From positions 1-64,000 of the forward strand of contig NZ_BBDM01000005.1 of NCBI RefSeq assembly GCF_001316245.1: a DNA stretch of 64,000 nucleotides. Reading direction: 5' to 3'. This document shows positions 1 to 64,000 of this stretch, piece by piece. How positions within the stretch are numbered: the first letter of the stretch is position 1; every line of letters begins with the position of its first letter. Under the pieces are notes generated by a model that saw nothing but the letters and a program-made list of their open reading frames with translations, was not told the DNA's origin and did no database searches. The translations under genes and the position numbers were made by a program. The stretch is from Vulcanisaeta sp. JCM 14467 (GTDB lineage Archaea > Thermoproteota > Thermoprotei > Thermoproteales > Thermocladiaceae).

Positions 1-182
1 CCCTGACCTGGGCATTATCAGGGCTTAGGGACGCCATGCTTAGTGGTTACGGAATTCAACAACTCATTAATTACCTATGGCCATTGACTGTACTGGCTGC
101 TGCCTACATAGTGATTGGTGTTGCCCTGTCCAACTATGCCTTCAATAAGGTGCTTAGGGAGGGCTCGGTCCACATGTACTAA
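1..182 (+). CDS. ABC-2 type transporter permease, C-terminal end (partial)
   Basis: Only the last 59 codons are present; the reading frame is open from base 3 to a TAA at 180-182. The tail holds one clear membrane segment (WPLTVLAAAYIVIGVALSNY) followed by a short charged end, the way ABC-2 export permeases usually finish (last transmembrane helix, then a few cytoplasmic residues). Only a stop separates it from the convergent MFS gene, which ends 4 bases later. The rest of the gene and any ATPase partner lie outside the window. The family call is inferred from the shape of this tail and is moderate. Confidence 0.55.
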   Translation, partial: LTWALSGLRDAMLSGYGIQQLINYLWPLTVLAAAYIVIGVALSNYAFNKVLREGSVHMY

Positions 183-186
183 GTAC

Positions 187-1407
187 CTACTCGCCATCCT
201 CCCCATGAGCTCTACGGTCGTAGTGCCTAAAGAATACGTAGTAGAGTATTGGGTCGAGCAATGCAATGACGCCTCCTAGGATCATTGATAGTGAGAACTC
301 CGCATAATCCATTAGCAGGCCAGCGACTGTGCTGCCTAAGCCGTATGGGACCCTGCGGGCTAGGCCCGTGATTGATAAGCCACGTGCCCTCTCGCTCTCA
401 TCGATAATCTCCATGGATAGTGATTGGCGTAGGGGTATAGTTATCATGTAGAGCGCAACCCTGATTACGTAAAGTGCGGCATCTATTACGAATACTGGTA
501 TGAGTGCCATTATGATGAATAGGGATACCGAGATAGACCTGAGGAGTGCTATGGCCCTTACACGGCCCATCAAACCCTCAACCCTCCTGGCAAGTAGGGT
601 GAGTATTATTGATACGATGTAGGATGCCGTATACACCTCATTAATCTCAACCTCACTTGCATGAAGGAATAAACTAAACCATAGTGGTAGTAATGGAGTT
701 ACCATACCAAGACCAAGGCTTCCCAGCGACCCAGCAATGGCTATCCTCGTTATTGGCCTTGAAGACCTTCTAGGAAGGACCTCATTAATGCTCAGGGACT
801 TAATCCTGGGCCTATCCCTCCTGACCAGGGCAAGTAAGGCGATTGATACAATACTCAGTGCGAGGGATAACCTGAAGAGGGTTAGGTCGCCAAGGCTTAG
901 GCTTAGTATTACGTAGGATATTAGGGAGCCCATTAAGGATGAAAGTAGGGCTATTGACGTGGTGAGACTGAACACCCTCGTCCTCTCCGTAGGCTCCGTA
1001 TTATCCGCAAGGAGCGACGTTTGTAGTGGAGCCACAGGCCCACCACCAGCACCACCCCCACCGGCGCTTCCTGTGGCTGTCCCAAGTAGTGACGTTATGA
1101 AGAGTAGGACCTTATTGCTCGTTATGCTGAATATGGCCATGGACGCCACGAATAGGGAGGACATGATTATCAGGGCATCTCTCCTGCCTATTAAGTCACC
1201 GAGAAAGCCGGAGACGAGTACTAGGGTTGCCGAGGATATTGCGGCTACGAAGAAGTAGAGACCGACAAGCGTCGCTGAAAACCCAATGGACTTTAGGTAG
1301 AGTGGTATTACGAATGTTAAGTAGCCAAAGGCCAGACTCCTAACAGCCCTGGAAGTGATTAGTAACGTAACATCCCTACGCATTCGGTGTAATTCCTTAA
1401 GGCTCAT
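187..1407 (-). CDS. MFS transporter, about 406 residues
   Basis: A 12-helix major facilitator protein of the inner membrane. The cytoplasmic loop between helices 2 and 3 has the MFS signature (GFLGDLIGRR), and the central loop is basic (RRDRPRIKS). A TTG codon at 1452 would add 15 residues but overlaps the upstream SDR gene by 32 bases. The ATG at 1407 starts just before the first helix and leaves a 13-base gap, so I prefer it. It follows the SDR gene on the same strand and may be co-transcribed with it. The Gly/Ala/Pro-rich stretch in the loop before helix 5 is unusual. The substrate cannot be read from the sequence; a drug or sugar-acid exporter is equally possible. Confidence 0.85.
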   Translation of the reverse strand: MSLKELHRMRRDVTLLITSRAVRSLAFGYLTFVIPLYLKSIGFSATLVGLYFFVAAISSATLVLVSGFLGDLIGRRDALIIMSSLFVASMAIFSITSNKVLLFITSLLGTATGSAGGGGAGGGPVAPLQTSLLADNTEPTERTRVFSLTTSIALLSSLMGSLISYVILSLSLGDLTLFRLSLALSIVSIALLALVRRDRPRIKSLSINEVLPRRSSRPITRIAIAGSLGSLGLGMVTPLLPLWFSLFLHASEVEINEVYTASYIVSIILTLLARRVEGLMGRVRAIALLRSISVSLFIIMALIPVFVIDAALYVIRVALYMITIPLRQSLSMEIIDESERARGLSITGLARRVPYGLGSTVAGLLMDYAEFSLSMILGGVIALLDPILYYVFFRHYDRRAHGEDGE

Positions 1408-1420
1408 ATTAAAGGAGTGC

Positions 1421-2179
1421 TTAATCACACGCCATGCATTCGCCACCGTCAATTACGATCGAGTGCCCCGTGATGAATGGCGCATCATCACTAAGCAGGA
1501 AAACCACCGCCCTGGCAACCTCCTCAGGCTTACCGAACCTGCCCATGGGTATGTAACTAATTAGTCTCCTAGCTTCATCACTACCCAGCCAATTAACCCA
1601 GCCAGTCTCAATACTACCAAGGACCACGGCATTAACCCTAATCCTGGGCGCCAAGGCCAGGGCCATGGCCTTTGTGAGCGCTATTATTCCCGACTTGGCG
1701 ACGAGGTATGGAATACCCATGGTATCGCCTGACCTTGCCGATATTGAGGCCACGTTGACTATCGACCCACCATCACTCATCAACTCAATACCAAACCTGC
1801 TACATAGGAATGTACCCTTAAGGTCAACATTGATGACCTCCTCGAAATCACCCCAGGTCAATTCATGGAACTTCTTATTCCAAATAATTGCTGAGCCGTG
1901 GCCCGCGTTATTGACTATCCCATGCAATACTCCATAATCCCTCTTAATCAGTTCAAACATTGCCCTAACCTCATCCTCCCTAGACACATCAGCCCTAACC
2001 ATGGATGCATCAAAGCCCCTTCTCCTTAATTCCGCGATTAATTCCTCGGCCTCCTTAGCCGAAGACCTGTAATTCACTATTACCCTGGCACCCTCCCCAG
2101 CGACGGCCCTCGCTATGGCCTTACCAATGCCCCTGGAAGCCCCTGTAACCAGTATCACCTTATCCCTAAGCCTACCCAT
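1421..2179 (-). CDS. Short-chain dehydrogenase/reductase (SDR)
   Basis: Classical SDR oxidoreductase of normal length (about 252 residues). It has the cofactor motif TGASRGIG near residues 13-20, NNAG near 91-94 and the catalytic pair Y159/K163 in YLVAK, preceded by the Ser region near 146. A basic residue after the second strand (NYRS) suggests NADP(H). The C-terminal ITGHSIVIDGG is typical of FabG/glucose-dehydrogenase-like members. An ATG at 2179 is preceded in frame by a GTG at 2182. The MFS gene follows on the same strand. The substrate is unknown; 3-oxoacyl or sugar alcohol oxidoreduction are both possible. Confidence 0.9.
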   Translation of the reverse strand: MGRLRDKVILVTGASRGIGKAIARAVAGEGARVIVNYRSSAKEAEELIAELRRRGFDASMVRADVSREDEVRAMFELIKRDYGVLHGIVNNAGHGSAIIWNKKFHELTWGDFEEVINVDLKGTFLCSRFGIELMSDGGSIVNVASISARSGDTMGIPYLVAKSGIIALTKAMALALAPRIRVNAVVLGSIETGWVNWLGSDEARRLISYIPMGRFGKPEEVARAVVFLLSDDAPFITGHSIVIDGGECMACD

Positions 2180-2228
2180 CACAACTAAATTACGCGCTGT
2201 GGTAAAATGCCTTCCGTTAATTTCCTCC

Positions 2229-3004
2229 TCACTTAGCTCTGAGCCTATCCTCTATCGCCTTCCTTATCTCATTCAATTTATCAAGACACCCTCACGACTA
2301 GCCCTATCAATTAGATAATTCCAATTCACATTATACCACTGAGCGGCTAAGACCGCTGCAGCTCTTTCGCAATCGGCGTCCGAGGACGAATATGCACAGG
2401 CGTTTAGGCTAGTAACCACGTTATCCTCGGGCGACTCAACATATGCGCGGTCATCACTAACCCTCAACACCTTAACCCTACCCACGTAAGTCACGCCAGC
2501 CACATCCAGGGCAAGCACACCAAAGCCATCGCTAACCCACACCCTACCTTCCCTCCTGGCGCCCACGGCCGTCAACTCCTCATTAAGTATGTCCATGGCC
2601 CTCCCAGGATTCCTGGAGTCAATTATTACATCAACGTCCCCAGTCCTATAGGCACCACCGCTATAAAGCTCCGCAGCGAAGCCACCAACAATGACGACCC
2701 TACCCACACCCTCAGACTCAAGCCTACCATTAACCCTGGCTAAGAAACCCAGCAATGATCCCTCACGCCCACCATCAACCTGAACACTCACTAATGAACA
2801 CTCATCACTAATGCAATTAATTAGGTAACGTGTGAATAGCGACCAGTCATTAATGATTAGGTAGTCATTGGAGACCCTCACATAACCTCTCTCACTAATA
2901 GCCAAGGATAGGTCGATCAATGTCTCAAGCCTTTCCCTAACCCTATCGGGCGGTAATCTGCGTGGACCTCTCCTGCCGAATATCGGCTTAATACTATGCA
3001 CCAC
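2229..3004 (-). CDS. Nucleotidyltransferase-fold protein (frameshifted near the 3' end)
   Basis: The centre of the protein has the pol-beta-type nucleotidyltransferase signature: VVIVGGFAAELYSGG followed by RTGDVDVII, that is GG...DxD, as in DUF6036/MNT-like proteins. The N-terminal 90 residues look helical and are not recognised. Read as written it stops at 2273, but one missing base near 2280 lets it continue as LDKLNEIRKAIEDRLRAK to a TGA at 2229-2231. That is a natural helical ending, so I take the longer form. The start is a GTG. A TATA-like stretch lies near 3030-3040. It is not beside a HEPN partner. Its activity (AMP transfer or other) is unknown. Confidence 0.75.
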
Positions 3005-3060
3005 CGTGACTTTAGATAAGTTGGGTAGTAATAAAAGCCGTGTTTCAGCTAGTCATGGAA

Positions 3061-3072
3061 TTACTTATAAGG
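3061..3072 (+). promoter_or_regulatory. TATA box of the methylisocitrate-lyase-like gene
   Basis: The stretch TTACTTATAAGG is centred about 28 bases before the ATG at 3095, so transcription would start a few bases before the start codon. This leaderless arrangement recurs through the window. It is assigned by spacing and composition only. Confidence 0.6.
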
Positions 3073-3094
3073 GAGGGATTATTGCCTAGGCACT

Positions 3095-4045
3095 ATGATG
3101 GATGCGGTATTACTAAGGAGGAATAAGAAGGGCCCGAGGGAGGTTAGGGCTTGGTTTAGGGAGAGGTTGTCGAAACCCGGTATCATCATTGCGCCAGGGG
3201 CCTTCGACGCATTCGTGGCATTGATGATCCAGCAACTGGGCTTCGAGGCCCTCTACGTCTCAGGGGCAGCCTTCAGTAGCTCCCTTGGTCTGCCCGATCT
3301 AGGTGTCTTCACCCTGGATGAGCTTGTCAGGTTTACTAAGTACATTACCGATGCTGTGGATATACCCGTGATTGTGGATACGGATACGGGCTTCGGCGAG
3401 ACACTAAACGTGGTTAGGACCGTTAGGGAGTTTGAGTCAATAGGGGCCTCGGCAATACAAATCGAGGATCAGGAACTACCCAAGAAGTGTGGTCACTTGA
3501 GTGGTAAGCACGTGGTGCCCGCCGACGAGATGGTTAAGAAGATTAAGGCGGCTGTCGAGGCTAGGAGGGATGAGAATTTCCTAATAATCGCGAGGACGGA
3601 TGCACGCGGTGTCTATGGGCTTGACGAGGCAATTTGGAGGGCCCAGGCATACGTTGAGGCTGGAGCCGACATAATATTCCCCGAGGCCCTGGAGAGTAAG
3701 GAGGAGTTTGCCAGGTTTGCCAGGGAGGTTAAGGCCCCGTTGCTCGCGAACATGACTGAGTTTGGGAAGACGCCGTACATAACGGCTAAGGAGTTTGAGG
3801 AGATGGGTTATAAAATTGTGATATTCCCAGTAACCACGTTCAGGGTTGCAATGAAGGCCGTTAGGGATGCCTTAATCGAGCTTAAGGAGAAGGGTACGCA
3901 GAAGGACCTACTCAGTAGGATGATCACTAGGCAGGAGCAGTACGAGGTCATTCACTACTGGGACTATGAGAACTGGGATAAGGACCTCAACGAGAGGGTT
4001 AGTAAGGAGTTCGCGAGTAAGTTGAGGATTAGGGAGGAGAAGTGA
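3095..4045 (+). CDS. Isocitrate lyase/PEP mutase family, methylisocitrate-lyase-like
   Basis: A 316-residue TIM-barrel C-C lyase of the isocitrate lyase/PEP mutase superfamily. It carries the lyase signature KKCGH at residues 130-134, with the nucleophilic Cys, and the metal-binding acidic strand VDTDTGFG near 94-101, followed by IQIEDQ. Length and motif match 2-methylisocitrate lyase (PrpB), which cleaves methylisocitrate to pyruvate and succinate; other 2-oxoacid C-C lyases share the motif. Two ATGs are adjacent at 3095 and 3098. It is 53 bases upstream of a bifunctional acyl-CoA enzyme on the same strand, which suits propionate or acyl-CoA metabolism. No methylcitrate synthase is visible here, so the pathway is inferred. 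Confidence 0.85.
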   Translation: MMDAVLLRRNKKGPREVRAWFRERLSKPGIIIAPGAFDAFVALMIQQLGFEALYVSGAAFSSSLGLPDLGVFTLDELVRFTKYITDAVDIPVIVDTDTGFGETLNVVRTVREFESIGASAIQIEDQELPKKCGHLSGKHVVPADEMVKKIKAAVEARRDENFLIIARTDARGVYGLDEAIWRAQAYVEAGADIIFPEALESKEEFARFAREVKAPLLANMTEFGKTPYITAKEFEEMGYKIVIFPVTTFRVAMKAVRDALIELKEKGTQKDLLSRMITRQEQYEVIHYWDYENWDKDLNERVSKEFASKLRIREEK

Positions 4046-4098
4046 GTTCGTACCATTGCGGTAATGCTAAAATAAACCCTGGCTAAAAACTAAGTCAT

Positions 4099-6086
4099 AT
4101 GTCGAACCTGGGCATTAGGAGGGTTGCTGTCCTAGGAGCAGGTACGATGGGCCATGGGATAGCCGAGGTCTTTGCAATGTCGGGCTTCGAGGTTAACCTC
4201 ATGGATGTATCCGACGAAATACTGAGGAACGCCCTAAACAGGATTCGGGACAGCCTGGAGAGACTGAGCAGGAGGGGTGAGTTGAGGGAGGGTGTTGACG
4301 CTATAATGTCGAGGATACACACGACAACCAAGGTTGCCGAGGCCGTTAGGGATATCGACTTCCTCGTCGAGGCCGTGCCCGAGAATGCCGATCTTAAAAA
4401 GAGCATATTTAGGGAGGCCGATCAATACGCACCACCCCACGCAATATTCGCATCAAACACAAGCACTATACCAATAACGGAACTCTCCGAGGCCACGTCA
4501 CGTAGGGAGAAGTTCGTCGGTATGCACTTCATGAACCCGCCGCCCCTCATGAAGCTTGTGGAGATAACGAGGGGTAAGTACACGAGTGATGATACCGTCA
4601 ACATAACCGTCCAATTAACTAGGATACTCAATAAGGAGCCCGTTGTCGTTAATAAGGACGTACCTGGCTTCATAGTTAATAGGGTCCTGTTTAGGGTCAT
4701 GCTCGAGGCTTGTCGTGAGGCTACGCAGGAAGGCATTAAGATCGTTGACTTGGACGCCATGGCCAGGAATGTACTTGGCCTACCAATGGGGACATTCGAA
4801 CTGCTTGACTATATTGGTCTCGATACGAGCCTATTCATAGTTAAGGCCATGACTGAGAGGGGGTTCAAGGCTCATTCTTGCCCGTTACTTGAGGATCTAG
4901 TGAGTAAGGGTAAGCTCGGTGTTAAGTCTGGTGAGGGCTTCTACAAGTACCCAGGTCCTGGCCAGTACGTGAAGCCTAGGGTATTGCCTGAGCAAGGTCT
5001 TGAACTTGACCCGATCAGGTTGATGGCCCCTGCAATCAATGAGTTGGCCTGGCTTGTTAGGGAGGGTGTGGCTACCGTGGATGATATTGATAAGAGCGTT
5101 AAGCTCGGCCTTAACTACCCATGGGGTCTGTCCGAGTTCGCTGATGAGGCTGGTATTGACAACATCGTTGATGCATTGACACAGCTCAAGAATGCCAGCG
5201 GCTGGGAGGAGTATGAGCCTGACCCATTACTTACTAATTATGTAAAGGAGGGCAGGTTGGGTAGGAAGAGTGGTAGGGGCTTCAGGGAGTATCCCGGGGT
5301 TGAGTTTAGGAGGTACGAGGAGATTATGCTCAGGATCGACCCGCCCAGTGCCTGGATTATCCTCAACAAGCCCGATAAATTGAACGTACTAACGCCCAAG
5401 ATGGCTGATGAAATCGTTAATGCACTAAGGAGCGTCGAGGATGACCCGAGGGTTAGGGTTGTGGTCATCACAGGAAGCGGCAGGGCCTTCTGCGCGGGTG
5501 CCGACATTAATCAATTCCAGAACGCTACGCCAATGCAGATGTTCAAGGCAATGAGACACTACCACTCAATGACACTCGAGATTGAGTATTACACGAAGCC
5601 CGTTATAGCGGCCATAAATGCTATGCCGTTGGTGGTGGTTTGGAGATTGCTATGGCCTGCGACATCAGGATAGCAAGCGAGGATGCAATGCTCGGCCAGC
5701 CTGAGGTCAACCTCGGCATAATACCAGGTGCAGGAGGTACGCAGAGACTGACGAGACTGACTAACCTGGGCATTAGTAAGGAGTTAATACTGACTGGGAA
5801 GCAAATCAGTGCAAGGGCTGCGCTTGGGTACGGCATTGTGAATAGGGTGGTGCCTAAGCATGCCCTTGAGTACGAGGTGACTAGGTGGGTTAAGGAATTG
5901 GCCTCAAAACCGCCACTGACGCTGATGCTAGCTAAGTACGCGATTAATTATGGTTTCGAAGCTCCAATATGGAGCGCGTTGAACAATGAAGCATCACTAT
6001 TCGGCGTAGCAATATCGACCAAGGATGCTCAGGAGGGCGTTAAGGCATTTCTTGAAAAGCGTAAACCCAAGTTCACCGGTGAATAA
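4099..6086 (+). CDS. Bifunctional 3-hydroxyacyl-CoA dehydrogenase / enoyl-CoA hydratase (one frameshift)
   Basis: The fusion is about 662 residues. Residues 1-185 form the NAD-binding 3-hydroxyacyl-CoA dehydrogenase domain (VLGAGTMGHGIAE), with the catalytic His in GMHFMNPPPLM. Residues about 190-390 are the paired C-terminal dehydrogenase domains. From about 410 it is a crotonase (GSGRAFCAGADINQF, then GGGLEIAMACDIRIAS and NLGIIPGAGGTQRL). The frame breaks near 5628, where one G is missing before GTGGTGG; restoring it recreates the oxyanion-hole GGG motif. In related crenarchaea such fusions act as crotonyl-CoA hydratase/3-hydroxybutyryl-CoA dehydrogenase in the 4-hydroxybutyrate part of autotrophic carbon fixation, or in fatty acid oxidation. 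Which applies here is not shown. Confidence 0.9.
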
Positions 6087-6904
6087 TTACCAAAGCTTAA
6101 ATTCCATCCTCCCTCCGCCGCTGATTAGTTCGATAAGTACTATGATTATTATGGATATTATTAGCGATGCAGATGCATAGCCTAGGGCTAGGGGTAACCC
6201 GTAAACCTCGTATGAGTACCAAATGAGTGTTGGGAGTGGGTACACGTAGTTGAAGAATGGTGGATTAATGATGTAGTAGGTCAGTATGACTATTGAACCG
6301 AACTCACTAATTGACCTGCCCCATGCGAGTAGGAATGATGATACTAATTCTTTGCGGGTCATGGGTATGACAACCCTGGTGAAGACACCCCATTGACTAA
6401 GCCCCAGTGTTAATCCCACGTACTCATATACTGGGTCCACCTCATCGAAAACCTGCCTAATGGCGCCAATGGCTATTGGTGCAGAGACTATGAAGTAAGC
6501 CGCCACCAAACCCCATATAGTATCAACTAATGGTAGCTTTCGGATTATGGGTATTGGGGATATTGGTGACACGAGTATTAGTAGGGATAATCCAACGATT
6601 GTGTGGGGTATTGTTAATGGGCTCGTTAGGAGCCCGCCAATAACACTATCTAGGGGTTTCGGTATTAAGCCGCGGGATATGGCGTAGGCCGTCGGCAATC
6701 CAAGGGCAAGCGTTAGTGCAGCGCTATTGAGGCGCCTAAGATCGTGACCACCGCACCCTCTATGAATAAGGGGCTCATGAAAGCGTTCAATAAGTGGTTG
6801 TAACCCTCGTAGAGGAGTACGGCCATTGGTAATAATAGCATTAACGATATGAGCAATATGAATGGCACAAACGCATATTTTGAGCCGTCCAAGCCCATCA
6901 CCAT
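6087..6904 (-). CDS. Tungstate/molybdate-type ABC transporter permease (one frameshift)
   Basis: Inner-membrane permease of the binding-protein-dependent family (ModB/WtpB type), about 272 residues with some six helices. The cytoplasmic EAA-like loop is seen as YVGLTLGLSQWGVFTRVVIPM. The reading frame changes near 6720: the N-terminal part (MVMGLDGSKYAF...ILGASIA) and the rest (ALTLALGLPTAY...) join if one base is missing. The ATG at 6904 overlaps the TAA of the upstream substrate-binding gene (TAATG), indicating translational coupling. No ATPase follows; the protein may borrow one from elsewhere. The substrate is inferred from the partner and family. Confidence 0.8.
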
Positions 6905-8008
6905 TAACCACCGTACTCAAGTAATGATGAGTTGACAAGTATCCTGATTAGCAGTGGCGCGGCGCTCGCATTGCCGTAGAATAGGGCTGGCGTTAGCGGT
7001 TCGATGCCGAGTTCCCTCATTAGCCTGTGACCGCCTGGCGTTAGTAAATATATGATCAATTCCTCGGCAAGCATCTTATTAGGTGCTTGATTAGGTATTG
7101 TCAGGGCTAATTGAATGGGCGCGCCCTTGACTACGAGGCTCTGCCCATTGACGACTATGGTTACGCTGGCCTGGCTATAGTAATTAGCATATGCTGGGTC
7201 GCCAAGGTTTACCTGGGGTGGTAGTGGGAAGTACGGTAGCCCCGTGCTCTCGGCTGATGACCTGTAAATTGCTATGTCAAACCAGACCTTACCCGTCTCC
7301 ACAGGCCCAAATAACTCACTGCCTGCCAGGACCTCATACACATTGCCCGTATTATTGGCGTAGTTGAATAGGTCAACGTAGTAGTTCCTACCCAAGCCCC
7401 AGTAAATACCCGTTAGCTGAAGAACCATCAAGGCCCTGTAGCCCTCAGGGTCCGTGTTTGGGTTGGATATTCCTATTGCGTAGGCGCCGTACTCGTGAGC
7501 CATCTCAAACGTGCTGTTGGAGAATATTAGGTTTAGGAATTCCCTGGTTATGATCATGGCCTCTGTGTAATTGCCCTCACTGAGCGCCTCCTCCTCCGCC
7601 CTGGTCAGGTTATTGACAATGTTCAGTAGCGGCTTGGGCATGTCGGGTGAGTAGGCAATGACCATTTGGTCACTGGCTATTGCTATGTACCAACTGGTTA
7701 TGTTGCTTGGGTATAGTAGGGACGTTAGTATGTACGGGTCTATACTAGCATAGATCGAGTAACCACTCGGGTTCAGGATAACCTGCCTGGCCGCCTGCAC
7801 CGAGCCCATGCCAGTCACGGCAACGTTGATCCCCAACTCCTTACCAGCGTCCCTGAATAACTGGGCGTAGAGTGATGCCGTTATCACGCTAAGGGTCTGC
7901 GGTGTGGTGGACTTAGCCTTAGGTGCATGGTACAGTTGGGGTATTGAGTACCCTATTGATAGGCCCACTAGTAGTGAGATTATTATTGCGATTACGATAC
8001 CAGCTCAT
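6904..8008 (-). CDS. ABC substrate-binding protein, tungstate/molybdate (WtpA/ModA-like)
   Basis: Extracellular solute-binding protein of about 365 residues, with features of the WtpA group: early LSVITASLYAQLF, then GSVQAARQV, AYAIGISNPNTDPEGYRAL, and a C-terminal LLTPGGHRLMRELGIEPL. The visible in-frame start is a GTG at 7968, inside a hydrophobic stretch (VIAIIISLLVGLSIGY) that looks like a signal anchor. One extra base just after an ATG at 8008 would restore a full signal peptide starting there. That ATG sits 25 bases from a TATA-like box at 8034-8044. The gene is followed directly by its permease. Anion specificity is inferred from the family. Confidence 0.75.
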
Positions 8009-8026
8009 CGGGCTTTATGATAAGAA

Positions 8027-8051
8027 ATGCGCCTATTTTTAGATGGCGCAT
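8027..8051. promoter_or_regulatory. 7-bp inverted repeat flanking a TATA box
   Basis: ATGCGCC and GGCGCAT form a perfect inverted repeat separated by 11 bases. On the minus strand the spacer reads ATCTAAAAATA, a TATA-like box about 26 bases from the ATG at 8008 of the binding-protein gene. Arms on either side of the TATA box are a good layout for a repressor site. On the plus strand a separate TATA-like run at 8078-8092 would serve the Taw3 gene. Function is inferred. Confidence 0.45.
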
Positions 8052-8120
8052 GCTCAAGAACGTGAACGCATGTATAAAACATTTTAAATTAAAACTCATT
8101 ATTTAGGTAAGACCACGCTA

Positions 8121-8820
8121 ATGGTGAGGACTAACTTTGATGCGCGTAAGGCCGTATTCGTTAAGAGACTGATTGAGGAGGGCAGTCAGCATAGAGTTGA
8201 CTTTGACATTTACGACTTCCTACTAGCCTTCAACAAGTCATTGAATGATTACTACACAACGAGTAGTTGCAGTGGCCGTATAGCCCTGGCCAAGCACCGA
8301 GACTAAGTTACTCAAAGGGCTCTGGTCTCTTTAAGTTCATTGTTAAGTGGCATAGGCCCGTCACTTATAGCGAGGTTATTAACGTCATCAGCGGTATTAG
8401 TGAGGGTGATGCGTGGCTCCTCGTTAGGGCACCAATCATGCACTTCGTGGCGAGGGATTTAAACGGTGCGTTAAAAATACTAAGGATTGCGAGGGATGCT
8501 GGCTTTAAACACAGCGGTATTTACTCAGTCACTCATGATGGGGTTGTTGTTGAGGTTCAGGGTGAGGACCGCTTTGAGGTGCCCATAATGATCAATGGTA
8601 GTTTAATAGTGCCCAAGGATGAACTAAGGCGCATTGTGATATAGCCAATGAGACACTGATGTTTGGTAAGTTTAGGCTTGCCCACTTAATACGGTTAATA
8701 GAGGTTGGGCTCCTCGGTAAGACTGACCTAGGTAATATGCCAAGGACGTACTTCCAGGAATCATATAGGGAATTCAATATTAAGAATGTGAGCCTTATGG
8801 ACATTAAGGATTCAATATAA
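8121..8820 (+). CDS. taw3: tRNA wybutosine-synthesizing protein 3 homologue, Taw3 (two frameshifts)
   Basis: About 232 residues. TYW3/Taw3 is the methyltransferase that N-methylates the wyosine precursor at position 37 of tRNA-Phe. The diagnostic TSSCSGRIALA is present near residue 47, preceded by FDARKAVFVKRLIEEG and D-rich VDFDIYDF. The frame is lost near 8295 and resumes as KGSGLFKFIVKWHRPVTY. A second break near 8640 is followed by the family's C-terminal AN motif (IANETLMFGKFRLAHLIRL), ending at a TAA at 8818-8820. It is divergent from the binding-protein gene. An AT-rich run at 8078-8092 is a likely TATA box. The family call is secure from the SSCSGRI motif and C-terminal AN helix. Confidence 0.85.
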
Positions 8821-8892
8821 CCCACGTATTATGTTATTGAGACTATTTTCCCTTCGGAGTAAGATTTTTAAGTAATTTTTTCCATCGCCGTC

Positions 8893-9686
8893 ATGGTGGG
8901 ACAATTGCAACGATAAAGGAACCAATCCTCGAGGTTATTGATGTTGGTTATAGTTATAAGACTGAAAAAGGTCCCATACCTGTTCTCAAGAATATTAACT
9001 TTAAGGTTCATTCTCACGAATTCGTATCCATAGTGGCCCCAACGGGTACCGGTAAAACGACACTGCTCAGGATAATAGCTGGCCTGAGGAAGCCCGACAC
9101 GGGTAAGGTGCTTCTCATGGGTGAGGAGGTCAGGGGACCAACGCCTAAGCTCGCCATGATATTCCAGGACTTCGCATTATTCCCCTGGCTCACGGCGCTT
9201 GAGAATGTGGAGTTAGCATTGATGCATAGGAAGGATCTTAGTAAGGAGGTTAGGAGGGAAATCGCGAGGAAGTACCTGGAACTTGTGGGCCTTGGCGGTT
9301 TCGAGGATTATTACCCAAGGGAATTGAGTGGCGGTATGAAGCAGAGGGTTGCCATTGCAAGGGCATTGGCTGCCCAGCCAGTGGTTTTGCTCATGGATGA
9401 GCCCTTCGCAAACCTAGACGCAATAACGGCCGAGGGTCTTAGGGCCGAGATCTACAACATGGTTTTTAATGAGGAGTCTACAGTGAAGGCGATTATCATG
9501 GTTAGCCATAACCTTGAGGAGGTTGTGGAGTTGAGTGATAAGGTAATAATACTTGGTGGTAGGCCTGCGAATATCATTGCTGAGGTGGAGATTAAATTAC
9601 CGAGACCTAGGAATACGAGGGATATAGAGTTCCAGGACTATCTCGATAGGCTATACTCATTGTTGTCGATAAGCCTTAAGACTTAG
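8893..9686 (+). CDS. ABC transporter ATP-binding protein, NitT/TauT type (frameshift at start)
   Basis: About 264 residues. Q-loop (FQDFALFPWL), signature (LSGGMKQRVAIARAL), Walker B (VVLLMDEPFANLD) and H-loop (MVSHNLEE) are intact. Walker A reads APTGTGKTT, with Ala where the first Gly of GxxxxGKT normally stands. No start codon is in frame upstream of that motif. One G missing from the GGG run at 8898-8900 would connect the protein to the ATG at 8893, which lies about 24 bases after a TATA-like TTTTTAAGTA, so I start it there. It directly precedes the fused permease (TAG then GTG). No binding protein is next to it. It should power uptake of a sulfonate-, nitrate- or similar anion. Confidence 0.85.
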
Positions 9687-11360
9687 GTGGTGGCTGTGGA
9701 TATCTGGTCCATAGCCTTGACGGCATTTTTAGCCACACTCGCCACATTCGGTAGGGTGGCGCTAACAATAGTGTTAGGTATAGTGCTTGGTTGGTTCCTT
9801 GGGTATGCCGCGGCTAAGAGCGGGCTTTTTGAGAGGGTATTCTTATCGATCACGCAGACTCTTGAGGCTGTTCCAGTCATCACGTTCTTCCCAATAGTCC
9901 TCATCTTCTTCGTTAAGTCAATAGGCGGTTACATAGGTACTGAGTTGGCTGTGGATTTCCTGGTGTTCACGGCTGTTGTCTGGAATATATGGGTTGGTGA
10001 GTATGAGGCCATTAAGACGGCACCACAATCACTCGAGGATGCAGCTGAGATGCTAAACCTTGGCTTCTGGGGTAGGTTTAGGTACCTCTACATACCGGTT
10101 ACAATGCCTAGGGTCGCCGGTAATGTTCTCGTTAGTTTTGCTGACGCATTATTCTACATAGTGGTTAGTGAAGTGATCACACTAGGCACAACGCAGTACT
10201 CGGTCTTCGGAATAGGCGCATTAATAGCTGCATGGACGAGCCGTGGTGATTGGACCGCGGCATTCATTGGGCTTAGCACATTAGTGGTTATGGTGACTGC
10301 GATCCTATTTGGTGTATTGAGGCCATTCGTTAATTGGGCTGTTAAGTACAGCTATGACCCACTCATGGAGGTTGCAAGGACTAGGGTTAGGAGACCCATA
10401 ATCACGAGTCGTGTAAGGACGCTGGCAGCCAGGAATATGAGGTATCTAAGGAGGGTTATCGCTATTGAGGATGCAATAATGCCCGTATTCGTCAGAGCCT
10501 CGAGTTACGCCGTTAGGCATAGGTTACTTGTGAGACCCAGGCCTAGGAATATTTTGACCAAGACCGAGAGGTACATGGGCATGGGCATATTAATACTCAT
10601 CCTAGTCCTCATCGCATACTCAATTTACAACTCTTGGCAAACAACCTGGGATCCAATAATGATTGATTTATACAAGCACGGCCTGCTCTACCTTTATTAC
10701 CTGGGGCTTGACTGGTTAAGAGTTGCCCTGGTCACCATTACGTCAATATTAACGGCAATTCCCATTAATTACTTAATGGTGACTCATAGGAGAGTTGAGG
10801 CAATATTATTACCAATACTTGAAGATTTAGCGTCAATACCCGTCTCAGCGTACTTACCATTAATTGCGATACCATTCACGACGTACTTAGCCATCATCCT
10901 CGGAATACATGCATCCCTCGAGTTACTAGTGTTCCTGGTGGCGTACTTAAGTACTGCATGGTACGTGATTTACAACATGTACGTAGGCATGAAGACAATA
11001 CCTAGGAGCTTATGGGACGTTGCTGAGAACCTTAAACTGGGTACGTGGCAGAAGCTCAGGAGGTTGGCGATACCGGGCGCCATGCCTGCGACAATAACCG
11101 GGTTGGCGAGCACGGTTGGTTCAACATGGGGAGGACTTGAGGTTGCCGAGTATATCCAGGGGCTTAATGGGCAGGTCTACATGGTTCATGGGTTCACGGC
11201 ATTAATGGATTACTACACAGCAATAGGTAATATGGTTGGTCTCGAGGCCATGAGCCTTATACTCGGCATAAACGTTATATTGCTGAGTATCTTCCTATGG
11301 AGGAGACTTTTTAGGTTGGCCAGGGAGAGGTACAGGCTTGAGGGTGCCATTACGCTTTAG
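9687..11360 (+). CDS. Fused double permease of a NitT/TauT-type ABC transporter
   Basis: A 557-residue membrane protein with two copies of the binding-protein-dependent permease domain. Each half carries its own EAA loop: AIKTAPQSLEDAAEMLNLGF near residues 110-130 and GMKTIPRSLWDVAENLKLGT near 432-452. A linker with many Arg and Val residues joins the halves. A single-chain dimer is uncommon in this family, where two identical subunits are usual. The GTG start follows the ATPase stop with no gap. The last seven residues, LEGAITL, recur at the end of the next small protein. The substrate is unknown. Confidence 0.9.
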   Translation: MVAVDIWSIALTAFLATLATFGRVALTIVLGIVLGWFLGYAAAKSGLFERVFLSITQTLEAVPVITFFPIVLIFFVKSIGGYIGTELAVDFLVFTAVVWNIWVGEYEAIKTAPQSLEDAAEMLNLGFWGRFRYLYIPVTMPRVAGNVLVSFADALFYIVVSEVITLGTTQYSVFGIGALIAAWTSRGDWTAAFIGLSTLVVMVTAILFGVLRPFVNWAVKYSYDPLMEVARTRVRRPIITSRVRTLAARNMRYLRRVIAIEDAIMPVFVRASSYAVRHRLLVRPRPRNILTKTERYMGMGILILILVLIAYSIYNSWQTTWDPIMIDLYKHGLLYLYYLGLDWLRVALVTITSILTAIPINYLMVTHRRVEAILLPILEDLASIPVSAYLPLIAIPFTTYLAIILGIHASLELLVFLVAYLSTAWYVIYNMYVGMKTIPRSLWDVAENLKLGTWQKLRRLAIPGAMPATITGLASTVGSTWGGLEVAEYIQGLNGQVYMVHGFTALMDYYTAIGNMVGLEAMSLILGINVILLSIFLWRRLFRLARERYRLEGAITL

Positions 11361-11522
11361 TGAGACTCGGTGTTTTTGGTATAACGATGATGAATAGGGC
11401 AGTGGGTTTAGTTTAAGTATGCCGAAACCGATGAAGGCGTGAAGAAAGGCAGACCAGTTATTAATACGACGCGGGCTTGGTAAGTCATTACTTGGTCGTT
11501 ATTGTGTTCGGGCTAGGTTCAC

Positions 11523-11882
11523 ATGAGTATAAATAGCATCAATATTAATGAGGGTGACGTGACAATAACATGGCGTTTAAAGGCTAATAGTCATAAATCG
11601 CTCAAGGGCGTTATTCTCAACGTGCTGAGGGCTAAGTACAGCGATGAGTTTGTTAAGTACATAAATATCAACAAAAGCTGTAAATATAAGGTCGTCGTAA
11701 TACTTGCATATGCGCTTGAGAAGTACGAAGACATTAAGGAGCAAGTCATTGAGACGCTTTGTAGGAGACTCAAGAGGACGAAAGACGAGAAGAGGAGACA
11801 AATCATAATTAAGCACTTAACAAGTCTCTCACCCACAGAGGGGGCGGCCGCGGCGGGTCTTGAGGGTGCAATAACCCTTTGA
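11523..11882 (+). CDS. 119-residue protein sharing a C-terminal tail with the upstream permease
   Basis: I do not recognise the family. The protein is basic and mostly helical in its second half (LAYALEKYEDIKEQVIETLC, then a Lys/Arg-rich helix), with no membrane segment. After an Ala-rich linker it ends GLEGAITL. The fused permease 160 bases upstream ends RLEGAITL. The seven shared residues use different third-position bases at Ala, Ile and Thr (GCC/GCA, ATT/ATA, ACG/ACC), so the likeness is at protein level. A regulatory or assembly partner of the transporter is possible, but this is only inferred from position and tail. Confidence 0.7.
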   Translation: MSINSININEGDVTITWRLKANSHKSLKGVILNVLRAKYSDEFVKYININKSCKYKVVVILAYALEKYEDIKEQVIETLCRRLKRTKDEKRRQIIIKHLTSLSPTEGAAAAGLEGAITL

Positions 11883-11962
11883 TTTTATTCCACGCTGATC
11901 GTCTCAATCGCGTGCAATAAGACTTATAAGTATTCTAATGTATTCATGTAAATAGAGGCGCC

Positions 11963-12637
11963 ATGGCTAAGGAGAACCAGGGACAGGGGTCGGAGGAGAC
12001 ATACTCGAGAACCACGATCATGGTTCCCAAAAACATAGCCTCAGAGTTATCACGGGTTGCTAAGACTAGGGGTAGGACTTTATTCCACGTGGCTGGTGAG
12101 GGTTTGAGGTTAACAACCGAACTCATTAGGGATGGATTTGAACCTTCAGACCTAATTTACTTCTGGAGATTATATAAAATACTCAGCTCGATGGATGTAA
12201 TACCAATGCCCATGAAATTACTCGAGGAGGTATGCACTCACATAATATCCGTATTAATGAATATCTCCAATAATGAGAAGTTACCGGCGGAGTTTAGAGA
12301 GGAGGCTGGTAAGGCGGTGAATGAGTTATGGAGTATTTACGAGAAGTATGGTCATCAGGTGGGTGCGTTAATAAGGATGGAGTTTGACAATCTTGAGGAA
12401 CTTCTTGAGGCAATCTCGAGAATTAGTCGATTATTGGCCGTTAGGCATGTCGAAATTAAGAAGTTGGGGCCTAATACGATTGAGTTAATGGCGATAGGCC
12501 CCAGTGGGGCTACGGATATTGGTAATAAGGCGCTCCTGGCATTCATTAGGGGCTTCGTGACTCAGTATGATTATGAAGTTGTCTCTGAGGAGGCAAAGGC
12601 TAATGTTCTTAGGGTTGTACTGCAGAGGAAGACTTAA
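11963..12637 (+). CDS. Ribbon-helix-helix-type regulator-like protein
   Basis: A 224-residue protein. Residues 15-55 (TTIMVPKNIASELSRVAKTRGRTLF...) look like a ribbon-helix-helix DNA-binding unit: a short basic strand and two helices. The rest is helical, with an LEELLEAISRI segment and a C-terminal alpha/beta domain ending VLRVVLQRKT, of unknown family. A TATA box (ACTTATAAG, about 11930-11938) lies some 27 bases before the ATG, so it has its own promoter. Following the ABC transporter on the same strand, it may control it. The DNA-binding call is inferred from the N-terminal pattern. Confidence 0.65.
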   Translation: MAKENQGQGSEETYSRTTIMVPKNIASELSRVAKTRGRTLFHVAGEGLRLTTELIRDGFEPSDLIYFWRLYKILSSMDVIPMPMKLLEEVCTHIISVLMNISNNEKLPAEFREEAGKAVNELWSIYEKYGHQVGALIRMEFDNLEELLEAISRISRLLAVRHVEIKKLGPNTIELMAIGPSGATDIGNKALLAFIRGFVTQYDYEVVSEEAKANVLRVVLQRKT

Positions 12638-12680
12638 TAGTTACTGCGGATAATCCCTCAATTTTAAGCATCGAAGATTA

Positions 12681-13114
12681 TTAGATTATTATTGTTGCTA
12701 GGTTTGAAATGCCAGGCCACCTGAGGGCTGCCTCCATGGCCACTGGACCGTGTATTTCACTGCCCTTGGGCGCGCCGTTTTCGTCGGTTATTACCACGCA
12801 TTATCCTCGAAGGCGATCCAGGTACCATCGGGCCTCCTGTACGGTCTCCTCTGCCTAATGACGATTGCCCTAAGTATCTGCTTCCTGACCTCGGGCTTAC
12901 CCTCAACGACGCTTACAACAACCATGTCGCCCACCGAGGCTCCAGGTATCTCCCTATGAACGGGCTTTGCCGTATGCCCTATAATGCCTATGACCCTGAC
13001 CAACTTAGCACCACTATTATCAGCCACAGGCACTAGGCTATTCATGAATATGCCCGGCGTCTTATGGAATCTCCAACTAACACCTACTTGACGCGCACCA
13101 CCCCTCTTCGCCAT
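12681..13114 (-). CDS. rpl14: 50S ribosomal protein uL14 (one frameshift)
   Basis: Archaeal uL14, about 144 residues, part of the large subunit near the L19/L3 cluster and the intersubunit face. The main part ([48 protein letters not shown]) is clear and runs to 12791. There a base is missing, after which [20 protein letters not shown] and a normal C-terminus ([13 protein letters not shown]) follow in another frame to a TAA at 12681-12683. The gene stands alone rather than in the S10/spc operon, as happens in some Thermoproteales. It lies just downstream of glyS on the same strand. Confidence 0.95.
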
Positions 13115-13156
13115 CGATAATGAAAGTCACTGACTGCCTTATTAAACTTATCCATT

Positions 13157-14926
13157 TCATTCCCTCACGATTAATTGAAGGCCCAGCGACTTAGCGATTT
13201 CCGTAATCGATGACCTCCTCGATATTGCATCATTAATAATCCTAATAACCTCACTTATACCAACCTAACCTGGGCCTTGGTATCCCTATCCCTAATCGTT
13301 ACTGTATTATCGACGGGCGTCTTATCATCTATCGTTATTGCGAAGGGCACACCTATGGAATCATACTTAGCGTACCTACTGCCTATCGTCCCATCATCAT
13401 CATAGACAGCCCTTATACCTGCTAGCGATAACTCCCTAAATATCCTCCTGCCTATGTTCACGTACTCCTGTTTCCTAATTATTGGTAGTACCACGGCCTT
13501 TATCGGCGCGATATCAGACGGAAGCTAAGCAGTGGCTTCCCACTAACCTCGGTGTATGCATGCTCTAGGGTTACGTAGACTATCCTATCAACACCGAAGG
13601 ATGGCTCAACATCGTGCGGAATAAACCTCTCGACATGCACCTTCCTCCTCTCCTCCTTAATAATTACCATGTCCTTCGTTACGGTATACCCATTAATGAC
13701 AGCACTACCCTTATCAGTTAATTCATTAACTAGCCACTTCACGTCAGCCCTTCCAATGGCTTGCATGACCTTAGGAGCATCACCACCAAAGACCTCCCTA
13801 ATCCTCTGCGGGTTCGGGTAAACCCTAACCTCAACAACCTCCTTGGGCGTGGTTAACCTCCTCTCAACCGTTAAGTCGTAACCGCTATACTTAGCGTGCC
13901 TACCGAGGTCGTAATCCGTCCTATAGGCATGACCACTAACCTCAACCCAACCAAACCTCTCGCTATAAACCATCTGGTCGAAGCTCGCGGCTGAATAGTG
14001 GGCCCTCTCCTCAGGTAGTTTAGCCAGGAAGTACTGATGATCAAGTGGTACACCGAGCTCGTTCATGTATATCGTGGCTAGCCCCATGAAGAACGCCATC
14101 CACTCATTAGGCACCACACCACTTTCCACAGCCTCCCTCGGCCTAAACTCCCTGGGCTCCTTAACGCCAGCAGCAACGTCCCTCTCAGGTATTATCCTTA
14201 ACTTAATATCCAACTCATCCAGATACGGGCACTTGGCATTTTCGGGGTCGAAGAAGAACTCAATCTCCATCTGTGTAAACTCCCTAAGCCTAATCAAGCC
14301 CTGCCTAGGCGATATCTCATTCCTACCAACTACCAATCTGGGCAATCCCCAGTGGTAACTTCCTACCATTAGGTTGAACACCTTTGGGAAGGATGCGAAC
14401 ATACCCTGGGCAGTCTCGGGCCTTAAGTAACCAATGTTATCACTGTAGGTCCTATCGTGGTCTGGAACAACAGGTTAAAGGGCCTAACACTACCCAACTC
14501 ACCACCACAGACTGGGCACCTAATGCTATACTTCCTAATTAAATTATCGAGCTCCTCAAGGCTCAAGCCCTCGGTCTTTATTGAAATACCCCTCTTACCA
14601 AGCTCCTCCTCTATTAAGTGATCGGCCCTATACTTACGGCCACACTTAGTACACTCAACGATCGCGTCCGTGAAGTGCTCAAGATGGCCGCTAGCCTCGA
14701 AGACTATTTTCGGCATTATTATTGGCGTCTCCACCTCAACTATGAAGTCCTGGTACGGGTAAATGAATACCCTACGCCACTTCTCAATAATATTCCTCTT
14801 CAGTTCAACACCGAGTGGTCCATAGTCATAGAAGCCGCCAACCTCGGCCTTACCCCTATAAATCTCGAAGCTTGGGTAGAAGAATCCATTCTCACTCATT
14901 AACTCCAGGAATTTCTCGAGATCCAT
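13157..14926 (-). CDS. glyS: Glycyl-tRNA synthetase, archaeal type (three frameshifts)
   Basis: Class II homodimeric GlyRS of about 589 residues, charging tRNA-Gly. The N-terminus has FEIYRGKAEVGGFYDYGPLG and a Cys-rich insert (CTKCGRKYRAD, CPVCGG). The middle has FTQMEIEFFFDP and RHAKYSGYDL, and the C-terminal part (VVLPIIRKQEYV, GSRYAKYDSIGVPFAI) is the anticodon-binding domain. Breaks occur near 14412, 13497 and 13258. After the last, the ending VGISEVIRIINDAISRRSSI...LIVRE leads to a TGA at 13157-13159. A TATA box (ATTATTTAAATAC, 14945-14957) about 26 bases before the ATG sits inside the end of the upstream agmatinase gene, so glyS is leaderless and independently transcribed. Confidence 0.95.
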
Positions 14927-14951
14927 TTGTCGCTGTAACCGCTAAGTGTAT

Positions 14952-15881
14952 TTAAATAATTTTCAGGTAATTAAGCACGTCAAGTATTAACTTAATAATC
15001 ATTGGTAATGACGCTAACCCAGGATCGTTAGGCGGCGAGTACTCAACAATATCCACCGCCCTAACCCTTGAACCTCCATAATCAAGGACCGCCTTAACAA
15101 CCCTAAGGAGCTCGCCGTAATTTAATCCGAAGCCCTCTGGATTACCAACGCCAGGCATTATTGATGGGTCAAGAACATCAACGTCAATGCTTAGGTGGAT
15201 GGGCCCAGAATAACTATCAATGAGGCCCCTAATGAGAAGTCTAAGTTCATGCTCGCTCATTAGCTTTATATCCCTCGTCGGTAATAATAGGGAATTCTCA
15301 AGGCCCCTAACGAAATTAACCTCATCCTTATCATAGGACCTAAATCCGACGAAGGCGATTGCTTGGGGCCCAACCTCATTAACTATGTGTCTCACAAAGG
15401 TTGCATGCGAGAGTTTTTGACCCACTGGCCATTCCTCCCTCGAATCTAGGTGGGCGTCGATATGCACGTAAATACCGTATGAACCCTGGGATTCCCTCAC
15501 TGCCTTAGCAACGCCTAGGCTTAGTGTGTGCTCGCCACCAATGCTTACTACCCTACCCCACTTACTAATGGCTTCACTAACCACTGAGTTAATTCTTTCC
15601 AGATTCTTCTCAACCATGCCCTGAAGTAGTGATATATCGCCCAAGTCACATGCCTTACTGAGTGGGTCTATGCCCAGGTCCTCGGTGGGTGTAAACTCGA
15701 AGTATTGACTCCAAGTCCTAATCACGCCAGGCGCGAATCGAGTCCCTGGCCTGAAGCTTACCGTGTCCTCCATGGGTATACCAAGTATTGATGTGCCGCT
15801 GCCGCACCTTGGTATTCCGAATAACGTGTATTGCGACGTGACGTAGAAATCAATATTACTTGCCACGGTGAAGCACCTCAT
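14952..15881 (-). CDS. Agmatinase/ureohydrolase family
   Basis: A 309-residue Mn-dependent ureohydrolase, probably agmatinase, releasing urea from agmatine to give putrescine. Metal ligands are in IGGEHTLSLG, HIDAHLDSR and SIDVDVLDPS, with the C-terminal RAVDIVEYSPPND. Archaea make agmatine from arginine with a pyruvoyl decarboxylase; that gene is not here. The ATG at 15881 overlaps the preceding NifX-like gene by about 26 bases; a GTG at 15866 is an alternative start with less overlap. It belongs with that gene in one transcript. Arginase or formiminoglutamase activity is possible but less likely in archaea. Confidence 0.88.
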   Translation of the reverse strand: MRCFTVASNIDFYVTSQYTLFGIPRCGSGTSILGIPMEDTVSFRPGTRFAPGVIRTWSQYFEFTPTEDLGIDPLSKACDLGDISLLQGMVEKNLERINSVVSEAISKWGRVVSIGGEHTLSLGVAKAVRESQGSYGIYVHIDAHLDSREEWPVGQKLSHATFVRHIVNEVGPQAIAFVGFRSYDKDEVNFVRGLENSLLLPTRDIKLMSEHELRLLIRGLIDSYSGPIHLSIDVDVLDPSIMPGVGNPEGFGLNYGELLRVVKAVLDYGGSRVRAVDIVEYSPPNDPGLASLPMIIKLILDVLNYLKII

Positions 15882-16248
15882 CAATTCTCTCCTTAATGGC
15901 TAGAAAGCTTGAGTAAATAACTTCCCAAGCGTTAGTCCTGCCGTATCCATCAACGCTGATGCTTAGTCTATCTCCGGGCCTAGTCACGTAAATATTAACG
16001 CCAGATCTCTTAAGTATTAAGTATGAGGGATAACACAGCGATCCATGAGGCGCGAGCACCGTGGTCGCCCCAAGCTCAACACACCTCTTAGCAACGGTAG
16101 GTCTCTTATTAGCACTGCTCAATGCTGGGTTAACCTCTTTATGAATTATGGCGCCATTCCTAATTAGGACCAGGTAATGAGCCTTGGAGAATAGGTCAAA
16201 CGTCATGTCCTCATTAACGGTAGTACATATGGCGCCGTCCTCAACCAT
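15856..16248 (-). CDS. NifX/FeMo-cofactor-biosynthesis-like domain protein
   Basis: A 130-residue protein with the fold pattern of the dinitrogenase iron-molybdenum cofactor (NifX/NafY) family: an early strand TTVNEDMTFDLFSKAHYLVL, then KRCVELGATTVLAPHGSL and a late GVNIYVTRPGD. These proteins carry metal clusters or small ligands; many archaeal ones have no link to nitrogenase, and no nif gene is present here. An ATG at 16248 is preceded by a TTG at 16251. A TATA box (GATTTAAAAGG, about 16273-16283) gives a leaderless start. The downstream agmatinase overlaps its end. Function is unknown. Confidence 0.6.
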   Translation of the reverse strand: MVEDGAICTTVNEDMTFDLFSKAHYLVLIRNGAIIHKEVNPALSSANKRPTVAKRCVELGATTVLAPHGSLCYPSYLILKRSGVNIYVTRPGDRLSISVDGYGRTNAWEVIYSSFLAIKERIDEVLHRGK

Positions 16249-16330
16249 CAAGGTCCATTAATGCTTACGTCACCCTTTTAAATCTTCATGGCTTAAGTAA
16301 ATAATATGCATGGATTACTTTACAAAAATC

Positions 16331-16340
16331 TATTTATAAG
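16331..16340 (+). promoter_or_regulatory. TATA box of the hairpin RNA
   Basis: TATTTATAAG is centred 25 bases before position 16361, where the hairpin begins. The oxidoreductase operon has its own box further downstream (16516-16527), so this one has no protein gene to serve. Assigned by spacing. Confidence 0.5.
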
Positions 16341-16360
16341 AAGATGATTAATTAGGATTT

Positions 16361-16450
16361 AGAGCCCATACCTGCCTGCACTCATGCCATTGGGCCCGGC
16401 CCGGCAATGCCGGGCTTGGTCCAGTGGCGTGGGTGCATGCAGGGGGCAAA
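16361..16450 (+). ncRNA. Candidate structured RNA: one near-continuous 39-pair hairpin
   Basis: Bases 16364-16447 fold into a single hairpin. A basal GCCC/GGGC helix and a 3-base bulge (AUA) are followed by 35 stacked positions (16371-16405 against 16409-16443) closed by a 3-base loop AAU. Only two of the 35 are mismatched, and five are G-U, so pairing is kept at RNA level rather than as exact DNA symmetry. A TATA box 25 bases upstream predicts a start at about 16360, and an AT-rich end follows. It has no C/D or ACA boxes, no tRNA shape and no RNase P or SRP motifs that I can find. A strong terminator or a mobile-element remnant are alternatives. Confidence 0.55.
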
Positions 16451-16515
16451 TTCTTGATTAAGTATCTATTTAGTTATTGGTTGTCATGCTCTATTTATGG
16501 GAATATAGAATAAAG

Positions 16516-16527
16516 GGTTTATAAAAG
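16516..16527 (+). promoter_or_regulatory. TATA box of the ferredoxin oxidoreductase operon
   Basis: GGTTTATAAAAG lies 28-39 bases before the ATG at 16555, predicting a 5' leader of under 15 bases. It separates the operon from the upstream hairpin, which therefore is not a leader element of the operon. Confidence 0.65.
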
Positions 16528-16554
16528 GGCTCTATAACGGATCACTGATCAAGG

Positions 16555-17115
16555 ATGAGCGCGTCAACTATCGAAATAACCTTCTTCGGGAGGGGTGGGC
16601 AGGGTGCCGTGACTGCTGCCCAAATTATTGCTCAGGCCGCCATTAGGCGTGGCTTATTTGCGAGTTCATTCCCTGAGTATGGCGCTGAGCGTAGGGGTGC
16701 GCCTGTCAGGGCGTATGTTAGGTTGTCTAGGGAACCCGTCCTTGCTAGGGAGCCCATTGAGAGACCGGATATTTCCGTGGTTTTTGATACGAGATTGCTG
16801 AGTGTTTTTAATATACCGCAGATAACGAAGAGTTACATAGTAATTAATGCGTTGAGTGTTGATGATGTGAGGAAGTCCGTAGGTAAGTTCAGTGGTAGGG
16901 TCATCTATGTGAATGCATATGAGATATCCACGAAGCACTTGGGTAAACCCATTGTTAATACCACGATGCTTGGTGCATTATTGAAGGTTCTTGATTTGGT
17001 GGATATAGAGACTGTTAAGGAGTTGGTCCTGGAAACCTTTGGTAAGAAGCTCGGTAAATCAAATGTGGATGCTCTGGAAGAGGCTTATAAAGTGGCTGAG
17101 GTGGTCGTGCTATGA
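16555..17115 (+). CDS. porG: 2-oxoacid:ferredoxin oxidoreductase, gamma subunit
   Basis: First gene of a four-gene operon encoding a cytoplasmic enzyme that converts a 2-oxoacid and CoA to acyl-CoA and CO2 while reducing ferredoxin. At 186 residues it is the usual size of the gamma subunit, with the family motif FFGRGGQGAVTAAQIIAQAA near the N-terminus and SFPEYGAERRGAPVRAYVR, then DISVVFD. The final ATGATGA overlaps the delta start. Pyruvate is the most likely substrate from the subunit order, but branched-chain or 2-oxoglutarate types are not excluded. Confidence 0.93.
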   Translation: MSASTIEITFFGRGGQGAVTAAQIIAQAAIRRGLFASSFPEYGAERRGAPVRAYVRLSREPVLAREPIERPDISVVFDTRLLSVFNIPQITKSYIVINALSVDDVRKSVGKFSGRVIYVNAYEISTKHLGKPIVNTTMLGALLKVLDLVDIETVKELVLETFGKKLGKSNVDALEEAYKVAEVVVL

Positions 17116-17432
17116 TGAAGCAATTAACATGGAAAGACTTACCAATTGGGGGCATAATCATTGAGCCCGGCAATGCGCGTAGGAACATTACCGGCACATG
17201 GAGGACTGAGAGGCCCGTCATTGATCAGGACGCATGCATTAGGTGTAGGATATGCTGGATGTATTGCCCAGAGCCCGCAATACTAGAGCTAGATAAGCCC
17301 TACGTGACTAAATCAGGTAAGAAGTATGACGTGACCTACGAGGTTGACTACGACCACTGCAAGGGCTGCGGAATATGCGCACACGAATGCCCGGTAAAGG
17401 CAATAAAGATGGTATCCGAGGTGACGGGGTGA
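17112..17432 (+). CDS. porD: 2-oxoacid:ferredoxin oxidoreductase, delta subunit (two 4Fe-4S)
   Basis: A 106-residue ferredoxin-like subunit that carries electrons out to free ferredoxin. Two complete 4Fe-4S motifs are visible: CIRCRICWMYCPEP near residues 37-50 and CKGCGICAHECPVK near 83-96. The N-terminal half has the LPIGGIIIEPGNARRN segment typical of PorD. Its ATG lies within the end of the gamma gene and its TGA overlaps the ATG of alpha (TGATG), so the operon is translationally coupled. Confidence 0.95.
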   Translation: MMKQLTWKDLPIGGIIIEPGNARRNITGTWRTERPVIDQDACIRCRICWMYCPEPAILELDKPYVTKSGKKYDVTYEVDYDHCKGCGICAHECPVKAIKMVSEVTG

Positions 17433-18675
17433 TGGCGGTAACCAAGGCATTGAGTGTTAGGGAAGAGGTCGTTAAGGAGCGCCTAGGCTTGACGTCGAAT
17501 TACGCCGCTGCATACGCCGTTAAGTCCGTCGATGTCGATGTAATCGCGGCATACCCAATAACACCGCAGACGACGATAATCGAGAAGCTTGCCGAATTCG
17601 TTGCTAACGGCGAGATAGACGCTGAGTACATACCCGTGGAGTCAGAGCACAGCGCATTATCCGCCGTCATCGGCGCAGCTGCCGCGGGTGCCAGGGTATT
17701 CACAGCGACGTCTGCCCAAGGCCTTGAGTTCATGCATGAGGTCCTCTACATAACCTCAGGCCTAAGGCTTCCAGTGGTTATGGCTGTTCCAGGCAGGGCG
17801 TTGTCAGCGCCAATAAGCATTCATGGTGATTACCAGGATATAATGAGTGCCAGGGATGCTGGTTGGGTTGTCATGATTGCGTCTAGTGCTCAGGAGGTTT
17901 ATGATTCGATAATCATGGCTTACAGGATTGCGGAGGACAATAGGGTGCTGCTACCCGTAATGGTCTCCTACGACGGATTCCTAATGAGCCACACAACAGA
18001 ACCCGTTGAGATATACCACGAGGAATACGTTAGGAAATTCACACCAAGAAACCTGAATAGGCCTAGGCTCGATCCGAGAAAGCCAATAACCGTTGGTGTT
18101 ATTGCAAGCCCCGACTGGTACTACGAAATTAAGTACCAAGTGGTCAATGCCCTTAAGGAGTCTAAGGGAGTCATTAAGGAGGTTCATGACGAGTTCAATA
18201 AGACCTTCGGTACCAATTACGACATCGTGGAGAGGTTCATGCTTGATGATGCGGATTACGTATTAATAACCTATGGAGGAGCATCAACCGGCAATGCCAA
18301 GGAGGCTGCGATTAGGGCTAGGGAGAGGGGTTTGAGGGCTGGTGTTCTGAGGATAAGGTTGTTTAGGCCATTCCCAACCGATGAGGTTGTCAATGCCATT
18401 AAGGATGCCAGGGCTGTGGCAGTAATTGATAGGGCATTATCACCAGGCAACACGTATGAAGGACCCGTATTTAATGACGTGGTCTCAGCCTCTATAGTAG
18501 GGGAGTTAATAAGCCGGTCATTTCTGTTGTTCACGGCATATCCCAGAGGACGATGCTCGTCGACGACTTCTACAATCTTTATAAAATGCTTGATGAGTAC
18601 TCGAGAACCGGTGAGTATCCGAGGAAGACGATATTCATGGGGTTGAGGGGTGATGGGGATGAAGGTGTACTTTAG
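17432..18675 (+). CDS. porA: 2-oxoacid:ferredoxin oxidoreductase, alpha subunit (one frameshift)
   Basis: About 414 residues. The N-terminal pyrimidine-binding domain has AAYPITPQTTIIEKL and VESEHSALSAVIGAAAAGAR, with TATSAQGLEFMHE; the later domain shows YGGASTGNAKEA. The frame is lost near 18508. In the next frame the correct ending follows (NKPVISVVHGISQRTMLVDD ... FMGLRGDGDEGVL) to a TAG at 18673-18675, which overlaps the beta start by 23 bases. The ATG at 17432 overlaps the delta stop. Confidence 0.93.
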
Positions 18676-19606
18676 AACGATAAAGGATTTACCCGTGGAT
18701 GAATACTACGGGCCCGGGCAGCTTACCTGCGCCGGCTGTGGGCCATCAATAGCCGTTAGGTGGTTACTTAAGGCCGCGGGCCCTGATGTGATTGTGGTTA
18801 ATGCCACGGGATGTATCGAGGTAACTACGACATCATACCCGTACACGGCATGGAGTGTGCCTTACTTACATGTTGCCTTTGAGAACTCAGCTGCAGCAGC
18901 CTCTGGTGTTGAGTCGGCACTCAGGGTGCTTAGGAGGAAGGGTATACTTGATACTAAGGCTAAGGTGATGGTCATTGCAGGTGATGGTGGTACTTATGAT
19001 ATTGGTTTGCAGTCCCTCAGCGGCATGCTTGAGCGTGGTCACGGAGTGCTCTACGTACTCTACGACAATGAGGCATACATGAACACAGGAATACAAAGAA
19101 GCGGTGGAACACCGCACTTTGCCTGGACAACGACATCGCCAGTGGGCAGTAAGTTGAAGGGCAAGGTTCAGAGGAAGAAGGACATAATGAGCATAGTCAT
19201 TGGGCACCACATACCATACGCAGCCACAGCCAACATAGCTTACCCAATAGATTTGGCAAACAAGGTTAAGACGGCCCTTGACTACCTTGTTGAGGGTCCC
19301 GCCTTCATACATGTGCTGGCCCCATGCCCACCAGGCTGGCGCTACCCGGAGGAGATGACCGTGGAGATAGCCAGACTAGCCACAGAGACGGGCTACTTCC
19401 CACTATACGAGTGGGACCACGGTAGGATAAGGTTCAATCCGCCAAGCAATGCACACTTTGATAAGTCGAGGAGGAAGCCAATAATTGAGTACCTAAAGAG
19501 GCAGGGCAGGTTTGCTCACTTGACTGAGGAGGATATTAAGGAGATTGAGAAGGAGATTGATGAGTACTGGGACTACCTGGCAAGGTTAGCTAAGGCTTTT
19601 GGTTGA
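18653..19606 (+). CDS. porB: 2-oxoacid:ferredoxin oxidoreductase, beta subunit (TPP-binding)
   Basis: A subunit of 317 residues holding thiamine diphosphate and a 4Fe-4S cluster. It shows the early LTCAGCGPSIAVRWL and ATGCIE with cluster cysteines, the TPP/Mg motif VIAGDGGTYDIGLQ, then LYDNEAYMNTGIQRSGGTP, and a late CPPGWRYPEE. The start lies in GTGATGGGGATGAAG; ATG at 18653 or 18659 both follow a GAGGGGTGAT that could pair with the 16S 3' end. The alpha stop is inside this gene. The ASCH gene overlaps at the end. Confidence 0.95.
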   Translation: MGMKVYFRTIKDLPVDEYYGPGQLTCAGCGPSIAVRWLLKAAGPDVIVVNATGCIEVTTTSYPYTAWSVPYLHVAFENSAAAASGVESALRVLRRKGILDTKAKVMVIAGDGGTYDIGLQSLSGMLERGHGVLYVLYDNEAYMNTGIQRSGGTPHFAWTTTSPVGSKLKGKVQRKKDIMSIVIGHHIPYAATANIAYPIDLANKVKTALDYLVEGPAFIHVLAPCPPGWRYPEEMTVEIARLATETGYFPLYEWDHGRIRFNPPSNAHFDKSRRKPIIEYLKRQGRFAHLTEEDIKEIEKEIDEYWDYLARLAKAFG

Positions 19607-19607
19607 A

Positions 19608-20060
19608 ATGACTTGCTTCCTAATGGCGTTAAATCCAAGATTTGCGGATGAAATCCTAACCGGGCTGAAGAAGTGTGAGGTAAGGACATTCTTAGGATCG
19701 ATAGGAGTAGGCGATACAATCCTTGTCTATTACTCAAGCCCCGTCAAGGCAGTTAAGGGATACTTCACGGCAGGTAATTCCATAGTGGTGAGACCTAGCG
19801 AGTTAATGAACGTATTAAATAATAAGTGCAGTGATATGCCCAGGGACAACCTGGAATACATATTAACGAAGTACTTAAGGGCTAAGAGGAGAGTGCTAAT
19901 ACTTAACATAATAAACCCAGTGATGTTACCGAGGATAATACCGTTAACTGAGTTAGTTAAATTGAACATAAAAATACCAAGAAGCTACACCAAAATAGAT
20001 AATGAGACCTGCCAGAAGATATTAACAAAAGCTTTTAATTCAAGGCCCTCAATAAATTAA
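19608..20060 (+). CDS. ASCH/PUA-like domain protein
   Basis: A 150-residue protein with an ASCH-type start: CFLMALNPRFADEILTGLKKCEVR, where the helix ending in K-x-x-E-x-R is the family hallmark, followed by IGVGDTILVYYSSPVKAVKGYF. ASCH proteins bind RNA or modified bases; cellular roles are mostly unknown. A TTG at 19599 lies in frame inside porB; the ATG at 19608, just after the porB stop, is more natural. A tRNA begins three bases after its stop, so the two could share a transcript. Confidence 0.72.
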   Translation: MTCFLMALNPRFADEILTGLKKCEVRTFLGSIGVGDTILVYYSSPVKAVKGYFTAGNSIVVRPSELMNVLNNKCSDMPRDNLEYILTKYLRAKRRVLILNIINPVMLPRIIPLTELVKLNIKIPRSYTKIDNETCQKILTKAFNSRPSIN

Positions 20061-20062
20061 TC

Positions 20063-20163
20063 GCCGGGGTGGCCGAGCTAGGTCCAAGGCGCGGGACTCG
20101 AGATCAGTACAAGACATCCCGTCCCCGCAAGGGGCCCGGGTTCAAATCCCGGCCCCGGCACCA
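20063..20163 (+). tRNA. Class II tRNA with 13-base intron; anticodon reads CGA (Ser), some Leu features
   Basis: The acceptor arms GCCGGGG and CCCCGGC pair perfectly, followed by A73 and an encoded CCA. D-arm GCC/GGC, T-arm CCGGG-TTCAAAT-CCCGG and a long variable arm CCCC-GCAA-GGGG make it a class II tRNA. The anticodon stem CGGGA/TCCCG encloses 20 bases; removing 13 after position 37 leaves the loop CTCGAGA, anticodon CGA. But A73 and the AGGTC D-loop are more like archaeal tRNA-Leu than tRNA-Ser. I am sure of the tRNA, less of the isotype and exact intron ends. Confidence 0.85.
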
Positions 20164-20353
20164 AGAATTTCTCACGCCATTAATATGCATGCGTCATCCA
20201 TTACTAAACTAAATGTACCTAATTATGCCAGGTTAGTGATAAGCGTGGATCTATGCCCTTGAGTTCTTAAGCGTATTGAGTAGTATAGGTTTTAAATCGG
20301 GATTGAAAGTAATACATAATGGGTAATAGAAAGAGAGCTTAAAGTGAGCATGG

Positions 20354-20784
20354 ATGGTTAGCGAGGATATCCTGAATAACCCGCTGTGGTTCATAATTGG
20401 GGTGATCGTCGCAATGGCATAGCCATAGCAATAATCATTGGCCTGCCCATATATCCATCCTCTATGATGCTCACCCCACCACCTACTCAGCCTGCTGATC
20501 AACGCCGTGGAGACTGACGGCATGGTGATCATAAACGCCAAGTCCATTGGCCTGGGCAGCATTCAAATACGTGGGGTAACCCTCTACTTAGACCATGACT
20601 TAGTCCTATGCGATTCAGTAACGTACTGCCTAAACGGGCAATACATAACACACATACTGACATTGCACTACGGCCAGGCCAATCATTAACAATCATCGAG
20701 ACCGACTGCACACCACCCGTTGACCAGGTGACGTCTGTGATAGTAACGGTATACATAGGTAACTTCACGGCTCAAGTATCGTGA
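20354..20784 (+). CDS. Pilin-like/secreted single-membrane-pass protein (about three frameshifts)
   Basis: Pieced together over three frames, it reads MVSEDILNNPLWFIIGVIVA with a long hydrophobic helix (about residues 11-33), a Pro-rich linker (LTPPPTQPADQ), then an extracellular beta-rich domain (GMVIINAKSIGLGSIQIRG, YLDHDLVLCDSVTYCLNGQY, VTSVIVTVYIGNFTAQVS) ending at a TGA at 20782-20784. Breaks lie near 20412, 20505 and 20690. An N-terminal hydrophobic helix and small beta domain resemble archaeal type IV pilins, but no clear class III signal cleavage site is seen. It is not close to any pilus assembly gene. Confidence 0.5.
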
Positions 20785-20798
20785 ATCCTCCTTCAATA

Positions 20799-20810
20799 AT
20801 TTATTTAAAA
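20799..20810 (+). promoter_or_regulatory. TATA box before the ATPase fragment
   Basis: ATTTATTTAAAA is 29-40 bases before an ATG at 20839, but only 5-16 bases before the earlier ATG at 20815. The spacing argues for 20839 as the true start of the truncated ATPase. Confidence 0.5.
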
Positions 20811-20838
20811 GGCGATGCCTAAGATTACGTGGGACTTA

Positions 20839-21102
20839 ATGAATCACATTAAGAGGGTCGTTATCGAGGAGATTAGGGGAAGGAGGTTCAAGGTCGATGG
20901 TCCATCGAGTAAGGAGAATAACAAGGTGGAGCTAAGGAGGATTAACGTACTAACCGGCTGCAACGGCTCATTCAAGACGTCAATACTCGAGGCATTAACG
21001 GCATCCCTACTAACGCTAAATAGTCCAAGTTATGCTCAATCCCTGGCTACAGTAGCCATGACTCTCAGGATGGATGAATGGCATTGGTGCTTAGCTCACT
21101 GA
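20839..21102 (+). pseudogene. N-terminal fragment of an AAA/SMC-like ATPase
   Basis: Only the start of a P-loop ATPase remains. RRINVLTGCNGSFKTSILEA has the AAA_15/RecF-type Walker A layout (normally GPNGSGKT; here Cys replaces Pro and Phe replaces the second Gly). After SLATVAMTLRMDEW the frame ends at 21102 without signature, Walker B or any later part; such proteins are usually 350 residues or more. It runs into the end of an equally truncated gene on the opposite strand. I read it as a gene remnant, or an intact gene cut by an assembly join near 21075. Confidence 0.6.
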
Positions 21103-21318
21103 TTACCTGGCTGATTCCTTGCCCGTGGGTAGCGCAAGGATTACGTAGTCGGAGTTGCCGCACTGGCCTATGGAGTCCACGGACTTAACGCCAGCGCCTC
21201 TCACCATTGCGTACACGGCCTTGTTCACGTCATAGCCGTAGATAATGTTGCCCTTACTAACCAGGTTTATTGCCATGCCCCTACCCATCCTACCCAAGCC
21301 TATTACGCAGACCCTCAT
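21076..21318 (-). pseudogene. N-terminal fragment of a 3-hydroxyisobutyrate/6-phosphogluconate dehydrogenase-like protein
   Basis: Residues 1-70 are a clean Rossmann start: RVCVIGLGRMGRGMAINLVS, YGYDVNKAVYAMVRGAGVKS and DYVILALPTGKESA. The frame stops at 21103; in the next frame a plausible continuation QVISELSTNAI runs to about 21076. The remaining two thirds (substrate and helical domain, about 220 residues) are absent. It ends exactly where the convergent ATPase fragment ends, pointing to one deletion or misjoin. The ATG at 21318 has no strong promoter in view. Confidence 0.65.
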
Positions 21319-21357
21319 TAACCAGCCAATGCCTAAGCGCCCTAAATATGCATAGCG

Positions 21358-22784
21358 TCAATTCCCTGACCTGCCCATGATGGAATCCGCGATCCTCCTG
21401 ACCTTATCAATGACATCACTGGGTGCGGTAACATCCATTGGGTACTCCCTACCGCCGTATTCCTCGGGTAGCTTCCTGGTTGCGTCTATACCAACCTTAC
21501 TGCCCAGGTTTGGTATTGGTGTTGATGGGTCCAACTCCTCCACTGGGTAGTTATCAATTATTAGTATGTCCCTGGATGGATTAACGTGGGCTGCAATGGC
21601 GTACATTACCTGCCCCCAATCCCTAACATTGACGTCCTGGTCAACCACAATAATCACCTTACCGAGGACTGGTACCAAGCCCCACAACGCCGCCATGGCC
21701 CTCCTTGCATGGCCCGGGTACTTCTTCCTAATGGAGACTATGATTACGTAGCCAAGCCCCTCGGGCGGTATTTCGATGTCCACTAGCTCAGGGAGTACCT
21801 GCCTCAGGAGTGGTTTCACGACTTTTGTACCAAACCTTATTATGTTGCCGTCCTCAAGCACGGGCTTCCCAGTCACAGTCACCGGGATTATTGGGTCTCT
21901 CCTCGAGTAGATAGCCTTAACCCTGACCACCGGGTATTCCCTGGCTATTGAGTATACGCCAACATGATCGCCGAAAGGCCCCTCCCTGACAAACTCGCCA
22001 GTTAACTCACCCTCAATGACTAACTCGGCGTTGGCTGGGTACTCAACATCCACCGTTGAGCCCTTAACGAGCTCAACACCCTCACCACGTAGCACGCCGG
22101 TGACCAATAACTTATCCAGTGGGTGCGGTATTGAGACTCCAGCCATTAGCATGGTCACTGGGTCAGGACCAAACACAATGGCTACCTCGGGCCTTTCACT
22201 GAGTTCTCCATACATGGCGCTCCTGCGCCAGGGCTGCCAATGCATAATGAGCCTATCCTTACCAATGATCTGCAGCCTGTAGTAGCCGAAGTTCCTGTAA
22301 TTACCGTACCTAACGAAGGTTATGCCAAAGGTAATGAACCTACCTGGTTCATGAGACCACTGCCTAATGGCAGGTATCCTAGTCAAGTCAACCGCATCCC
22401 ACTCCACTTCCCTAACAGGCTGTTGCCAACGGTCCTCGGAAAGTATTGCGAGAACCTCCTCAGCTCGCCCAGGGTCTTTATGGCGTCAAGGAATCCCTGC
22501 GGAATCCTCAGGTTTAGTAGGTCCACGAGATTGGATGCCATGGCCTCAGGATCATTACCTTCCATGGCGAGCATGACCCTATCCCACTTACCGAAGAGAT
22601 TCCCAACTATCGGCAGTGTACCCTCCCTAGTCCTCTCAATAATGACCGCAGGACCACCCCTATACATCAACTCCCTCAGCAGGGCTGCAACCTCAAGGTC
22701 GATGCTAAGCGGCTCATTAACCCTAGTGAGTTCATTCCTCTCCTCCAGAACCTTAATGAAGGCTCTCAAGTCCTTGGTTACCAC
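21358..22784 (-). CDS. UbiD family decarboxylase (one frameshift)
   Basis: About 475 residues, the usual UbiD length. These enzymes decarboxylate aromatic or unsaturated acids using prenylated FMN. The N-terminal part (DLRAFIKVLEERNELTRVNE, GGPAVIIERTREGTLP) is in one frame. The rest is in another, joining near 22395: ERPEVAIVFGPDPVTMLMAG, REGPFGDHVGVYS and VIIVVDQDVNVRDWGQVMYA. The last two hold the conserved Glu/Asp residues around the cofactor. The start is a GTG. It is divergent from a UbiA prenyltransferase with about 80 bases between, a pairing that fits quinone biosynthesis. No UbiX partner is in the window. Confidence 0.92.
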
Positions 22785-22815
22785 GTAGGTGCATTACGTA
22801 CTTAGTAATTAATGG

Positions 22816-22830
22816 TTTCCTCCACGGAAA
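22816..22830. promoter_or_regulatory. Small dyad between divergent UbiD and UbiA genes
   Basis: TTTCC-TCCAC-GGAAA is a 5-bp inverted repeat centred between the two genes, just upstream of the UbiA TATA box (CCTTAAAATAGG, 22831-22842, 22 bases before its ATG). A shared operator is possible, but a 5-bp dyad may also be chance. Confidence 0.3.
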
Positions 22831-22863
22831 TCCTTAAAATAGGCTAAACGATGATGACACGAT

Positions 22864-23798
22864 ATGGGTATTAAGATCTGGTTAACCTCATTTAGCCCAA
22901 CCACGCTGACCAGTGCCTTCTCATCCGTAACCCTAGGAACAGCACTTGCCTGGTACCTGAATAATAAATTCAACCCGATAATATACGCAATAACACTAAT
23001 AGCACTCCTACTCGCCCAGGCAGGGGTTAACCTAGTGCATGATTATTACGATTACCTAAGCGGCGTTGACATACTATACAGGGCAAGCGGCTTCTCCCAC
23101 AGGCCGCACCCAATAATAGACCTTAAACTAAACCCTAAGGACGTGCTCACGGTTGGTTACGTATTCTTGGCGGTAGCATTCATGGCTGGCATTTACCTAT
23201 TCCTCCTCGTTGGTTGGCCGGTGCTTGTGCTTGCCATTGCAGGTTTAATAATTGGTATTGGCTATAGCATACCACCACTGAAGTTTCACTACAGGGGTTA
23301 TGGCGAGGTGCTTGCGGCGTTGGCCATGGGGCTGGTCACCTGGGTTCGTACATCGTGCAGACCAGCATCTACACGAACCCAGCGCCATTAATTGTCGGGT
23401 TACCCAATGGCTTATTCACACTCCTAATCCTAATAGGCTCTGGCGCCTTGGAACTTGATGCCTGTAGGGCCGTTGGTAAGATAACCCTAGTACTCCTCGT
23501 GGGCATTAGAAACACGAAGTACGTGGTCTACGCATCAATAGCCATTATGTACCTGGCAATTGTTTTCTCGGCAATACTGCACTACCTGCCATACATCTCG
23601 TTAATCTCGCTACTGCTAATTCCACGTACACTGAGGTTGGCAGGGCCACTGCTCAGTGGTGATGAGTATGTGGTTAGGAGTAGGTGGAGGGAGCTTAGGA
23701 ATTTGTGGGCTGGCCCATTCAGTGTTAGGCTTGTCATGCTGATAATATTCATAGTCTCAATTATCATCGCCAGGGTATACCCACCACTCTCGGTATAA
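22864..23798 (+). CDS. UbiA-family prenyltransferase, MenA-like (one frameshift)
   Basis: About 311 residues with some eight or nine helices. The first Asp-rich prenyl-diphosphate site is NLVHDYYDYLSGVD. After a break near 23362 (one C missing), the second half gives GLPNGLFTLLILIGSGALEL, with D-A-C-R-A-VGK in place of the usual second Asp motif and VGK-TLVV of 1,4-dihydroxy-2-naphthoate prenyltransferases. It attaches a polyprenyl tail to a quinone precursor in the membrane. It has its own TATA box and is leaderless. With UbiD it points to menaquinone-type quinone synthesis, typical for Vulcanisaeta relatives. Confidence 0.88.
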
Positions 23799-23843
23799 CC
23801 TAACGGAACAACTTAAATAGTCAGTACGTGCCATGGTCAATGC

Positions 23844-25047
23844 GTGAATTCGCAGAGGAGTATTGAGGCGGTTAGGCTTAGGGCTATCATCAGCGCCTAC
23901 CTTGGCTGGGTCATGGACGGTTATGATGCACTCCTCGTCACCCCAATAATGCCATTACTAGGTGAATTATTCTTCCCGGGACCATACTCACTACTTGGTG
24001 GATTATCAACACTGGTGGCCACGCTCATTGGTAGGCCCCTGGGCTCGGTGGTGATGGGTTACGTAGGCGATAGGTTTGGTAGAAGGGTTGGCCTATTAAC
24101 TACGGTCCTCGGTTATAGCCTATCAGCTAGTAATAGCCCTATTACCGACTTACGCGGTAATTGGCGTATTAGCGCCATTAACCCTACTAGCGCTGAGGTT
24201 TCTACAGGGAGTCTTCCTGGGTGGTGAGTGGGGTCCTGGGACTGCGATGATCATGGAGTGGAGCAAATGGAGGGGTGAATTAACGTCAGCATTTGTACAG
24301 AGTGGCTACCCAATAGGCGTTATTATAGCCACGATCGTTAATGTACTATTCCTAACCTACATGGGCCCGACAAGCTTCAATGCCTATGGATGGAGGATCT
24401 ACATGAGTACAGGCGCCATAGTCGCAGTACTAGCCTTCGTAATTAGGAGCAGGCTAATAGAATCACCACTCTGGTCGAGACCTAAGGCAAACCCATTAAC
24501 GCTATTGTTCAAGCGCGGTGGTACCCAGCTTGGCTTTGGCGTATTATTCACGGGCGGTCTCCTAACGATTTACTACTCCACATACCTAATATACTCAGAC
24601 TTCCTCAAGGCCATAGGTGAGGCTGCCATAATACCCGTCGTCATGCTAATCTCGACCATAGCAGCAGTTACGGCCGTACTCCTCGCGGGTCCACTGTCTC
24701 TGGCGATTAATTATAGGTGGTTCATAATAGGCACATTAATAGTGTCGCTGGCCTATGCACCAATTGCCTTAATGCTGAGTCCTAACCTTACAAACCTAGT
24801 GGTGCTGGCGTTTATTGAGAATTTCGCAATGGGCCTTGTGCCATACGTATTAATTGACGAGTTCGATGTTCAATACAGGGCTAGTGGGCTTGGAGTTTCG
24901 TATAATTGGGGCTTACTCATTGGTGGCTGGGCACCTATGATAGTTGGCTTGATAAGTCCCATGGGCCTGGGCATGGTAGTGATGATGACGATTGGCGTAG
25001 CCCTAACGATTATTGGGTTATTAATGCTTTCGAGAATGAGAAAGTAA
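23844..25047 (+). CDS. MFS transporter, metabolite:H+ symporter-like (one frameshift)
   Basis: About 401 residues, 12 helices. The first part has LGWVMDGYDALLVTPIMP, with the Asp motif of helix 1 seen in sugar/organic-acid symporters, and GYVGDRFGRR in loop 2-3. The frame breaks near 24130 and continues with FLQGVFLGGEWGPGTAMIME, the helix 5 signature of the metabolite:H+ symporter branch. Its GTG start at 23844 lies about 28 bases after ACTTAAATAG. It stands alone between UbiA and a DUF72 gene. Substrate unknown, likely a small carboxylate or sugar. Confidence 0.85.
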
Positions 25048-25053
25048 TCTCCA

Positions 25054-25760
25054 CTACTTCACTAACTCCCTTAATATCGTGAGCATTTTTCTGGCGTTCT
25101 CAAGCATCCAGTGATCATTGTTGAAGAACACGTAAATAGCCCTGGGGCCCAATGAGACTGCCCTATTGGCTAATTCCTTAAGTTCATCCTCACTATAATC
25201 ATACATGTACCAGTCAGTCCTACCGTGAAGCCTCAGGTAAACAATGCCATTAGTACTACCGACCCAGGTAATCCCAGGCTCATCAACAGAGACAACCGTG
25301 ACGCCCAAACCCCTCAACTCACCAATGGCGTCCTCACCCCTGAACCAGGTCTCATGGCGAAACTCAATGGCAAACCTAACGCCGAGCCCTGTCTCTCTGG
25401 CGAATACCCTAACCCTCTCCATGTTCTCATCCGTATAGGCGAAGTTCGGTGGCATTTGAAATAGGTAGAAATCAATGTGCGGGTCGAGTGGCTGAAATAA
25501 TTCCCTAAACCTACGCCAGGTCTCCAGGGCATCCTCCTTGAGCCTCTTCACGTGGGTTATGTACTATGAACCTTAACAGCCCACCTAAGCCCAGAGCCCT
25601 TCCCGACCCAGGAAGCGACCTGGTTCCTAAATGGGAACCTGTAAAAGGAAGCGTTCAACTCAACGGCATTAAGCCCGGAATTCCTCATGTACCAGTCAAA
25701 GGTCGAGTCGAGATTCCAATCATAGAGCCAGCCAGACGTGCCAACAAACACCTCAACCAC
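25054..25760 (-). CDS. DUF72/YecE-like TIM-barrel protein (one frameshift)
   Basis: About 235 residues. The start VFVGTSGWLYDWN and NAVELNASFYRFP are family hallmarks, followed after a break near 25556 by FYLFQMPPNFAYTDENM, FAIEFRHETWF, SVDEPGITWVGS, YLRLHGRTDWYMYDYS and YVFFNNDHWMLENA. The conserved acidic and aromatic residues lie at the barrel mouth. DUF72 is widespread in archaea and bacteria; its activity is unproven. It ends 7 bases from the convergent MFS gene. Confidence 0.9.
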
Positions 25761-25778
25761 GACTTAATCATTGCTAAC

Positions 25779-25790
25779 GCCTTATAAAGC
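25779..25790 (+). promoter_or_regulatory. TATA box of the first C/D-box sRNA
   Basis: GCCTTATAAAGC is centred about 25 bases before 25810, matching the expected 5' end of the sRNA, 3-4 bases before its C box. No protein starts near that point. Confidence 0.55.
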
Positions 25791-25808
25791 TGGCAGTACC
25801 GCTAGTTA

Positions 25809-25866
25809 TTGTGTGATGATGGCTGTCGGGACACCAGAGCGGTGATGAGCACCTGGAGGCTGAGTT
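25809..25866 (+). ncRNA. C/D-box guide sRNA candidate 1
   Basis: C box GTGATGA (25813-25819), a 15-base guide, D' box CAGA (25835-25838), a 3-base spacer, C' box GTGATGA (25842-25848), an 11-base guide GCACCTGGAGG, and D box CTGA (25860-25863). Total 51 bases from C to D, the size of archaeal 2'-O-methylation guides bound by L7Ae, Nop5 and fibrillarin. A TATA box lies at the right distance. D' deviates from CTGA by one base. I could not match the guides to rRNA by memory. Confidence 0.6.
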
Positions 25867-25905
25867 TAGGGTTTATTAAGCTTGGCGATAATCAACTCAT
25901 TGGTC

Positions 25906-26280
25906 ATGGCGGGTAGCGCAATAGACGTAATGTTCGCGAGCGCGTTGGAAATACTTAATTACGCCAAGGAGGAGTTCGAAAAGGCACTGAAACTAAGGGG
26001 CATGCTGCTATACAGGAACGCCGCAGACAGGGCATTCTTAGCACTGGTCATAGCCATAAACGCATTCATCTACGGAAAGACAGGCGTAATACCCAGGAAC
26101 CACGGTGAACGCAGGAAAATCCTCAGGGAGATTGGTCGTGAGGACTTAAGGACACTCTACAGCGATTTAATGAGGACTCTCCATGATGAGGCGTTTTACG
26201 AAGGTGTTTATGAGCCTGACGAGGTGAGTTACGCCATCAATAGAATTGAGGGCTTAATTAAGGAGTTAATGAGTGGTTGA
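25906..26280 (+). CDS. HEPN/PaREP1-like helical protein
   Basis: A 124-residue all-helical protein. LEILNYAKEEFEKALKLRGM, LYRNAADRAFLALVIAINAF and RTLHDEAFYEGVYEPDEVSY resemble the HEPN/PaREP1 group, abundant in Thermoproteales, where a tyrosine-rich YEG segment follows an Arg-His motif. Here R-T-L-H is close to the RxxxxH ribonuclease motif of HEPN toxins but shorter, so nuclease activity is uncertain. A TATA-like GGTTTATTAAG at 25870-25880 favours the ATG at 25906 over a TTG at 25882. No nucleotidyltransferase antitoxin is adjacent. Confidence 0.6.
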   Translation: MAGSAIDVMFASALEILNYAKEEFEKALKLRGMLLYRNAADRAFLALVIAINAFIYGKTGVIPRNHGERRKILREIGREDLRTLYSDLMRTLHDEAFYEGVYEPDEVSYAINRIEGLIKELMSG

Positions 26281-26315
26281 TGGGCTTAGGGTTAAGTACA
26301 GGTGTATTTCTCTAG

Positions 26316-26374
26316 CTATTGATGATTGGGTTGTGCCGCCACTGACCTGGTGATGATGGGGTCACGAATGAAAA
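26316..26374 (+). ncRNA. C/D-box guide sRNA candidate 2
   Basis: C-like box TTGATGA (26319-26325), a 16-base guide, D' box CTGA (26342-26345), a 4-base spacer, C' box GTGATGA (26350-26356), an 11-base guide TGGGGTCACGA, and a D-like box ATGA (26368-26371, one base from CTGA). The layout matches candidate 1. A TATA-like GGTTAAGTA (26290-26298) lies about 24 bases before the expected start. Two boxes deviate, so confidence is lower. Confidence 0.42.
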
Positions 26375-26501
26375 TGATTGTTAAACTTACAACCTACACT
26401 AGAAACTAGATAATTGGATATACTTATAAAATAAATTAAGGTAGTTTCTTTGAAATAAAGTAAAGAAAAAGAAAAAAACTAACCAATTAAAGCAAATTAG
26501 T

Positions 26502-28256
26502 ATGTATGGGGTAAACAAACGATGGGTGATAAGTATCGGCTTATTTACAATATTCGTGCTCCTAGCTATCACGGCCTACTCCCTAAACCTACTAACACCA
26601 GGCATTGTGGTCACCACGTACATAGACGGAAAACCCGTAAACGCATACATCCAAGTCTTCGCCGTACTACCACCAGGGCGCAATGAATCCCTTGTCCAGG
26701 TCTGGAATGGGACCGCATTCAATGGCGTGGCCAGGGTACCCATCACCGCATTACTGGGCATAGCCAGGGAGTGGGTCAATGCAGGACTAGGCGGTGAGGG
26801 TGTTGGTGTTGAGGTGGTTGCAACTTACGTCAATGGATCTACTATTTACTACGATATGAAATTCACAACCTATAAACCGAGCGACTTAATAAGCACGTTA
26901 AATAACCCATTGATGGGCATGGTTAAGCTGAACTACGAGAACCTTCAAATGAACCTAACCCTAACCGCGAAACACTCCATTAACATAAAATCTCCACAAA
27001 TACCATCACCACCAGCTCCGATAGGATGTTGGTGGAACCTACTCTGGTCCTGGCAAACGCCGCAGATAAATATACCCATTACATGGGTTACGGATAATGT
27101 ACCAAATTACCTAGGTGGTGCACTTAGTGCATATTACAATCAACAGACAACCGCAACCGTGTACTTCTACGCGGCAGTGGGCATTACCCAAGGCTCATCT
27201 ACAAGCGTAACCTACAGATTCATAGGATACTCAAGCAATGCTCCTGCGCAAAACTGGCAGCCTCTTGGCTTCGGTCTTGTACAGCCTAGTGGTGGGTATA
27301 TTTATCAGGTGGGTACCCTCGGAGTTGCTGAATTACAGTTGGTCTGTATCACTGGACCAACTAATCAGTATGCGTATGAGGCCTTCGTATCCTCAATAGG
27401 GCAAAACGGGCAATTATATATCTCCACAGACATGTCGTACATAAATAGTTTCATGAGCATATACAAGGCGCTTACCGGCGTCAATTCGCGTTATGTGCCC
27501 TTTGATGAGATTTACGTAGGTAATGGCTATGCTTATTCATACTGGTTCAGTAATGTTCAGGCATACAATAGTCCGTTTGGTTTTACTGGTACGATACCCA
27601 TAGGGTTGTTAATAGCGTTAGTGGCTTCAAGGCTTGGTGTTCAGCTTAGTATACCAGGGCTTATACTTGCGAACCTAGTTACAGGACTGCAAGTATCCAC
27701 GACGCAAATAAGCATAATACAAATACTCGTCAATCAAGCCTCCTCTAAGCCAGCTTACGGTGATTTACTCGTAGCGGCAATACCGGTGACTTACAACAAT
27801 CCTTCAAAAAGTTACTTCTACTATCCTTACATCCTCGGCTTTAATGTCACGGGCTTAAGCAATTATTCGAGTGGTACCTCAATCTACGTGGAAGGGCCTG
27901 GGGTTATCTTTAATCCATGCATTCCCATGAATTCGTACAATTGGACCGTCTACGTGCAGATAGGTAACTCACCACTGTTGGTTCCTGGAGGCACGGTCAC
28001 GGCCATTATCTACAACTCGCAGGGTACCGCGATTTGGAGTGGCACATTCAGTATACCCACGAGCTTCGATGGTTCACCACCGCATGAGCCAGCCGTGGTT
28101 AGTGTTCCATGGACGGTCTTCAATTACGGCGTACCCTATAATACCTACTACATGGAGATAATATATAATGGGTATACCACGAAGTATGGTTCAATAACAT
28201 ATGGAACCTCAACAACCACAATAACTATTTACGCAGAATTTCAAACGTGTGGTTAA
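26502..28256 (+). CDS. Large secreted/cell-surface protein, 584 residues
   Basis: I do not recognise the family. One N-terminal membrane segment (about residues 9-30, WVISIGLFTIFVLLAITAY) is followed by an extracellular region. A first domain begins PGIVVTTYIDGKPVNAYIQV, like carboxypeptidase-regulatory or Ig-like folds. A long Tyr/Asn/Thr-rich middle and a hydrophobic stretch near residues 372-395 (GTIPIGLLIALVASRL) follow, then a C-terminal Ig-like domain (GGTVTAIIYNSQGTAIW...). Many N-x-S/T sites suggest glycosylation. It is intact despite its length, and sits in AT-rich DNA, which hints at a variable or transferred locus. It could be an envelope or adhesion protein. Confidence 0.7.
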   Translation: MYGVNKRWVISIGLFTIFVLLAITAYSLNLLTPGIVVTTYIDGKPVNAYIQVFAVLPPGRNESLVQVWNGTAFNGVARVPITALLGIAREWVNAGLGGEGVGVEVVATYVNGSTIYYDMKFTTYKPSDLISTLNNPLMGMVKLNYENLQMNLTLTAKHSINIKSPQIPSPPAPIGCWWNLLWSWQTPQINIPITWVTDNVPNYLGGALSAYYNQQTTATVYFYAAVGITQGSSTSVTYRFIGYSSNAPAQNWQPLGFGLVQPSGGYIYQVGTLGVAELQLVCITGPTNQYAYEAFVSSIGQNGQLYISTDMSYINSFMSIYKALTGVNSRYVPFDEIYVGNGYAYSYWFSNVQAYNSPFGFTGTIPIGLLIALVASRLGVQLSIPGLILANLVTGLQVSTTQISIIQILVNQASSKPAYGDLLVAAIPVTYNNPSKSYFYYPYILGFNVTGLSNYSSGTSIYVEGPGVIFNPCIPMNSYNWTVYVQIGNSPLLVPGGTVTAIIYNSQGTAIWSGTFSIPTSFDGSPPHEPAVVSVPWTVFNYGVPYNTYYMEIIYNGYTTKYGSITYGTSTTTITIYAEFQTCG

Positions 28257-28662
28257 CACCTAGAAATGTAAATACTAATGATAATGAATTAGAATTTAAT
28301 AATTTATTTAATTTTTGATATAATGATTTGTTATATTAATAAATCATTATATTCTATTATATAGAGATAAAATACAACAAGAGGTATGCATCAAGGTTAG
28401 ATATGAGTAAAGTGTCATTAATTCCTCATGCCGTAAAAGACTACGACGTTTGTTATTGATGTCTAAAAACTTCATTAGATAGTAATGTATTATTGCCGCA
28501 CCTAATCGAGATAATTCGCTATATCCTTGTCCGATAACATAAATTTATCATATGTGGTGATCTTTACATTATTCTCCCTATCAGGATTTAGATTGATATT
28601 AATTCAATTTGTGTTGAGGTTTATAAAATATTAATTCTAGTTGAATTCGTATTAAAAAGTGA
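28257..28662. other. AT-rich gap of 406 bases
   Basis: Between the surface protein and the rhomboid gene. Apart from the AT hairpin at 28322-28348 I see no gene, RNA box pattern or TATA-start pair that I can support. Base composition is clearly more AT-rich than the flanks. Confidence 0.6.
28322..28348 (+). terminator. AT-rich hairpin after the surface-protein gene
   Basis: AATGATTT ... AAATCATT is an 8-bp perfect stem that extends with further A-T and one G-T pair to a 3-base loop, followed by T-rich sequence. It lies 66 bases after the stop at 28256. Placement and shape suit a transcription end; archaeal terminators mainly need T runs, so the hairpin may be incidental. Confidence 0.4.
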
Positions 28663-29241
28663 TTAAATTAATACGGCACTATGAATATCCCTACTTCTCT
28701 TTACGTATAGGTAGCCGAGTATTATGCCCACTATGAAGCCAAGCAAATGCCCCAGGTAAGCTATGCCGAAGGCGAAGGCAAGTGGTGATAGTAGGAATAT
28801 TATCGCGAGTATGTTTATTGGGTTGGACAGTATGACTCCCCTGTATGGTGTAGCTATTATGAAGCCCACGAGCCCGAATAATGCCCCTGAGGAGCCGCCG
28901 ACGAGGACAGGCGTACCCATTGCGTAGTAGAGTATTGGTGAGAGTGATGAGACTACGCCGCTGAGCATGAAGGTCAGCCAGAAGTTTCTCCTGCCGAACA
29001 CGGTTTCGAAGTATGGTCCGATCATCCATAGGGTTAGCATGTCGAAGAGGTAGTCCTCGAAGGTTGGGTGGGCAAATATGGCGGTCACGAAGCCCCAGGG
29101 AGTTATCGGTGGCCACGTGCTACCCAGTAATGCGACTACTAGGTCGTAGGCCGACTGCCCCATGCCCATGGCTATGAATATGGGTACTGTGAATGCCGTG
29201 GACACCAGGAAGGCTATTAGGGTGTTCCTAAACCTATACAT
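28663..29241 (-). CDS. Rhomboid-family intramembrane serine protease
   Basis: A 192-residue protein with six predicted helices. The catalytic Ser is in VGGSSGALFG (GxSG) and the catalytic His in AYLGHLLGFIVG in the last helix. The loop-1 region has FAHPTFEDYLFDMLTLWMIG, corresponding to the H...N segment, although Asp stands where Asn is common. Rhomboids cleave single-pass membrane proteins inside the bilayer. It is divergent from a radical SAM gene. The AT-rich run near 29250-29262 may hold its TATA box. Confidence 0.9.
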   Translation of the reverse strand: MYRFRNTLIAFLVSTAFTVPIFIAMGMGQSAYDLVVALLGSTWPPITPWGFVTAIFAHPTFEDYLFDMLTLWMIGPYFETVFGRRNFWLTFMLSGVVSSLSPILYYAMGTPVLVGGSSGALFGLVGFIIATPYRGVILSNPINILAIIFLLSPLAFAFGIAYLGHLLGFIVGIILGYLYVKRSRDIHSAVLI

Positions 29242-29321
29242 CGCCTAGCTCAAGCATTTATTCACTAAAATGCCTAACGCACACGCATTTATAAAGGGGG
29301 TTAAATCACGAAGCCCTGGTA

Positions 29322-30228
29322 ATGAGGAGTCTAAACATAGTCTTTGGTGAATTCGCCAGGGGATGTAGCAGTGCCAGCTTGGTGTTAAGAGCGTATTATT
29401 CATAACGGGGCTATGCCCACTCAACTGCTTCTACTGCCCTGTAGATAGGGAGAGGTTTGGTAGGGATGTAATGTTCATAAACGATAGGCCGGTCAAGAAG
29501 TTCCCAGACGACATACTGGACGAAATGGACAGGGCTGGGTCGAATGGCTTGGCAATCACTGGTGGTGACCCGATAATGGTCGTTGATAGGGTCGTTGAGT
29601 TAGTTAAGATACTCAAGAGTGAGTATGGGCAGGGCTTCCACATACACATGTACACCCACGCATTAAATCTCAGCGAGGGCGCTGTAAGGAAGTTGGCGGG
29701 TAGTGGTATTGATGAGGTTAGGATACATGCAATAAACCCGGCCCAGTTAAATGGCAAGTTAGGCCTACTTAGGGTGCTCAAAGATGCCGGTGTTGAATTG
29801 GGACTTGAGGTACCTGCCTGCCTAGGTTTGAGAATGATATCATTAAAGTTGCCGAATTACTTATTACAAATGGCTTGATAAGCTTCGTAAATTTAGATGA
29901 GCTTGACGTGAGCCCAGCGAATATAAATAACCTAGTGAGCATGGGCTATAGGCTTGGACCTAATGGTAACGTGACCGGTAGCCTTGATGCAGGCCTTAGG
30001 ATAGCCAGTGAGATTAGGAGGAGGTGGCCCTGGATAAGCATTAATGTGTGCACGTCTCACTACAAGGACCTGGCACAGATTGGGGCTAGGCTTTTCAGGA
30101 TTAACATGAGGGTTAGTGCAGGTGATGAATCCGTACTCGATGACGGCACGGTGGAGAGCCAGGGTAGCAGGGGCATACTCATTAAGTTGAGGATTGGTGG
30201 TAAGGAGTACACCGTTGAGAGTTATTAA
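29322..30228 (+). CDS. Radical SAM protein (two frameshifts)
   Basis: About 302 residues. The cluster motif is CPLNCFYCPV (Cx3Cx2C), following GVKSVLFITGL. Then come LAITGGDPIMVVDRVVELV and RIHAINPAQL. Breaks near 29366 (before the CQLG-like segment) and 29823 (one G missing before TTTGAG) divide it in three. After the second break, SFVNLDELDVSPANINNLVS and GYRLGPNGNVTGSLDAG follow. The ATG at 29322 is about 27 bases after ATTTATAAAG. The archaeal family resembles pyruvate formate-lyase activating enzyme-like proteins; its target is unknown. Confidence 0.82.
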
Positions 30229-30524
30229 TGGCATTCATTTAGTGACTGTAATTCCTTAACGAGCTCCCTCCAATCACTTAACTGTTTAATAAGTTCGTTC
30301 CTGCAGTAGATCTCTATCGAGACTATTCCATAGGCATCAATTATTTGATGAGGTGGTGCTGGAAATGCCGAAGCCCAGGCCACGTAATTGCCCTCAGGAC
30401 TCAAGGCCCTGATCTCCCTCTCCAGGGCTATCATGTTTCTTGATTTCCTTAACCTAATTATGACCCTAAACCCCTTATTCCTAACCATTGTCAGTACTTG
30501 TTCGATATCCTTAATTGTAACCAC
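30225..30524 (-). CDS. Hypothetical protein, 99 residues
   Basis: I do not recognise the family. The start, KDIEQVLTMVRNKGFRVIIR, suggests an alpha-beta unit, followed by SPEGNYVAWASAFPAPPHQI and YGIVSIEIYCRNELI. It begins with GTG 3 bases after the stop of the endonuclease-like gene, so it is probably co-transcribed with it. Its end overlaps the convergent radical SAM gene by 4 bases. Co-location with a tRNA-splicing subunit may hint at RNA work, but nothing in the sequence proves it. Confidence 0.6.
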   Translation of the reverse strand: MVTIKDIEQVLTMVRNKGFRVIIRLRKSRNMIALEREIRALSPEGNYVAWASAFPAPPHQIIDAYGIVSIEIYCRNELIKQLSDWRELVKELQSLNECH

Positions 30525-30527
30525 GCA

Positions 30528-31070
30528 TTAATCACCCTTAACAGGCTTAAATGTGAATGCCTTATAATAAGTAATAACTCCCTCCGAACTCACAAGCGCC
30601 AGAACCAACTGAGCACCCATACTCTCGCTATACTTAAGCACATTTAACAGTTCCATCACTTGTATACCGAGCCCCTCGCTCACTATCTTAATCATGTACC
30701 TCGGGCCTGAGTTCAGCGGGCTTTTTCCCTTGTCCCATACGAGGAAGTCCACGGGCCCGTTAACCACGGGCTTTATGAAGTAGCCCCTCTTCCTCATGTC
30801 TAAATACACCGTTAAAGCATGTGGATTCTTCACCTCCCTTATTAATTCATTTATATTAGCCTCATGATCATCAATCACTATCTTGTACCCAATCATAGAT
30901 AGGTATACGAGCTCTATTGGCCTTAGGACTATGGTACCATCCTTCACATCGCCAATTCCCCTCTCCTCGAATTCATGCGCGCTGCCGTTGTTGATCTTAA
31001 CGAGACCATATTCATCAATTCCTATCTTCCTGGCGACTATGGTCTTCTCCTGATTCTTCGAATTCATCAT
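30528..31070 (-). CDS. tRNA-splicing endonuclease subunit, EndA-like, probably non-catalytic
   Basis: A 180-residue protein whose C-terminal domain has the splicing endonuclease pattern VYLDMRKRGYFIKPVVNGPV and DFLVWDKG. In catalytic subunits a His occurs in the segment after this; here the region reads PLNSGPRYMIKI, without it. Crenarchaeal enzymes pair a catalytic with a structural subunit, and this looks like the latter. Such heterotetramers cut introns at non-standard positions, common in Thermoproteales tRNAs. Two ATGs start it. The promoter is shared, divergently, with uL2 in the AT-rich stretch 31088-31103. Confidence 0.78.
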   Translation of the reverse strand: MMNSKNQEKTIVARKIGIDEYGLVKINNGSAHEFEERGIGDVKDGTIVLRPIELVYLSMIGYKIVIDDHEANINELIREVKNPHALTVYLDMRKRGYFIKPVVNGPVDFLVWDKGKSPLNSGPRYMIKIVSEGLGIQVMELLNVLKYSESMGAQLVLALVSSEGVITYYKAFTFKPVKGD

Positions 31071-31087
31071 TACGCATTATCCATTAA

Positions 31088-31103
31088 TGTAAATATTTAA
31101 AAA
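31088..31103. promoter_or_regulatory. Divergent AT-rich promoter, EndA-like gene and uL2
   Basis: The run AATGTAAATATTTAAA contains TATA-like sequence on both strands, about 20-30 bases from the minus-strand ATG at 31070 and about 35-45 bases from the plus-strand GTG at 31136. Assigned by position only. Confidence 0.45.
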
Positions 31104-31135
31104 CCCACTACCCATCACCATTAACGGGATTTACC

Positions 31136-31949
31136 GTGGGCAAGAGAATACTGGTGCAGAGGCGAGGAAGAGGTGGTTCACAGTTTAGGAGCCCAAGTTG
31201 GATTAGGGAGGGCCCGGTTAGGTACCTTCCAATGAGTGAAGCTGAGCTTAATGGTGTTGTTAGGGGTGTTGTTAAGGAGTTGATGCACGTGCCTGGGCTT
31301 AATGCCCCTGTGGCTAGGATTGTCCTTGAGGATGGTAGGGAATTCCTTAATTACGCCGCTGAGGGCATGTACGTTGGGCAGATAATCGAGATGGGCGCAA
31401 TGGCAAAACTGGCGCCCGGCAATATACTGCCGCTCAGTAAGATCCCAGAGGCTCGATGATTTACAATATTGAGAAGAGGATTAATGATGGTGGTAAGTTC
31501 GTTAGGTCCGGCGGCACGTACGCCGTGGTTTTAATCCACAAGGATTCCACCACAGTTGTTCAGCTACCAAGCGGTAAGGTCATGGAGATTGACTCAAGGG
31601 CCAGGGCCACGGTGGGTATTGTGGCTGGTGGTGGTAGGATTGAGAAGCCTATGCTCAAGGCTGGTGTTAAGTACTATAGGTCGTTAGCCAAGTCCTGGAA
31701 GTACCCAACGGTTAGGGGTAAGGCGATGAACCCATACGCGCACCCACATGGTGGTGGTAGTCACCAGAAGGGTGAGACGCCCGTGCCGAGGACAGCGCCG
31801 CCTGGCCAGAAGGTTGGCATCATAGCGCCAGGTGCACTGGCAGGAGGTGTCCGCAGCTCGTGCCCAGGAGTAAGAGGGTTTGGGCAAGTGGCTATCCAAA
31901 GAAGACGAGACTCAGGAATAAGAGGACTAGTGCAATGCCGTCTGAGTGA
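31136..31949 (+). CDS. rpl2: 50S ribosomal protein uL2 (two frameshifts)
   Basis: Archaeal uL2, about 271 residues, needed for subunit joining and peptidyl transfer. The N-terminus MGKRILVQRRGRGGSQFRSP begins at a GTG. A missing G near 31453 breaks the frame before MIYNIEKRINDGGKFVRSGG. The core PYAHPHGGGSHQKGE is the universal L2 loop near the peptidyl-transferase centre. A second break near 31818 changes the normal tail into nonsense; in another frame it reads TGRRCPQLVPRSKRVWASGY and ends MPSE at a TGA at 31947-31949. It is convergent with a zinc-ribbon gene 7 bases on. Confidence 0.95.
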
Positions 31950-31956
31950 TTCAGTC

Positions 31957-32376
31957 TTAACCCTTACTCATTAATTCCCTACACTTATTGAGTTCAGTGC
32001 CTAATGCTGAGTATTTACTGGCGTCCTTATACCTAATCTCCTCAAGATACTTCTTGGACGCGTTCATTACAGCCCTGAGGATTTCACGTGATGACAGGTA
32101 ATTCCCATACTTCTCCTGTACCTTGTTAATAATATCGCTGCAATTAATGATACCCTCATTGAGTATGCTTATGACGTAGTTCATCGCATCCTCCATAATC
32201 TTCTTAATCTCTGTCCAATGCACATCACCGGCCCTAGTATGTACTAGGCCCTGGGCTGGTAGGTTCGGTGACCAGGTGTATCCGCAGTCTAGGCACTTAA
32301 ACGTCAATGTCTCTGAAACCACAATTGCAATCCTTCTAGAGCCACATCTTGGGCATGAAATGCCTTGAATGGACAT
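31957..32376 (-). CDS. Zinc-ribbon protein, 139 residues
   Basis: A rubredoxin-like zinc ribbon is at the N-terminus: CPRCGSRRIAIV and CLDCGYTW, four Cys in two CxxC knuckles at about residues 8-11 and 28-31. The rest is helical (IKKIMEDAMNYVISILNEGI, SSREILRAVMNASKKYLEEI) and unfamiliar. Such ribbons occur in transcription or nucleic-acid-binding proteins of archaea. A TATA-like CATTTTATAGC about 30 bases upstream supports the ATG at 32376 as a leaderless start. Confidence 0.7.
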   Translation of the reverse strand: MSIQGISCPRCGSRRIAIVVSETLTFKCLDCGYTWSPNLPAQGLVHTRAGDVHWTEIKKIMEDAMNYVISILNEGIINCSDIINKVQEKYGNYLSSREILRAVMNASKKYLEEIRYKDASKYSALGTELNKCRELMSKG

Positions 32377-32448
32377 AACCTCATTATGAAGTCAATTCAT
32401 TAGCTATAAAATGCTTATGCCGGCTTCCGCATGACCGTGGCGGTGGTA

Positions 32449-33524
32449 TTACGCAAAGCGCCTAATGTGCTTGCAGGGTATATTCCTCTGACTAAGCCAG
32501 GAAATAATGGTTGGCCCAAACACAACTGGCGCCTTACTAAGCTCATCCACGTTTCTCGAGCCAGTAAGGAACATGGCAATTTTGAACTCCCTAAGCAACT
32601 TACCAATGAACTTCCTGGTCTCATCATAACCCTTGAGCGCAGCTAGGAGGAGTGGTCTCGACATCGAGAATGCATTAGCACCAATGGCTATTGCCTTAGC
32701 CCCATCAAGACCGCTCCTAATGCCTCCTGAGGCGATCACTACGCCGTTGTACACGCTCCTGACCTCACATATGGATAAAGCCGTTGGTATACCCCAACCA
32801 CTGTACACATTCGCCTCATCCGTCGTGCCAGCCCTTATACTCTCTATCCTTATGAATGACGTGCCCCCAGTACCAGCCACGTCGATTGCATCAGGGCTGA
32901 CCTTGGTGGCGAGGAGTTTCGCAACCTCCATGGATATTCCATTACCAACCTCCTTAACAATCAACGGCCTGTTGGCAATCTTCTTAATGAACCTAAGCTT
33001 ATCAAGGACGCCCCTAAACCAGGGCTCACCCTCGGGCTGGAAAACCTCCTGGGCTGGGTTTAGGTGTATGGCTAATGCGTCTGCATTAATCATGTCTATG
33101 GCCTGGGAAACCCAGTCACTAAGCACCTTCTCACCAAGCCTAGAAACCTGTGGGGCGCCAAGATTGGCTATCTTGAGGGCCGTTGGGGCATTCTCAGCAA
33201 CAACCCTAAAACTCCTAGCCGTCTCGGGTTTTACTATTGCAATTCTTTGGGACCCAACGTACATGCCAATGCCAAACTCCTCCGCACATTTAGCAAGTGC
33301 GGCATTTATCTTCTCGCAGTCTCAGTACCACCAGTCATTGCGCCGATGATGAATGGGAACGACAACCTCTTATTGAATATTGTAATTGATGGGTCAACAT
33401 TGTCAAAGTCAATCTCAGGCAGCGCCACATGTATTAGGTTTACCTCATTAAACAGGTTATTGCCCTCCTCAACATCACGTTCCGACGCAATCCTAATATG
33501 ATCATCCTTCCTACTCTCAATCAT
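32449..33524 (-). CDS. fni: Type 2 isopentenyl-diphosphate delta-isomerase (one frameshift)
   Basis: About 359 residues. This FMN/NADPH-dependent TIM-barrel enzyme interconverts IPP and DMAPP for archaeal lipids. The N-terminus has [12 protein letters not shown] and [14 protein letters not shown]; after a break near 33302 the rest shows [47 protein letters not shown] and [20 protein letters not shown]. All the flavin and substrate motifs are there. The C-terminus (SWLSQRNIP...) may contain a further small break, since an alternative frame also gives a natural end near 32419. Confidence 0.92.
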
Positions 33525-33679
33525 TTAGGCATGAATCAAATAACGAAATAAAAATTTATCCTAAATACCATGTAGTCTATAACCTATATAGTTATTAAGA
33601 GTAAATATATTGATTAAACCCATTTCACAATATAAATTTATTAACAGAAGATTCTCAAAAGCGTCTCGGTGATAAGAAA

Positions 33680-33823
33680 ATGTTCATGGTCAAAAACAAA
33701 TCGAAGAATGAGCAGGTAAATACGGAAAGGAGAATATACAGGGGATACACAGTCGTTGAGTACCTAAGGGACGGCAGGGTCGTTTTATGGAGCGGAAATA
33801 AGGCATATACGTTATATCCATGA
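33680..33823 (+). CDS. Small 47-residue protein (short gene)
   Basis: An open frame MFMVKNKSKNEQV... ends GNKAYTLYP. It has a strong Shine-Dalgarno (GGTGAT at 33669-33674, 5 bases before the ATG) and an upstream TATA-like ATATAAATTTA (33631-33641). The N-terminal third is basic; then YRGYTVVEYL and GRVVLWSGN would form a small beta sheet. The family is not recognised. It fills a 370-base gap that otherwise holds no gene. It may be a small DNA- or RNA-binding protein. Confidence 0.6.
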   Translation: MFMVKNKSKNEQVNTERRIYRGYTVVEYLRDGRVVLWSGNKAYTLYP

Positions 33824-33892
33824 TTTATTACTTAAAAATTGAAAATAAAATCCTATTAAAATAATCATGCATTCTCAAAATATTTTACGTAA

Positions 33893-35969
33893 TTAATTCC
33901 TCCCCTCTGATTTTACCTTAAGCCACCCATTAACTACCTCGCTTAACCAATCTGGCATGTTCACATGCTTGATTAATACCTCTATTGTTGAATTATTGAA
34001 TTGGCAATCATTGATATTATTTACGAAGTCTATGAACCAATTAGGCAGCCCTGAGGCTACGGCTATCGTATATATGAGTTCCCTACCCGTTATGCTATTT
34101 AGCACAGTCTCACCAAGCTCAGTGTTCATCAATAGGTATGCCGCGTAGATCTTTCGAAGCACAGGGTCTGACCTAATGTCGGTAGTATTACCATTGGCGC
34201 CATTAATGGTCTTACCGCCCACTGGGTCTGGAGTATTTACTTGTTCAATTACATTTGTCGGATTCCTCACACTCACCTGCACAGCCTCAACAGTGTGGTG
34301 AAATACCTCCCTGCCCCTCAGGTATGAGAATACCGCGGCAAATATTGCCAATATGGCGGCTGTGTGGTAGGCGTAGTAGAAGCCCACGGCCATTGCCGGC
34401 GCTATTGCGCTTGGGAAGAAGGTCAACTTATCAATATTATTAAATACAGCAGTTGGTAGTGATATACCTGCCTGCTCAACAAGGGTCTTTATTGGGTCAT
34501 AGCCCAGGAATGCCGCGAATAAGGCATAGACTGGCGGTATTGACACAAGCTTCTCGGCATCGGCCATGGGGACTCCAGCATTAAGTAGTGCATTGTATAT
34601 TGATTGAGTCAATACTGTGGAGGCTCCGGTTAGGATTAGTGTTAGGAATATTGCGAAGCTCATGAGTAGGCCTATGTTTTGCATAGCCGACCTAAGCCCG
34701 GAGCTGCCGACCTCTCCGTGGGCGGTACTGCGCTCAGTATTGATACTAGGTTTGGTGATTGGAATAGTCCTGATCCAGCACCCATGAGTAATAATACTGC
34801 TGCGAACCATATGTAATTGAAGTTTGTTATTGGTAATAACGTGAGTAATTCAAAACTGGCTGCAAGGAGTATGGCGCCAAGCGTGGACACGACCCTGGCA
34901 CCAAACCTATTTAGCAACTTGCCGCCTATGGGTGCGAAGATGGCATTGGTTATACTGCTCGGTATTAGGTATATGCCGGCCCAGAGTGGTGTATCTGCAT
35001 AGGGTACGCCGTGTAATGGCAGGTAGATTGCCTGGAGGAGTAGTGATAGTACGAAAACATTGGCTCCCTGGGCCAGGAATAGGAATAGACTACTGACGAC
35101 ACCGTAGGTAAACTGCCTAATCCTAAATAACTTAACCCTAAGCATTGGCTCGGCAATCCTAGACTCAACAACAAATAACAAGACAAACAGGGCGCCACCA
35201 GCACCAAGTAATATCCAGACCATTGGATTGCCCCAACCTAACGATGAACCTCCGTAGGGCATCATTGAGAGCATCAACCCCATGAGCAGCAACACAAGAG
35301 ATGCTGTCAGTAATGTTGCGCCGACCCAATCAATCCTAGCCTTTGCGAAGCCGGCGGGTAGCCTGTAGACACTCCTGTAAGCCCATATCACGCTAACAAT
35401 GCCAATAGGTACATTGAATAGGAAGACCCACCTCCAATTTATCGTTGCCAGTAAACCACCGATTACTAAGCCCAATATACTACCTGCGCTGAATGATATT
35501 CCCACAATGCCCTGTGCCACACCCCTACGCTCTGGTGGAAATACATCAGTTATTATCGCGGCACTATTACTAAACATCATGGCGCCACCAAGGCCCTGCA
35601 CAAACCTATAAACAACCATTTGGAGACCGGCAATTGCGCCATAACCTGGCGTTAGGCTAGGAGTAGTGATGATAGCGTGAACACTATATCGCCTATGGTG
35701 AATACCCTACCCCTACCGTACATGTCTGATATCCTGCCAATCAACGCCACTGATACAGCCATTATTAATGGGTATGCGAACATTATCCATGACATTATCA
35801 TGAAGCCAATAGCCGTATTTATACTAAGCCCAATACCCCTAAGTATTGCAGGTAGCGCAATTACAACGGATGAGACATTCATCGATCCAAGCAGGGCTCC
35901 AAGGAACGCGTTTATTAATACGGCCCTTCTCTGACCTTCACTTATCGATGCCCATAATTCCCTCTGCAT
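33893..35969 (-). CDS. MFS drug-efflux-type transporter, DHA2 family, with long C-terminal extension (two frameshifts)
   Basis: About 692 residues, long for the 14-helix DHA2 (EmrB/QacA) family (usually 480-550). The N-terminal piece has SVALIGRISDMYGRGRVFTI; after a break near 35645, YRFVQGLGGAMMFSN, PPERRGVAQGIVG and the helix 5 GSILGLVIGGLLATINWRWVF motif follow. A second break near 34700 leads into the last helices (ASTVLTQSIYN, AILAIFAAVFSYLRGREVF). Then come about 140 non-membrane residues (from HHTVEAVQ to KSEGRN), predicted cytoplasmic. Likely proton-driven export of a lipophilic compound. Confidence 0.88.
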
Positions 35970-36082
35970 ACGATTATGGCATGCGAATACCCAGCATTTA
36001 TAAAACCTTCTTTGTTAGTGATATCGGCTATTTTCTCTATTTAGGGAAAGGCTTAATTATCAATTGTCATAAATAGGACATT

Positions 36083-37043
36083 GTGGAGAGAGCCTTAATC
36101 ATAGGGCTTGGATTCATTGCAACAAACCTAGCTAAGCACTTAATCAATGAAGGCTATGACGTACATGTAACGTATAGATCAGTCCGCGGAAGTAAGGCGT
36201 TGATGGTGAAGGACCTACTGGAACTTGGAACTGAATGTAAAGCCGCATAAATTAGACCCAGGTAACTACGATGAATTAACGAAGCTAATCAGTGGTGTTA
36301 AGCCAAACTACGTATTTAATACCGTTGGCCTATTAAGTGGTTCGTGGAGTGATTTATGGAATGCGCATGTTGAGGTTCCTCGGAACATTGCCAGGGCAAT
36401 ACTAAATGTCGATAAATCAATTAAGCTAATCCACATAAGCGCATCAGCGGCCTCAGGGATTATAGGCAATTTCATAAAGGAGGAGCCCGTGCACTGTGAC
36501 TACACGTATGTGAGGCCCAGGAGCGATTACGAGAGGTCTAAGTGCGATGGTGAGAGGACGATCAGGGAACTGGGTAATGAGGGGCTTAATTACGTCATTG
36601 TAAGGCCAACACTGGTTTATGGCTATTACAACGACCATGATGAATTCCTCAGTCTTTACAGATTCGTCAGGAGGGGCCTAATACCGAGGGTTCAGGGGAT
36701 GGTTAATGCCATCTACGTGGGTTACCTGGTTCGGATGCTCGAGAAATTGGCCGTGAGCGATGAGTATAGGAGTGCATTCCTCTACGCAACGGAGTGTACC
36801 ATGTATAGTATAGGCGACTTCGCAGAGTTAATGGCCCAGTACTTAGGCGTCAACGGCATTAGGATACCACTACCGCCGAGACTGGTCAGCCCATTCCTAC
36901 CTAGTGGCGTTAGGTCGCTGATTAAGTATGTCAATGTGCAGTACGGTTGTGAAAGTACGACGAGGGTTCTGGGGGTTGTCGAGCCTGGCATTGGGGTTGG
37001 TGTTAGGGAGATGGTTGATTGGTTGAGGAGGGTTTATGGGTAG
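36083..37043 (+). CDS. NAD-dependent epimerase/extended SDR (one frameshift)
   Basis: About 320 residues. The Rossmann start ALIIGLGFIATNLAKHLI has the GxGxxxxxL pattern. After a break near 36230 come PNYVFNTVGLLSG, SASAASGIIGNF, SDYERSKCDGERTIRELG (YxxxK as YERSK) and NYVIVRPTLVYGYYN. It belongs to the sugar-nucleotide epimerase/dehydratase group or a related reductase. The GTG start lies about 30 bases after GGCTTAATTAT. The substrate is unknown. Confidence 0.83.
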
Positions 37044-37078
37044 AGTAAGTATTTAAGCCCTCATTGCACATTACCGTG

Positions 37079-37399
37079 ATGAGCGAGCCCAGGGTTGCGG
37101 GCATACTAATGGTCATTACCGGGGCCTTCTTGCTCATACCAGCCGTACTGCTTGGTATTGCGTCAATAATTCTCGTGCCAATACCCAACATAGGCACTAC
37201 AATTATTTGGGCGCTTACTCTGATAGTCATTGCCTTGGCAATAATGAACATAGGCGCTGGTGCATTATTAATATCGAGGCAGGGTGATCCTGAGATTCAT
37301 ACATTGGGCATTGTGGTCGCTGCATTGAACCTTGTCTTTACCTGGTGGACAATAGTAGGCGCATTACTTGCCGTACTTGAGTTGGCATTCCTAATATGA
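37079..37399 (+). CDS. Small membrane protein, 106 residues
   Basis: Starts MSEPRVAGILMVITGAF, with about four hydrophobic segments and a short polar hairpin (SRQGDPEIHTLG) between the third and fourth. The family is not recognised. The ATG lies about 25 bases after AGTATTTAAG, so it is leaderless. The RNase Z-like gene follows about 50 bases downstream on the same strand. It could be a small transporter subunit or stress membrane protein. Confidence 0.65.
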   Translation: MSEPRVAGILMVITGAFLLIPAVLLGIASIILVPIPNIGTTIIWALTLIVIALAIMNIGAGALLISRQGDPEIHTLGIVVAALNLVFTWWTIVGALLAVLELAFLI

Positions 37400-37448
37400 T
37401 TTTCATTATGAAGTATTCCTTATAACCACAGGAGCTTCACTAAATGCC

Positions 37449-38201
37449 GTGAAAGTAATTCCACTTGGTATTGGTGGTTGGGTCTCTAATCCTCTACTCG
37501 GTAATGTGTCCCTAGTGGTGGAGATTGATAAGTCGAGGATTTTAATTGATGCTGGCGAGGGCACGTATAGGGCCTTAAGGATGTGTGGCTTTGACGTGGA
37601 TGACTTGGATTTAATACTCATAACACATAGGCATGGGGATCATGTAATGGGCCTAGCAACACTGGCGCTCTTTGCAAGGCTTAAGGGAATTACACTTAAG
37701 GTTTATGGCCCTAGGGATGTAGATTTGGAAAAGCTCTTTGATGTGTTGGGCATACCGCAGTACCTATCGGCGGTGGACTTCCACCCAATAGACCCAAGCC
37801 CAGAGCCGTTAACCGTGGTAATAAGCCATGACTATAGGGTAACAGCCGTATTGGCAGACCACACCGTGCAAACCCTGGCATACAGGATTGATGGGTCTGA
37901 TGGCTCATGCATTACATACAGCAGTGATACAAGACCAACGAAGAACATAATTAATCTGGCGAGGAGCTGTACATTACTGATACATGAGGCATCGGGAAAC
38001 CCAGGAACTGAGGAGGTATCTCACCTGCATGGTCACTCAACGACGAGTGAAGCAATTCAAGTGGCTAGGGAGGCTGGTGTTAAGTATTTAATGCCTGTTC
38101 ATTATTACGTGGAGCCGCCCATATTAAGTGGTGTTGGTAATGATATTAATATCATTATTCCATTACCATGTATGCCACTTGATATTCAGAAATTAAAATG
38201 A
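37449..38201 (+). CDS. Metallo-beta-lactamase protein, RNase Z-like
   Basis: A 250-residue MBL-fold hydrolase. It has the zinc-binding motif THRHGDHVMGL, the second site SSDTRP and HLHGHSTTSEA, and the late PVHYY. The pattern (HxHxDH, then HST) is that of the RNase Z/ElaC group, which matures tRNA 3' ends. The exosite insert is short, so a simpler arylsulfatase-like activity is possible. Start GTG at 37449. Confidence 0.8.
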   Translation: MKVIPLGIGGWVSNPLLGNVSLVVEIDKSRILIDAGEGTYRALRMCGFDVDDLDLILITHRHGDHVMGLATLALFARLKGITLKVYGPRDVDLEKLFDVLGIPQYLSAVDFHPIDPSPEPLTVVISHDYRVTAVLADHTVQTLAYRIDGSDGSCITYSSDTRPTKNIINLARSCTLLIHEASGNPGTEEVSHLHGHSTTSEAIQVAREAGVKYLMPVHYYVEPPILSGVGNDINIIIPLPCMPLDIQKLK

Positions 38202-38268
38202 TTGGCAATCAACTCACAAATTGCTTTAAAGATAGTAATATTATGCTTAGCAGTGTATAATAATAAGC

Positions 38269-38285
38269 AAGTCTCTTAGAGACTT
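38269..38285. promoter_or_regulatory. Perfect 17-base palindrome, probable operator
   Basis: AAGTCTCTTAGAGACTT is an exact 7-bp inverted repeat with a 3-base centre, 61 bases upstream of the ATG of the winged-helix gene. AT-rich direct repeats (AATCATTTAT twice) lie between it and the start codon. Position and symmetry suit autoregulation by the adjacent regulator. Confidence 0.5.
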
Positions 38286-38345
38286 CGATATAGGTAGTAT
38301 AAAGAGATAATCATTTATAATCATTTATATTAAATATTCACATGA

Positions 38346-38723
38346 ATGCACGATGAGAAAGGTTTTTTAAATTCGATATCAGAACCGATATTGGTGAGTA
38401 GGATGTTTGGAATAACTAGGTGGGGGGCATGGATAATTCTTAGTCAAATAACGGATAGAATAAAAATGAGCGATTTAAGAAGCAAGGTACCACTCTATGG
38501 AACCGCCTTCGACTATGCAATAAGCGCATTGCAAATGGCCGGTTTAATAAGGGTTGTTAAGGAGGGTGGTGAGGAGTACGTGGAGTTAACGGAGCTGGGC
38601 AAGAATGTCAAGAGTTGGTATGCAAGCTATCCATATTCACCAATGCCCTGGGGCCCTGGTTGGGGTTGGTTTTACGGAGGGTGGCACGGTGGTTGGAAGC
38701 GTTGGTGTCATTGGTGGTGGTAA
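38346..38723 (+). CDS. Winged-helix regulator with Trp-rich tail
   Basis: A 125-residue protein. Residues 18-90 look like a winged helix: RWGAWIILSQITDRIKMSDL, then the recognition helix AFDYAISALQMAGLIRVV and the wing GGEEYVELTELGK. From residue 91 it changes to PWGPGWGWFYGGWHGGWKRW followed by CHWWW, with nine Trp in the last 24 residues plus His and Cys. I know no family with such a tail; metal, heme or membrane contact are guesses. A palindrome lies 61 bases upstream. It is convergent with an SCP2-like gene. Confidence 0.7.
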   Translation: MHDEKGFLNSISEPILVSRMFGITRWGAWIILSQITDRIKMSDLRSKVPLYGTAFDYAISALQMAGLIRVVKEGGEEYVELTELGKNVKSWYASYPYSPMPWGPGWGWFYGGWHGGWKRWCHWWW

Positions 38724-38752
38724 CATAATGCCGTAACATACTCAAATTAAAA

Positions 38753-39208
38753 TCACCTTATTATTTCCGTGGGAATTCTCATGATGACCCTAGCCATTGG
38801 CGAAACAATATTAGCAGCAAGTCTAATCAGCGTGACCATGCTACCCCTAACCTCTAACTTCCTAAACACACTAAGCATTGTGCTCACCGGATCCTTTAAA
38901 CCATCAAGCACCTTAAGCCACGTGTCATAATCAGCAATAACCACGTACTGATATGAGTCTATGTTTGGATTTATAATAAGGGATGCTTCACTACATGAGT
39001 TATTAAACCTAAGAAATACGCCTATTGACTCGACCTTATCAACACCATATGCCCTTTGCAAATAATTAACCACATTGGGGCTTAAATTCCTACCAACGAG
39101 CAAAACGTCTATTCTCCAGCCATTAATTGCATTAAGGAAATCTTTATCATTATTAAGGTTTAGACATAAAGCATTAACCCATTCTCTACTTGGGAATTTA
39201 TATGTCAT
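38753..39208 (-). CDS. SCP2-like sterol-carrier-fold protein
   Basis: A 151-residue protein starting FPSREWVNALCLNLNNDKDF, AINGWRIDVLLVG, the pattern of archaeal SCP2 domain proteins, followed by NPNIDSYQYVVIADYDTWLK, DPVSTMLSVFRKLEVRGSM and TLIRLAANIVSPMARVI. These small proteins bind acyl-CoA or other lipids. It is convergent with the Trp-tailed regulator, 29 bases away. Function inferred. Confidence 0.7.
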   Translation of the reverse strand: MTYKFPSREWVNALCLNLNNDKDFLNAINGWRIDVLLVGRNLSPNVVNYLQRAYGVDKVESIGVFLRFNNSCSEASLIINPNIDSYQYVVIADYDTWLKVLDGLKDPVSTMLSVFRKLEVRGSMVTLIRLAANIVSPMARVIMRIPTEIIR

Positions 39209-39249
39209 TATACGATGATTTTTAACAATGATATTTTAAGCATTCCCCC

Positions 39250-39408
39250 TTAATTTAGCATTGATAGGTAATTAGATAGGCATTTAATGAATTCAAACCT
39301 ACACTTACGGCAATCATCGGTGTACCACGGCTTTAGACACTGGATCATAATCTCCTGGTAAATCCTCCTTGAATATTCAACTCTCTGGCTAATCACAGGA
39401 TATATCAT
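39250..39408 (-). CDS. Small 52-residue Cys-containing protein (short gene)
   Basis: An open frame starts MIYPVISQRVEYSRRIYQEI and continues MIQCLKPWYTDDCRKCRFEF with a further Cys, giving C-x9-C-x2-C-x6-C, a pattern fit for one zinc ion. A TATA box (AAATTTATAGG, minus strand, about 39423-39433) lies 20-25 bases before the ATG, so it would be leaderless. It ends 41 bases upstream of the SCP2-like gene and may be transcribed with it. The family is not recognised. Confidence 0.62.
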   Translation of the reverse strand: MIYPVISQRVEYSRRIYQEIMIQCLKPWYTDDCRKCRFEFIKCLSNYLSMLN

Positions 39409-39773
39409 TAGAGAACTATCCTATAAATTTACGAAAACCCTTTAAGCAATAATCATTATATCCTGGATACCCTTTCTAATAATTGAATATTATGCATGTA
39501 ATATTGTTATCTCTCTAATACGTGATATTTTATTGTATATACAAGTGTAGAAAGAGGTTTTGCTTAGTTAATTTTATTTTGCTTTCAATTACTAATTAAT
39601 TTGAAATAGAAATATAATATTAATAAAGTATCAGCGAACAGTAAATTACATAGCCATAGCAGCTAGCATACAGAGGATCAGCAGCAACGTATATTTCCTA
39701 TTCTAAGGGTAGGTTGGTAGTCTTCCCCCATATAAATACCCTACTTTGATGAGGATCCATTACCTGAGACTTT
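39409..39773. other. 365-base gap upstream of the small Cys-protein gene
   Basis: Holds the small gene's TATA box near 39423-39433. The rest is AT-rich, with a TATA-like CCATATAAATACC near 39726-39738 and half a C/D-box pattern (TTGATGA, 11 bases, CTGA) at 39748-39770 that lacks a partner. No other gene is supported. Confidence 0.5.
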
Positions 39774-40618
39774 TTACTGTACTTGTTTTAATATGGATGG
39801 TTTTTGACTAAATAATGCTTTCAAGTCGAACGTTCGTCTTGGATTTCTGGCTATTACGGCACCAGTATATGGTCTCCTAGTTGGTATGAAGTCCACGTCA
39901 TTGAAGAAGATCCACGTGAATGCCGCTGAGGACGCCAAGTCCCAGAAGTAAACCTTCAATTCCTCCCTCTCATTGGTTATGAGATTAAGGACTAACCGTG
40001 TTTCATATCCTGACCTGAAATCCCTATCCTTATATATGGTTAGGACTACACGGTCCTTCTCAACAATCTCAGGGTTGACCTCCCTGTATCCGGTTACGTG
40101 TTGTATTGCGTATATTCTATCGCTCTCCTCATACATAAATATGCCGTCATCCGTAAGGAGTTGCCATACGTTTATTAGCACCTTTATCCAGTTCCACGGG
40201 CTAAAATGAGGGGTCGTGAGTCCCCAAATTAATGCGATATCGAACTTCTCCCCTAACGCCATTTCCTCCAGGACGTTGTGAATGATAACCCTAGGCTCAA
40301 AGCCAAGTTCCCTGAGGCCAAACCTCCTTGCTTTATCGAGGGCGCTTTGGCGTAGGTCAACTAGGGTCAGGTCAACCTTAATGCCCAGACCCGCCAAGAC
40401 CTTGGCTAGGGCGATGCCTCCAATGCCTACGCCACTACATAGATCAATTACCCGAACACTCCTCTTTCCACCTATGAACTCCCTAAACCACTCATGCCCA
40501 GCAACCCTTTCAAACGCTGAAACCGTTTCCTGATATCTCCTAAAGCCTCAGTTGTGTCAGGGTCTTCACGCCACGGAAACACACTATAGAGTCTCTCCAT
40601 ATACTCGTGCAGGGACAT
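39774..40618 (-). CDS. SAM-dependent methyltransferase (one frameshift)
   Basis: About 281 residues. Starting at the ATG at 40618 (MSLHEYMERLYSVFPWREDP), one break near 40548 leads into RYQETVSAFERVAGHEWFRE. The class I methyltransferase motif I follows (VIDLCSGVGIGGIALA), then LVDLRQSALDKARR and FDIALIWGLTTPHFSPW. The C-terminal half (VYFWDLASSAAFTWIFFND) is unlike common families. A dyad with GTCTC half-sites lies about 50 bases upstream. The substrate is unknown. Confidence 0.8.
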
Positions 40619-40666
40619 TGCGTCGCCTGAGAAATGAGAATTAAGAGACGAGCAGATAAAGCTTGC

Positions 40667-40681
40667 GTCTCCCTAGGAGAC
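40667..40681. promoter_or_regulatory. Dyad between methyltransferase and radical SAM genes
   Basis: GTCTCCCTAGGAGAC is a 6-bp inverted repeat with a 3-base centre, lying between two divergent genes. Its half-sites share GTCTC/GAGAC with the palindrome at 38269-38285, though the half-site spacing is 5 instead of 3. A further GAGACG...CGTCTC pair overlaps it (40645-40671). Confidence 0.35.
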
Positions 40682-40744
40682 CGCGGTATTTGTATATCGA
40701 AAAATATATTTGTCTCTGGTTATCTTAATCTATGGCGATAAATA

Positions 40745-41676
40745 ATGTATCGTTATGTCTTTGGGCCTGTGCCTTCACGTAGATTGGGTAAATCATTGGG
40801 CGTTAATGTCGTCCCACTTAAGTACTGTAATTTCAACTGCATATACTGCCAACTTGGCAGAACAAGGCATGTAATAAATGACCTAAGAATGTTTTATCCA
40901 CCTGAGGATATAATTAAGGAGATGGAGGTGGTTGTAAGGGCTAGGAATTATGATTACCTAACGTTTATTGGTGATGGAGAACCAACGCTATACGCTGGCC
41001 TTGGGAAGCTAATACAATGGGCTAGGAATAACCAGGATAGGCCATTGGCGATATTAACTAATGGGGCCAAGTTAATCGATGAGGAAGTTAGGTCTTGGTT
41101 AAGTGAGTTGGATGTGGTTAAGGTTAGTACTGATGCAGGTAGTGAGAGGACGTTTAGGCTCATAAATAGGCCACATAGGGAGATAACCTTTGATAGGTTC
41201 ATAGAGGGTATTGAGAGGTTTCGTGAGGTATTTAGTGGACAGATATGGACTGAGGTTATGCTTGTGAAGGGGATAAATGATAATGAGGAGGAGATGGAAC
41301 GTATTGGTGAAGCACTGAGAAGGTATAGGCCGATAGGGTCTATATGATGGTGCCTACGAGACCACCTGCAGAGCCTTGGGTTAAACCACCAACGTCAGAC
41401 GTATTGGTAGGTCTCGCTAAGGTACTTTCGAGATATGTGAATAGTGATAGGATCTTCATAATAGATTATGTTGAGAGAGGGGAGTTTCATATTGATAAGA
41501 ATGACCCGGTAAATAGTTTGTTGGGTATTCTTAAGGTACAGCCAATGACTGTTGAGCAGGTCATGGATGTTATTAGGAGGAATAATCTGGATATGGAAAT
41601 CCTTGATAGAATAAGGAGTTTAACGAAGGAGGTCGTGTTTAATGGGATCACGTACTTAGTCTATTCTAGTGAGTAA
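40745..41676 (+). CDS. Radical SAM protein, COG0731-like (one frameshift)
   Basis: About 310 residues. [20 protein letters not shown] and [13 protein letters not shown], with Cx3Cx2C, identify the COG0731 group, distantly related to tRNA wyosine synthase Taw1. [16 protein letters not shown] and LTNGAKL follow. A break near 41338 (RPIG / [13 protein letters not shown]) joins to a C-terminal domain ([12 protein letters not shown]...) with a small helical end. It is divergent from a methyltransferase, with a dyad between them. The reaction is unknown. Confidence 0.85.
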
Positions 41677-41744
41677 TTTAGATTCATTAAGTATATAGTT
41701 AATTTAGAAACATTGTTTAATAACTTGAATTAAGGAGAGTAATT

Positions 41745-42956
41745 ATGCCGGAATTACTTAATTTTGATGTTGCTATTATTGGTGGTGGTATTGCCGGCGT
41801 ATCCGTAGCTCGTGAGTTGTCGCAGTATAACGTCAATGTTGTTATTGAGAGACATGGTGATATTGGTTTAGAGAGTACGTCAACGAATCATAACCTGGTT
41901 TGCCAGGGTGGTGATGCTCTCTCATTTAGGCCAGGTACGCTTCATGCCGAGCTGAACGTTAAGAGTATACCACTTTGGCCCAGGCTTGCTGATGAATTGG
42001 GCTTTCCATTGAAGAGAGTTGGTGGTCTCTGGTTAATTAGGGACAAGGCAGACTTCAGGAGGTACTTGAGACTATACTCGAGGGCCTTTAAATCATCACT
42101 TGAACCCAACGCGCCTTATTACATACCTGAGGGTAGTTTTCAACCCCTAGAGTTTGTGGATAGAAAGAGACTACTGGATATGGAACCGTACGTTACACCT
42201 AATGCCTTAGGGGCCTTGTATGACCCAAACCTATGCATAACAGACCCTGTCAAGGTTGCTAAGGCACTTGCGGAGAATGCTAAGGCCAATGGTGTCGAAT
42301 TCCTACTTAACCAGGAGGTTACTAGGATTGAGAGACAGGGAATAACGTATAGTATCTATACTAGGCAGGGCTTGGTCATTAAGTCGACCTTCGTGGTTAA
42401 CGCCTCTGGTATTGAGGTTGATAGGATCGCCGAGATGGTTAATGCAAGGAATTTCTCGATCGTGCCGTTAAAGGGCACATTAACGGACTTTGACGAGGAG
42501 GTTGGTAGGTTGATAAGTCATGAGGTTCATGTATTGCCCAGGATGGAGGACATGCCGCACGTAAGGGCCGTACTACCCAATATTTATGGTTTAGCTAGGT
42601 CAGGTATTTACCTTGAGCTTACATATAGGAGCGATAGGGTTATTCGTGAGGAGGCTATAAACCACAATATTAAGGTCGCCAAGGAGCTATTTCCAGAGAT
42701 ACCCTTTGAGAAGCATATCGTTAAGTCGTTTGTAGGGTTCATGGCATACACAAACGCAGATACTGGCTGGCACGACTTCGTGGTTGACATACCTGACTAC
42801 GTACCTAACTGGGTCAACATAGTGCTTGGACCTGCAGGTGTATCGGCATCACCAATGCTCGGTAAGAAGGTTGTTGAGCTGTTAATGCAGTCGGGGCTTA
42901 AACTTGAGCCTAAGAAGGGTTTTGACCCAAGGGCTAGGAAGGGTGTATCATCATGA
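41745..42956 (+). CDS. FAD-dependent oxidoreductase, DAO family
   Basis: A 403-residue flavoprotein with the dinucleotide motif VAIIGGGIAGVSVARELSQ near residues 9-27 and the acidic end VVIERHGDI. STSTNHNLVCQGG follows, then LKRVGGLWLIRD, ALAENAKANGVEFLLNQEV and a late GPAGVSASPMLGKKVVELL. The layout is that of glycerol-3-phosphate dehydrogenase and sarcosine/glycine oxidases; the STSTNHN segment is nearest to GlpA-like proteins. The GlcG/HbpS gene starts inside its last codons (ATGA overlap region), so they form an operon. Electron acceptor and substrate unknown. Confidence 0.85.
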   Translation: MPELLNFDVAIIGGGIAGVSVARELSQYNVNVVIERHGDIGLESTSTNHNLVCQGGDALSFRPGTLHAELNVKSIPLWPRLADELGFPLKRVGGLWLIRDKADFRRYLRLYSRAFKSSLEPNAPYYIPEGSFQPLEFVDRKRLLDMEPYVTPNALGALYDPNLCITDPVKVAKALAENAKANGVEFLLNQEVTRIERQGITYSIYTRQGLVIKSTFVVNASGIEVDRIAEMVNARNFSIVPLKGTLTDFDEEVGRLISHEVHVLPRMEDMPHVRAVLPNIYGLARSGIYLELTYRSDRVIREEAINHNIKVAKELFPEIPFEKHIVKSFVGFMAYTNADTGWHDFVVDIPDYVPNWVNIVLGPAGVSASPMLGKKVVELLMQSGLKLEPKKGFDPRARKGVSS

Positions 42957-43785
42957 GAGCGCCGATGCACTTAACCCTTGACATTGCGAGGAAGATGATT
43001 GACGCAATGATTAGGTATGCCCAGGACAATAGGGTAATGCCCGGTAGTTTCGCCGTTGTTGATGAGGGTGGTCACGTGATCGCAGCCGAGCGTAGGGATG
43101 ATGGTTTACCTGCAACCTTTGACATAGCAATTGATAAGGCCTGGACAGCGGCGACGATGAAGACCTCGGCCAGGGTTCTCGAGGTCATTACGAGGGGGCA
43201 GGGCTGGAGACTCAATGTTAAGTATAATGGTAGGCTCACGATAATCCCCGGCTCAGTACCTGTTGTTTCCGGTAATAGGGTTATTGGTGGTATTGGGCAC
43301 AGTGGTGGCTCTGCTGAGGAGGATGAGGCAATAGCGCAGGCTGGGCTCAGCGCATTTTACAGAGAGGATCACATAGATTTTACTGGCGAGGACATGCTCA
43401 GGTCATTAAGGAAGGTGGCAGATGCCGTAATTAATCACGTCACAGGGAATAAACTACGGCCCGTGGCTATAACAATAGTTGATGAATGGGGATGGCCAGT
43501 ACTAATCTATAGAATGGATGGTGCTCCATACGGTTATATCGAGGTTTCACGTGATAAGGCATGGACCGCCGCGGCCTTCAAAATTCCGACAGACTCTGTT
43601 GCTGATAAAGTAGGTGTTAATTATGGCGTTGGTTGGAATGAAAGGCTAGTTACGACAGCCGGCGGAATACCATTTAACCTACGAGCTCGATATTCGCAAT
43701 AGGCATCGCCGGTAACAGTCCTCAGGAGGATAAGGAGATAGCGATTTCAGCGCTGAAAAGCATTGGGGCAGAGCCGATGGTCTAA
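42953..43785 (+). CDS. Tandem GlcG/HbpS-domain protein (one frameshift)
   Basis: About 277 residues made of two GlcG/HbpS domains. Copy one (from LTLDIARKMIDAMI) has FAVVDEGGHVIAAERRDDG and AWTAATMKTSARVLE. Copy two has AITIVDEWGWPVLIYRMDGA and KAWTAAAFKIPTDSVAD. The frame is lost near 43672, after which the second domain's normal ending IFAIGIAGNSPQEDKEIAIS appears, to TAA at 43783-43785. GlcG/HbpS proteins bind heme or small acids. It is co-transcribed with the FAD oxidoreductase. Confidence 0.8.
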
Positions 43786-43912
43786 GCCCAGCCCCTAAAA
43801 CCACATCACTCATCAGTTGGGCAAGTCATCAGCATCAAAATAAGGCGTAATACGGGCATTATTAATCTTACTTGATAATAGGTACTTAAAAATAGGATGC
43901 TTAACCAACCAT

Positions 43913-44671
43913 GTGCGCACCAGGATTAGTCACATAACGTATTACGTGGACCTACGCTCAGCCTACGTACAGTTCCTCGGGTGCAACTTTACATGTCCCT
44001 GGTGCATAAGGAGGTTAACGCCGTGGGACCATCACTTAGACAGTAATGAATTGGCTAGGTTGAGGTTTCAGGGAATGCTTAGTATGGATGGGTTCCTGCA
44101 AATAATTAGTGATGCAATCGTTAAGTATGGAATGGAGGAGGTGGTCCTAGGCGGTGAGGAGCCGACAATAGACCCGGCCCTGCCAATAATAATTAGGGAA
44201 CTGAGTAATAGGAGGTTAAGGGTGAGATTGCTAACGAATGCCTATGAGATAAACGACGAACTACTTAGTACACTGAGACAATGCAATGATTGCGAGGTGG
44301 TAATCGGCATCAAGACCCTTGACCCAAATAAGCACATTAAGTATACTGGGAAGCCCATAGAGCCCGTTCTCAATAACGTTAAGCGGTTACTGGAGAGCGG
44401 TGTTAGGGTGATCTTTGAAACCGTTTTAATACCTGGGCTAAATGACGTTAATGACATTGAGGCAATCGCGAAATACCTAGCGACCCTGTCGAGAGATTCA
44501 ATCCTAATAATTGATCCATTAATCCCAATACCTGGAACACCATGGAGGAGACCAACGAGGGAGGAATTAAGTGATGCCATGAGCAGGGCGGGTAAATACG
44601 TCAGGGTAATGAGCCATGAAAGATTAGGAAGGCCCAGCGAGGTAATTACGCTATACCCAAGGCCACGCTAA
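43913..44671 (+). CDS. Radical SAM protein, activating-enzyme-like
   Basis: A 252-residue protein with CNFTCPWCIRRL (Cx3Cx2C) near residue 24, VVLGGEEPTIDPALPIIIRE (the GGEPT motif with an inserted Glu), LRVRLLTNAYEI and ETVLIPGLNDVNDIEAIA. This is the pattern of pyruvate formate-lyase activase-like proteins (AmmeMemoRadiSam/NrdG-like). The start is a GTG at 43913, about 30 bases after GGTACTTAAAAA. The glycyl-radical or other target is not in view. Confidence 0.85.
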   Translation: MRTRISHITYYVDLRSAYVQFLGCNFTCPWCIRRLTPWDHHLDSNELARLRFQGMLSMDGFLQIISDAIVKYGMEEVVLGGEEPTIDPALPIIIRELSNRRLRVRLLTNAYEINDELLSTLRQCNDCEVVIGIKTLDPNKHIKYTGKPIEPVLNNVKRLLESGVRVIFETVLIPGLNDVNDIEAIAKYLATLSRDSILIIDPLIPIPGTPWRRPTREELSDAMSRAGKYVRVMSHERLGRPSEVITLYPRPR

Positions 44672-44679
44672 TCTCCATC

Positions 44680-45260
44680 TCATTTCCTTGACCACATAAT
44701 CAGGAATACGCCACCGATCATTAAGGCAATACCCACGATCAACACTGGTATTAGGAATAATAGATTCAATGGATTAAAGCGACGTGTTGTTTCTCAGGCA
44801 ATTGCTTAAAATCATAGGATAGGAATGCGTATGGCTGAAACACTCGATACGGCCATATAATCAATGCCTGCCCAGGCTTTAACTCAATGCTGATACTCGT
44901 ATAATTGCCGGTAAAGCTCACGTTACGGAGCTCCGACACGTTGACCCAGTGGGTGAGTATTAATGATGAATACGTGACATTCATCGGTGGCAATGATGAC
45001 GTGGGTGCCACAGCTACCCTAAAGTAGGCGTTAATGGTCGTGATAGATACATTCACAAGTCTAAACGCTATTAATATGAAAGCACTTGAGTTACCCTGTA
45101 TTGGGAACGACGCACTACCACCAACTACGGCAGAGATACTCGTTATGGTATACGCTGGTATGACCAAAAGCCCACCAATGATTACAGCGAGACCTAATGC
45201 AACGAGTATTACGCCAAAAACCAATGCCAACACCTTACCAAGAGATTGCCCACTGCTCAT
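44680..45260 (-). CDS. Two-helix membrane protein with external domain, copy A (one frameshift)
   Basis: About 193 residues. The first helix VLALVFGVILVALGLAVIIG is preceded by SSGQSLGK; an external beta domain with many N-x-S/T sites follows (NAYFRVAV, HWVNVSELRNVSFTGNYT, ALIIWPYRVFQPYAFLSYDF). After a break near 44766 the second helix (LIVGIALMIGGVFLIMWSRK) ends at a TGA at 44680-44682. It is a paralogue of the protein at 46516-47091; both have the FTGNYT and WPYR-x-P motifs. The two flank an aspartic protease cluster. Function unknown. Confidence 0.7.
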
Positions 45261-45383
45261 TAAATCACGAGCCCATCTATAGCTTAAAAACCCTATGCCC
45301 TCTGGGTGAGTTTAGACATGCCGTAGACAATGAGAAATCGTGTTACGGCAATTAGGATCATTTTTACAAAATCGGAATGGGAC

Positions 45384-45855
45384 TTAGTAAGTTACTGTTA
45401 TCTGGCCCATCGCCCCATCGTATATCAGGAGGACATTGCGTGGTATATCACGACCAATCAACGCCCTGTACTGCTGCGCCGACAAGTCAACCGCTGCAAT
45501 AGGCACGTTATCAAGCACAATCCTAACCCTCGCATCCGGCACATTCGAGAACAATACGAGCCCAACCAAATACATGGGCGTGGCAACCATACCACCTGCC
45601 GTGGCTAAGTTAATCGCACCATACGGAGGATAACCAAGCCGGTTCAGCGCGTTCCTGTCCACAGCCGTTATCGACGCTCCAGTATCAATCAATGCAGGTA
45701 CTCCCCACACTACCAAGGGTTACTCCCCTGCTCTGGGCGAAGCTCTGGATAACGCCTGCTGGTTCAATATCCACGACTATTACCGGCCCATTAATCCTAA
45801 GCACGTCAGCGGACAACGCATTTGGCGCCGTATAATTAATCCTAACTATGGGCAT
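45384..45855 (-). CDS. Retropepsin-like aspartic protease (one frameshift)
   Basis: About 157 residues. The active-site motif ALIDTGASITAVD is of the retroviral/aspartyl protease type (hhDTGA), followed by LGYPPYGAINLATAGGMVAT and LIGRDIPRNVLLIYDG, the hhGxD strand of the fold. Upstream the frame MPIVRINYTAPNALSADVLR is joined through a break near 45716. The ATG at 45855 follows immediately on the TGA of the gene before it (TGAATG). Such small proteins dimerise to make an active site. It is second in the cluster between two membrane paralogues. Confidence 0.82.
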
Positions 45856-46132
45856 TCACGACAGCTGGACAGCATCGAGGCCTAGCACGTGAGTCGGCGA
45901 GAAATACTCCACCCTCTCCTCCTCAATTCTCTGAATTATGAACCTACTATCAATACCAAACCTCTCGAGAGCATGCTTATAGGCCTCCTCAAGACTGTCA
46001 AAGATGCCCTGCACCTCACCACCTCCAACAACCGCGTACTTACCCCTATACTTAGCCAATAACTCAGGCAACTTAGCCTGAACGCCTCATACTCCCTAAC
46101 CACCCAATCAGGCGCACTAACGAAAAAGTCAT
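45856..46132 (-). CDS. DUF5678-like small protein, partner of the retropepsin (two frameshifts)
   Basis: About 92 residues. LPELLAKYRGKYAVVGGGEV and FDSLEEAYKHALERFGIDSR match the pattern of small proteins often found with retropepsin genes (Y-x-G-K-x-V, then a helix and an FIIQRI strand). The written frame has only a TTG at 46071, but an ATG at 46132 connects if the T5 run at 46123-46127 is T6 and one base is missing near 46082. A TATA box (ATTTAAATAGG, minus strand, 46157-46167) is about 30 bases upstream of that ATG. Its end touches the protease start. Confidence 0.6.
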
Positions 46133-46515
46133 GACCACCACACTACTTCCTAACCACCTATTTAAATCCTCCCACTTCAAAATACGTAACTAATTCACGG
46201 CCACGAGAACAACATGCACTCCTGCACAGCTTATCCAACCCCACGCTTAAGCCCTGACCACACCCAAACAATAACCTACGGCCCAGGCAATACACCGCAG
46301 AAATAGCTAAAGTATATACTGATAATACACTACGTAATTGCGTAATTACTAATTACCGCCAGGCACCACCACGTGAAGGACGTATGGTAGCGAGACCCGG
46401 CATAAGCACTGCCTGAGTCATGATAGGGTATTTAGTCGTGTCAAATCACAGGTTGAAGAGCTGAAACAAATCACCAATCACCCATCCCATACCCAGGGAC
46501 CAAGCCAACCACTCA
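46133..46515. other. 383-base stretch between protease cluster and membrane paralogue
   Basis: Holds the TATA box of the DUF5678-like/retropepsin genes (46157-46167). The remainder has repeated TAATT motifs near 46332-46360 (TACGTAATTGCGTAATTAC) but no open frame or RNA pattern that I can support. Confidence 0.5.
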
Positions 46516-47091
46516 TCACCTTCTTGACCACCAAATGAGCAACGCACCACCAATCAATGGGGTAGCAATCATGGTTAGCCGCTCCACCCAAAACATTATA
46601 ATCATCGACTGCGTAACATTCGGCCTACTAAACGGTGTCTCCCTGAAGCTATAATGCAGTGAAGCATGCGGCGAAGCCCTATACGGCCACACCAACAATA
46701 CGTAGTACGGCCATACCGTCACGGTAACCCTCGTGTAATTACCCGTGAAATTCACGCCATGCACCTCCGTTAAATTCACCCACCAGGTACGCACCGACGG
46801 CGGACACGTAATACTCGTAACATTCACCACCCGCGTAAACACCACCACGGCAACCCTAAAGTAGGCATTACTCGACGAAACCGTTATATTCGCAAGCAGG
46901 CTCGGCATTATCATGAACACACTCGAATTACCAACCACCGGCACTGATGAACCACCACTAAGGTGACATGCAAGTACAGTTGATACGTATATATCCATTG
47001 CGAAACCAGCCAACAAGAACAAACCCACCGCAATAAGCGCCGCACCGAAGATAAACGCCAACACCTTACCAAAGGACTGTGAATTAACCAT
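46516..47091 (-). CDS. Two-helix membrane protein with external domain, copy B
   Basis: A 191-residue paralogue of copy A. It starts VNSQSFGKVLAFIFGAALIA, then an N-glycosylation-rich external domain with NITVSSSNAYFRVAVV, WWVNLTEVHGVNFTGNYT and LLVWPYRASPHASLHYSF. A C-terminal helix (TMIATPLIGGALLIWWSRR) ends with Arg. The predicted topology is both ends inside and the beta domain outside. A ribosome-binding GGAGG is 16 bases before the ATG. It lies first in the minus-strand set. Confidence 0.72.
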   Translation of the reverse strand: MVNSQSFGKVLAFIFGAALIAVGLFLLAGFAMDIYVSTVLACHLSGGSSVPVVGNSSVFMIMPSLLANITVSSSNAYFRVAVVVFTRVVNVTSITCPPSVRTWWVNLTEVHGVNFTGNYTRVTVTVWPYYVLLVWPYRASPHASLHYSFRETPFSRPNVTQSMIIMFWVERLTMIATPLIGGALLIWWSRR

Positions 47092-47324
47092 ACAGCATCG
47101 CCCTCCTTACGAATTAAAGAACCAATCAATTTAAGCTTTTATATGTGCGTACCATGGATGGTTAATAATGGGCATTACGGTTGCGGCATTCACATGATTG
47201 GCGTTGTTTCAATAACACTTGATGCGTAGTCAATCTCATTAATCATTTTCATTAGTTATCTTTTCCATACTGAGAAAATGTTTAAAAACTAGTAATTTTT
47301 TTAATTACCTTCTGATGAGTATGT

Positions 47325-47654
47325 ATGCGAGAAGTGAAGTCCCTGGAGGATTTGGCAACGGTAATGGACGCTCTTGGGCACCCGATAAGGTTGAGGATAG
47401 TAGCCCTCTTGAAGTTGAATGGCCCACTTTACCTTGCGGATATAGCGAGGAGGCTTGGTATAAGCAGGGCTTTGGCGAAGGTTCACTTAAGCAAGCTTCA
47501 GAAGGCTGGCTTGGTGACTTCAAGGGTAGTGCTAGTTCCTGGGGAGGCGAGGGCCCTGAGGTACTACCAATTGGTGGACTTCAAATTGAGCGTGGACCCG
47601 GACTACATAGTGAGTTTAGTGGGTGGTGGGGATGAGCAACGGCAGGTTGAGTGA
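47325..47654 (+). CDS. ArsR-type winged-helix regulator
   Basis: A 109-residue protein. The helices LEDLATVMDALGHPIRLRIV, ALLKLNGPLYLADIARRLG and the recognition helix ISRALAKVHLSKLQKAGLV, followed by the wing VLVPGEARALRYYQL, are a standard ArsR/winged-helix layout. No metal-binding Cys pair is present, so another signal is likely. The TATA-like ATGTTTAAAAACT (47277-47289) lies about 40 bases upstream. The next gene overlaps its end by 23 bases. Confidence 0.82.
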   Translation: MREVKSLEDLATVMDALGHPIRLRIVALLKLNGPLYLADIARRLGISRALAKVHLSKLQKAGLVTSRVVLVPGEARALRYYQLVDFKLSVDPDYIVSLVGGGDEQRQVE

Positions 47655-47919
47655 GAGGGGTCTCATAATTATTACGGCTATTGTATGGACAGCCATAGCC
47701 GTGTCATCTATCGTATTAGTGCTTAAGGTGGGCGCATCTAGCACTCCGTACCTCTTAATGTTATTCATTATCGCAGTCCCAATTTGGGCTGGCGTAATCA
47801 AGCAAAGGGGGAAGGGCATCAGCGATACCGAGCTCGAGAATAAACTTGCCGAGTTAAGCAGTAAGATTAGTGAGTTGAGTGCCAAGATTGACGAGCTCAA
47901 GAAGGCCATGGAGGAGTGA
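47632..47919 (+). CDS. Two-helix membrane protein with C-terminal coiled coil
   Basis: A 95-residue protein: helix one LIIITAIVWTAIAVSSIVLV, helix two YLLMLFIIAVPIWAGVI, then a heptad-rich tail (LENKLAELSSKISELSAKID) in the cytoplasm. The ATG at 47632 follows a GGTGGTGGGG ribosome-binding run and lies inside the end of the regulator gene. Its TGA overlaps the next ATG (TGATG). It may sense a signal for, or anchor, the regulator encoded just upstream. This is inferred from coupling only. Confidence 0.68.
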   Translation: MSNGRLSERGLIIITAIVWTAIAVSSIVLVLKVGASSTPYLLMLFIIAVPIWAGVIKQRGKGISDTELENKLAELSSKISELSAKIDELKKAMEE

Positions 47920-48020
47920 TGGGTATAGATGTGGCAATTAAAGTCGCTATAATAATACCTGCAGTCCTCGCCCTGGCATACAAAACTAACATAACCAATA
48001 TACAAGGCCATAACGCTTAA
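47919..48020 (+). CDS. 33-residue membrane peptide, translationally coupled (short gene)
   Basis: The ATG is inside the stop of the preceding gene (GGAGTGATGG, where GGAGTGAT also serves as ribosome-binding site). It encodes MGIDVAIKVAIIIPAVLALA followed by a polar tail, a single membrane pass. It is a third gene in a regulator/membrane-protein set. Because of its size it would be missed by gene callers. The overlap is the main evidence that it is real. Confidence 0.55.
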   Translation: MGIDVAIKVAIIIPAVLALAYKTNITNIQGHNA

Positions 48021-48115
48021 GGCATGGTCGAACACGGTCACGATAAGGATTCAACTCATAGGCCGTAACGAATAGGGCTCACTTAATCATTCGTTAAATC
48101 AAATCGCCAATAAAC

Positions 48116-48751
48116 CTAGAGACTTGGTGAATTCAACTCCTTAGCCGACTCAATAAGCCATACGCCGAGCTTATCGGCCTCCTCCACCGTGCCTGGCAAC
48201 GCCCTCATGCAATAGAGCACCCTCACGACAGTGCCAGGGAACTTATCCGGGAATTGCCTCATGGCTTCATTAACCCTATCATTAACCTCCCTAACCGTGT
48301 CAGGCCCAGCCCTAACCTTAGCCTCGCCAACAACCGTAACCCTACCATTAGTGCCGTAAATATCAAACTCATACCTAGAATCCAGGTAAGTCGGCCCAGT
48401 CTTAACCACAATACCCCTCTGGCCCAGGTAATACTGAACTACGTAATTCGCCTCCTCCTCAAGCGACATTATTACTCGCTCCAGCGTCCTATCAATCCTA
48501 TCAAGCCTCTCCTCAACCCTGTCAAGCCTTGTCTCGATCTTACCAACCCTATTCTCAAGAGACGAAACCCTATTCTTAAGCTCATCAACATCGGTCCTAA
48601 GGCCCTTAACCTCCTCAGTCAAAGCCCTCACCGCACTAACTAAGTCACTAACCGCATTCCTAAGATCAACAATACCAAGCAAACCCATTACAGCATATCT
48701 AAACTCCCTATCCTCCTCAAGCAACCTCAAAAACTCATCCTTCAAAGACAC
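48116..48751 (-). CDS. Coiled-coil plus PD-(D/E)XK nuclease-like protein
   Basis: A 211-residue protein. Residues 25-98 form a long coiled coil (VDELKNRVSSLENRVGKIET, RLDRVEERLDRIDRTLERVI). The C-terminal half has YLDSRYEFDIYG and VTVVGEAKVRAG, which match D...ExK of the restriction-endonuclease fold (PD-(D/E)XK). Such proteins, related to the DUF3782 group, are frequent in Sulfolobales and Thermoproteales. Whether they cut DNA is unknown. The ATG lies far from any strong TATA box. Confidence 0.75.
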   Translation of the reverse strand: MSLKDEFLRLLEEDREFRYAVMGLLGIVDLRNAVSDLVSAVRALTEEVKGLRTDVDELKNRVSSLENRVGKIETRLDRVEERLDRIDRTLERVIMSLEEEANYVVQYYLGQRGIVVKTGPTYLDSRYEFDIYGTNGRVTVVGEAKVRAGPDTVREVNDRVNEAMRQFPDKFPGTVVRVLYCMRALPGTVEEADKLGVWLIESAKELNSPSL

Positions 48752-48998
48752 AATAAATAAGCATAACTAAAAATAAAAACCTACCCACGCAACAAGGCCC
48801 TAAACCTACAACTCTTATATGATCGAAAACGAGCCGTCACTACCCACTAATCCAAAGGGCTTGCAACGGTAATGAACGCAACCATCCAGGCATACCCATA
48901 AGCCTTAATGAAAAGAAACACCGATAACAATAGAAACAAACCGTAACACGGAATACGTTAAGTCTTAGCACGAAATTGAAGGGATTGAAGGGGAGAAG

Positions 48999-49074
48999 TG
49001 GTAGCCGGGCCCGGATTCGAACCGGGGTCAACGGGTCCAAAGCCCGCCATCCTTGGCCGCTAGACGACCCGGCT
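48999..49074 (-). tRNA. tRNA-Gln (UUG), CCA encoded
   Basis: On the minus strand the acceptor AGCCGGG pairs with CCCGGCT, with A73 and CCA at 48999-49001. T-arm CCCGG-TTCGAAT-CCGGG, and anticodon loop CTTTGGA with anticodon TTG, are complete, with no intron. A TATA-like CTTTTAAACT lies near 49098-49107, about 30 bases before the 5' end. Only a 54-base gap separates it from the MaoC gene. Confidence 0.95.
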
Positions 49075-49127
49075 AAGAAGCAAAGACAAGAACCAGTTTA
49101 AAAGCGCTACTCGTCGTGTTTTGCGGC

Positions 49128-49604
49128 CTATGTCCTTAACGCATTCTTCTTTGTTGCTAATCCCCTTGCTATTAGGAGCTTTGTCTCTATTGTGGCCACT
49201 ATTTCGCCTCTTTGATTCTTTACCTCGTGCCTAAAGGTTATTACCCCACCGTTGTACTTCTCACTCGGTTTCTTATCAACAACTTCAGACTCCACATATA
49301 TTGTATCCCCAATCCTAACGGGTTTCAGGAACCTTGAATTAACCTCGAGCAACGCTATCGTTGTTCCAGCGACAAGTGGTGCGAAGAGTCCCACGGCAAG
49401 GGCTTGAACTAGTAATCCATGGGCGACCCTGCCCTCGAATATTGTTTCCCTAGCGAATACATCATCAACATGGAGTGGATTGTAATCTCCTGTTAACCCT
49501 GCGAATTGTATTATGTGGGTCTCAGTGATTGTTAGGCCCTGGGACTTCATTTTCATGCCTACTTGAAAGTCGTCGAATGTGTACGGCGGTAGTTTTAGGC
49601 TCAT
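49128..49604 (-). CDS. MaoC-family (R)-enoyl-CoA hydratase-like protein
   Basis: A 158-residue hot-dog-fold protein. ITETHIIQFAGLTGDYNPLH with D and N-x-x-H is the MaoC active-site motif; GRVAHGLLVQALAVGLFAPL and SRFLKPVRIGDTIYVESEV follow. These hydrate 2-enoyl-CoA with R stereochemistry, or act in related dehydrations. It could supply the 3-hydroxyacyl-CoA metabolism represented at 4.1-6.1 kb. It is monocistronic by layout. Confidence 0.88.
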   Translation of the reverse strand: MSLKLPPYTFDDFQVGMKMKSQGLTITETHIIQFAGLTGDYNPLHVDDVFARETIFEGRVAHGLLVQALAVGLFAPLVAGTTIALLEVNSRFLKPVRIGDTIYVESEVVDKKPSEKYNGGVITFRHEVKNQRGEIVATIETKLLIARGLATKKNALRT

Positions 49605-49663
49605 ACTAATTTTCTTTATTGCTAATTTAACTATTTAACGATTAACCCAGGGAATTCCTTGAT

Positions 49664-50245
49664 TTACCTTCTGCGCCTTAAAATGAGTAGTATTGACAGT
49701 ACCAGCGCCACCACGATTATCACTATTATGTAGTTCAATGATGTGTACGAAATGGATTGTGAGGTGTTGGTTTTCGTTATGTGCTGTGTTGTGATCTCCG
49801 TGGTGGTTGTGAGTCCCGTTGTTATGAAGTTTATTACGTAACTACCTGGTGTGAGCGTTAATATGATGCCATTGCCCGTCCTTTGAAAGCCCTGGATATT
49901 GCTTGGTATTGTTGTTAGTAGTACATCACTTGCTATGTAGACCTGGGTCTCGTAATCAGTGTTTATCCTGAGTTGTAGTGTTCCGTTGTTTAGGGCGTCT
50001 ATGTATGGTGTGTATGTTATTGTTATGTTCCCTGGATTAACCATCGATAGGTATACCTCATTATTCATTATGTAGTAGGGCATTGACTGCCCCGTACTAT
50101 TTACCACAGTCACGGGTCCCAGGGGCTGTACTGGGAGTGTTATGTTCATTAGCAGTGTTGGTGTGTATAGCGTTGCGTTTATGGTGACTGATGGGTTATT
50201 TCCTGTCAGGTATATGAACACAATAATTGATAGTAGGTCGAGCAC
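49664..50245 (-). CDS. Secreted surface protein with C-terminal membrane anchor
   Basis: A 193-residue protein with an N-terminal signal segment (LLSIIVFIYL), an external beta-rich domain with many N-x-S/T sites, a Thr-rich stalk (TTGLTTTTEITTQHITKTNT) and a C-terminal helix (YIIVIIVVALVLSILLIL) followed by RRRR. This is the design of archaeal S-layer-attached or stalk proteins. No catalytic motif is seen. It could bind a partner at the cell surface. Confidence 0.65.
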   Translation of the reverse strand: MLDLLSIIVFIYLTGNNPSVTINATLYTPTLLMNITLPVQPLGPVTVVNSTGQSMPYYIMNNEVYLSMVNPGNITITYTPYIDALNNGTLQLRINTDYETQVYIASDVLLTTIPSNIQGFQRTGNGIILTLTPGSYVINFITTGLTTTTEITTQHITKTNTSQSISYTSLNYIIVIIVVALVLSILLILRRRR

Positions 50246-50288
50246 AATTACTAACTTAGTGCGCCGTTAAAAATATTTCTTTCAATTA

Positions 50289-50568
50289 TTAATTAATAGA
50301 GACTTCAAAGCCCTTAATTAACTTATGCCTATTTCTAATGAAGACATTAGTTAGGTGGAGCATGTGCCAACAAACCATGTGACCCTTACTAAAAGCCTCG
50401 CAGTCACACCTACCAACAAGGATAACCTCACCACTCCTCAACCTCCTAATCCTAACCTCAACACTATGCCAGGTACCCGGTCTAGACCTACTCCTAACCC
50501 TACCCCCTAACCACCCATTCCTTATTGACCCTCCTAACCTCATCGAAAACCACGTCCTTACTAACCAT
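50289..50568 (-). CDS. SWIM zinc-finger protein (one frameshift)
   Basis: About 93 residues. RCDCEAFSKGHMVCWHMLHL carries CxC...CxH of the SWIM zinc finger, which binds nucleic acid or protein. The written frame starts only at an ATG at 50543 (MRLGGSIRNG...). The frame from the ATG at 50568 (MVSKDVVFDEVRRVNKEWVV) joins it through a break near 50505, and CTTAAATTA about 30 bases upstream supports that start. Small stand-alone SWIM proteins occur in Thermoproteota; their job is unproven. Confidence 0.68.
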
Positions 50569-50617
50569 TACCAATCAACGAAATTACCCACTAATTTAAG
50601 AACCATTCTAGGTTGAA

Positions 50618-51307
50618 TTAAGTAATTGGTAAATTAATTACCGTCCCCGTCTTAACATCGCAATACTTATCCCGATACTTCACACCTACATATCGCCTAG
50701 CATCATCACCTGAGCAATGGGCAGGACATACATACCTCGAGTACCTAGCAACAACATCGAGTTGTTGTCTCGACGGTCCATGAAACCCACCAATCAGTAA
50801 ATAAACCTCACCAAGCAATTCATAGCTCCTCCTCACAATATTATCAATGCCAGGATGGGAACAACCAACCACAATTACAGAGCCGTAACCGTCCAACCTG
50901 ACAATTAATGAATGTTCATAAACACCCATACCACTCATGACACCCGTAGTCACGGCATCCTCAAGTACCTCCCTAGAATCACTAACCGTAACCGGGTCGA
51001 GACCCCACCTATGCAATACATTGTCTCTCTCAGGGACGTAAACTATCAACCCTCTCCTAACCTCACCAATATATCTAAACCCACCATAATGATCAGCATG
51101 GTAATGACTAAGAAATGCCGCATCAACACTATTCAGGTCTATGCCCAGGGCCTTAATATTATTCTCCATGACCCTCGGCTCAGTATCGGCGTCATAAAGT
51201 AATACCCATTTATCAGTCTCAATGAGTACGCTCCAACCCCAATCATTTAATAATGGCGGGTTTGGCTTATTGTCATTAATTACCGTGAGCTTAATCCACT
51301 TAACCAT
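50618..51307 (-). CDS. Metallo-beta-lactamase protein, COG1237-like
   Basis: A 229-residue hydrolase. FLSHYHADHYGGF carries the HxHxDH motif, then VVGCSHPGIDNIVRRSYELL and LLIGGFHGPS, the pattern of COG1237 (7,8-dihydropterin-6-methyl-4-(ribofuranosyl)-aminobenzene 5'-phosphate synthase-like). That family is tied to methanopterin-type cofactors in methanogens; the substrate in this organism is not known. The last 40 residues contain YVCPAHCSGDD, with a third His site. Confidence 0.82.
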   Translation of the reverse strand: MVKWIKLTVINDNKPNPPLLNDWGWSVLIETDKWVLLYDADTEPRVMENNIKALGIDLNSVDAAFLSHYHADHYGGFRYIGEVRRGLIVYVPERDNVLHRWGLDPVTVSDSREVLEDAVTTGVMSGMGVYEHSLIVRLDGYGSVIVVGCSHPGIDNIVRRSYELLGEVYLLIGGFHGPSRQQLDVVARYSRYVCPAHCSGDDARRYVGVKYRDKYCDVKTGTVINLPIT

Positions 51308-51327
51308 TACTAATACCTGCGTTAAAA

Positions 51328-51340
51328 TCCTTAAAAATAA
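51328..51340 (+). promoter_or_regulatory. TATA box of the third C/D-box sRNA
   Basis: TCCTTAAAAATAA is centred about 25 bases before 51358, and no protein starts there. The sRNA's C box begins at 51362. Assigned by spacing. Confidence 0.5.
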
Positions 51341-51357
51341 TTTTTTTTATCTTTAAG

Positions 51358-51415
51358 GTTAGTGATGATATGCACCTCCGCCGAATAGTGAGGAGATTAG
51401 CCTGGAACTGATGCT
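51358..51415 (+). ncRNA. C/D-box guide sRNA candidate 3, with probable 16S rRNA target
   Basis: C box GTGATGA (51362-51368), a 12-base guide TATGCACCTCCG, D' CCGA (51381-51384), a 3-base spacer, C' GTGAGGA (51388-51394), a 13-base guide GATTAGCCTGGAA, and D box CTGA (51408-51411): 50 bases in all. The first guide is complementary over 10 bases (GGAGGTGCAT) to the archaeal 16S segment GAGAGGWGGTGCATGGCC (near E. coli 1040-1057), as I recall it. By the fifth-base rule the modified base would be a G near 1047. D' and C' each deviate by one base. Confidence 0.6.
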
Positions 51416-51433
51416 GGAGGATTCTATTTATAA

Positions 51434-52096
51434 ATGATTAATCTTATGGCTATTAACCCGTGGATTAAGGCGCGAATTGATGGGACTAGGTATAACATTA
51501 GTCGCTCTATCGTTAACCTTCTCAATACGGGCAATCTCAATGACAGTGACATAGTCGATTTCATAATTACCATGTTCAATAATGCGCATTACTTCGGTGT
51601 TCCTGATGGTCTACGTAGTGTCTATGTTCATGGGAATGCCCGTTATAGGCATGTTTATGGATATGTGATGTATATTAGGAGGTATGGGTCCGTCAGTATT
51701 CATGTTGGGGTTGGGCGTATCAAGCGTGATTTCGGTGACTGCGCGGCTTACTGGGGTTGGCAGGTACTTGCTCATGAAATTGCCCATTTGGTCGGTGTTA
51801 GTGGTGGTCATTACCTTAGGCATGGCAGTATTCATCTCAGCGTTGCTAAGTACTTACTCCTTGAGTCTTTGCCTGGGGGGATTGCCCTTCCATCGATTTA
51901 TTATTTATTAGTTGACTATTTATTGGGGATAGAATGTAAGAGGAAGTATTCCAGGGCGTCTAATAGGTTCATTATTAATGAATTAAATAAGCTTACTAAT
52001 AATCATGTGATTGACGTGAAGCATTACATTGATTGTTCTGCTGTGTTGCGTTCAGTAATTAAGTCCTGTGACCGTTACTTAATGGGTTATATTTAG
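51434..52096 (+). CDS. Putative zinc metallopeptidase with HEIAH motif
   Basis: A 220-residue protein not from a family I know. Residues 114-130 read HEIAHLVGVSGGHYLRH, an HExxH zincin motif followed by Gly and two further His, close to but not the same as the metzincin HExxHxxGxxH. The preceding stretch has VSIHVGVGRIKRDFGDCAAY. No signal peptide is seen, so it acts inside the cell. The TATA box at 51425-51432 is too near the ATG at 51434; the ATG at 51446 is a likelier start. It may process or unfold a local substrate. Confidence 0.6.
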   Translation: MINLMAINPWIKARIDGTRYNISRSIVNLLNTGNLNDSDIVDFIITMFNNAHYFGVPDGLRSVYVHGNARYRHVYGYVMYIRRYGSVSIHVGVGRIKRDFGDCAAYWGWQVLAHEIAHLVGVSGGHYLRHGSIHLSVAKYLLLESLPGGIALPSIYYLLVDYLLGIECKRKYSRASNRFIINELNKLTNNHVIDVKHYIDCSAVLRSVIKSCDRYLMGYI

Positions 52097-52178
52097 CAAC
52101 GTGATCAATAATGCCCATTGTCCATTTCGTTATTAGAAAGGTTTATTAGGACTACTTAACGCTGGGTTGTGATTATCG

Positions 52179-54396
52179 ATGGCAGTTAGGATTATTGAGA
52201 AGAAGATCGAGGATATACTATCAATAATGCGAAATCCTGCTCAGGTAAGGAACGCTGGTACATTAGCCCATGTTGACCATGGCAAGACCACGACCACAGA
52301 CTCACTGCTAATGGGCGCTGGCCTACTGAGCCTAAGGTCGCCGGTAAGGCATTAGCGATGGACTATGTCGAGATTGAACAGTTAAGGCAGATGACAGTTA
52401 AGGCGGCTAACATAAGCCTATACTTCGAGTATGAGAGTAAGCCATACATAATAAACTTCGTCGATACGCCAGGCCACGTGGACTTCACAGGGCATGTGAC
52501 CAGGTCTCTCAGGGTCATGGATGGCGCATTGGTCGTTGTCGATGCTGTTGAGGGCGTCATGACGCAGACGGAGACCGTGGTTAGGCAGGCAATGGAGGAG
52601 ATGGTTAGGCCGGTACTATTCATTAATAAGATTGATAGGTTGATCAAGGAGCTTAGGCTAAGCCCCAATGAGATTCAGCAGAGGATTATTGAGATTGTTA
52701 AGGACTTCAACAACCTAATCGACATGTACGCAGACCCAGCCTTCAAGGATAAGTGGAAGGTTGACCCATCCAAGGGCCAGGTGGCGCTCGGCTCAGCGCT
52801 CCATAAGTGGGGCGTCACAATACCACAGGCCGCTAAGGCTGGCCTAAAGTTCAGCAATATCGTTGATGCCTATGAGAAGAATTATGTTGATGAGCTTGCC
52901 CAGGAATTCCCGCTGTATAAGGCTATCCTAAACATGATTGTTGAGCACGTGCCGCCACCAAACGTAGCCCAGAAGTATAGGATACCAAAGATCTGGAGGG
53001 GTGACCTAAACTCACCACTTGGTAAGGCATTGCTCGAGGCTGACCCTGATGGACCGACGGTAATAGCGGTTAGCAAGATGAATAAGGATCCACATGCAGG
53101 GTTGATAGCCACTGGCAGGGTGTTCAGTGGTACGATTAGGGAGGGTGACGAGGTATACCTAATAAATGCCAAGACAACGAAGAGAGTCCTACAGACATAC
53201 CTATACATGGGTCCTAACAGGATCGTAATACCTGAGGTGCCTGCAGGCAACATAGTGGCTTTGCTGGGTGTTGATGATGCGAGGGCTGGCGAGACGATAG
53301 TGGCTGCGTCAATTAAGGATGTAGCAGCACCATTTGAGAGGATGAAGTACATAAGTGAGCCTGTGGTCACAGTGGCCATAGAGCCCAAGAATCCGAATGA
53401 CCTAGCCAAGCTTGTCGAAGGTCTTAAGGAGTTGACCATTGAGGACCCAACACTGAGCCTAAAGATTGATGAGGAGACCGGCCAGGTATTACTCAGCGGC
53501 GTTGGTACCCTACACCTTGAAATTGCAACTTGGTTGCTCAAGGAGAGGACTAAGCTGGACTTCACAGTATCGCAGCCGCTGGTTAGGTTTAGGGAGACTG
53601 TAAGGGCTCCATCACCAACCTTCGAGGGCAAGTCACCGAATAAACACAATAAGCTTTACATAAGTGTTGAACCGCTTGATGAGGAGACCATTAGGCTTAT
53701 ACAACTTGGCGAGGTGACTGATGACCAGGACCCGAGGGATAGGGCAAAGATACTTAGGGAGAAGGCTGGTTGGGACACGGATGAGGCTAGGGGTATCTGG
53801 GCCGTTGATGAGCAGTACATAAACGTCTTCGTTGATAAGACAACGGGTATTCAGTACCTAAGGGAGATTAGGGACTACATAGTGCAAGGCTTTAGGTGGG
53901 CCCTACAGGCTGGTCCTTTGGCGCAGGAGCCTATTAGGGGCATAAAGGTCATATTGCATGATGCCGTTGTCCACGAGGACCCAGCCATAGGGGTCCGGCG
54001 CAGATAATGCCGGCTGCGAAGAATGCAATAATGGCTGGAATACTCGCTGCCAAGCCAACACTGCTTGAGCCAATGCTGTCGATAGAGGCTAAGACGACGC
54101 AGGAGAATATTGGTTCTGTGATTGGTGTGTTGAATAGGCATAGGGGTAAGGTCATTGATATGGTGCAGTCTGAGTACATGATTACGATTAAGGGAGAGAT
54201 ACCGGTCATTGAGTCCTTCACATTAAGTGACGAGCTCAGGAGCGCCACGGCGGGTAGGGTATTCTGGAGTCTTCAGTTCTCAAGGTGGTCTCCAGTCCCT
54301 GAGAACATGCTCGTTGATATGGTAATGAAGATTAGGGAGAGGAAGGGATTACCTAAGGAGATTCCGAAGGTTGAGGACTTCGTATCGGAGTACTAA
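52179..54396 (+). CDS. fusA: Translation elongation factor 2 (two frameshifts)
   Basis: About 739 residues, the usual archaeal EF-2 length. The GTPase core has AGTLAHVDHGKTTTTDSLL, NFVDTPGHVDFTG and LFINKIDRL. A break near 52330 (GLLSP region) follows the G1 motif. Later domains include ATGRVFSGTIREGDEVYL and TLHLEIATWLLKE. A second break near 53995 falls inside domain IV. The other frame gives HRGPAQIMPAAKNAI, which carries the diphthamide His, then GEIPVIESFTLSDELRSATA. A TATA-like GGTTTATTAGG is about 32 bases upstream. Confidence 0.95.
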
Positions 54397-54451
54397 ATTA
54401 ATAACTTAAGGAGTTTGATTTTTAAATACATCAAGTGTAGTTGTAATACGC

Positions 54452-55410
54452 ATGTCCTCACAGGGCAGTCAGGGTGGAGGTAAGATTAGGGTCTCAGTGC
54501 AGAAGGCTGGCCCGTTGGATACGGGCGAGATAGCCCAGGCGATGAAGTCCATTAAGACGAAGTTTGCAATAATGAGTGGTAAGGGTGGTGTTGGTAAGAG
54601 CTTCGTCACGGCAAGCCTAGCCCTTGGCTTCGCAATGAGGGGTTATAGGGTTGGCGTACTTGATGCTGATGTTTATGGTCCAACAATACCAAAGTTGCTC
54701 GGCTTAGTTGGTGCTAATCTTTACCTTAGTGAGGATGAGAAGATAATACCTGCAGAGGGCCCATTTGGCATAAAGGTAGTTTCCATGGACTTCCTACTAC
54801 CCACTGATGATACCGCCGTGATTTGGAGAGGTCCATTAGTTGATAGGGCGATTAAGGACTTCCTTGGTAATGTGCGTTGGGGTGAATTAGACGCGTTATT
54901 CATTGATTTACCGCCGGGTACTGGTGATGCGCCATTAACGATAGCCCAAGCCCTCGCCAATGAAATGACAGGGAGCATTATAGTGACTGCGCCAAGCGAT
55001 GTTTCGAAGAGAATCGTGCAAAAGGCCATAGACTTCTCGAGGAAGGTTAAAATACCGATTACTGGTGTTATTGAAAATATGTGCTGCTTCTACTGCCCCG
55101 AATCTGGCAAGACGTATTACATATTCGGCAAGTTAATTGGTAAGGAGATGGCCGATAAGTATGGAATACCATACCTAGCATGATACCGCTAGACCCAAGG
55201 ATTGGGGAGTCTAACGACCTCGGTGAGCCATTCCTAATGAAGTACTCCACATCAGATACTGCAAAGGCTATACTAAGCATTGTCGATACAATAATAGCAA
55301 TGTACAAGGACAAACTCGAGGCTAGAGTTGAGACACCAAAGAAGCAGCAGATAAGGTCATTAATGAAGCTACCAGGTGAGGAGGAAGAGGAGAATCAGGA
55401 AGGGTCATAA
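54452..55410 (+). CDS. Mrp/NBP35-type Fe-S cluster carrier ATPase (one frameshift)
   Basis: About 320 residues. The deviant Walker A FAIMSGKGGVGKSFVTASLA, DADVYGPTIPKLL and FIDLPPGTGDAPLTIAQ are the family's ATPase motifs; MCCFYCPESGK has CxxC for cluster binding. A missing G near 55176 shifts the frame before GMIPLDPRIGESNDLGEPFL. The tail (GEEEEENQEGS) is acidic. It delivers Fe-S clusters to apoproteins. TATA GATTTTTAAATACA lies 22-34 bases before the ATG. Confidence 0.92.
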
Positions 55411-56148
55411 GTACTTCCTTAAAGCCCTAGCCGTCTCCACAATCGTCTCAAAGTCCCCAGGAGCTGATAAGTAAATGCCCGGGAAGTACCTTAATAATTC
55501 CAGGGCTCTCCTAACCGCATCATCTATCGGGTCCGGCTTCACGGGTACTTCAGTATTGAGAATCTTGCTTATCACTTTTGAGGACTTACTCGTGATTATT
55601 AATAACGCTGGATAAATATCAACATTGAACTCCTTATTCACCCTGTGAATCAGCATTAAATCCTCCATTGACAGGGTATACTGAAGCATTGCGAAGTCGG
55701 GCTTTACACTTAATCTCTCCCTTATGTAACCCTCCTCAAAACTCGATATTGATATGCCGAGCCTAACACCGTTAATTTGCTCAATCTCCCTCAAATAATT
55801 AATAGCGCTTACTGGGGTTAAATCCTGAACAGCGGTAACACCTGGACCCAAGTCACCCCTCATTAATAGGTAGTTCCTAATTCCATTTACTAAACCACCC
55901 ATTATTAATGCTGTGAGTCCAACCTTATTGTGATCTGCAATCCTAACATTGGCTATTACCTCCACGTTACTGTACCTATGCTTAATGAGTGAGCCTATGA
56001 GTATGGCGTTGGCCGACGGGTTTGCGAAGGTTGAGTCGGGTATGTCAACGTGAGTCACATAATCAACGATACTACCCACCACACTAAGGTAATTACTTGG
56101 GTTGTCAATTCTCCTCAGCGGCGGTAATTCCGCTATTATAATTGCCAT
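55405..56148 (-). CDS. Methylenetetrahydrofolate-reductase-like TIM-barrel protein
   Basis: A 247-residue protein. THVDIPDSTFANPSANAILI, SNVEVIANVRIADHNKVGLT and RNYLLMRGDLGPGVTAVQDL match the MetF/MTHFR barrel, and ISSFEEGYIRERLSVKPDFA, MLQYTLSMEDL follow. MTHFR reduces methylene-H4folate or -H4MPT-type cofactors, linked to C1 metabolism. It is shorter than bacterial MetF (about 290). Its end overlaps the Mrp gene by 6 bases. Confidence 0.7.
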   Translation of the reverse strand: MAIIIAELPPLRRIDNPSNYLSVVGSIVDYVTHVDIPDSTFANPSANAILIGSLIKHRYSNVEVIANVRIADHNKVGLTALIMGGLVNGIRNYLLMRGDLGPGVTAVQDLTPVSAINYLREIEQINGVRLGISISSFEEGYIRERLSVKPDFAMLQYTLSMEDLMLIHRVNKEFNVDIYPALLIITSKSSKVISKILNTEVPVKPDPIDDAVRRALELLRYFPGIYLSAPGDFETIVETARALRKYL

Positions 56149-56192
56149 TGCTGGGTAATGGGTGAATAACTAATTAAGAATTACGCCAATGC

Positions 56193-57740
56193 CTACGCCA
56201 CTGAACCCTTAATACACTTTATGTTTAATAATGGGGAGATGAGGATGAACTCATTATTGAGGAGGTTCGCACCCTCTGGGCAGCTGAGATTCAAAGGTTT
56301 ACTCATTCTCATTATTATAAAGTTGCTGAATTCGTTGTAAAGTTTCCTCGAGAATGACCTGGTGGCTACTATGAAGGATACTCCGTGATATTTACTAATC
56401 CTCATACTATTAATTAATGAATTTACTAAATCCTCATTATACATAAGACCCTCGGCGTTATCCACGATGAGCAACGTTTTATCACTTTTAGACCTCATGA
56501 TCCACTTAACAATATCCTCTATGAGCACTACCTCATAGATATCCATTAATGGTATAGGCAGCCCATGTAAGTCGATAATAACGACATTACCCCTTAAAGC
56601 CCTCAATGGACTAAATACCGATATGTCCACCTCCCTATTGCCGGCATTAACAACGGCGTCAAAGAACCCGGAATCCCTCAATGAGTATGCGAAGTCAATT
56701 GCCTTATTCACCGACTCCTTACCGACCATATTAAGCAATTCCGGATCCCTAACAGCGCTTATGAAGGCTTGTACAGTATTCAGTGCATTTTCATTTTCAA
56801 GCATCAGTGCCGTAATCACATGCCTAATCTCAGGGTTCAGGTAATTAATTGCCCTCTCAATAAACCACCTAAACCTAATCGATAACGGAATAACACCCAG
56901 TCTACCAAGACCACCTCCCTGAAATTCAGCGCTGAATTTAATACCATAATCACTGGAGGCGCTCATTGAAATCTTAACCCTACTCCTAAAGCCAAGCATA
57001 CGCAACATATCAACAACGTATCTCCTTAGCTCATCAATATCTATTGGTCTACCCAACCTCATGAGATCCACGGGGATCAGTGCTAATACGTCAATTCCAT
57101 TCTCAACGAGACTCCTCGTATACTCGCCAGTCCTATCAAGCACTACTATGTTGCCGTAATTGCTCAATCGTAATTCCTTAATCAACCCCTTTATGAGGAG
57201 TGACTTACCACAACCGGGCTGACCCATTATTAATAATCCCCTCATAAGTGCATCCTCGTTAATTGTTATTGGTATATCATAACCATTAATTAACGCCTTA
57301 CCAATCAATAAATTACCCCTCAGCCCAAGGAAATCCCTAATGACCTCACTACCTGGGTATATAACTAAACTACCACTAATGGGCAGCATGAGTAATGAGG
57401 TATAGCGGTGCCCGTCATTACTCCTAATCCTTGAAATTATGAATTTACCTACGATTTTAACGTAGGTAGCATTTGCACCGCTTATTGAAGGTGATGGATT
57501 AATGGTACTCTCAACCTTATTAACCCTTAAAAGTAATTCACTCCCTGTTGATGGGTTGGCAATTATTATGTACGAGCCAATGAATAGCCTATTAACTAGG
57601 TCATTATAACTGAGTCTCGAGCTTACGGTTAGTATTAACTTGTCATTGTCATTAATAACCCTTTCAATGACTCCCAATACATCACCTAGATTATTGGCGC
57701 TTGACTTACCAATGGCACTATTATCACTAGTTCTCTGCAT
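56193..57740 (-). CDS. HerA/FtsK-like P-loop ATPase
   Basis: A 515-residue ATPase. The N-terminal part is beta-rich, like the HAS barrel of HerA. Walker A is IMGQPGCGKSLLIKGLI, and the second motif LVSLLIV-type strand reads KTLLIVDNAEGL: Asp is there but the usual Glu after it is Asn. A late RISKYHGVSFIVATRSFSRK may be sensor-like. HerA with NurA acts in DNA end resection, but no NurA is next to it. Another HerA-like motor, perhaps degenerate, is as likely. It begins 44 bases upstream of the MTHFR-like gene and may share a transcript with it. Confidence 0.78.
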   Translation of the reverse strand: MQRTSDNSAIGKSSANNLGDVLGVIERVINDNDKLILTVSSRLSYNDLVNRLFIGSYIIIANPSTGSELLLRVNKVESTINPSPSISGANATYVKIVGKFIISRIRSNDGHRYTSLLMLPISGSLVIYPGSEVIRDFLGLRGNLLIGKALINGYDIPITINEDALMRGLLIMGQPGCGKSLLIKGLIKELRLSNYGNIVVLDRTGEYTRSLVENGIDVLALIPVDLMRLGRPIDIDELRRYVVDMLRMLGFRSRVKISMSASSDYGIKFSAEFQGGGLGRLGVIPLSIRFRWFIERAINYLNPEIRHVITALMLENENALNTVQAFISAVRDPELLNMVGKESVNKAIDFAYSLRDSGFFDAVVNAGNREVDISVFSPLRALRGNVVIIDLHGLPIPLMDIYEVVLIEDIVKWIMRSKSDKTLLIVDNAEGLMYNEDLVNSLINSMRISKYHGVSFIVATRSFSRKLYNEFSNFIIMRMSKPLNLSCPEGANLLNNEFILISPLLNIKCIKGSVA

Positions 57741-57835
57741 TAGTCAATAATCCGATTAATGGCTTATAAGGATTGGTGAAGTCATAACTGCAATTCTTGC
57801 CATTAAAAAAATTTACGAGGAAGGAGACCTAAAGA

Positions 57836-59055
57836 TTATTGGGTAATGACCTCTTTAATGGCCATTGCAAGTCTCTTGATGCCCTCGAAGATCTGCTCTG
57901 GTGTTGGGTATGTGAAGTTTAGTCTCATGTCGTTATGCCTATCCTCATTTGGGTAAAAGGACTTACCAGGTACGTAGGCGACACCATACTTCTTAATGGC
58001 AATCTCAAGCATTGCCGTGGTATCTATCTTCTCTGGTGTCGTTAGCCAAATGAACATCCCAGCCGATGGCTTAGTCCAGGTAACACCCTCGGGCATGTAC
58101 TCACTCAGTGCCTGGAGCATTAAGTCTCTCTTTGTCCTATAGATCTCCTTAATCCTCGGTATATTCTTCTCGATAATGCCCTTCCTCAATAGCTCAGCGG
58201 CTATGTACTGATTAAGCGTTGAAGTATGTAGGTCAATAGATTGCTTAGCGAGTTCGAACCACCTAATGGCCTCCTTACTCGCAGCGACCCAACCCAGCCT
58301 GAGACCTGGTGCAGCTATCTTACTGAAGGTCGATAGGTAAATCACCCTACCCTCACCATCCATGGCCTTAAGCTAGCCGGCGGCTCGCCATCGCCAAAGT
58401 ATATGTAGCCGTATGGGTCATCCTCAATAATCAATAAGTCATACCTACTGGCTATGTCAAGTAACTCCTTCCTCCTCTCCATATTCATGGTAATGCCAGT
58501 CGGGTTCTGCCCGGTGGGTATTACGTAGATGAACTTGGCTTACCGCCATCATTGATCAACTTCCTAACCGTATCCTCAAGAACATCAACTAATGCCCTCC
58601 TCATCCATGGGAATACCAACAATCCTAGGTCCATAAATCCTAAAGGCCTGGAGTGCGGCTAGGTACGTGGGGCTCTCCGTAATCACGCAATCCCCAGGGT
58701 TAATGAATAGCCTACCGATCATGTCCAGAGCCTCCTGACTACCAACCGTAATTATGATGTTCTCTGGACCATCAACCTTAATGCCGACCTTACCCATGAA
58801 CTTGATAAGTTCTTCCTTCAGTTCTAAAATGCCGCCAGTCGTGCCATACTGAAGAGCCTTCTCTGCCTTTGTCGTGAGGATATCCCTCGTTATTTCTATT
58901 ATTTCCTTAGCGGGGAATGAGGATGGGTCGGGCATACCACCACCAAAGGAAATAACGTTCTCCGTAACCCACTTCAACAACTCCCTAATTTCAGAAGCCC
59001 TCATTAACCTTGACCTATCAGCCAGGAACTGATTAATGTCCATACCGGTCGCCAT
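57836..59055 (-). CDS. PLP-dependent aminotransferase, class I/II (about three frameshifts)
   Basis: About 406 residues. It opens MATGMDINQFLADRSRLMRA, ISFGGGMPDPSSFP, LQYGTTGGILELKEELIKFM and ITVGSQEALDMIGRLFINPG. Breaks near 58590, 58540 and 58372 separate pieces of the middle (IYVIPTGQNPTGITMNMERR, IIEDDPYGYIYFGDGEPPAS). The last part has YLSTFSKIAAPGLRLGWVAA, with the PLP Lys, and WTKPSAGMFIWL. It resembles 2-aminoadipate/aromatic aminotransferases (LysN-like, KAT-like). The donor is not known. Confidence 0.88.
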
Positions 59056-59093
59056 GATGTGATTAAAGGGATTTATATTGCTTTCTCTAGAAT

Positions 59094-59126
59094 AAAAATA
59101 AGTATATTGAATAAATACTTATTTTT
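59094..59126 (-). terminator. 12-bp inverted repeat after hemB
   Basis: AAAAATAAGTAT and its exact complement ATACTTATTTTT are separated by 9 bases. On the minus strand the hairpin lies 16 bases after the hemB stop and ends in a T run, followed by the aminotransferase promoter region. It could be a terminator of hemB, and the same sequence reads similarly on both strands. Confidence 0.55.
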
Positions 59127-59141
59127 AGACAACAACACCAA

Positions 59142-60194
59142 TCAGAAGAGCTTCTCGATTTCATCAAGGTAATTAACAACATCCTTTGCGAAGTACGTAA
59201 TTATTAAATCTGCTCCAGCCCTCCTAATGGCAATGAGGGACTCAAGGACCGCCTTCCTCTCATCAAGCCAGCCATTCATTATTGCGGCCTTAAGCATGGC
59301 ATACTCACCACTAACCTGATAGGCAGCCAGTGGGACCTCAGGGAAGTTCTGCTTCACAAGCCTAATAACGTCGAGGTAAAGCATCGCGGGCTTAACCATC
59401 ACTATGTCGGCACCCTCATTAATGTCCATAGCCACCTCCTTAAGGGCCTCATGGGCATTCCTCGGGTCCATCTGATAACTACGCCTATCACCAAACTTAG
59501 GCGCGCTGGCGGCGGCCTCCCTAAACGGGCCATAGAAGGAGCTCGCGTACTTAGCGCTGTAGGCCATGATAGCGACATCGCTAAACCCAGCCCTGTCAAG
59601 GGCCTCCCTAATGGCCTTAACCTGCCCATCCATCATGCCAGACGGAGCCACAACGTCAACGCCAGCCTCCGCATACGTCACCGCGGTCTTTGCGTAGAGC
59701 TCTATCGTCGAGTCATTATCAACTACATACTTACCATCAGGTAATCTCTTAACAATGCCGCAATGCCCATGGTCCGTGTACTCACATAGGCACACGTCGG
59801 CCATGACGATGAGTTTATCCTCGAAGGAGTCCTTTAGGAACCTAATGGTCCTCTGTATAATACCGTGCTCATCATATGCCGAACTACCCCACTCATCCTT
59901 ATGCTCAGGAATGCCAAATAGGATCACTGACCTAACGCCAGAGCTAACTAACTGATCAACGAAATTGAGCAACTCATCATTGAGGGGCCACCTGTACTGA
60001 CCAGGTAGCGACTTAATGGGCTCGGGCTCGTTAATGTCCTCCCTAACGAATATGGGCATTATGAAGTCGTCAGGCCTAAGCATGGTCTCAGCAACCATAT
60101 TCCTAATGAGAACATTAGACCTAAGCCTCCTGGGCCTCGTGACGGGGTAATTAAACAAGTAACTCCTTAACCTAATACTTTCAGTAACAACCAC
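59142..60194 (-). CDS. hemB: Delta-aminolevulinic acid dehydratase (porphobilinogen synthase)
   Basis: About 350 residues, full length without breaks. It joins two ALA molecules to porphobilinogen in heme and siroheme synthesis. [16 protein letters not shown] has the three-Cys zinc site; [18 protein letters not shown] and [12 protein letters not shown] carry the two active-site Lys. [20 protein letters not shown] and [20 protein letters not shown] are also typical. The TTTTTAAACAA at about 60222-60232 predicts a start near 60198, favouring the GTG at 60194 over 60215. No other heme gene is nearby. Confidence 0.95.
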
Positions 60195-60236
60195 AATGTT
60201 AAGGCGCCAAAGCACTTGTTTAAAAATAATGCTTCC

Positions 60237-61001
60237 CTAATCACTGGGAATAAAGAACGAGTAAATGCCAAGGCCTATCATGAACAAACCCAATATGCCA
60301 AGGGCAATCCTACCAGCCTCGGCCACAGCACTCCAATCACCAACACTCTTAATAACGCCTTTATAGATCGCCAGTACAATAATGGTCTGGGCAAGCCAGG
60401 AACCAAAACCAAACATAAAACCAACCAGGAAGGATAAACCGGTTGTAATTACGGGGGCTATGGCTACGGTTAGTATAAGGACAATGAAGAAGTCACCACC
60501 AAACGCAGCCGCCAAACCGTGAATCCATATAAGCCTATAATCAGCGGTTTTAACGTCATGACCATCCTCGTGCCTCCCGAAGACTAGGTATGCCGCAACA
60601 CTTATCATTGTTAACCCAACGATTATGTCCACGTAAGGATCAAGGACCGAGGTATTGAGTAAACCCATTAACTCACCCACCAACGCACTCATCAATGTCC
60701 ACACGAGGGTCAAGGCACCAGCAAATACTGAGACGGCAGTAATTACACCCCGCACGTTCCTCTGCATCAATCCGTAGGACACGGTTATAGGCCAGGTATG
60801 TTCGTCTGGTTTCAATCCATGTATTATACCAACAATAAGCACAGCAAGTAACCAGTAAGGCCCCATGGTCTTAACAATGTACTTAGCAAGGGGCTCAAGT
60901 ACCTCAGGCATTGACATTATGGCAATAATTATGGCCACCGATATGATAACCGCTAAAATCCACGTCTTAGATACCTTCTGTGAGAAGATGCTTCTTTGCA
61001 T
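60237..61001 (-). CDS. NicO-family nickel/cobalt transporter
   Basis: A 254-residue membrane protein with about six helices. IIHGLKPDEHTWPITVSYGL has the H...DEH motif, similar to HAxxxDH of NicO/NiCoT carriers; a second His-rich loop FGRHEDGHDVKTADY and IHGLAAAFGGDFFIVLILTV follow. Direction (uptake or efflux) is unknown. It is divergent from FeoB across a 109-base region with two identical operator-like dyads, one 4 bases before its ATG. Confidence 0.78.
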   Translation of the reverse strand: MQRSIFSQKVSKTWILAVIISVAIIIAIMSMPEVLEPLAKYIVKTMGPYWLLAVLIVGIIHGLKPDEHTWPITVSYGLMQRNVRGVITAVSVFAGALTLVWTLMSALVGELMGLLNTSVLDPYVDIIVGLTMISVAAYLVFGRHEDGHDVKTADYRLIWIHGLAAAFGGDFFIVLILTVAIAPVITTGLSFLVGFMFGFGSWLAQTIIVLAIYKGVIKSVGDWSAVAEAGRIALGILGLFMIGLGIYSFFIPSD

Positions 61002-61005
61002 ACTA

Positions 61006-61020
61006 TTAGGGATACCCTAA
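61006..61020. promoter_or_regulatory. DtxR-like operator 1 (TTAGGG-N3-CCCTAA)
   Basis: TTAGGGATACCCTAA is a 6-bp perfect inverted repeat, extended by one base each side (ATTAGGG...CCCTAAT). It resembles boxes of metal-dependent DtxR-type regulators (TTAGG...CCTAA). It overlaps the expected transcription start of the NicO gene, whose TATA-like TTTATAAGG lies at 61027-61036. Confidence 0.65.
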
Positions 61021-61041
61021 TGATACCTTATAAACCTTTCT

Positions 61042-61056
61042 TTAGGGTAGCCCTAA
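61042..61056. promoter_or_regulatory. DtxR-like operator 2 (TTAGGG-N3-CCCTAA)
   Basis: TTAGGGTAGCCCTAA repeats the first site exactly in both arms, 36 bases away centre to centre. It lies just upstream of the NicO TATA box and about 20 bases upstream of the feoB TATA-like TTTTTAAACGA (61074-61084). Two identical arms in one 110-base region make chance unlikely. Confidence 0.65.
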
Positions 61057-61110
61057 TTTAGCTTAAGGAACAGATTTTTAAACGACTTCTTATTACGAAT
61101 TGATATGTAA

Positions 61111-63098
61111 ATGCAAAGTAAAATTATCAAAGTCCTAATAGCCGGTATACCGAATAGTGGTAAGTCAACCATAGTTAGTGAACTTAGTGGTGTCGCTATT
61201 AAGACGGCGAATTATCCAGGTACAACAGTCTCCATAAGCAAGGTTGAGTATAGTATTGACGGAGTTAAGGTATCGATTATTGATCTACCGGGTACTTATA
61301 GTCTCAGGGCGAATATGATGGATGAGGCTGTGGCGGCTAGGGAGATACTGCGGGGTGATTATGATGGTATAATAGTGGTTGGGTCAGCGCTCGAGCCTGA
61401 GCAGACGCTTTATTTACTTATACAAATTCTTGAGTTGGGTAAGCCAGCGATACTCATCCTTAACATGATGGATATGGCATTGAGGAGAGGATTTCACTAT
61501 AATATTAATGAGTTAAGTAGGGCTTTGGGAATACCCATACTGCCCGCAATAGCCGTTAGAGACGTTGGGATGAAGCAGTTGAAGGACTTAATTGTAAGAA
61601 TTCATGAGGTAAAGCAGGGTAATGTAAACGTAGTTAATTATGGCAAGCTCGAGAAATACATAGAGACCTTGACCAGCGCTCTTGGGGTATCACGGGGATT
61701 GGCAATAGAAATACTTGCTGGCAATCCAATCTTAATGGAATTAATAGGTAATTCAGTGAGTAATGATTATGTCAAGCAAATAGTTGAGAAGGCATGTAAG
61801 GAGATCGGTGATTTGGATAATTACATCAAGTCCATGCGTTGGAAAACCGCGAGGGAGCTTACCAGGAAATTCGTTGTAAAGGGTGTTGCATCATCAATTA
61901 GTAAGTATGATGAGTTATTTATGAACCCGAGGTATGGCCCATTGCTCTCGATATTGCTGCTATTCGCAATAGCCGAGACAATATTCCTAGCCCTTGAACC
62001 CCTAGTAAATCTGCTATCGGCAGCCCTTGATTCAATACCAATCAACGCTATTATTGCACAATACGTTAATAATGAATTAATGCAATCATTAATTGTAGAT
62101 GGTGTATGGAGTGGGGTAACGACATTAATCGATTTCATACCCTATGTCTTTGGGGTGGCGTTCTTGATAGCGTTTATTGAGGACTCTGGTTGATCGTGAG
62201 GATCTCATTCCCAATAGAGAGGTGGTTGAGGCGTGTCGGTATTCCATCGAGAGGATTAATATACCTAATCGCTGGCTCAGGGTGTAACGTACCAGCAATA
62301 ACAGCCACAAAGGCCATGCCAAGTACCAGGGATAGAGTGCTCACGGCGCTAATGATCCCATACATACCATGTACCGCCAGGTTTGTGATAATATCATTAA
62401 TAGCGGCTGCCGTGTTACCGCATTTAATGGGTATTGTCGTTATATTGCCCTACACCGTGGCGTTAATTGGCGTGGTTATAATATCAAGTCTTTCAAAGAT
62501 ACGCTTAAGGTTCATAGGTAGGAGTGCGCCTTATTCATATACGTTACCTCCATTAATAATACCACTACATAAGACATTCATTAAGAAGGTTTGGCATTAC
62601 ACGTATGAGTTCATATCCAGGGCTGGCGCGCTAATAATTATCTTCGTAATAATAATGTGGCTACTCTCGGTAAGCGGCCCAAGCGGTATAATAGGCCCGG
62701 AGGCTCTCAGGGATCCCTCACTCCTAAGGCAAACGTGGCTTGGCATTGTGGGTAACTTAATGGCACCCCTGCTAAGCCCAATTGGCATACCCTGGGAAGT
62801 CTCCGCGGCGTTGGTTTATGGGTATATATTTAAGGAGGTTGTGTTGAGCACCCTATCTTTACTGTATGGTGTTGAGGAGGGTGGACTTGCCCATGCCATC
62901 AGATCATTTATTTCATTGCCATCAGCAGTAGCGTTAATAACCTTCGTAACCTTCTACTCACCATGCATCGCAACCCTCATTACCGAGAGACAGGTAGTTG
63001 GGCTGAAACTCACGGTGGTGAATACAATCCTACAATTCGCAATTGCCCTGGGACTCGCATACATGATGTATTATATCGTATTATTTATGGTTGGGTGA
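61111..63098 (+). CDS. feoB: Ferrous iron transporter FeoB (one frameshift)
   Basis: About 662 residues. An N-terminal GTPase domain (GIPNSGKSTIVSELSG, DLPGTYSLRANMMDEAVAA, GKPAILILNMMDMA) is followed by helices. The frame is lost near 62186, just before VRISFPIERWLRRVGIPSRG. The two gate motifs are IAGSGCNVPAITATKAMPST and FYSPCIATLITERQVVGLKL. It imports Fe(II) driven by GTP. The ATG is leaderless, with TATA about 30 bases before. FeoA follows 5 bases after. No FeoC is clear. Confidence 0.93.
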
Positions 63099-63103
63099 GA
63101 GGT

Positions 63104-63337
63104 ATGAAAAGTGAGTATGTGCCAATAAATAAGGCGCCAAGTAATTCATTGGTGAAGATTGTTAAGCCCGGCAACGAGAGATTGAGAGATTTAGGTATAA
63201 TGGATGGAACCATAGTTAAGGTATTAATAAGTACACCCTGCGGTCCAGTACTAATCCAGAGGGAGGATGGGTCAGTAATCGTGCTTGATGCGGAAACGGC
63301 GTCTAACACGCTTGTGCTCATTACAGAAAAAAACTGA
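63104..63337 (+). CDS. feoA: FeoA SH3-like protein
   Basis: A 77-residue protein with an SH3-like fold: YVPINKAPSNSLVKIVKPGN, RLRDLGIMDGTIVKVLISTP and a late GPVLIQREDGSVIVLDAETA, the FeoA pattern (two conserved Gly and G-x-v-v). It supports FeoB in iron uptake. The ATG follows GAGAGGT, 5 bases after the FeoB stop. The frame ends within an A7 run at 63326-63333; with eight A it would gain a Gly-rich tail. See the next entry. Confidence 0.85.
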   Translation: MKSEYVPINKAPSNSLVKIVKPGNERLRDLGIMDGTIVKVLISTPCGPVLIQREDGSVIVLDAETASNTLVLITEKN

Positions 63338-63448
63338 ACCTACTAGACATGGACATAGGCATAGGTGGAGGTGGGGATGGAAGCATTAACGCGGTAATAA
63401 TTACCTATATAGAACAAACACTTTAGAGCACAAGTATGCATTGATTAT
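63338..63448 (+). other. Gap between FeoA and esterase with a short Gly-rich frame
   Basis: A 25-residue open frame begins at an ATG at 63351 (MDIGIGGGGDGSINAVIITY...). It is in frame with FeoA if the A7 run is one base short. It is followed by the palindrome GGTAATAATTACC (63393-63405) and AT-rich DNA likely to hold the esterase promoter. Whether the short frame is made is unclear. Confidence 0.3.
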
Positions 63449-64000
63449 ATGCCCCTAGACCCAACGGTTAGGAAATTCCTTGAGGAGTTGAACAAGGTAA
63501 TGCCACAAATGACAAAGATCCCACTCAACGAGTTCAGGAAGATGTTTAGGGAGTTCTTCACATCACAACCAAGGAGACCTATCCATAAGGTGTATGACAT
63601 AACGATACCGGGGACGGAGGCGAAAATACCTGCCAGGGTCTACGTACCCAGGGAAGGCAATGACTTCGGCGTGCTTGTTTACTTCCATGGTGGTGGCTTT
63701 GTACTTGGTGATGTGGAGACATACGACCCACTATGTAGGGAATTAGCCGCAGCCTGTGACTGTGTGGTTGTCTCCGTGGATTATAGGCTAGCCCCTGAGT
63801 ATAAGTTCCCAGCAGCCGTAATTGACGCCTTCGACTCAACAAAGTGGGTTCTCGAGCACGCAAGGGAAGTCAATGGCGACCCGGAGAAGGTGGCGGTTGG
63901 CGGCGATAGTGCGGGTGGTAACCTGGCCGCCGTAGTGGCGATAATGGCCAGGGACCAGGGACTAAGACCAACCCTGAAGTACCAAGTCCTGATAAACCAT
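63449..64000 (+). CDS. Alpha/beta hydrolase, hormone-sensitive-lipase family esterase (partial)
   Basis: The first 184 residues are here. YFHGGGFVLGDVETYDPLCR has the oxyanion HGGGF, then VSVDYRLAPEYKFPAAVIDA, and the nucleophile elbow VGGDSAGGNLAAVVA. These enzymes hydrolyse short acyl esters; thermophilic archaeal members are common. The ATG at 63449 follows a short AT-rich run. The catalytic Asp and His lie beyond the window. Confidence 0.92.
   Translation, partial: MPLDPTVRKFLEELNKVMPQMTKIPLNEFRKMFREFFTSQPRRPIHKVYDITIPGTEAKIPARVYVPREGNDFGVLVYFHGGGFVLGDVETYDPLCRELAAACDCVVVSVDYRLAPEYKFPAAVIDAFDSTKWVLEHAREVNGDPEKVAVGGDSAGGNLAAVVAIMARDQGLRPTLKYQVLINH

Follow-up and report, generated by a model that had tools for sequence, protein, structure and literature searches.

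Vulcanisaeta sp. JCM 14467 carries a long hairpin, here called RNA H, that on comparative sequence grounds is a previously unreported RNA gene of Vulcanisaeta-type hot-spring archaea. H lies in the window, the 64,000-nucleotide stretch of DNA analyzed here. A second small-RNA gene, A, lies on another contig of the same genome, and the two appear to form a trans pair whose complementarity is conserved by compensating changes between the two loci. Judging from these sequences and their predicted folds, we consider it fairly probable that A is a trans-encoded antisense regulator of H that works by strand displacement.

H is predicted to fold at positions 16364-16447 of the + strand. From foot to tip, the hairpin comprises 4 bp, an AUA bulge, 5 bp, a mismatch, 20 bp, a second mismatch, 8 bp, and a triloop, so that the stem holds 37 base pairs, five of them G-U, plus two single mismatches. 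A preliminary description of this DNA had the position and layout right; its count of 39 pairs included the two mismatches. A 101-nt segment containing H has a minimum free energy (MFE) of −76.1 kcal/mol versus −42.3 ± 4.1 for shuffled sequences (z = −8.2), with 0 of 200 shuffles as stable. Among the 3044 84-nt tiles of the window, the H tile is the most stable at −66.6, and the runner-up non-overlapping tile reaches −35.1. On the opposite strand, the 101-nt segment has an MFE of just −56.7. Because that strand folds so much worse, the G-U pairs favor an RNA read from the + strand.

H is present in most Vulcanisaeta genomes, as found by BLAST across 25 genomes of the taxonomic family, and covariance models locate it in Caldivirga-type genomes (G001-G004) and in a third genus, g4 (G011-G013). 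Searching 81 genomes of the class with covariance model R2 under strict filters yielded no H in those of Pyrobaculum/Thermoproteus type or in any more distantly related. At the sensitivity of the search used, H appears only in this family. Protein markers place it upstream of porG in nine Vulcanisaeta genomes and upstream of a phosphoribosyltransferase (PRTase) gene in eight; the element, expected in close relatives, is found there at orthologous positions. A tandem of A and H adjoins hppA in the four Caldivirga-type genomes and ilvD in three g4 genomes. The assemblies of several relatives are incomplete, among them G020, in which only A was found, and G023, in which only H was found; G005 (67% complete) yielded neither gene, and the window genome, G000, is 81.6% complete.

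Genomes often hold two or three H copies against one A, up to three of them near-identical. Within a genome the copies hardly differ, yet between species they do, which points to gene conversion. G000 has a second copy upstream of its phosphoribosyltransferase gene (L143, contig C16, about 1326-1400), an eroded remnant whose 3′ arm no longer matches A. The window copy is therefore the one intact H found in that genome, and it alone pairs with A. A third copy in G015 (L025, G015:C11:34732-34829) occupies a place that differs from both the por and the phosphoribosyltransferase loci.

The whole element, as matched by covariance models R1 and R2, which score it at 81.9 and 84.1 bits, spans 16360..16452 (+). 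Paired substitutions in the stem mark H as a putative structured non-coding RNA gene: across relatives, the alignment holds 13 double-change cells compared with 3.4 after shuffling (0 of 500 shuffles), and 93.1% of stem cells are paired, compared with 36-53% for slid partners. The residues invariant over three genera include GCC-A-ACC, with its A-N-A bulge, in the 5′ arm, and GGGGG in the 3′ arm. Fold, invariant columns and cofolds together place the 5′ arm at 16364..16395 (+), with the bulge read as AUA at 16368-16370. The apical half varies freely between species, and the apical hairpin (16396..16422, +) differs among them in sequence and length. Beyond it lies the 3′ arm segment TGGCGTGGGTGCATGCAGGGGGCA (16425..16448, +), complementary at 24 of 24 positions to the 5′ segment of RNA A. 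Caldivirga-type and g4 copies (L039, L041, L043, L132, L137) have UGAAA opposite AAGUAAA in mid-stem, an arrangement absent in Vulcanisaeta copies that, judged by eye, resembles a bulged-G (loop E / sarcin-ricin) motif.

H also appears to have its own promoter, consisting of a conserved TATA-like element followed by a divergent spacer. The BRE/TATA-like element CAAAAATCTATTTATAA occupies 16323..16339 (+), its TATA core TTTATAA lies at 16333-16339, about 25 nt 5′ of the hairpin foot, and the RNA is predicted to start near 16358-16363 (+). At the orthologous locus in relatives, AAAATCTATTTWA is kept upstream of the por-locus H copies, and the spacer to the hairpin diverges. The por operon has a separate TATA-like box in its sequence at 16518..16526 (+); porG starts at 16555 (POR domain). 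Both boxes had been noted in the preliminary description, which read the hairpin as an RNA gene with a promoter distinct from that of the next operon, and the relatives, the paired changes and por's own box support that reading. Since the neighbors of H are different in other genera and por is served by a promoter of its own, we rejected cis-regulation of por as a general function. The por-locus H copy of G023 (L009, G023:C12) has a promoter type otherwise typical of the phosphoribosyltransferase locus, which suggests a conversion that took in the promoter.

A search of G000 itself gave one other match: 24 nucleotides identical to the H 3′ arm, carried by the opposite strand of a different contig, C11, near 82980-83003, which lies outside the window. 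This match is the H-complementary segment of the A gene. In Vulcanisaeta, the A locus consists, in order, of the motif AACCAATACTAATAAATTAAT, a drifting spacer, the C-rich complement of the H arm, and a stem-loop; in 11 of the 11 Vulcanisaeta genomes with A, it has an 89-aa reading frame on one side and a metallophosphoesterase gene on the other. The promoter motif is conserved, and the stem-loop is retained though built from different sequences. In Caldivirga-type genomes, A sits about 130-210 nt upstream of H with the motif AACTGATAGTTTTAAATTAAT, and in three of these four genomes a run of T residues terminates the stem-loop. A is predicted to be a small RNA of about 60-65 nt, with a 5′ pairing segment and then a terminator-like stem-loop; beyond the promoter, it conserves just its complementarity to H and this stem-loop. 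The pairing segment is in effect a straightened H 5′ arm, without the bulge and with fewer G-U pairs. We infer that both RNAs are transcribed, and where they begin and end. Two genes that form a unit, encoding about 330 aa and 89 aa (L128:3911-5181, L135:2523-3766) and matching nothing in Pfam, adjoin A in Vulcanisaeta.

Cognate A and H are complementary over 20-29 bp, almost unbroken, in 17 genomes; in this count the G015 arm carried a surplus G, which leaves the fixed-column result below unaffected. Counted on 20 fixed columns in 14 genomes (a 13-row alignment, A3, was set aside because the aligner had shifted three divergent rows), the true partners are mismatched at 4 of 280 positions, with three of the four lying at the edge, and form 10 G-U pairs. 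Permuted partners average 62 mismatches with a minimum of 8, and none of 100,000 shuffles reaches the observed 4. When each of five clades is represented once, the true partnering ranks 1 of 120. The most telling cases are arms whose sequence was replaced outright, independently in two lineages. The divergent Vulcanisaeta genome G024 has the H arm GGCUGGGCACGCACGGGGGC and, at the syntenic spot (L135), a complementary A; G011 and G013 have the H arm GCGGAGCUACAUGGGGGG, and their A carries CCCCCAUGUAGCUCCGC. In these last two genomes, pairing within H has partly decayed and A:H pairing is intact, which argues that constraint on the intermolecular duplex is no weaker than on the hairpin.

With H copies subject to gene conversion, the genomes are not fully independent; we therefore give most weight to the comparison of five clades and to the arms that were replaced. 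Given such conversion, sequence exchange could in principle also help keep A matched to H; against this, A has about 24 nt of homology to H, and the differences are wobble-compatible. The G run of H and the C run of A are both longer (6-8 versus 4-5) in G015, G016 and G011 (L006, L024, L064, L086, L138).

In cofolds, A takes the H 3′ arm every time, and the 5′ arm (16364..16395) is the displaced strand, left single-stranded. Computed with standard 1 M salt parameters extrapolated in temperature, the A:H ddG at 37 °C is −5 to −25 kcal/mol, and at 75 °C it is −7 to −20 kcal/mol. Since A:H and H-only pairing exclude each other in these cofolds, H would have two states between which A chooses. The H 3′ arm would pair either with its own bulged, G-U-rich 5′ arm or with A, whose 5′ segment complements it perfectly or departs from it by wobble pairs only. 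Once made, A would invade the H stem from its G-rich 3′ end, displace the 5′ arm and open the lower stem, and this binding would switch H off or activate it. An effector, probably a protein, would then read the invariant GCC-A-ACC and bulge, or the freed 5′ strand. We cast A as the regulator and H as the effector RNA because the invariant residues of H are not explained by A, and A conserves little besides complementarity. That displacement takes place in the cell, that A regulates and that an effector reads H, we likewise infer. Neither an mRNA nor a protein target came to light. A two-state switch in which a protein reads the freed strand or the duplex, making A and H a regulatory RNP class new in archaea, is a plausible extension that we hold tentatively.

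The roles could also be reversed, with H a sponge that titrates A, and A a regulatory RNA that pairs with mRNAs through its 5′ segment. A does have the minimal layout of a regulatory RNA, a 5′ seed and then a terminator, and is often faced by two or three H copies. We nevertheless consider this unlikely: A has no conserved feature beyond its complementarity to H, no other extended complement appears at BLAST level in 25 genomes, and the GCC-A-ACC and bulge of H are invariant without pairing to A. A bacterial counterpart, the trans-encoded sRNA with its sponge or antisense regulator, likewise joins two non-coding RNAs from separate loci, one of which opens with a pairing segment and continues into a terminator stem-loop. 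A and H differ from it in a duplex of 20-29 nearly unbroken bp, much longer than typical seeds, and in being archaeal and conserved over genera, with no known mRNA target or Hfq dependence.

If A and H were instead one stable two-part RNP scaffold, as are tracrRNA/crRNA and U4/U6, they would not be regulator and target at all. Their long, strictly kept intermolecular duplex, which excludes an alternative stem internal to H, and the stem-loop retained beside it despite changed sequence are features of such scaffolds, which also have hairpins next to the duplex. This arrangement is nonetheless quite improbable, since no partner protein gene is linked, the neighbors being ordinary metabolic genes that differ by genus, and little sequence is conserved outside the duplex and the H 5′ element. 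Nor do A and H come with the cas or spliceosomal gene, guide or spacer of those systems.

Antisense regulation of H by A, our preferred reading, also has to be set against explanations without RNA pairing. The 24-nt matches might be a shared DNA site, for protein binding or recombination, kept by gene conversion, and the H copies within one genome are indeed homogenized. We regard this as very improbable: the A/H deviations are of wobble type (10 G-U versus 4 mismatches, three at the edge), the match is always preceded by a TATA-like motif and followed by a stem-loop in one orientation, and the H 5′ arm pairs through G-U pairs and bulges, not by DNA symmetry. We give almost no credence to the view that H is a MITE, an insertion-element end or a similar small element, mobile or palindromic, and A its fragment, as up to three near-identical copies per genome and the half-hairpin look of A might suggest, because synteny and covariation refute it as the main explanation: H copies occupy orthologous places across the genus, the differences in A are almost all G-U compatible, A co-varies with H after complete sequence change and has a promoter more conserved than its surroundings, no adjacent transposase is among the neighbors seen, and no match to an insertion-element end, which the preliminary description had kept in view, appeared.

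As had been surmised, H appears to fit no known archaeal RNA class: in Rfam 15, searched with the window and its relatives, only tRNAs reach the gathering threshold, and the best sub-threshold matches are generic long hairpins, such as mir-9243 and mir-8515, far below gathering. One tRNA gene of the window (20063-20160, +) is 98 bp, longer than usual, and probably contains an intron. On the − strand, at 13255-14926, what looks like a glycyl-tRNA synthetase gene, identified by reading its sequence, is split by frameshifts or assembly errors into three frames (14423-14926, 13500-14402 and 13255-13494), the first two of which have no Pfam hit.

With its imperfect hairpin of about 35 bp and a nearly perfect complement elsewhere, the pair recalls a eukaryotic pre-miRNA, unlike which it lacks the machinery: PF02171 (Piwi, Argonaute) and PF00636 (RNase III) were found in 0 of 7 genomes, in a search run with positive controls, and a microRNA-like system was rejected. 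Of the 'processing or antisense role' once suggested for H, the antisense half came close to the mark, since 24 nt of its 3′ arm can pair with the product of another small-RNA gene, and the processing half finds no support, as neither RNase III nor Argonaute was found. Plasmid and type I toxin-antitoxin pairs (RNAI/RNAII, hok/sok) similarly join a structured RNA to a fully complementary second RNA; A and H, unlike them, are encoded apart and not on opposite strands of one locus, and have no reading frame or replicon near them. No linked protein gene points to a CRISPR-like or toxin-antitoxin system.

H is not SRP RNA or a fragment of it, as a separate Archaea_SRP match is present in four genomes; in the two genomes examined, SRP RNA and either H or A share no complement longer than 8 nt. 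With regard to an rRNA partner or an rRNA-directed guide RNA (C/D or H/ACA), the longest exact complement to the rRNA region of V. distributa is 10 nt, on the antisense strand, box motifs having been judged by eye only. A splicing-endonuclease (bulge-helix-bulge) substrate was rejected since none of the folds has the second 3-nt bulge that the opposite strand should carry. So was a viral origin, the one 17-nt match in a viral contig having no surrounding hairpin and being taken as chance. The openly licensed papers searched include none that describes small RNAs from these genera.

To our knowledge, conserved trans-acting RNA regulation is poorly known in Crenarchaeota, and covariation evidence exists for few RNA-RNA interactions in archaea. 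In two lineages the paired sequences have been replaced entirely, and A and H still match without a break over at least 20 bp, which is direct evidence that selection acts, at about 80 °C, on a duplex between two RNA molecules. Cultured species carry both genes, which are short and exactly mapped, and the claim is therefore testable. If the switch reading is true, A and H would be a chromosomal non-coding RNA pair conserved for the lifetime of a hyperthermophile family.
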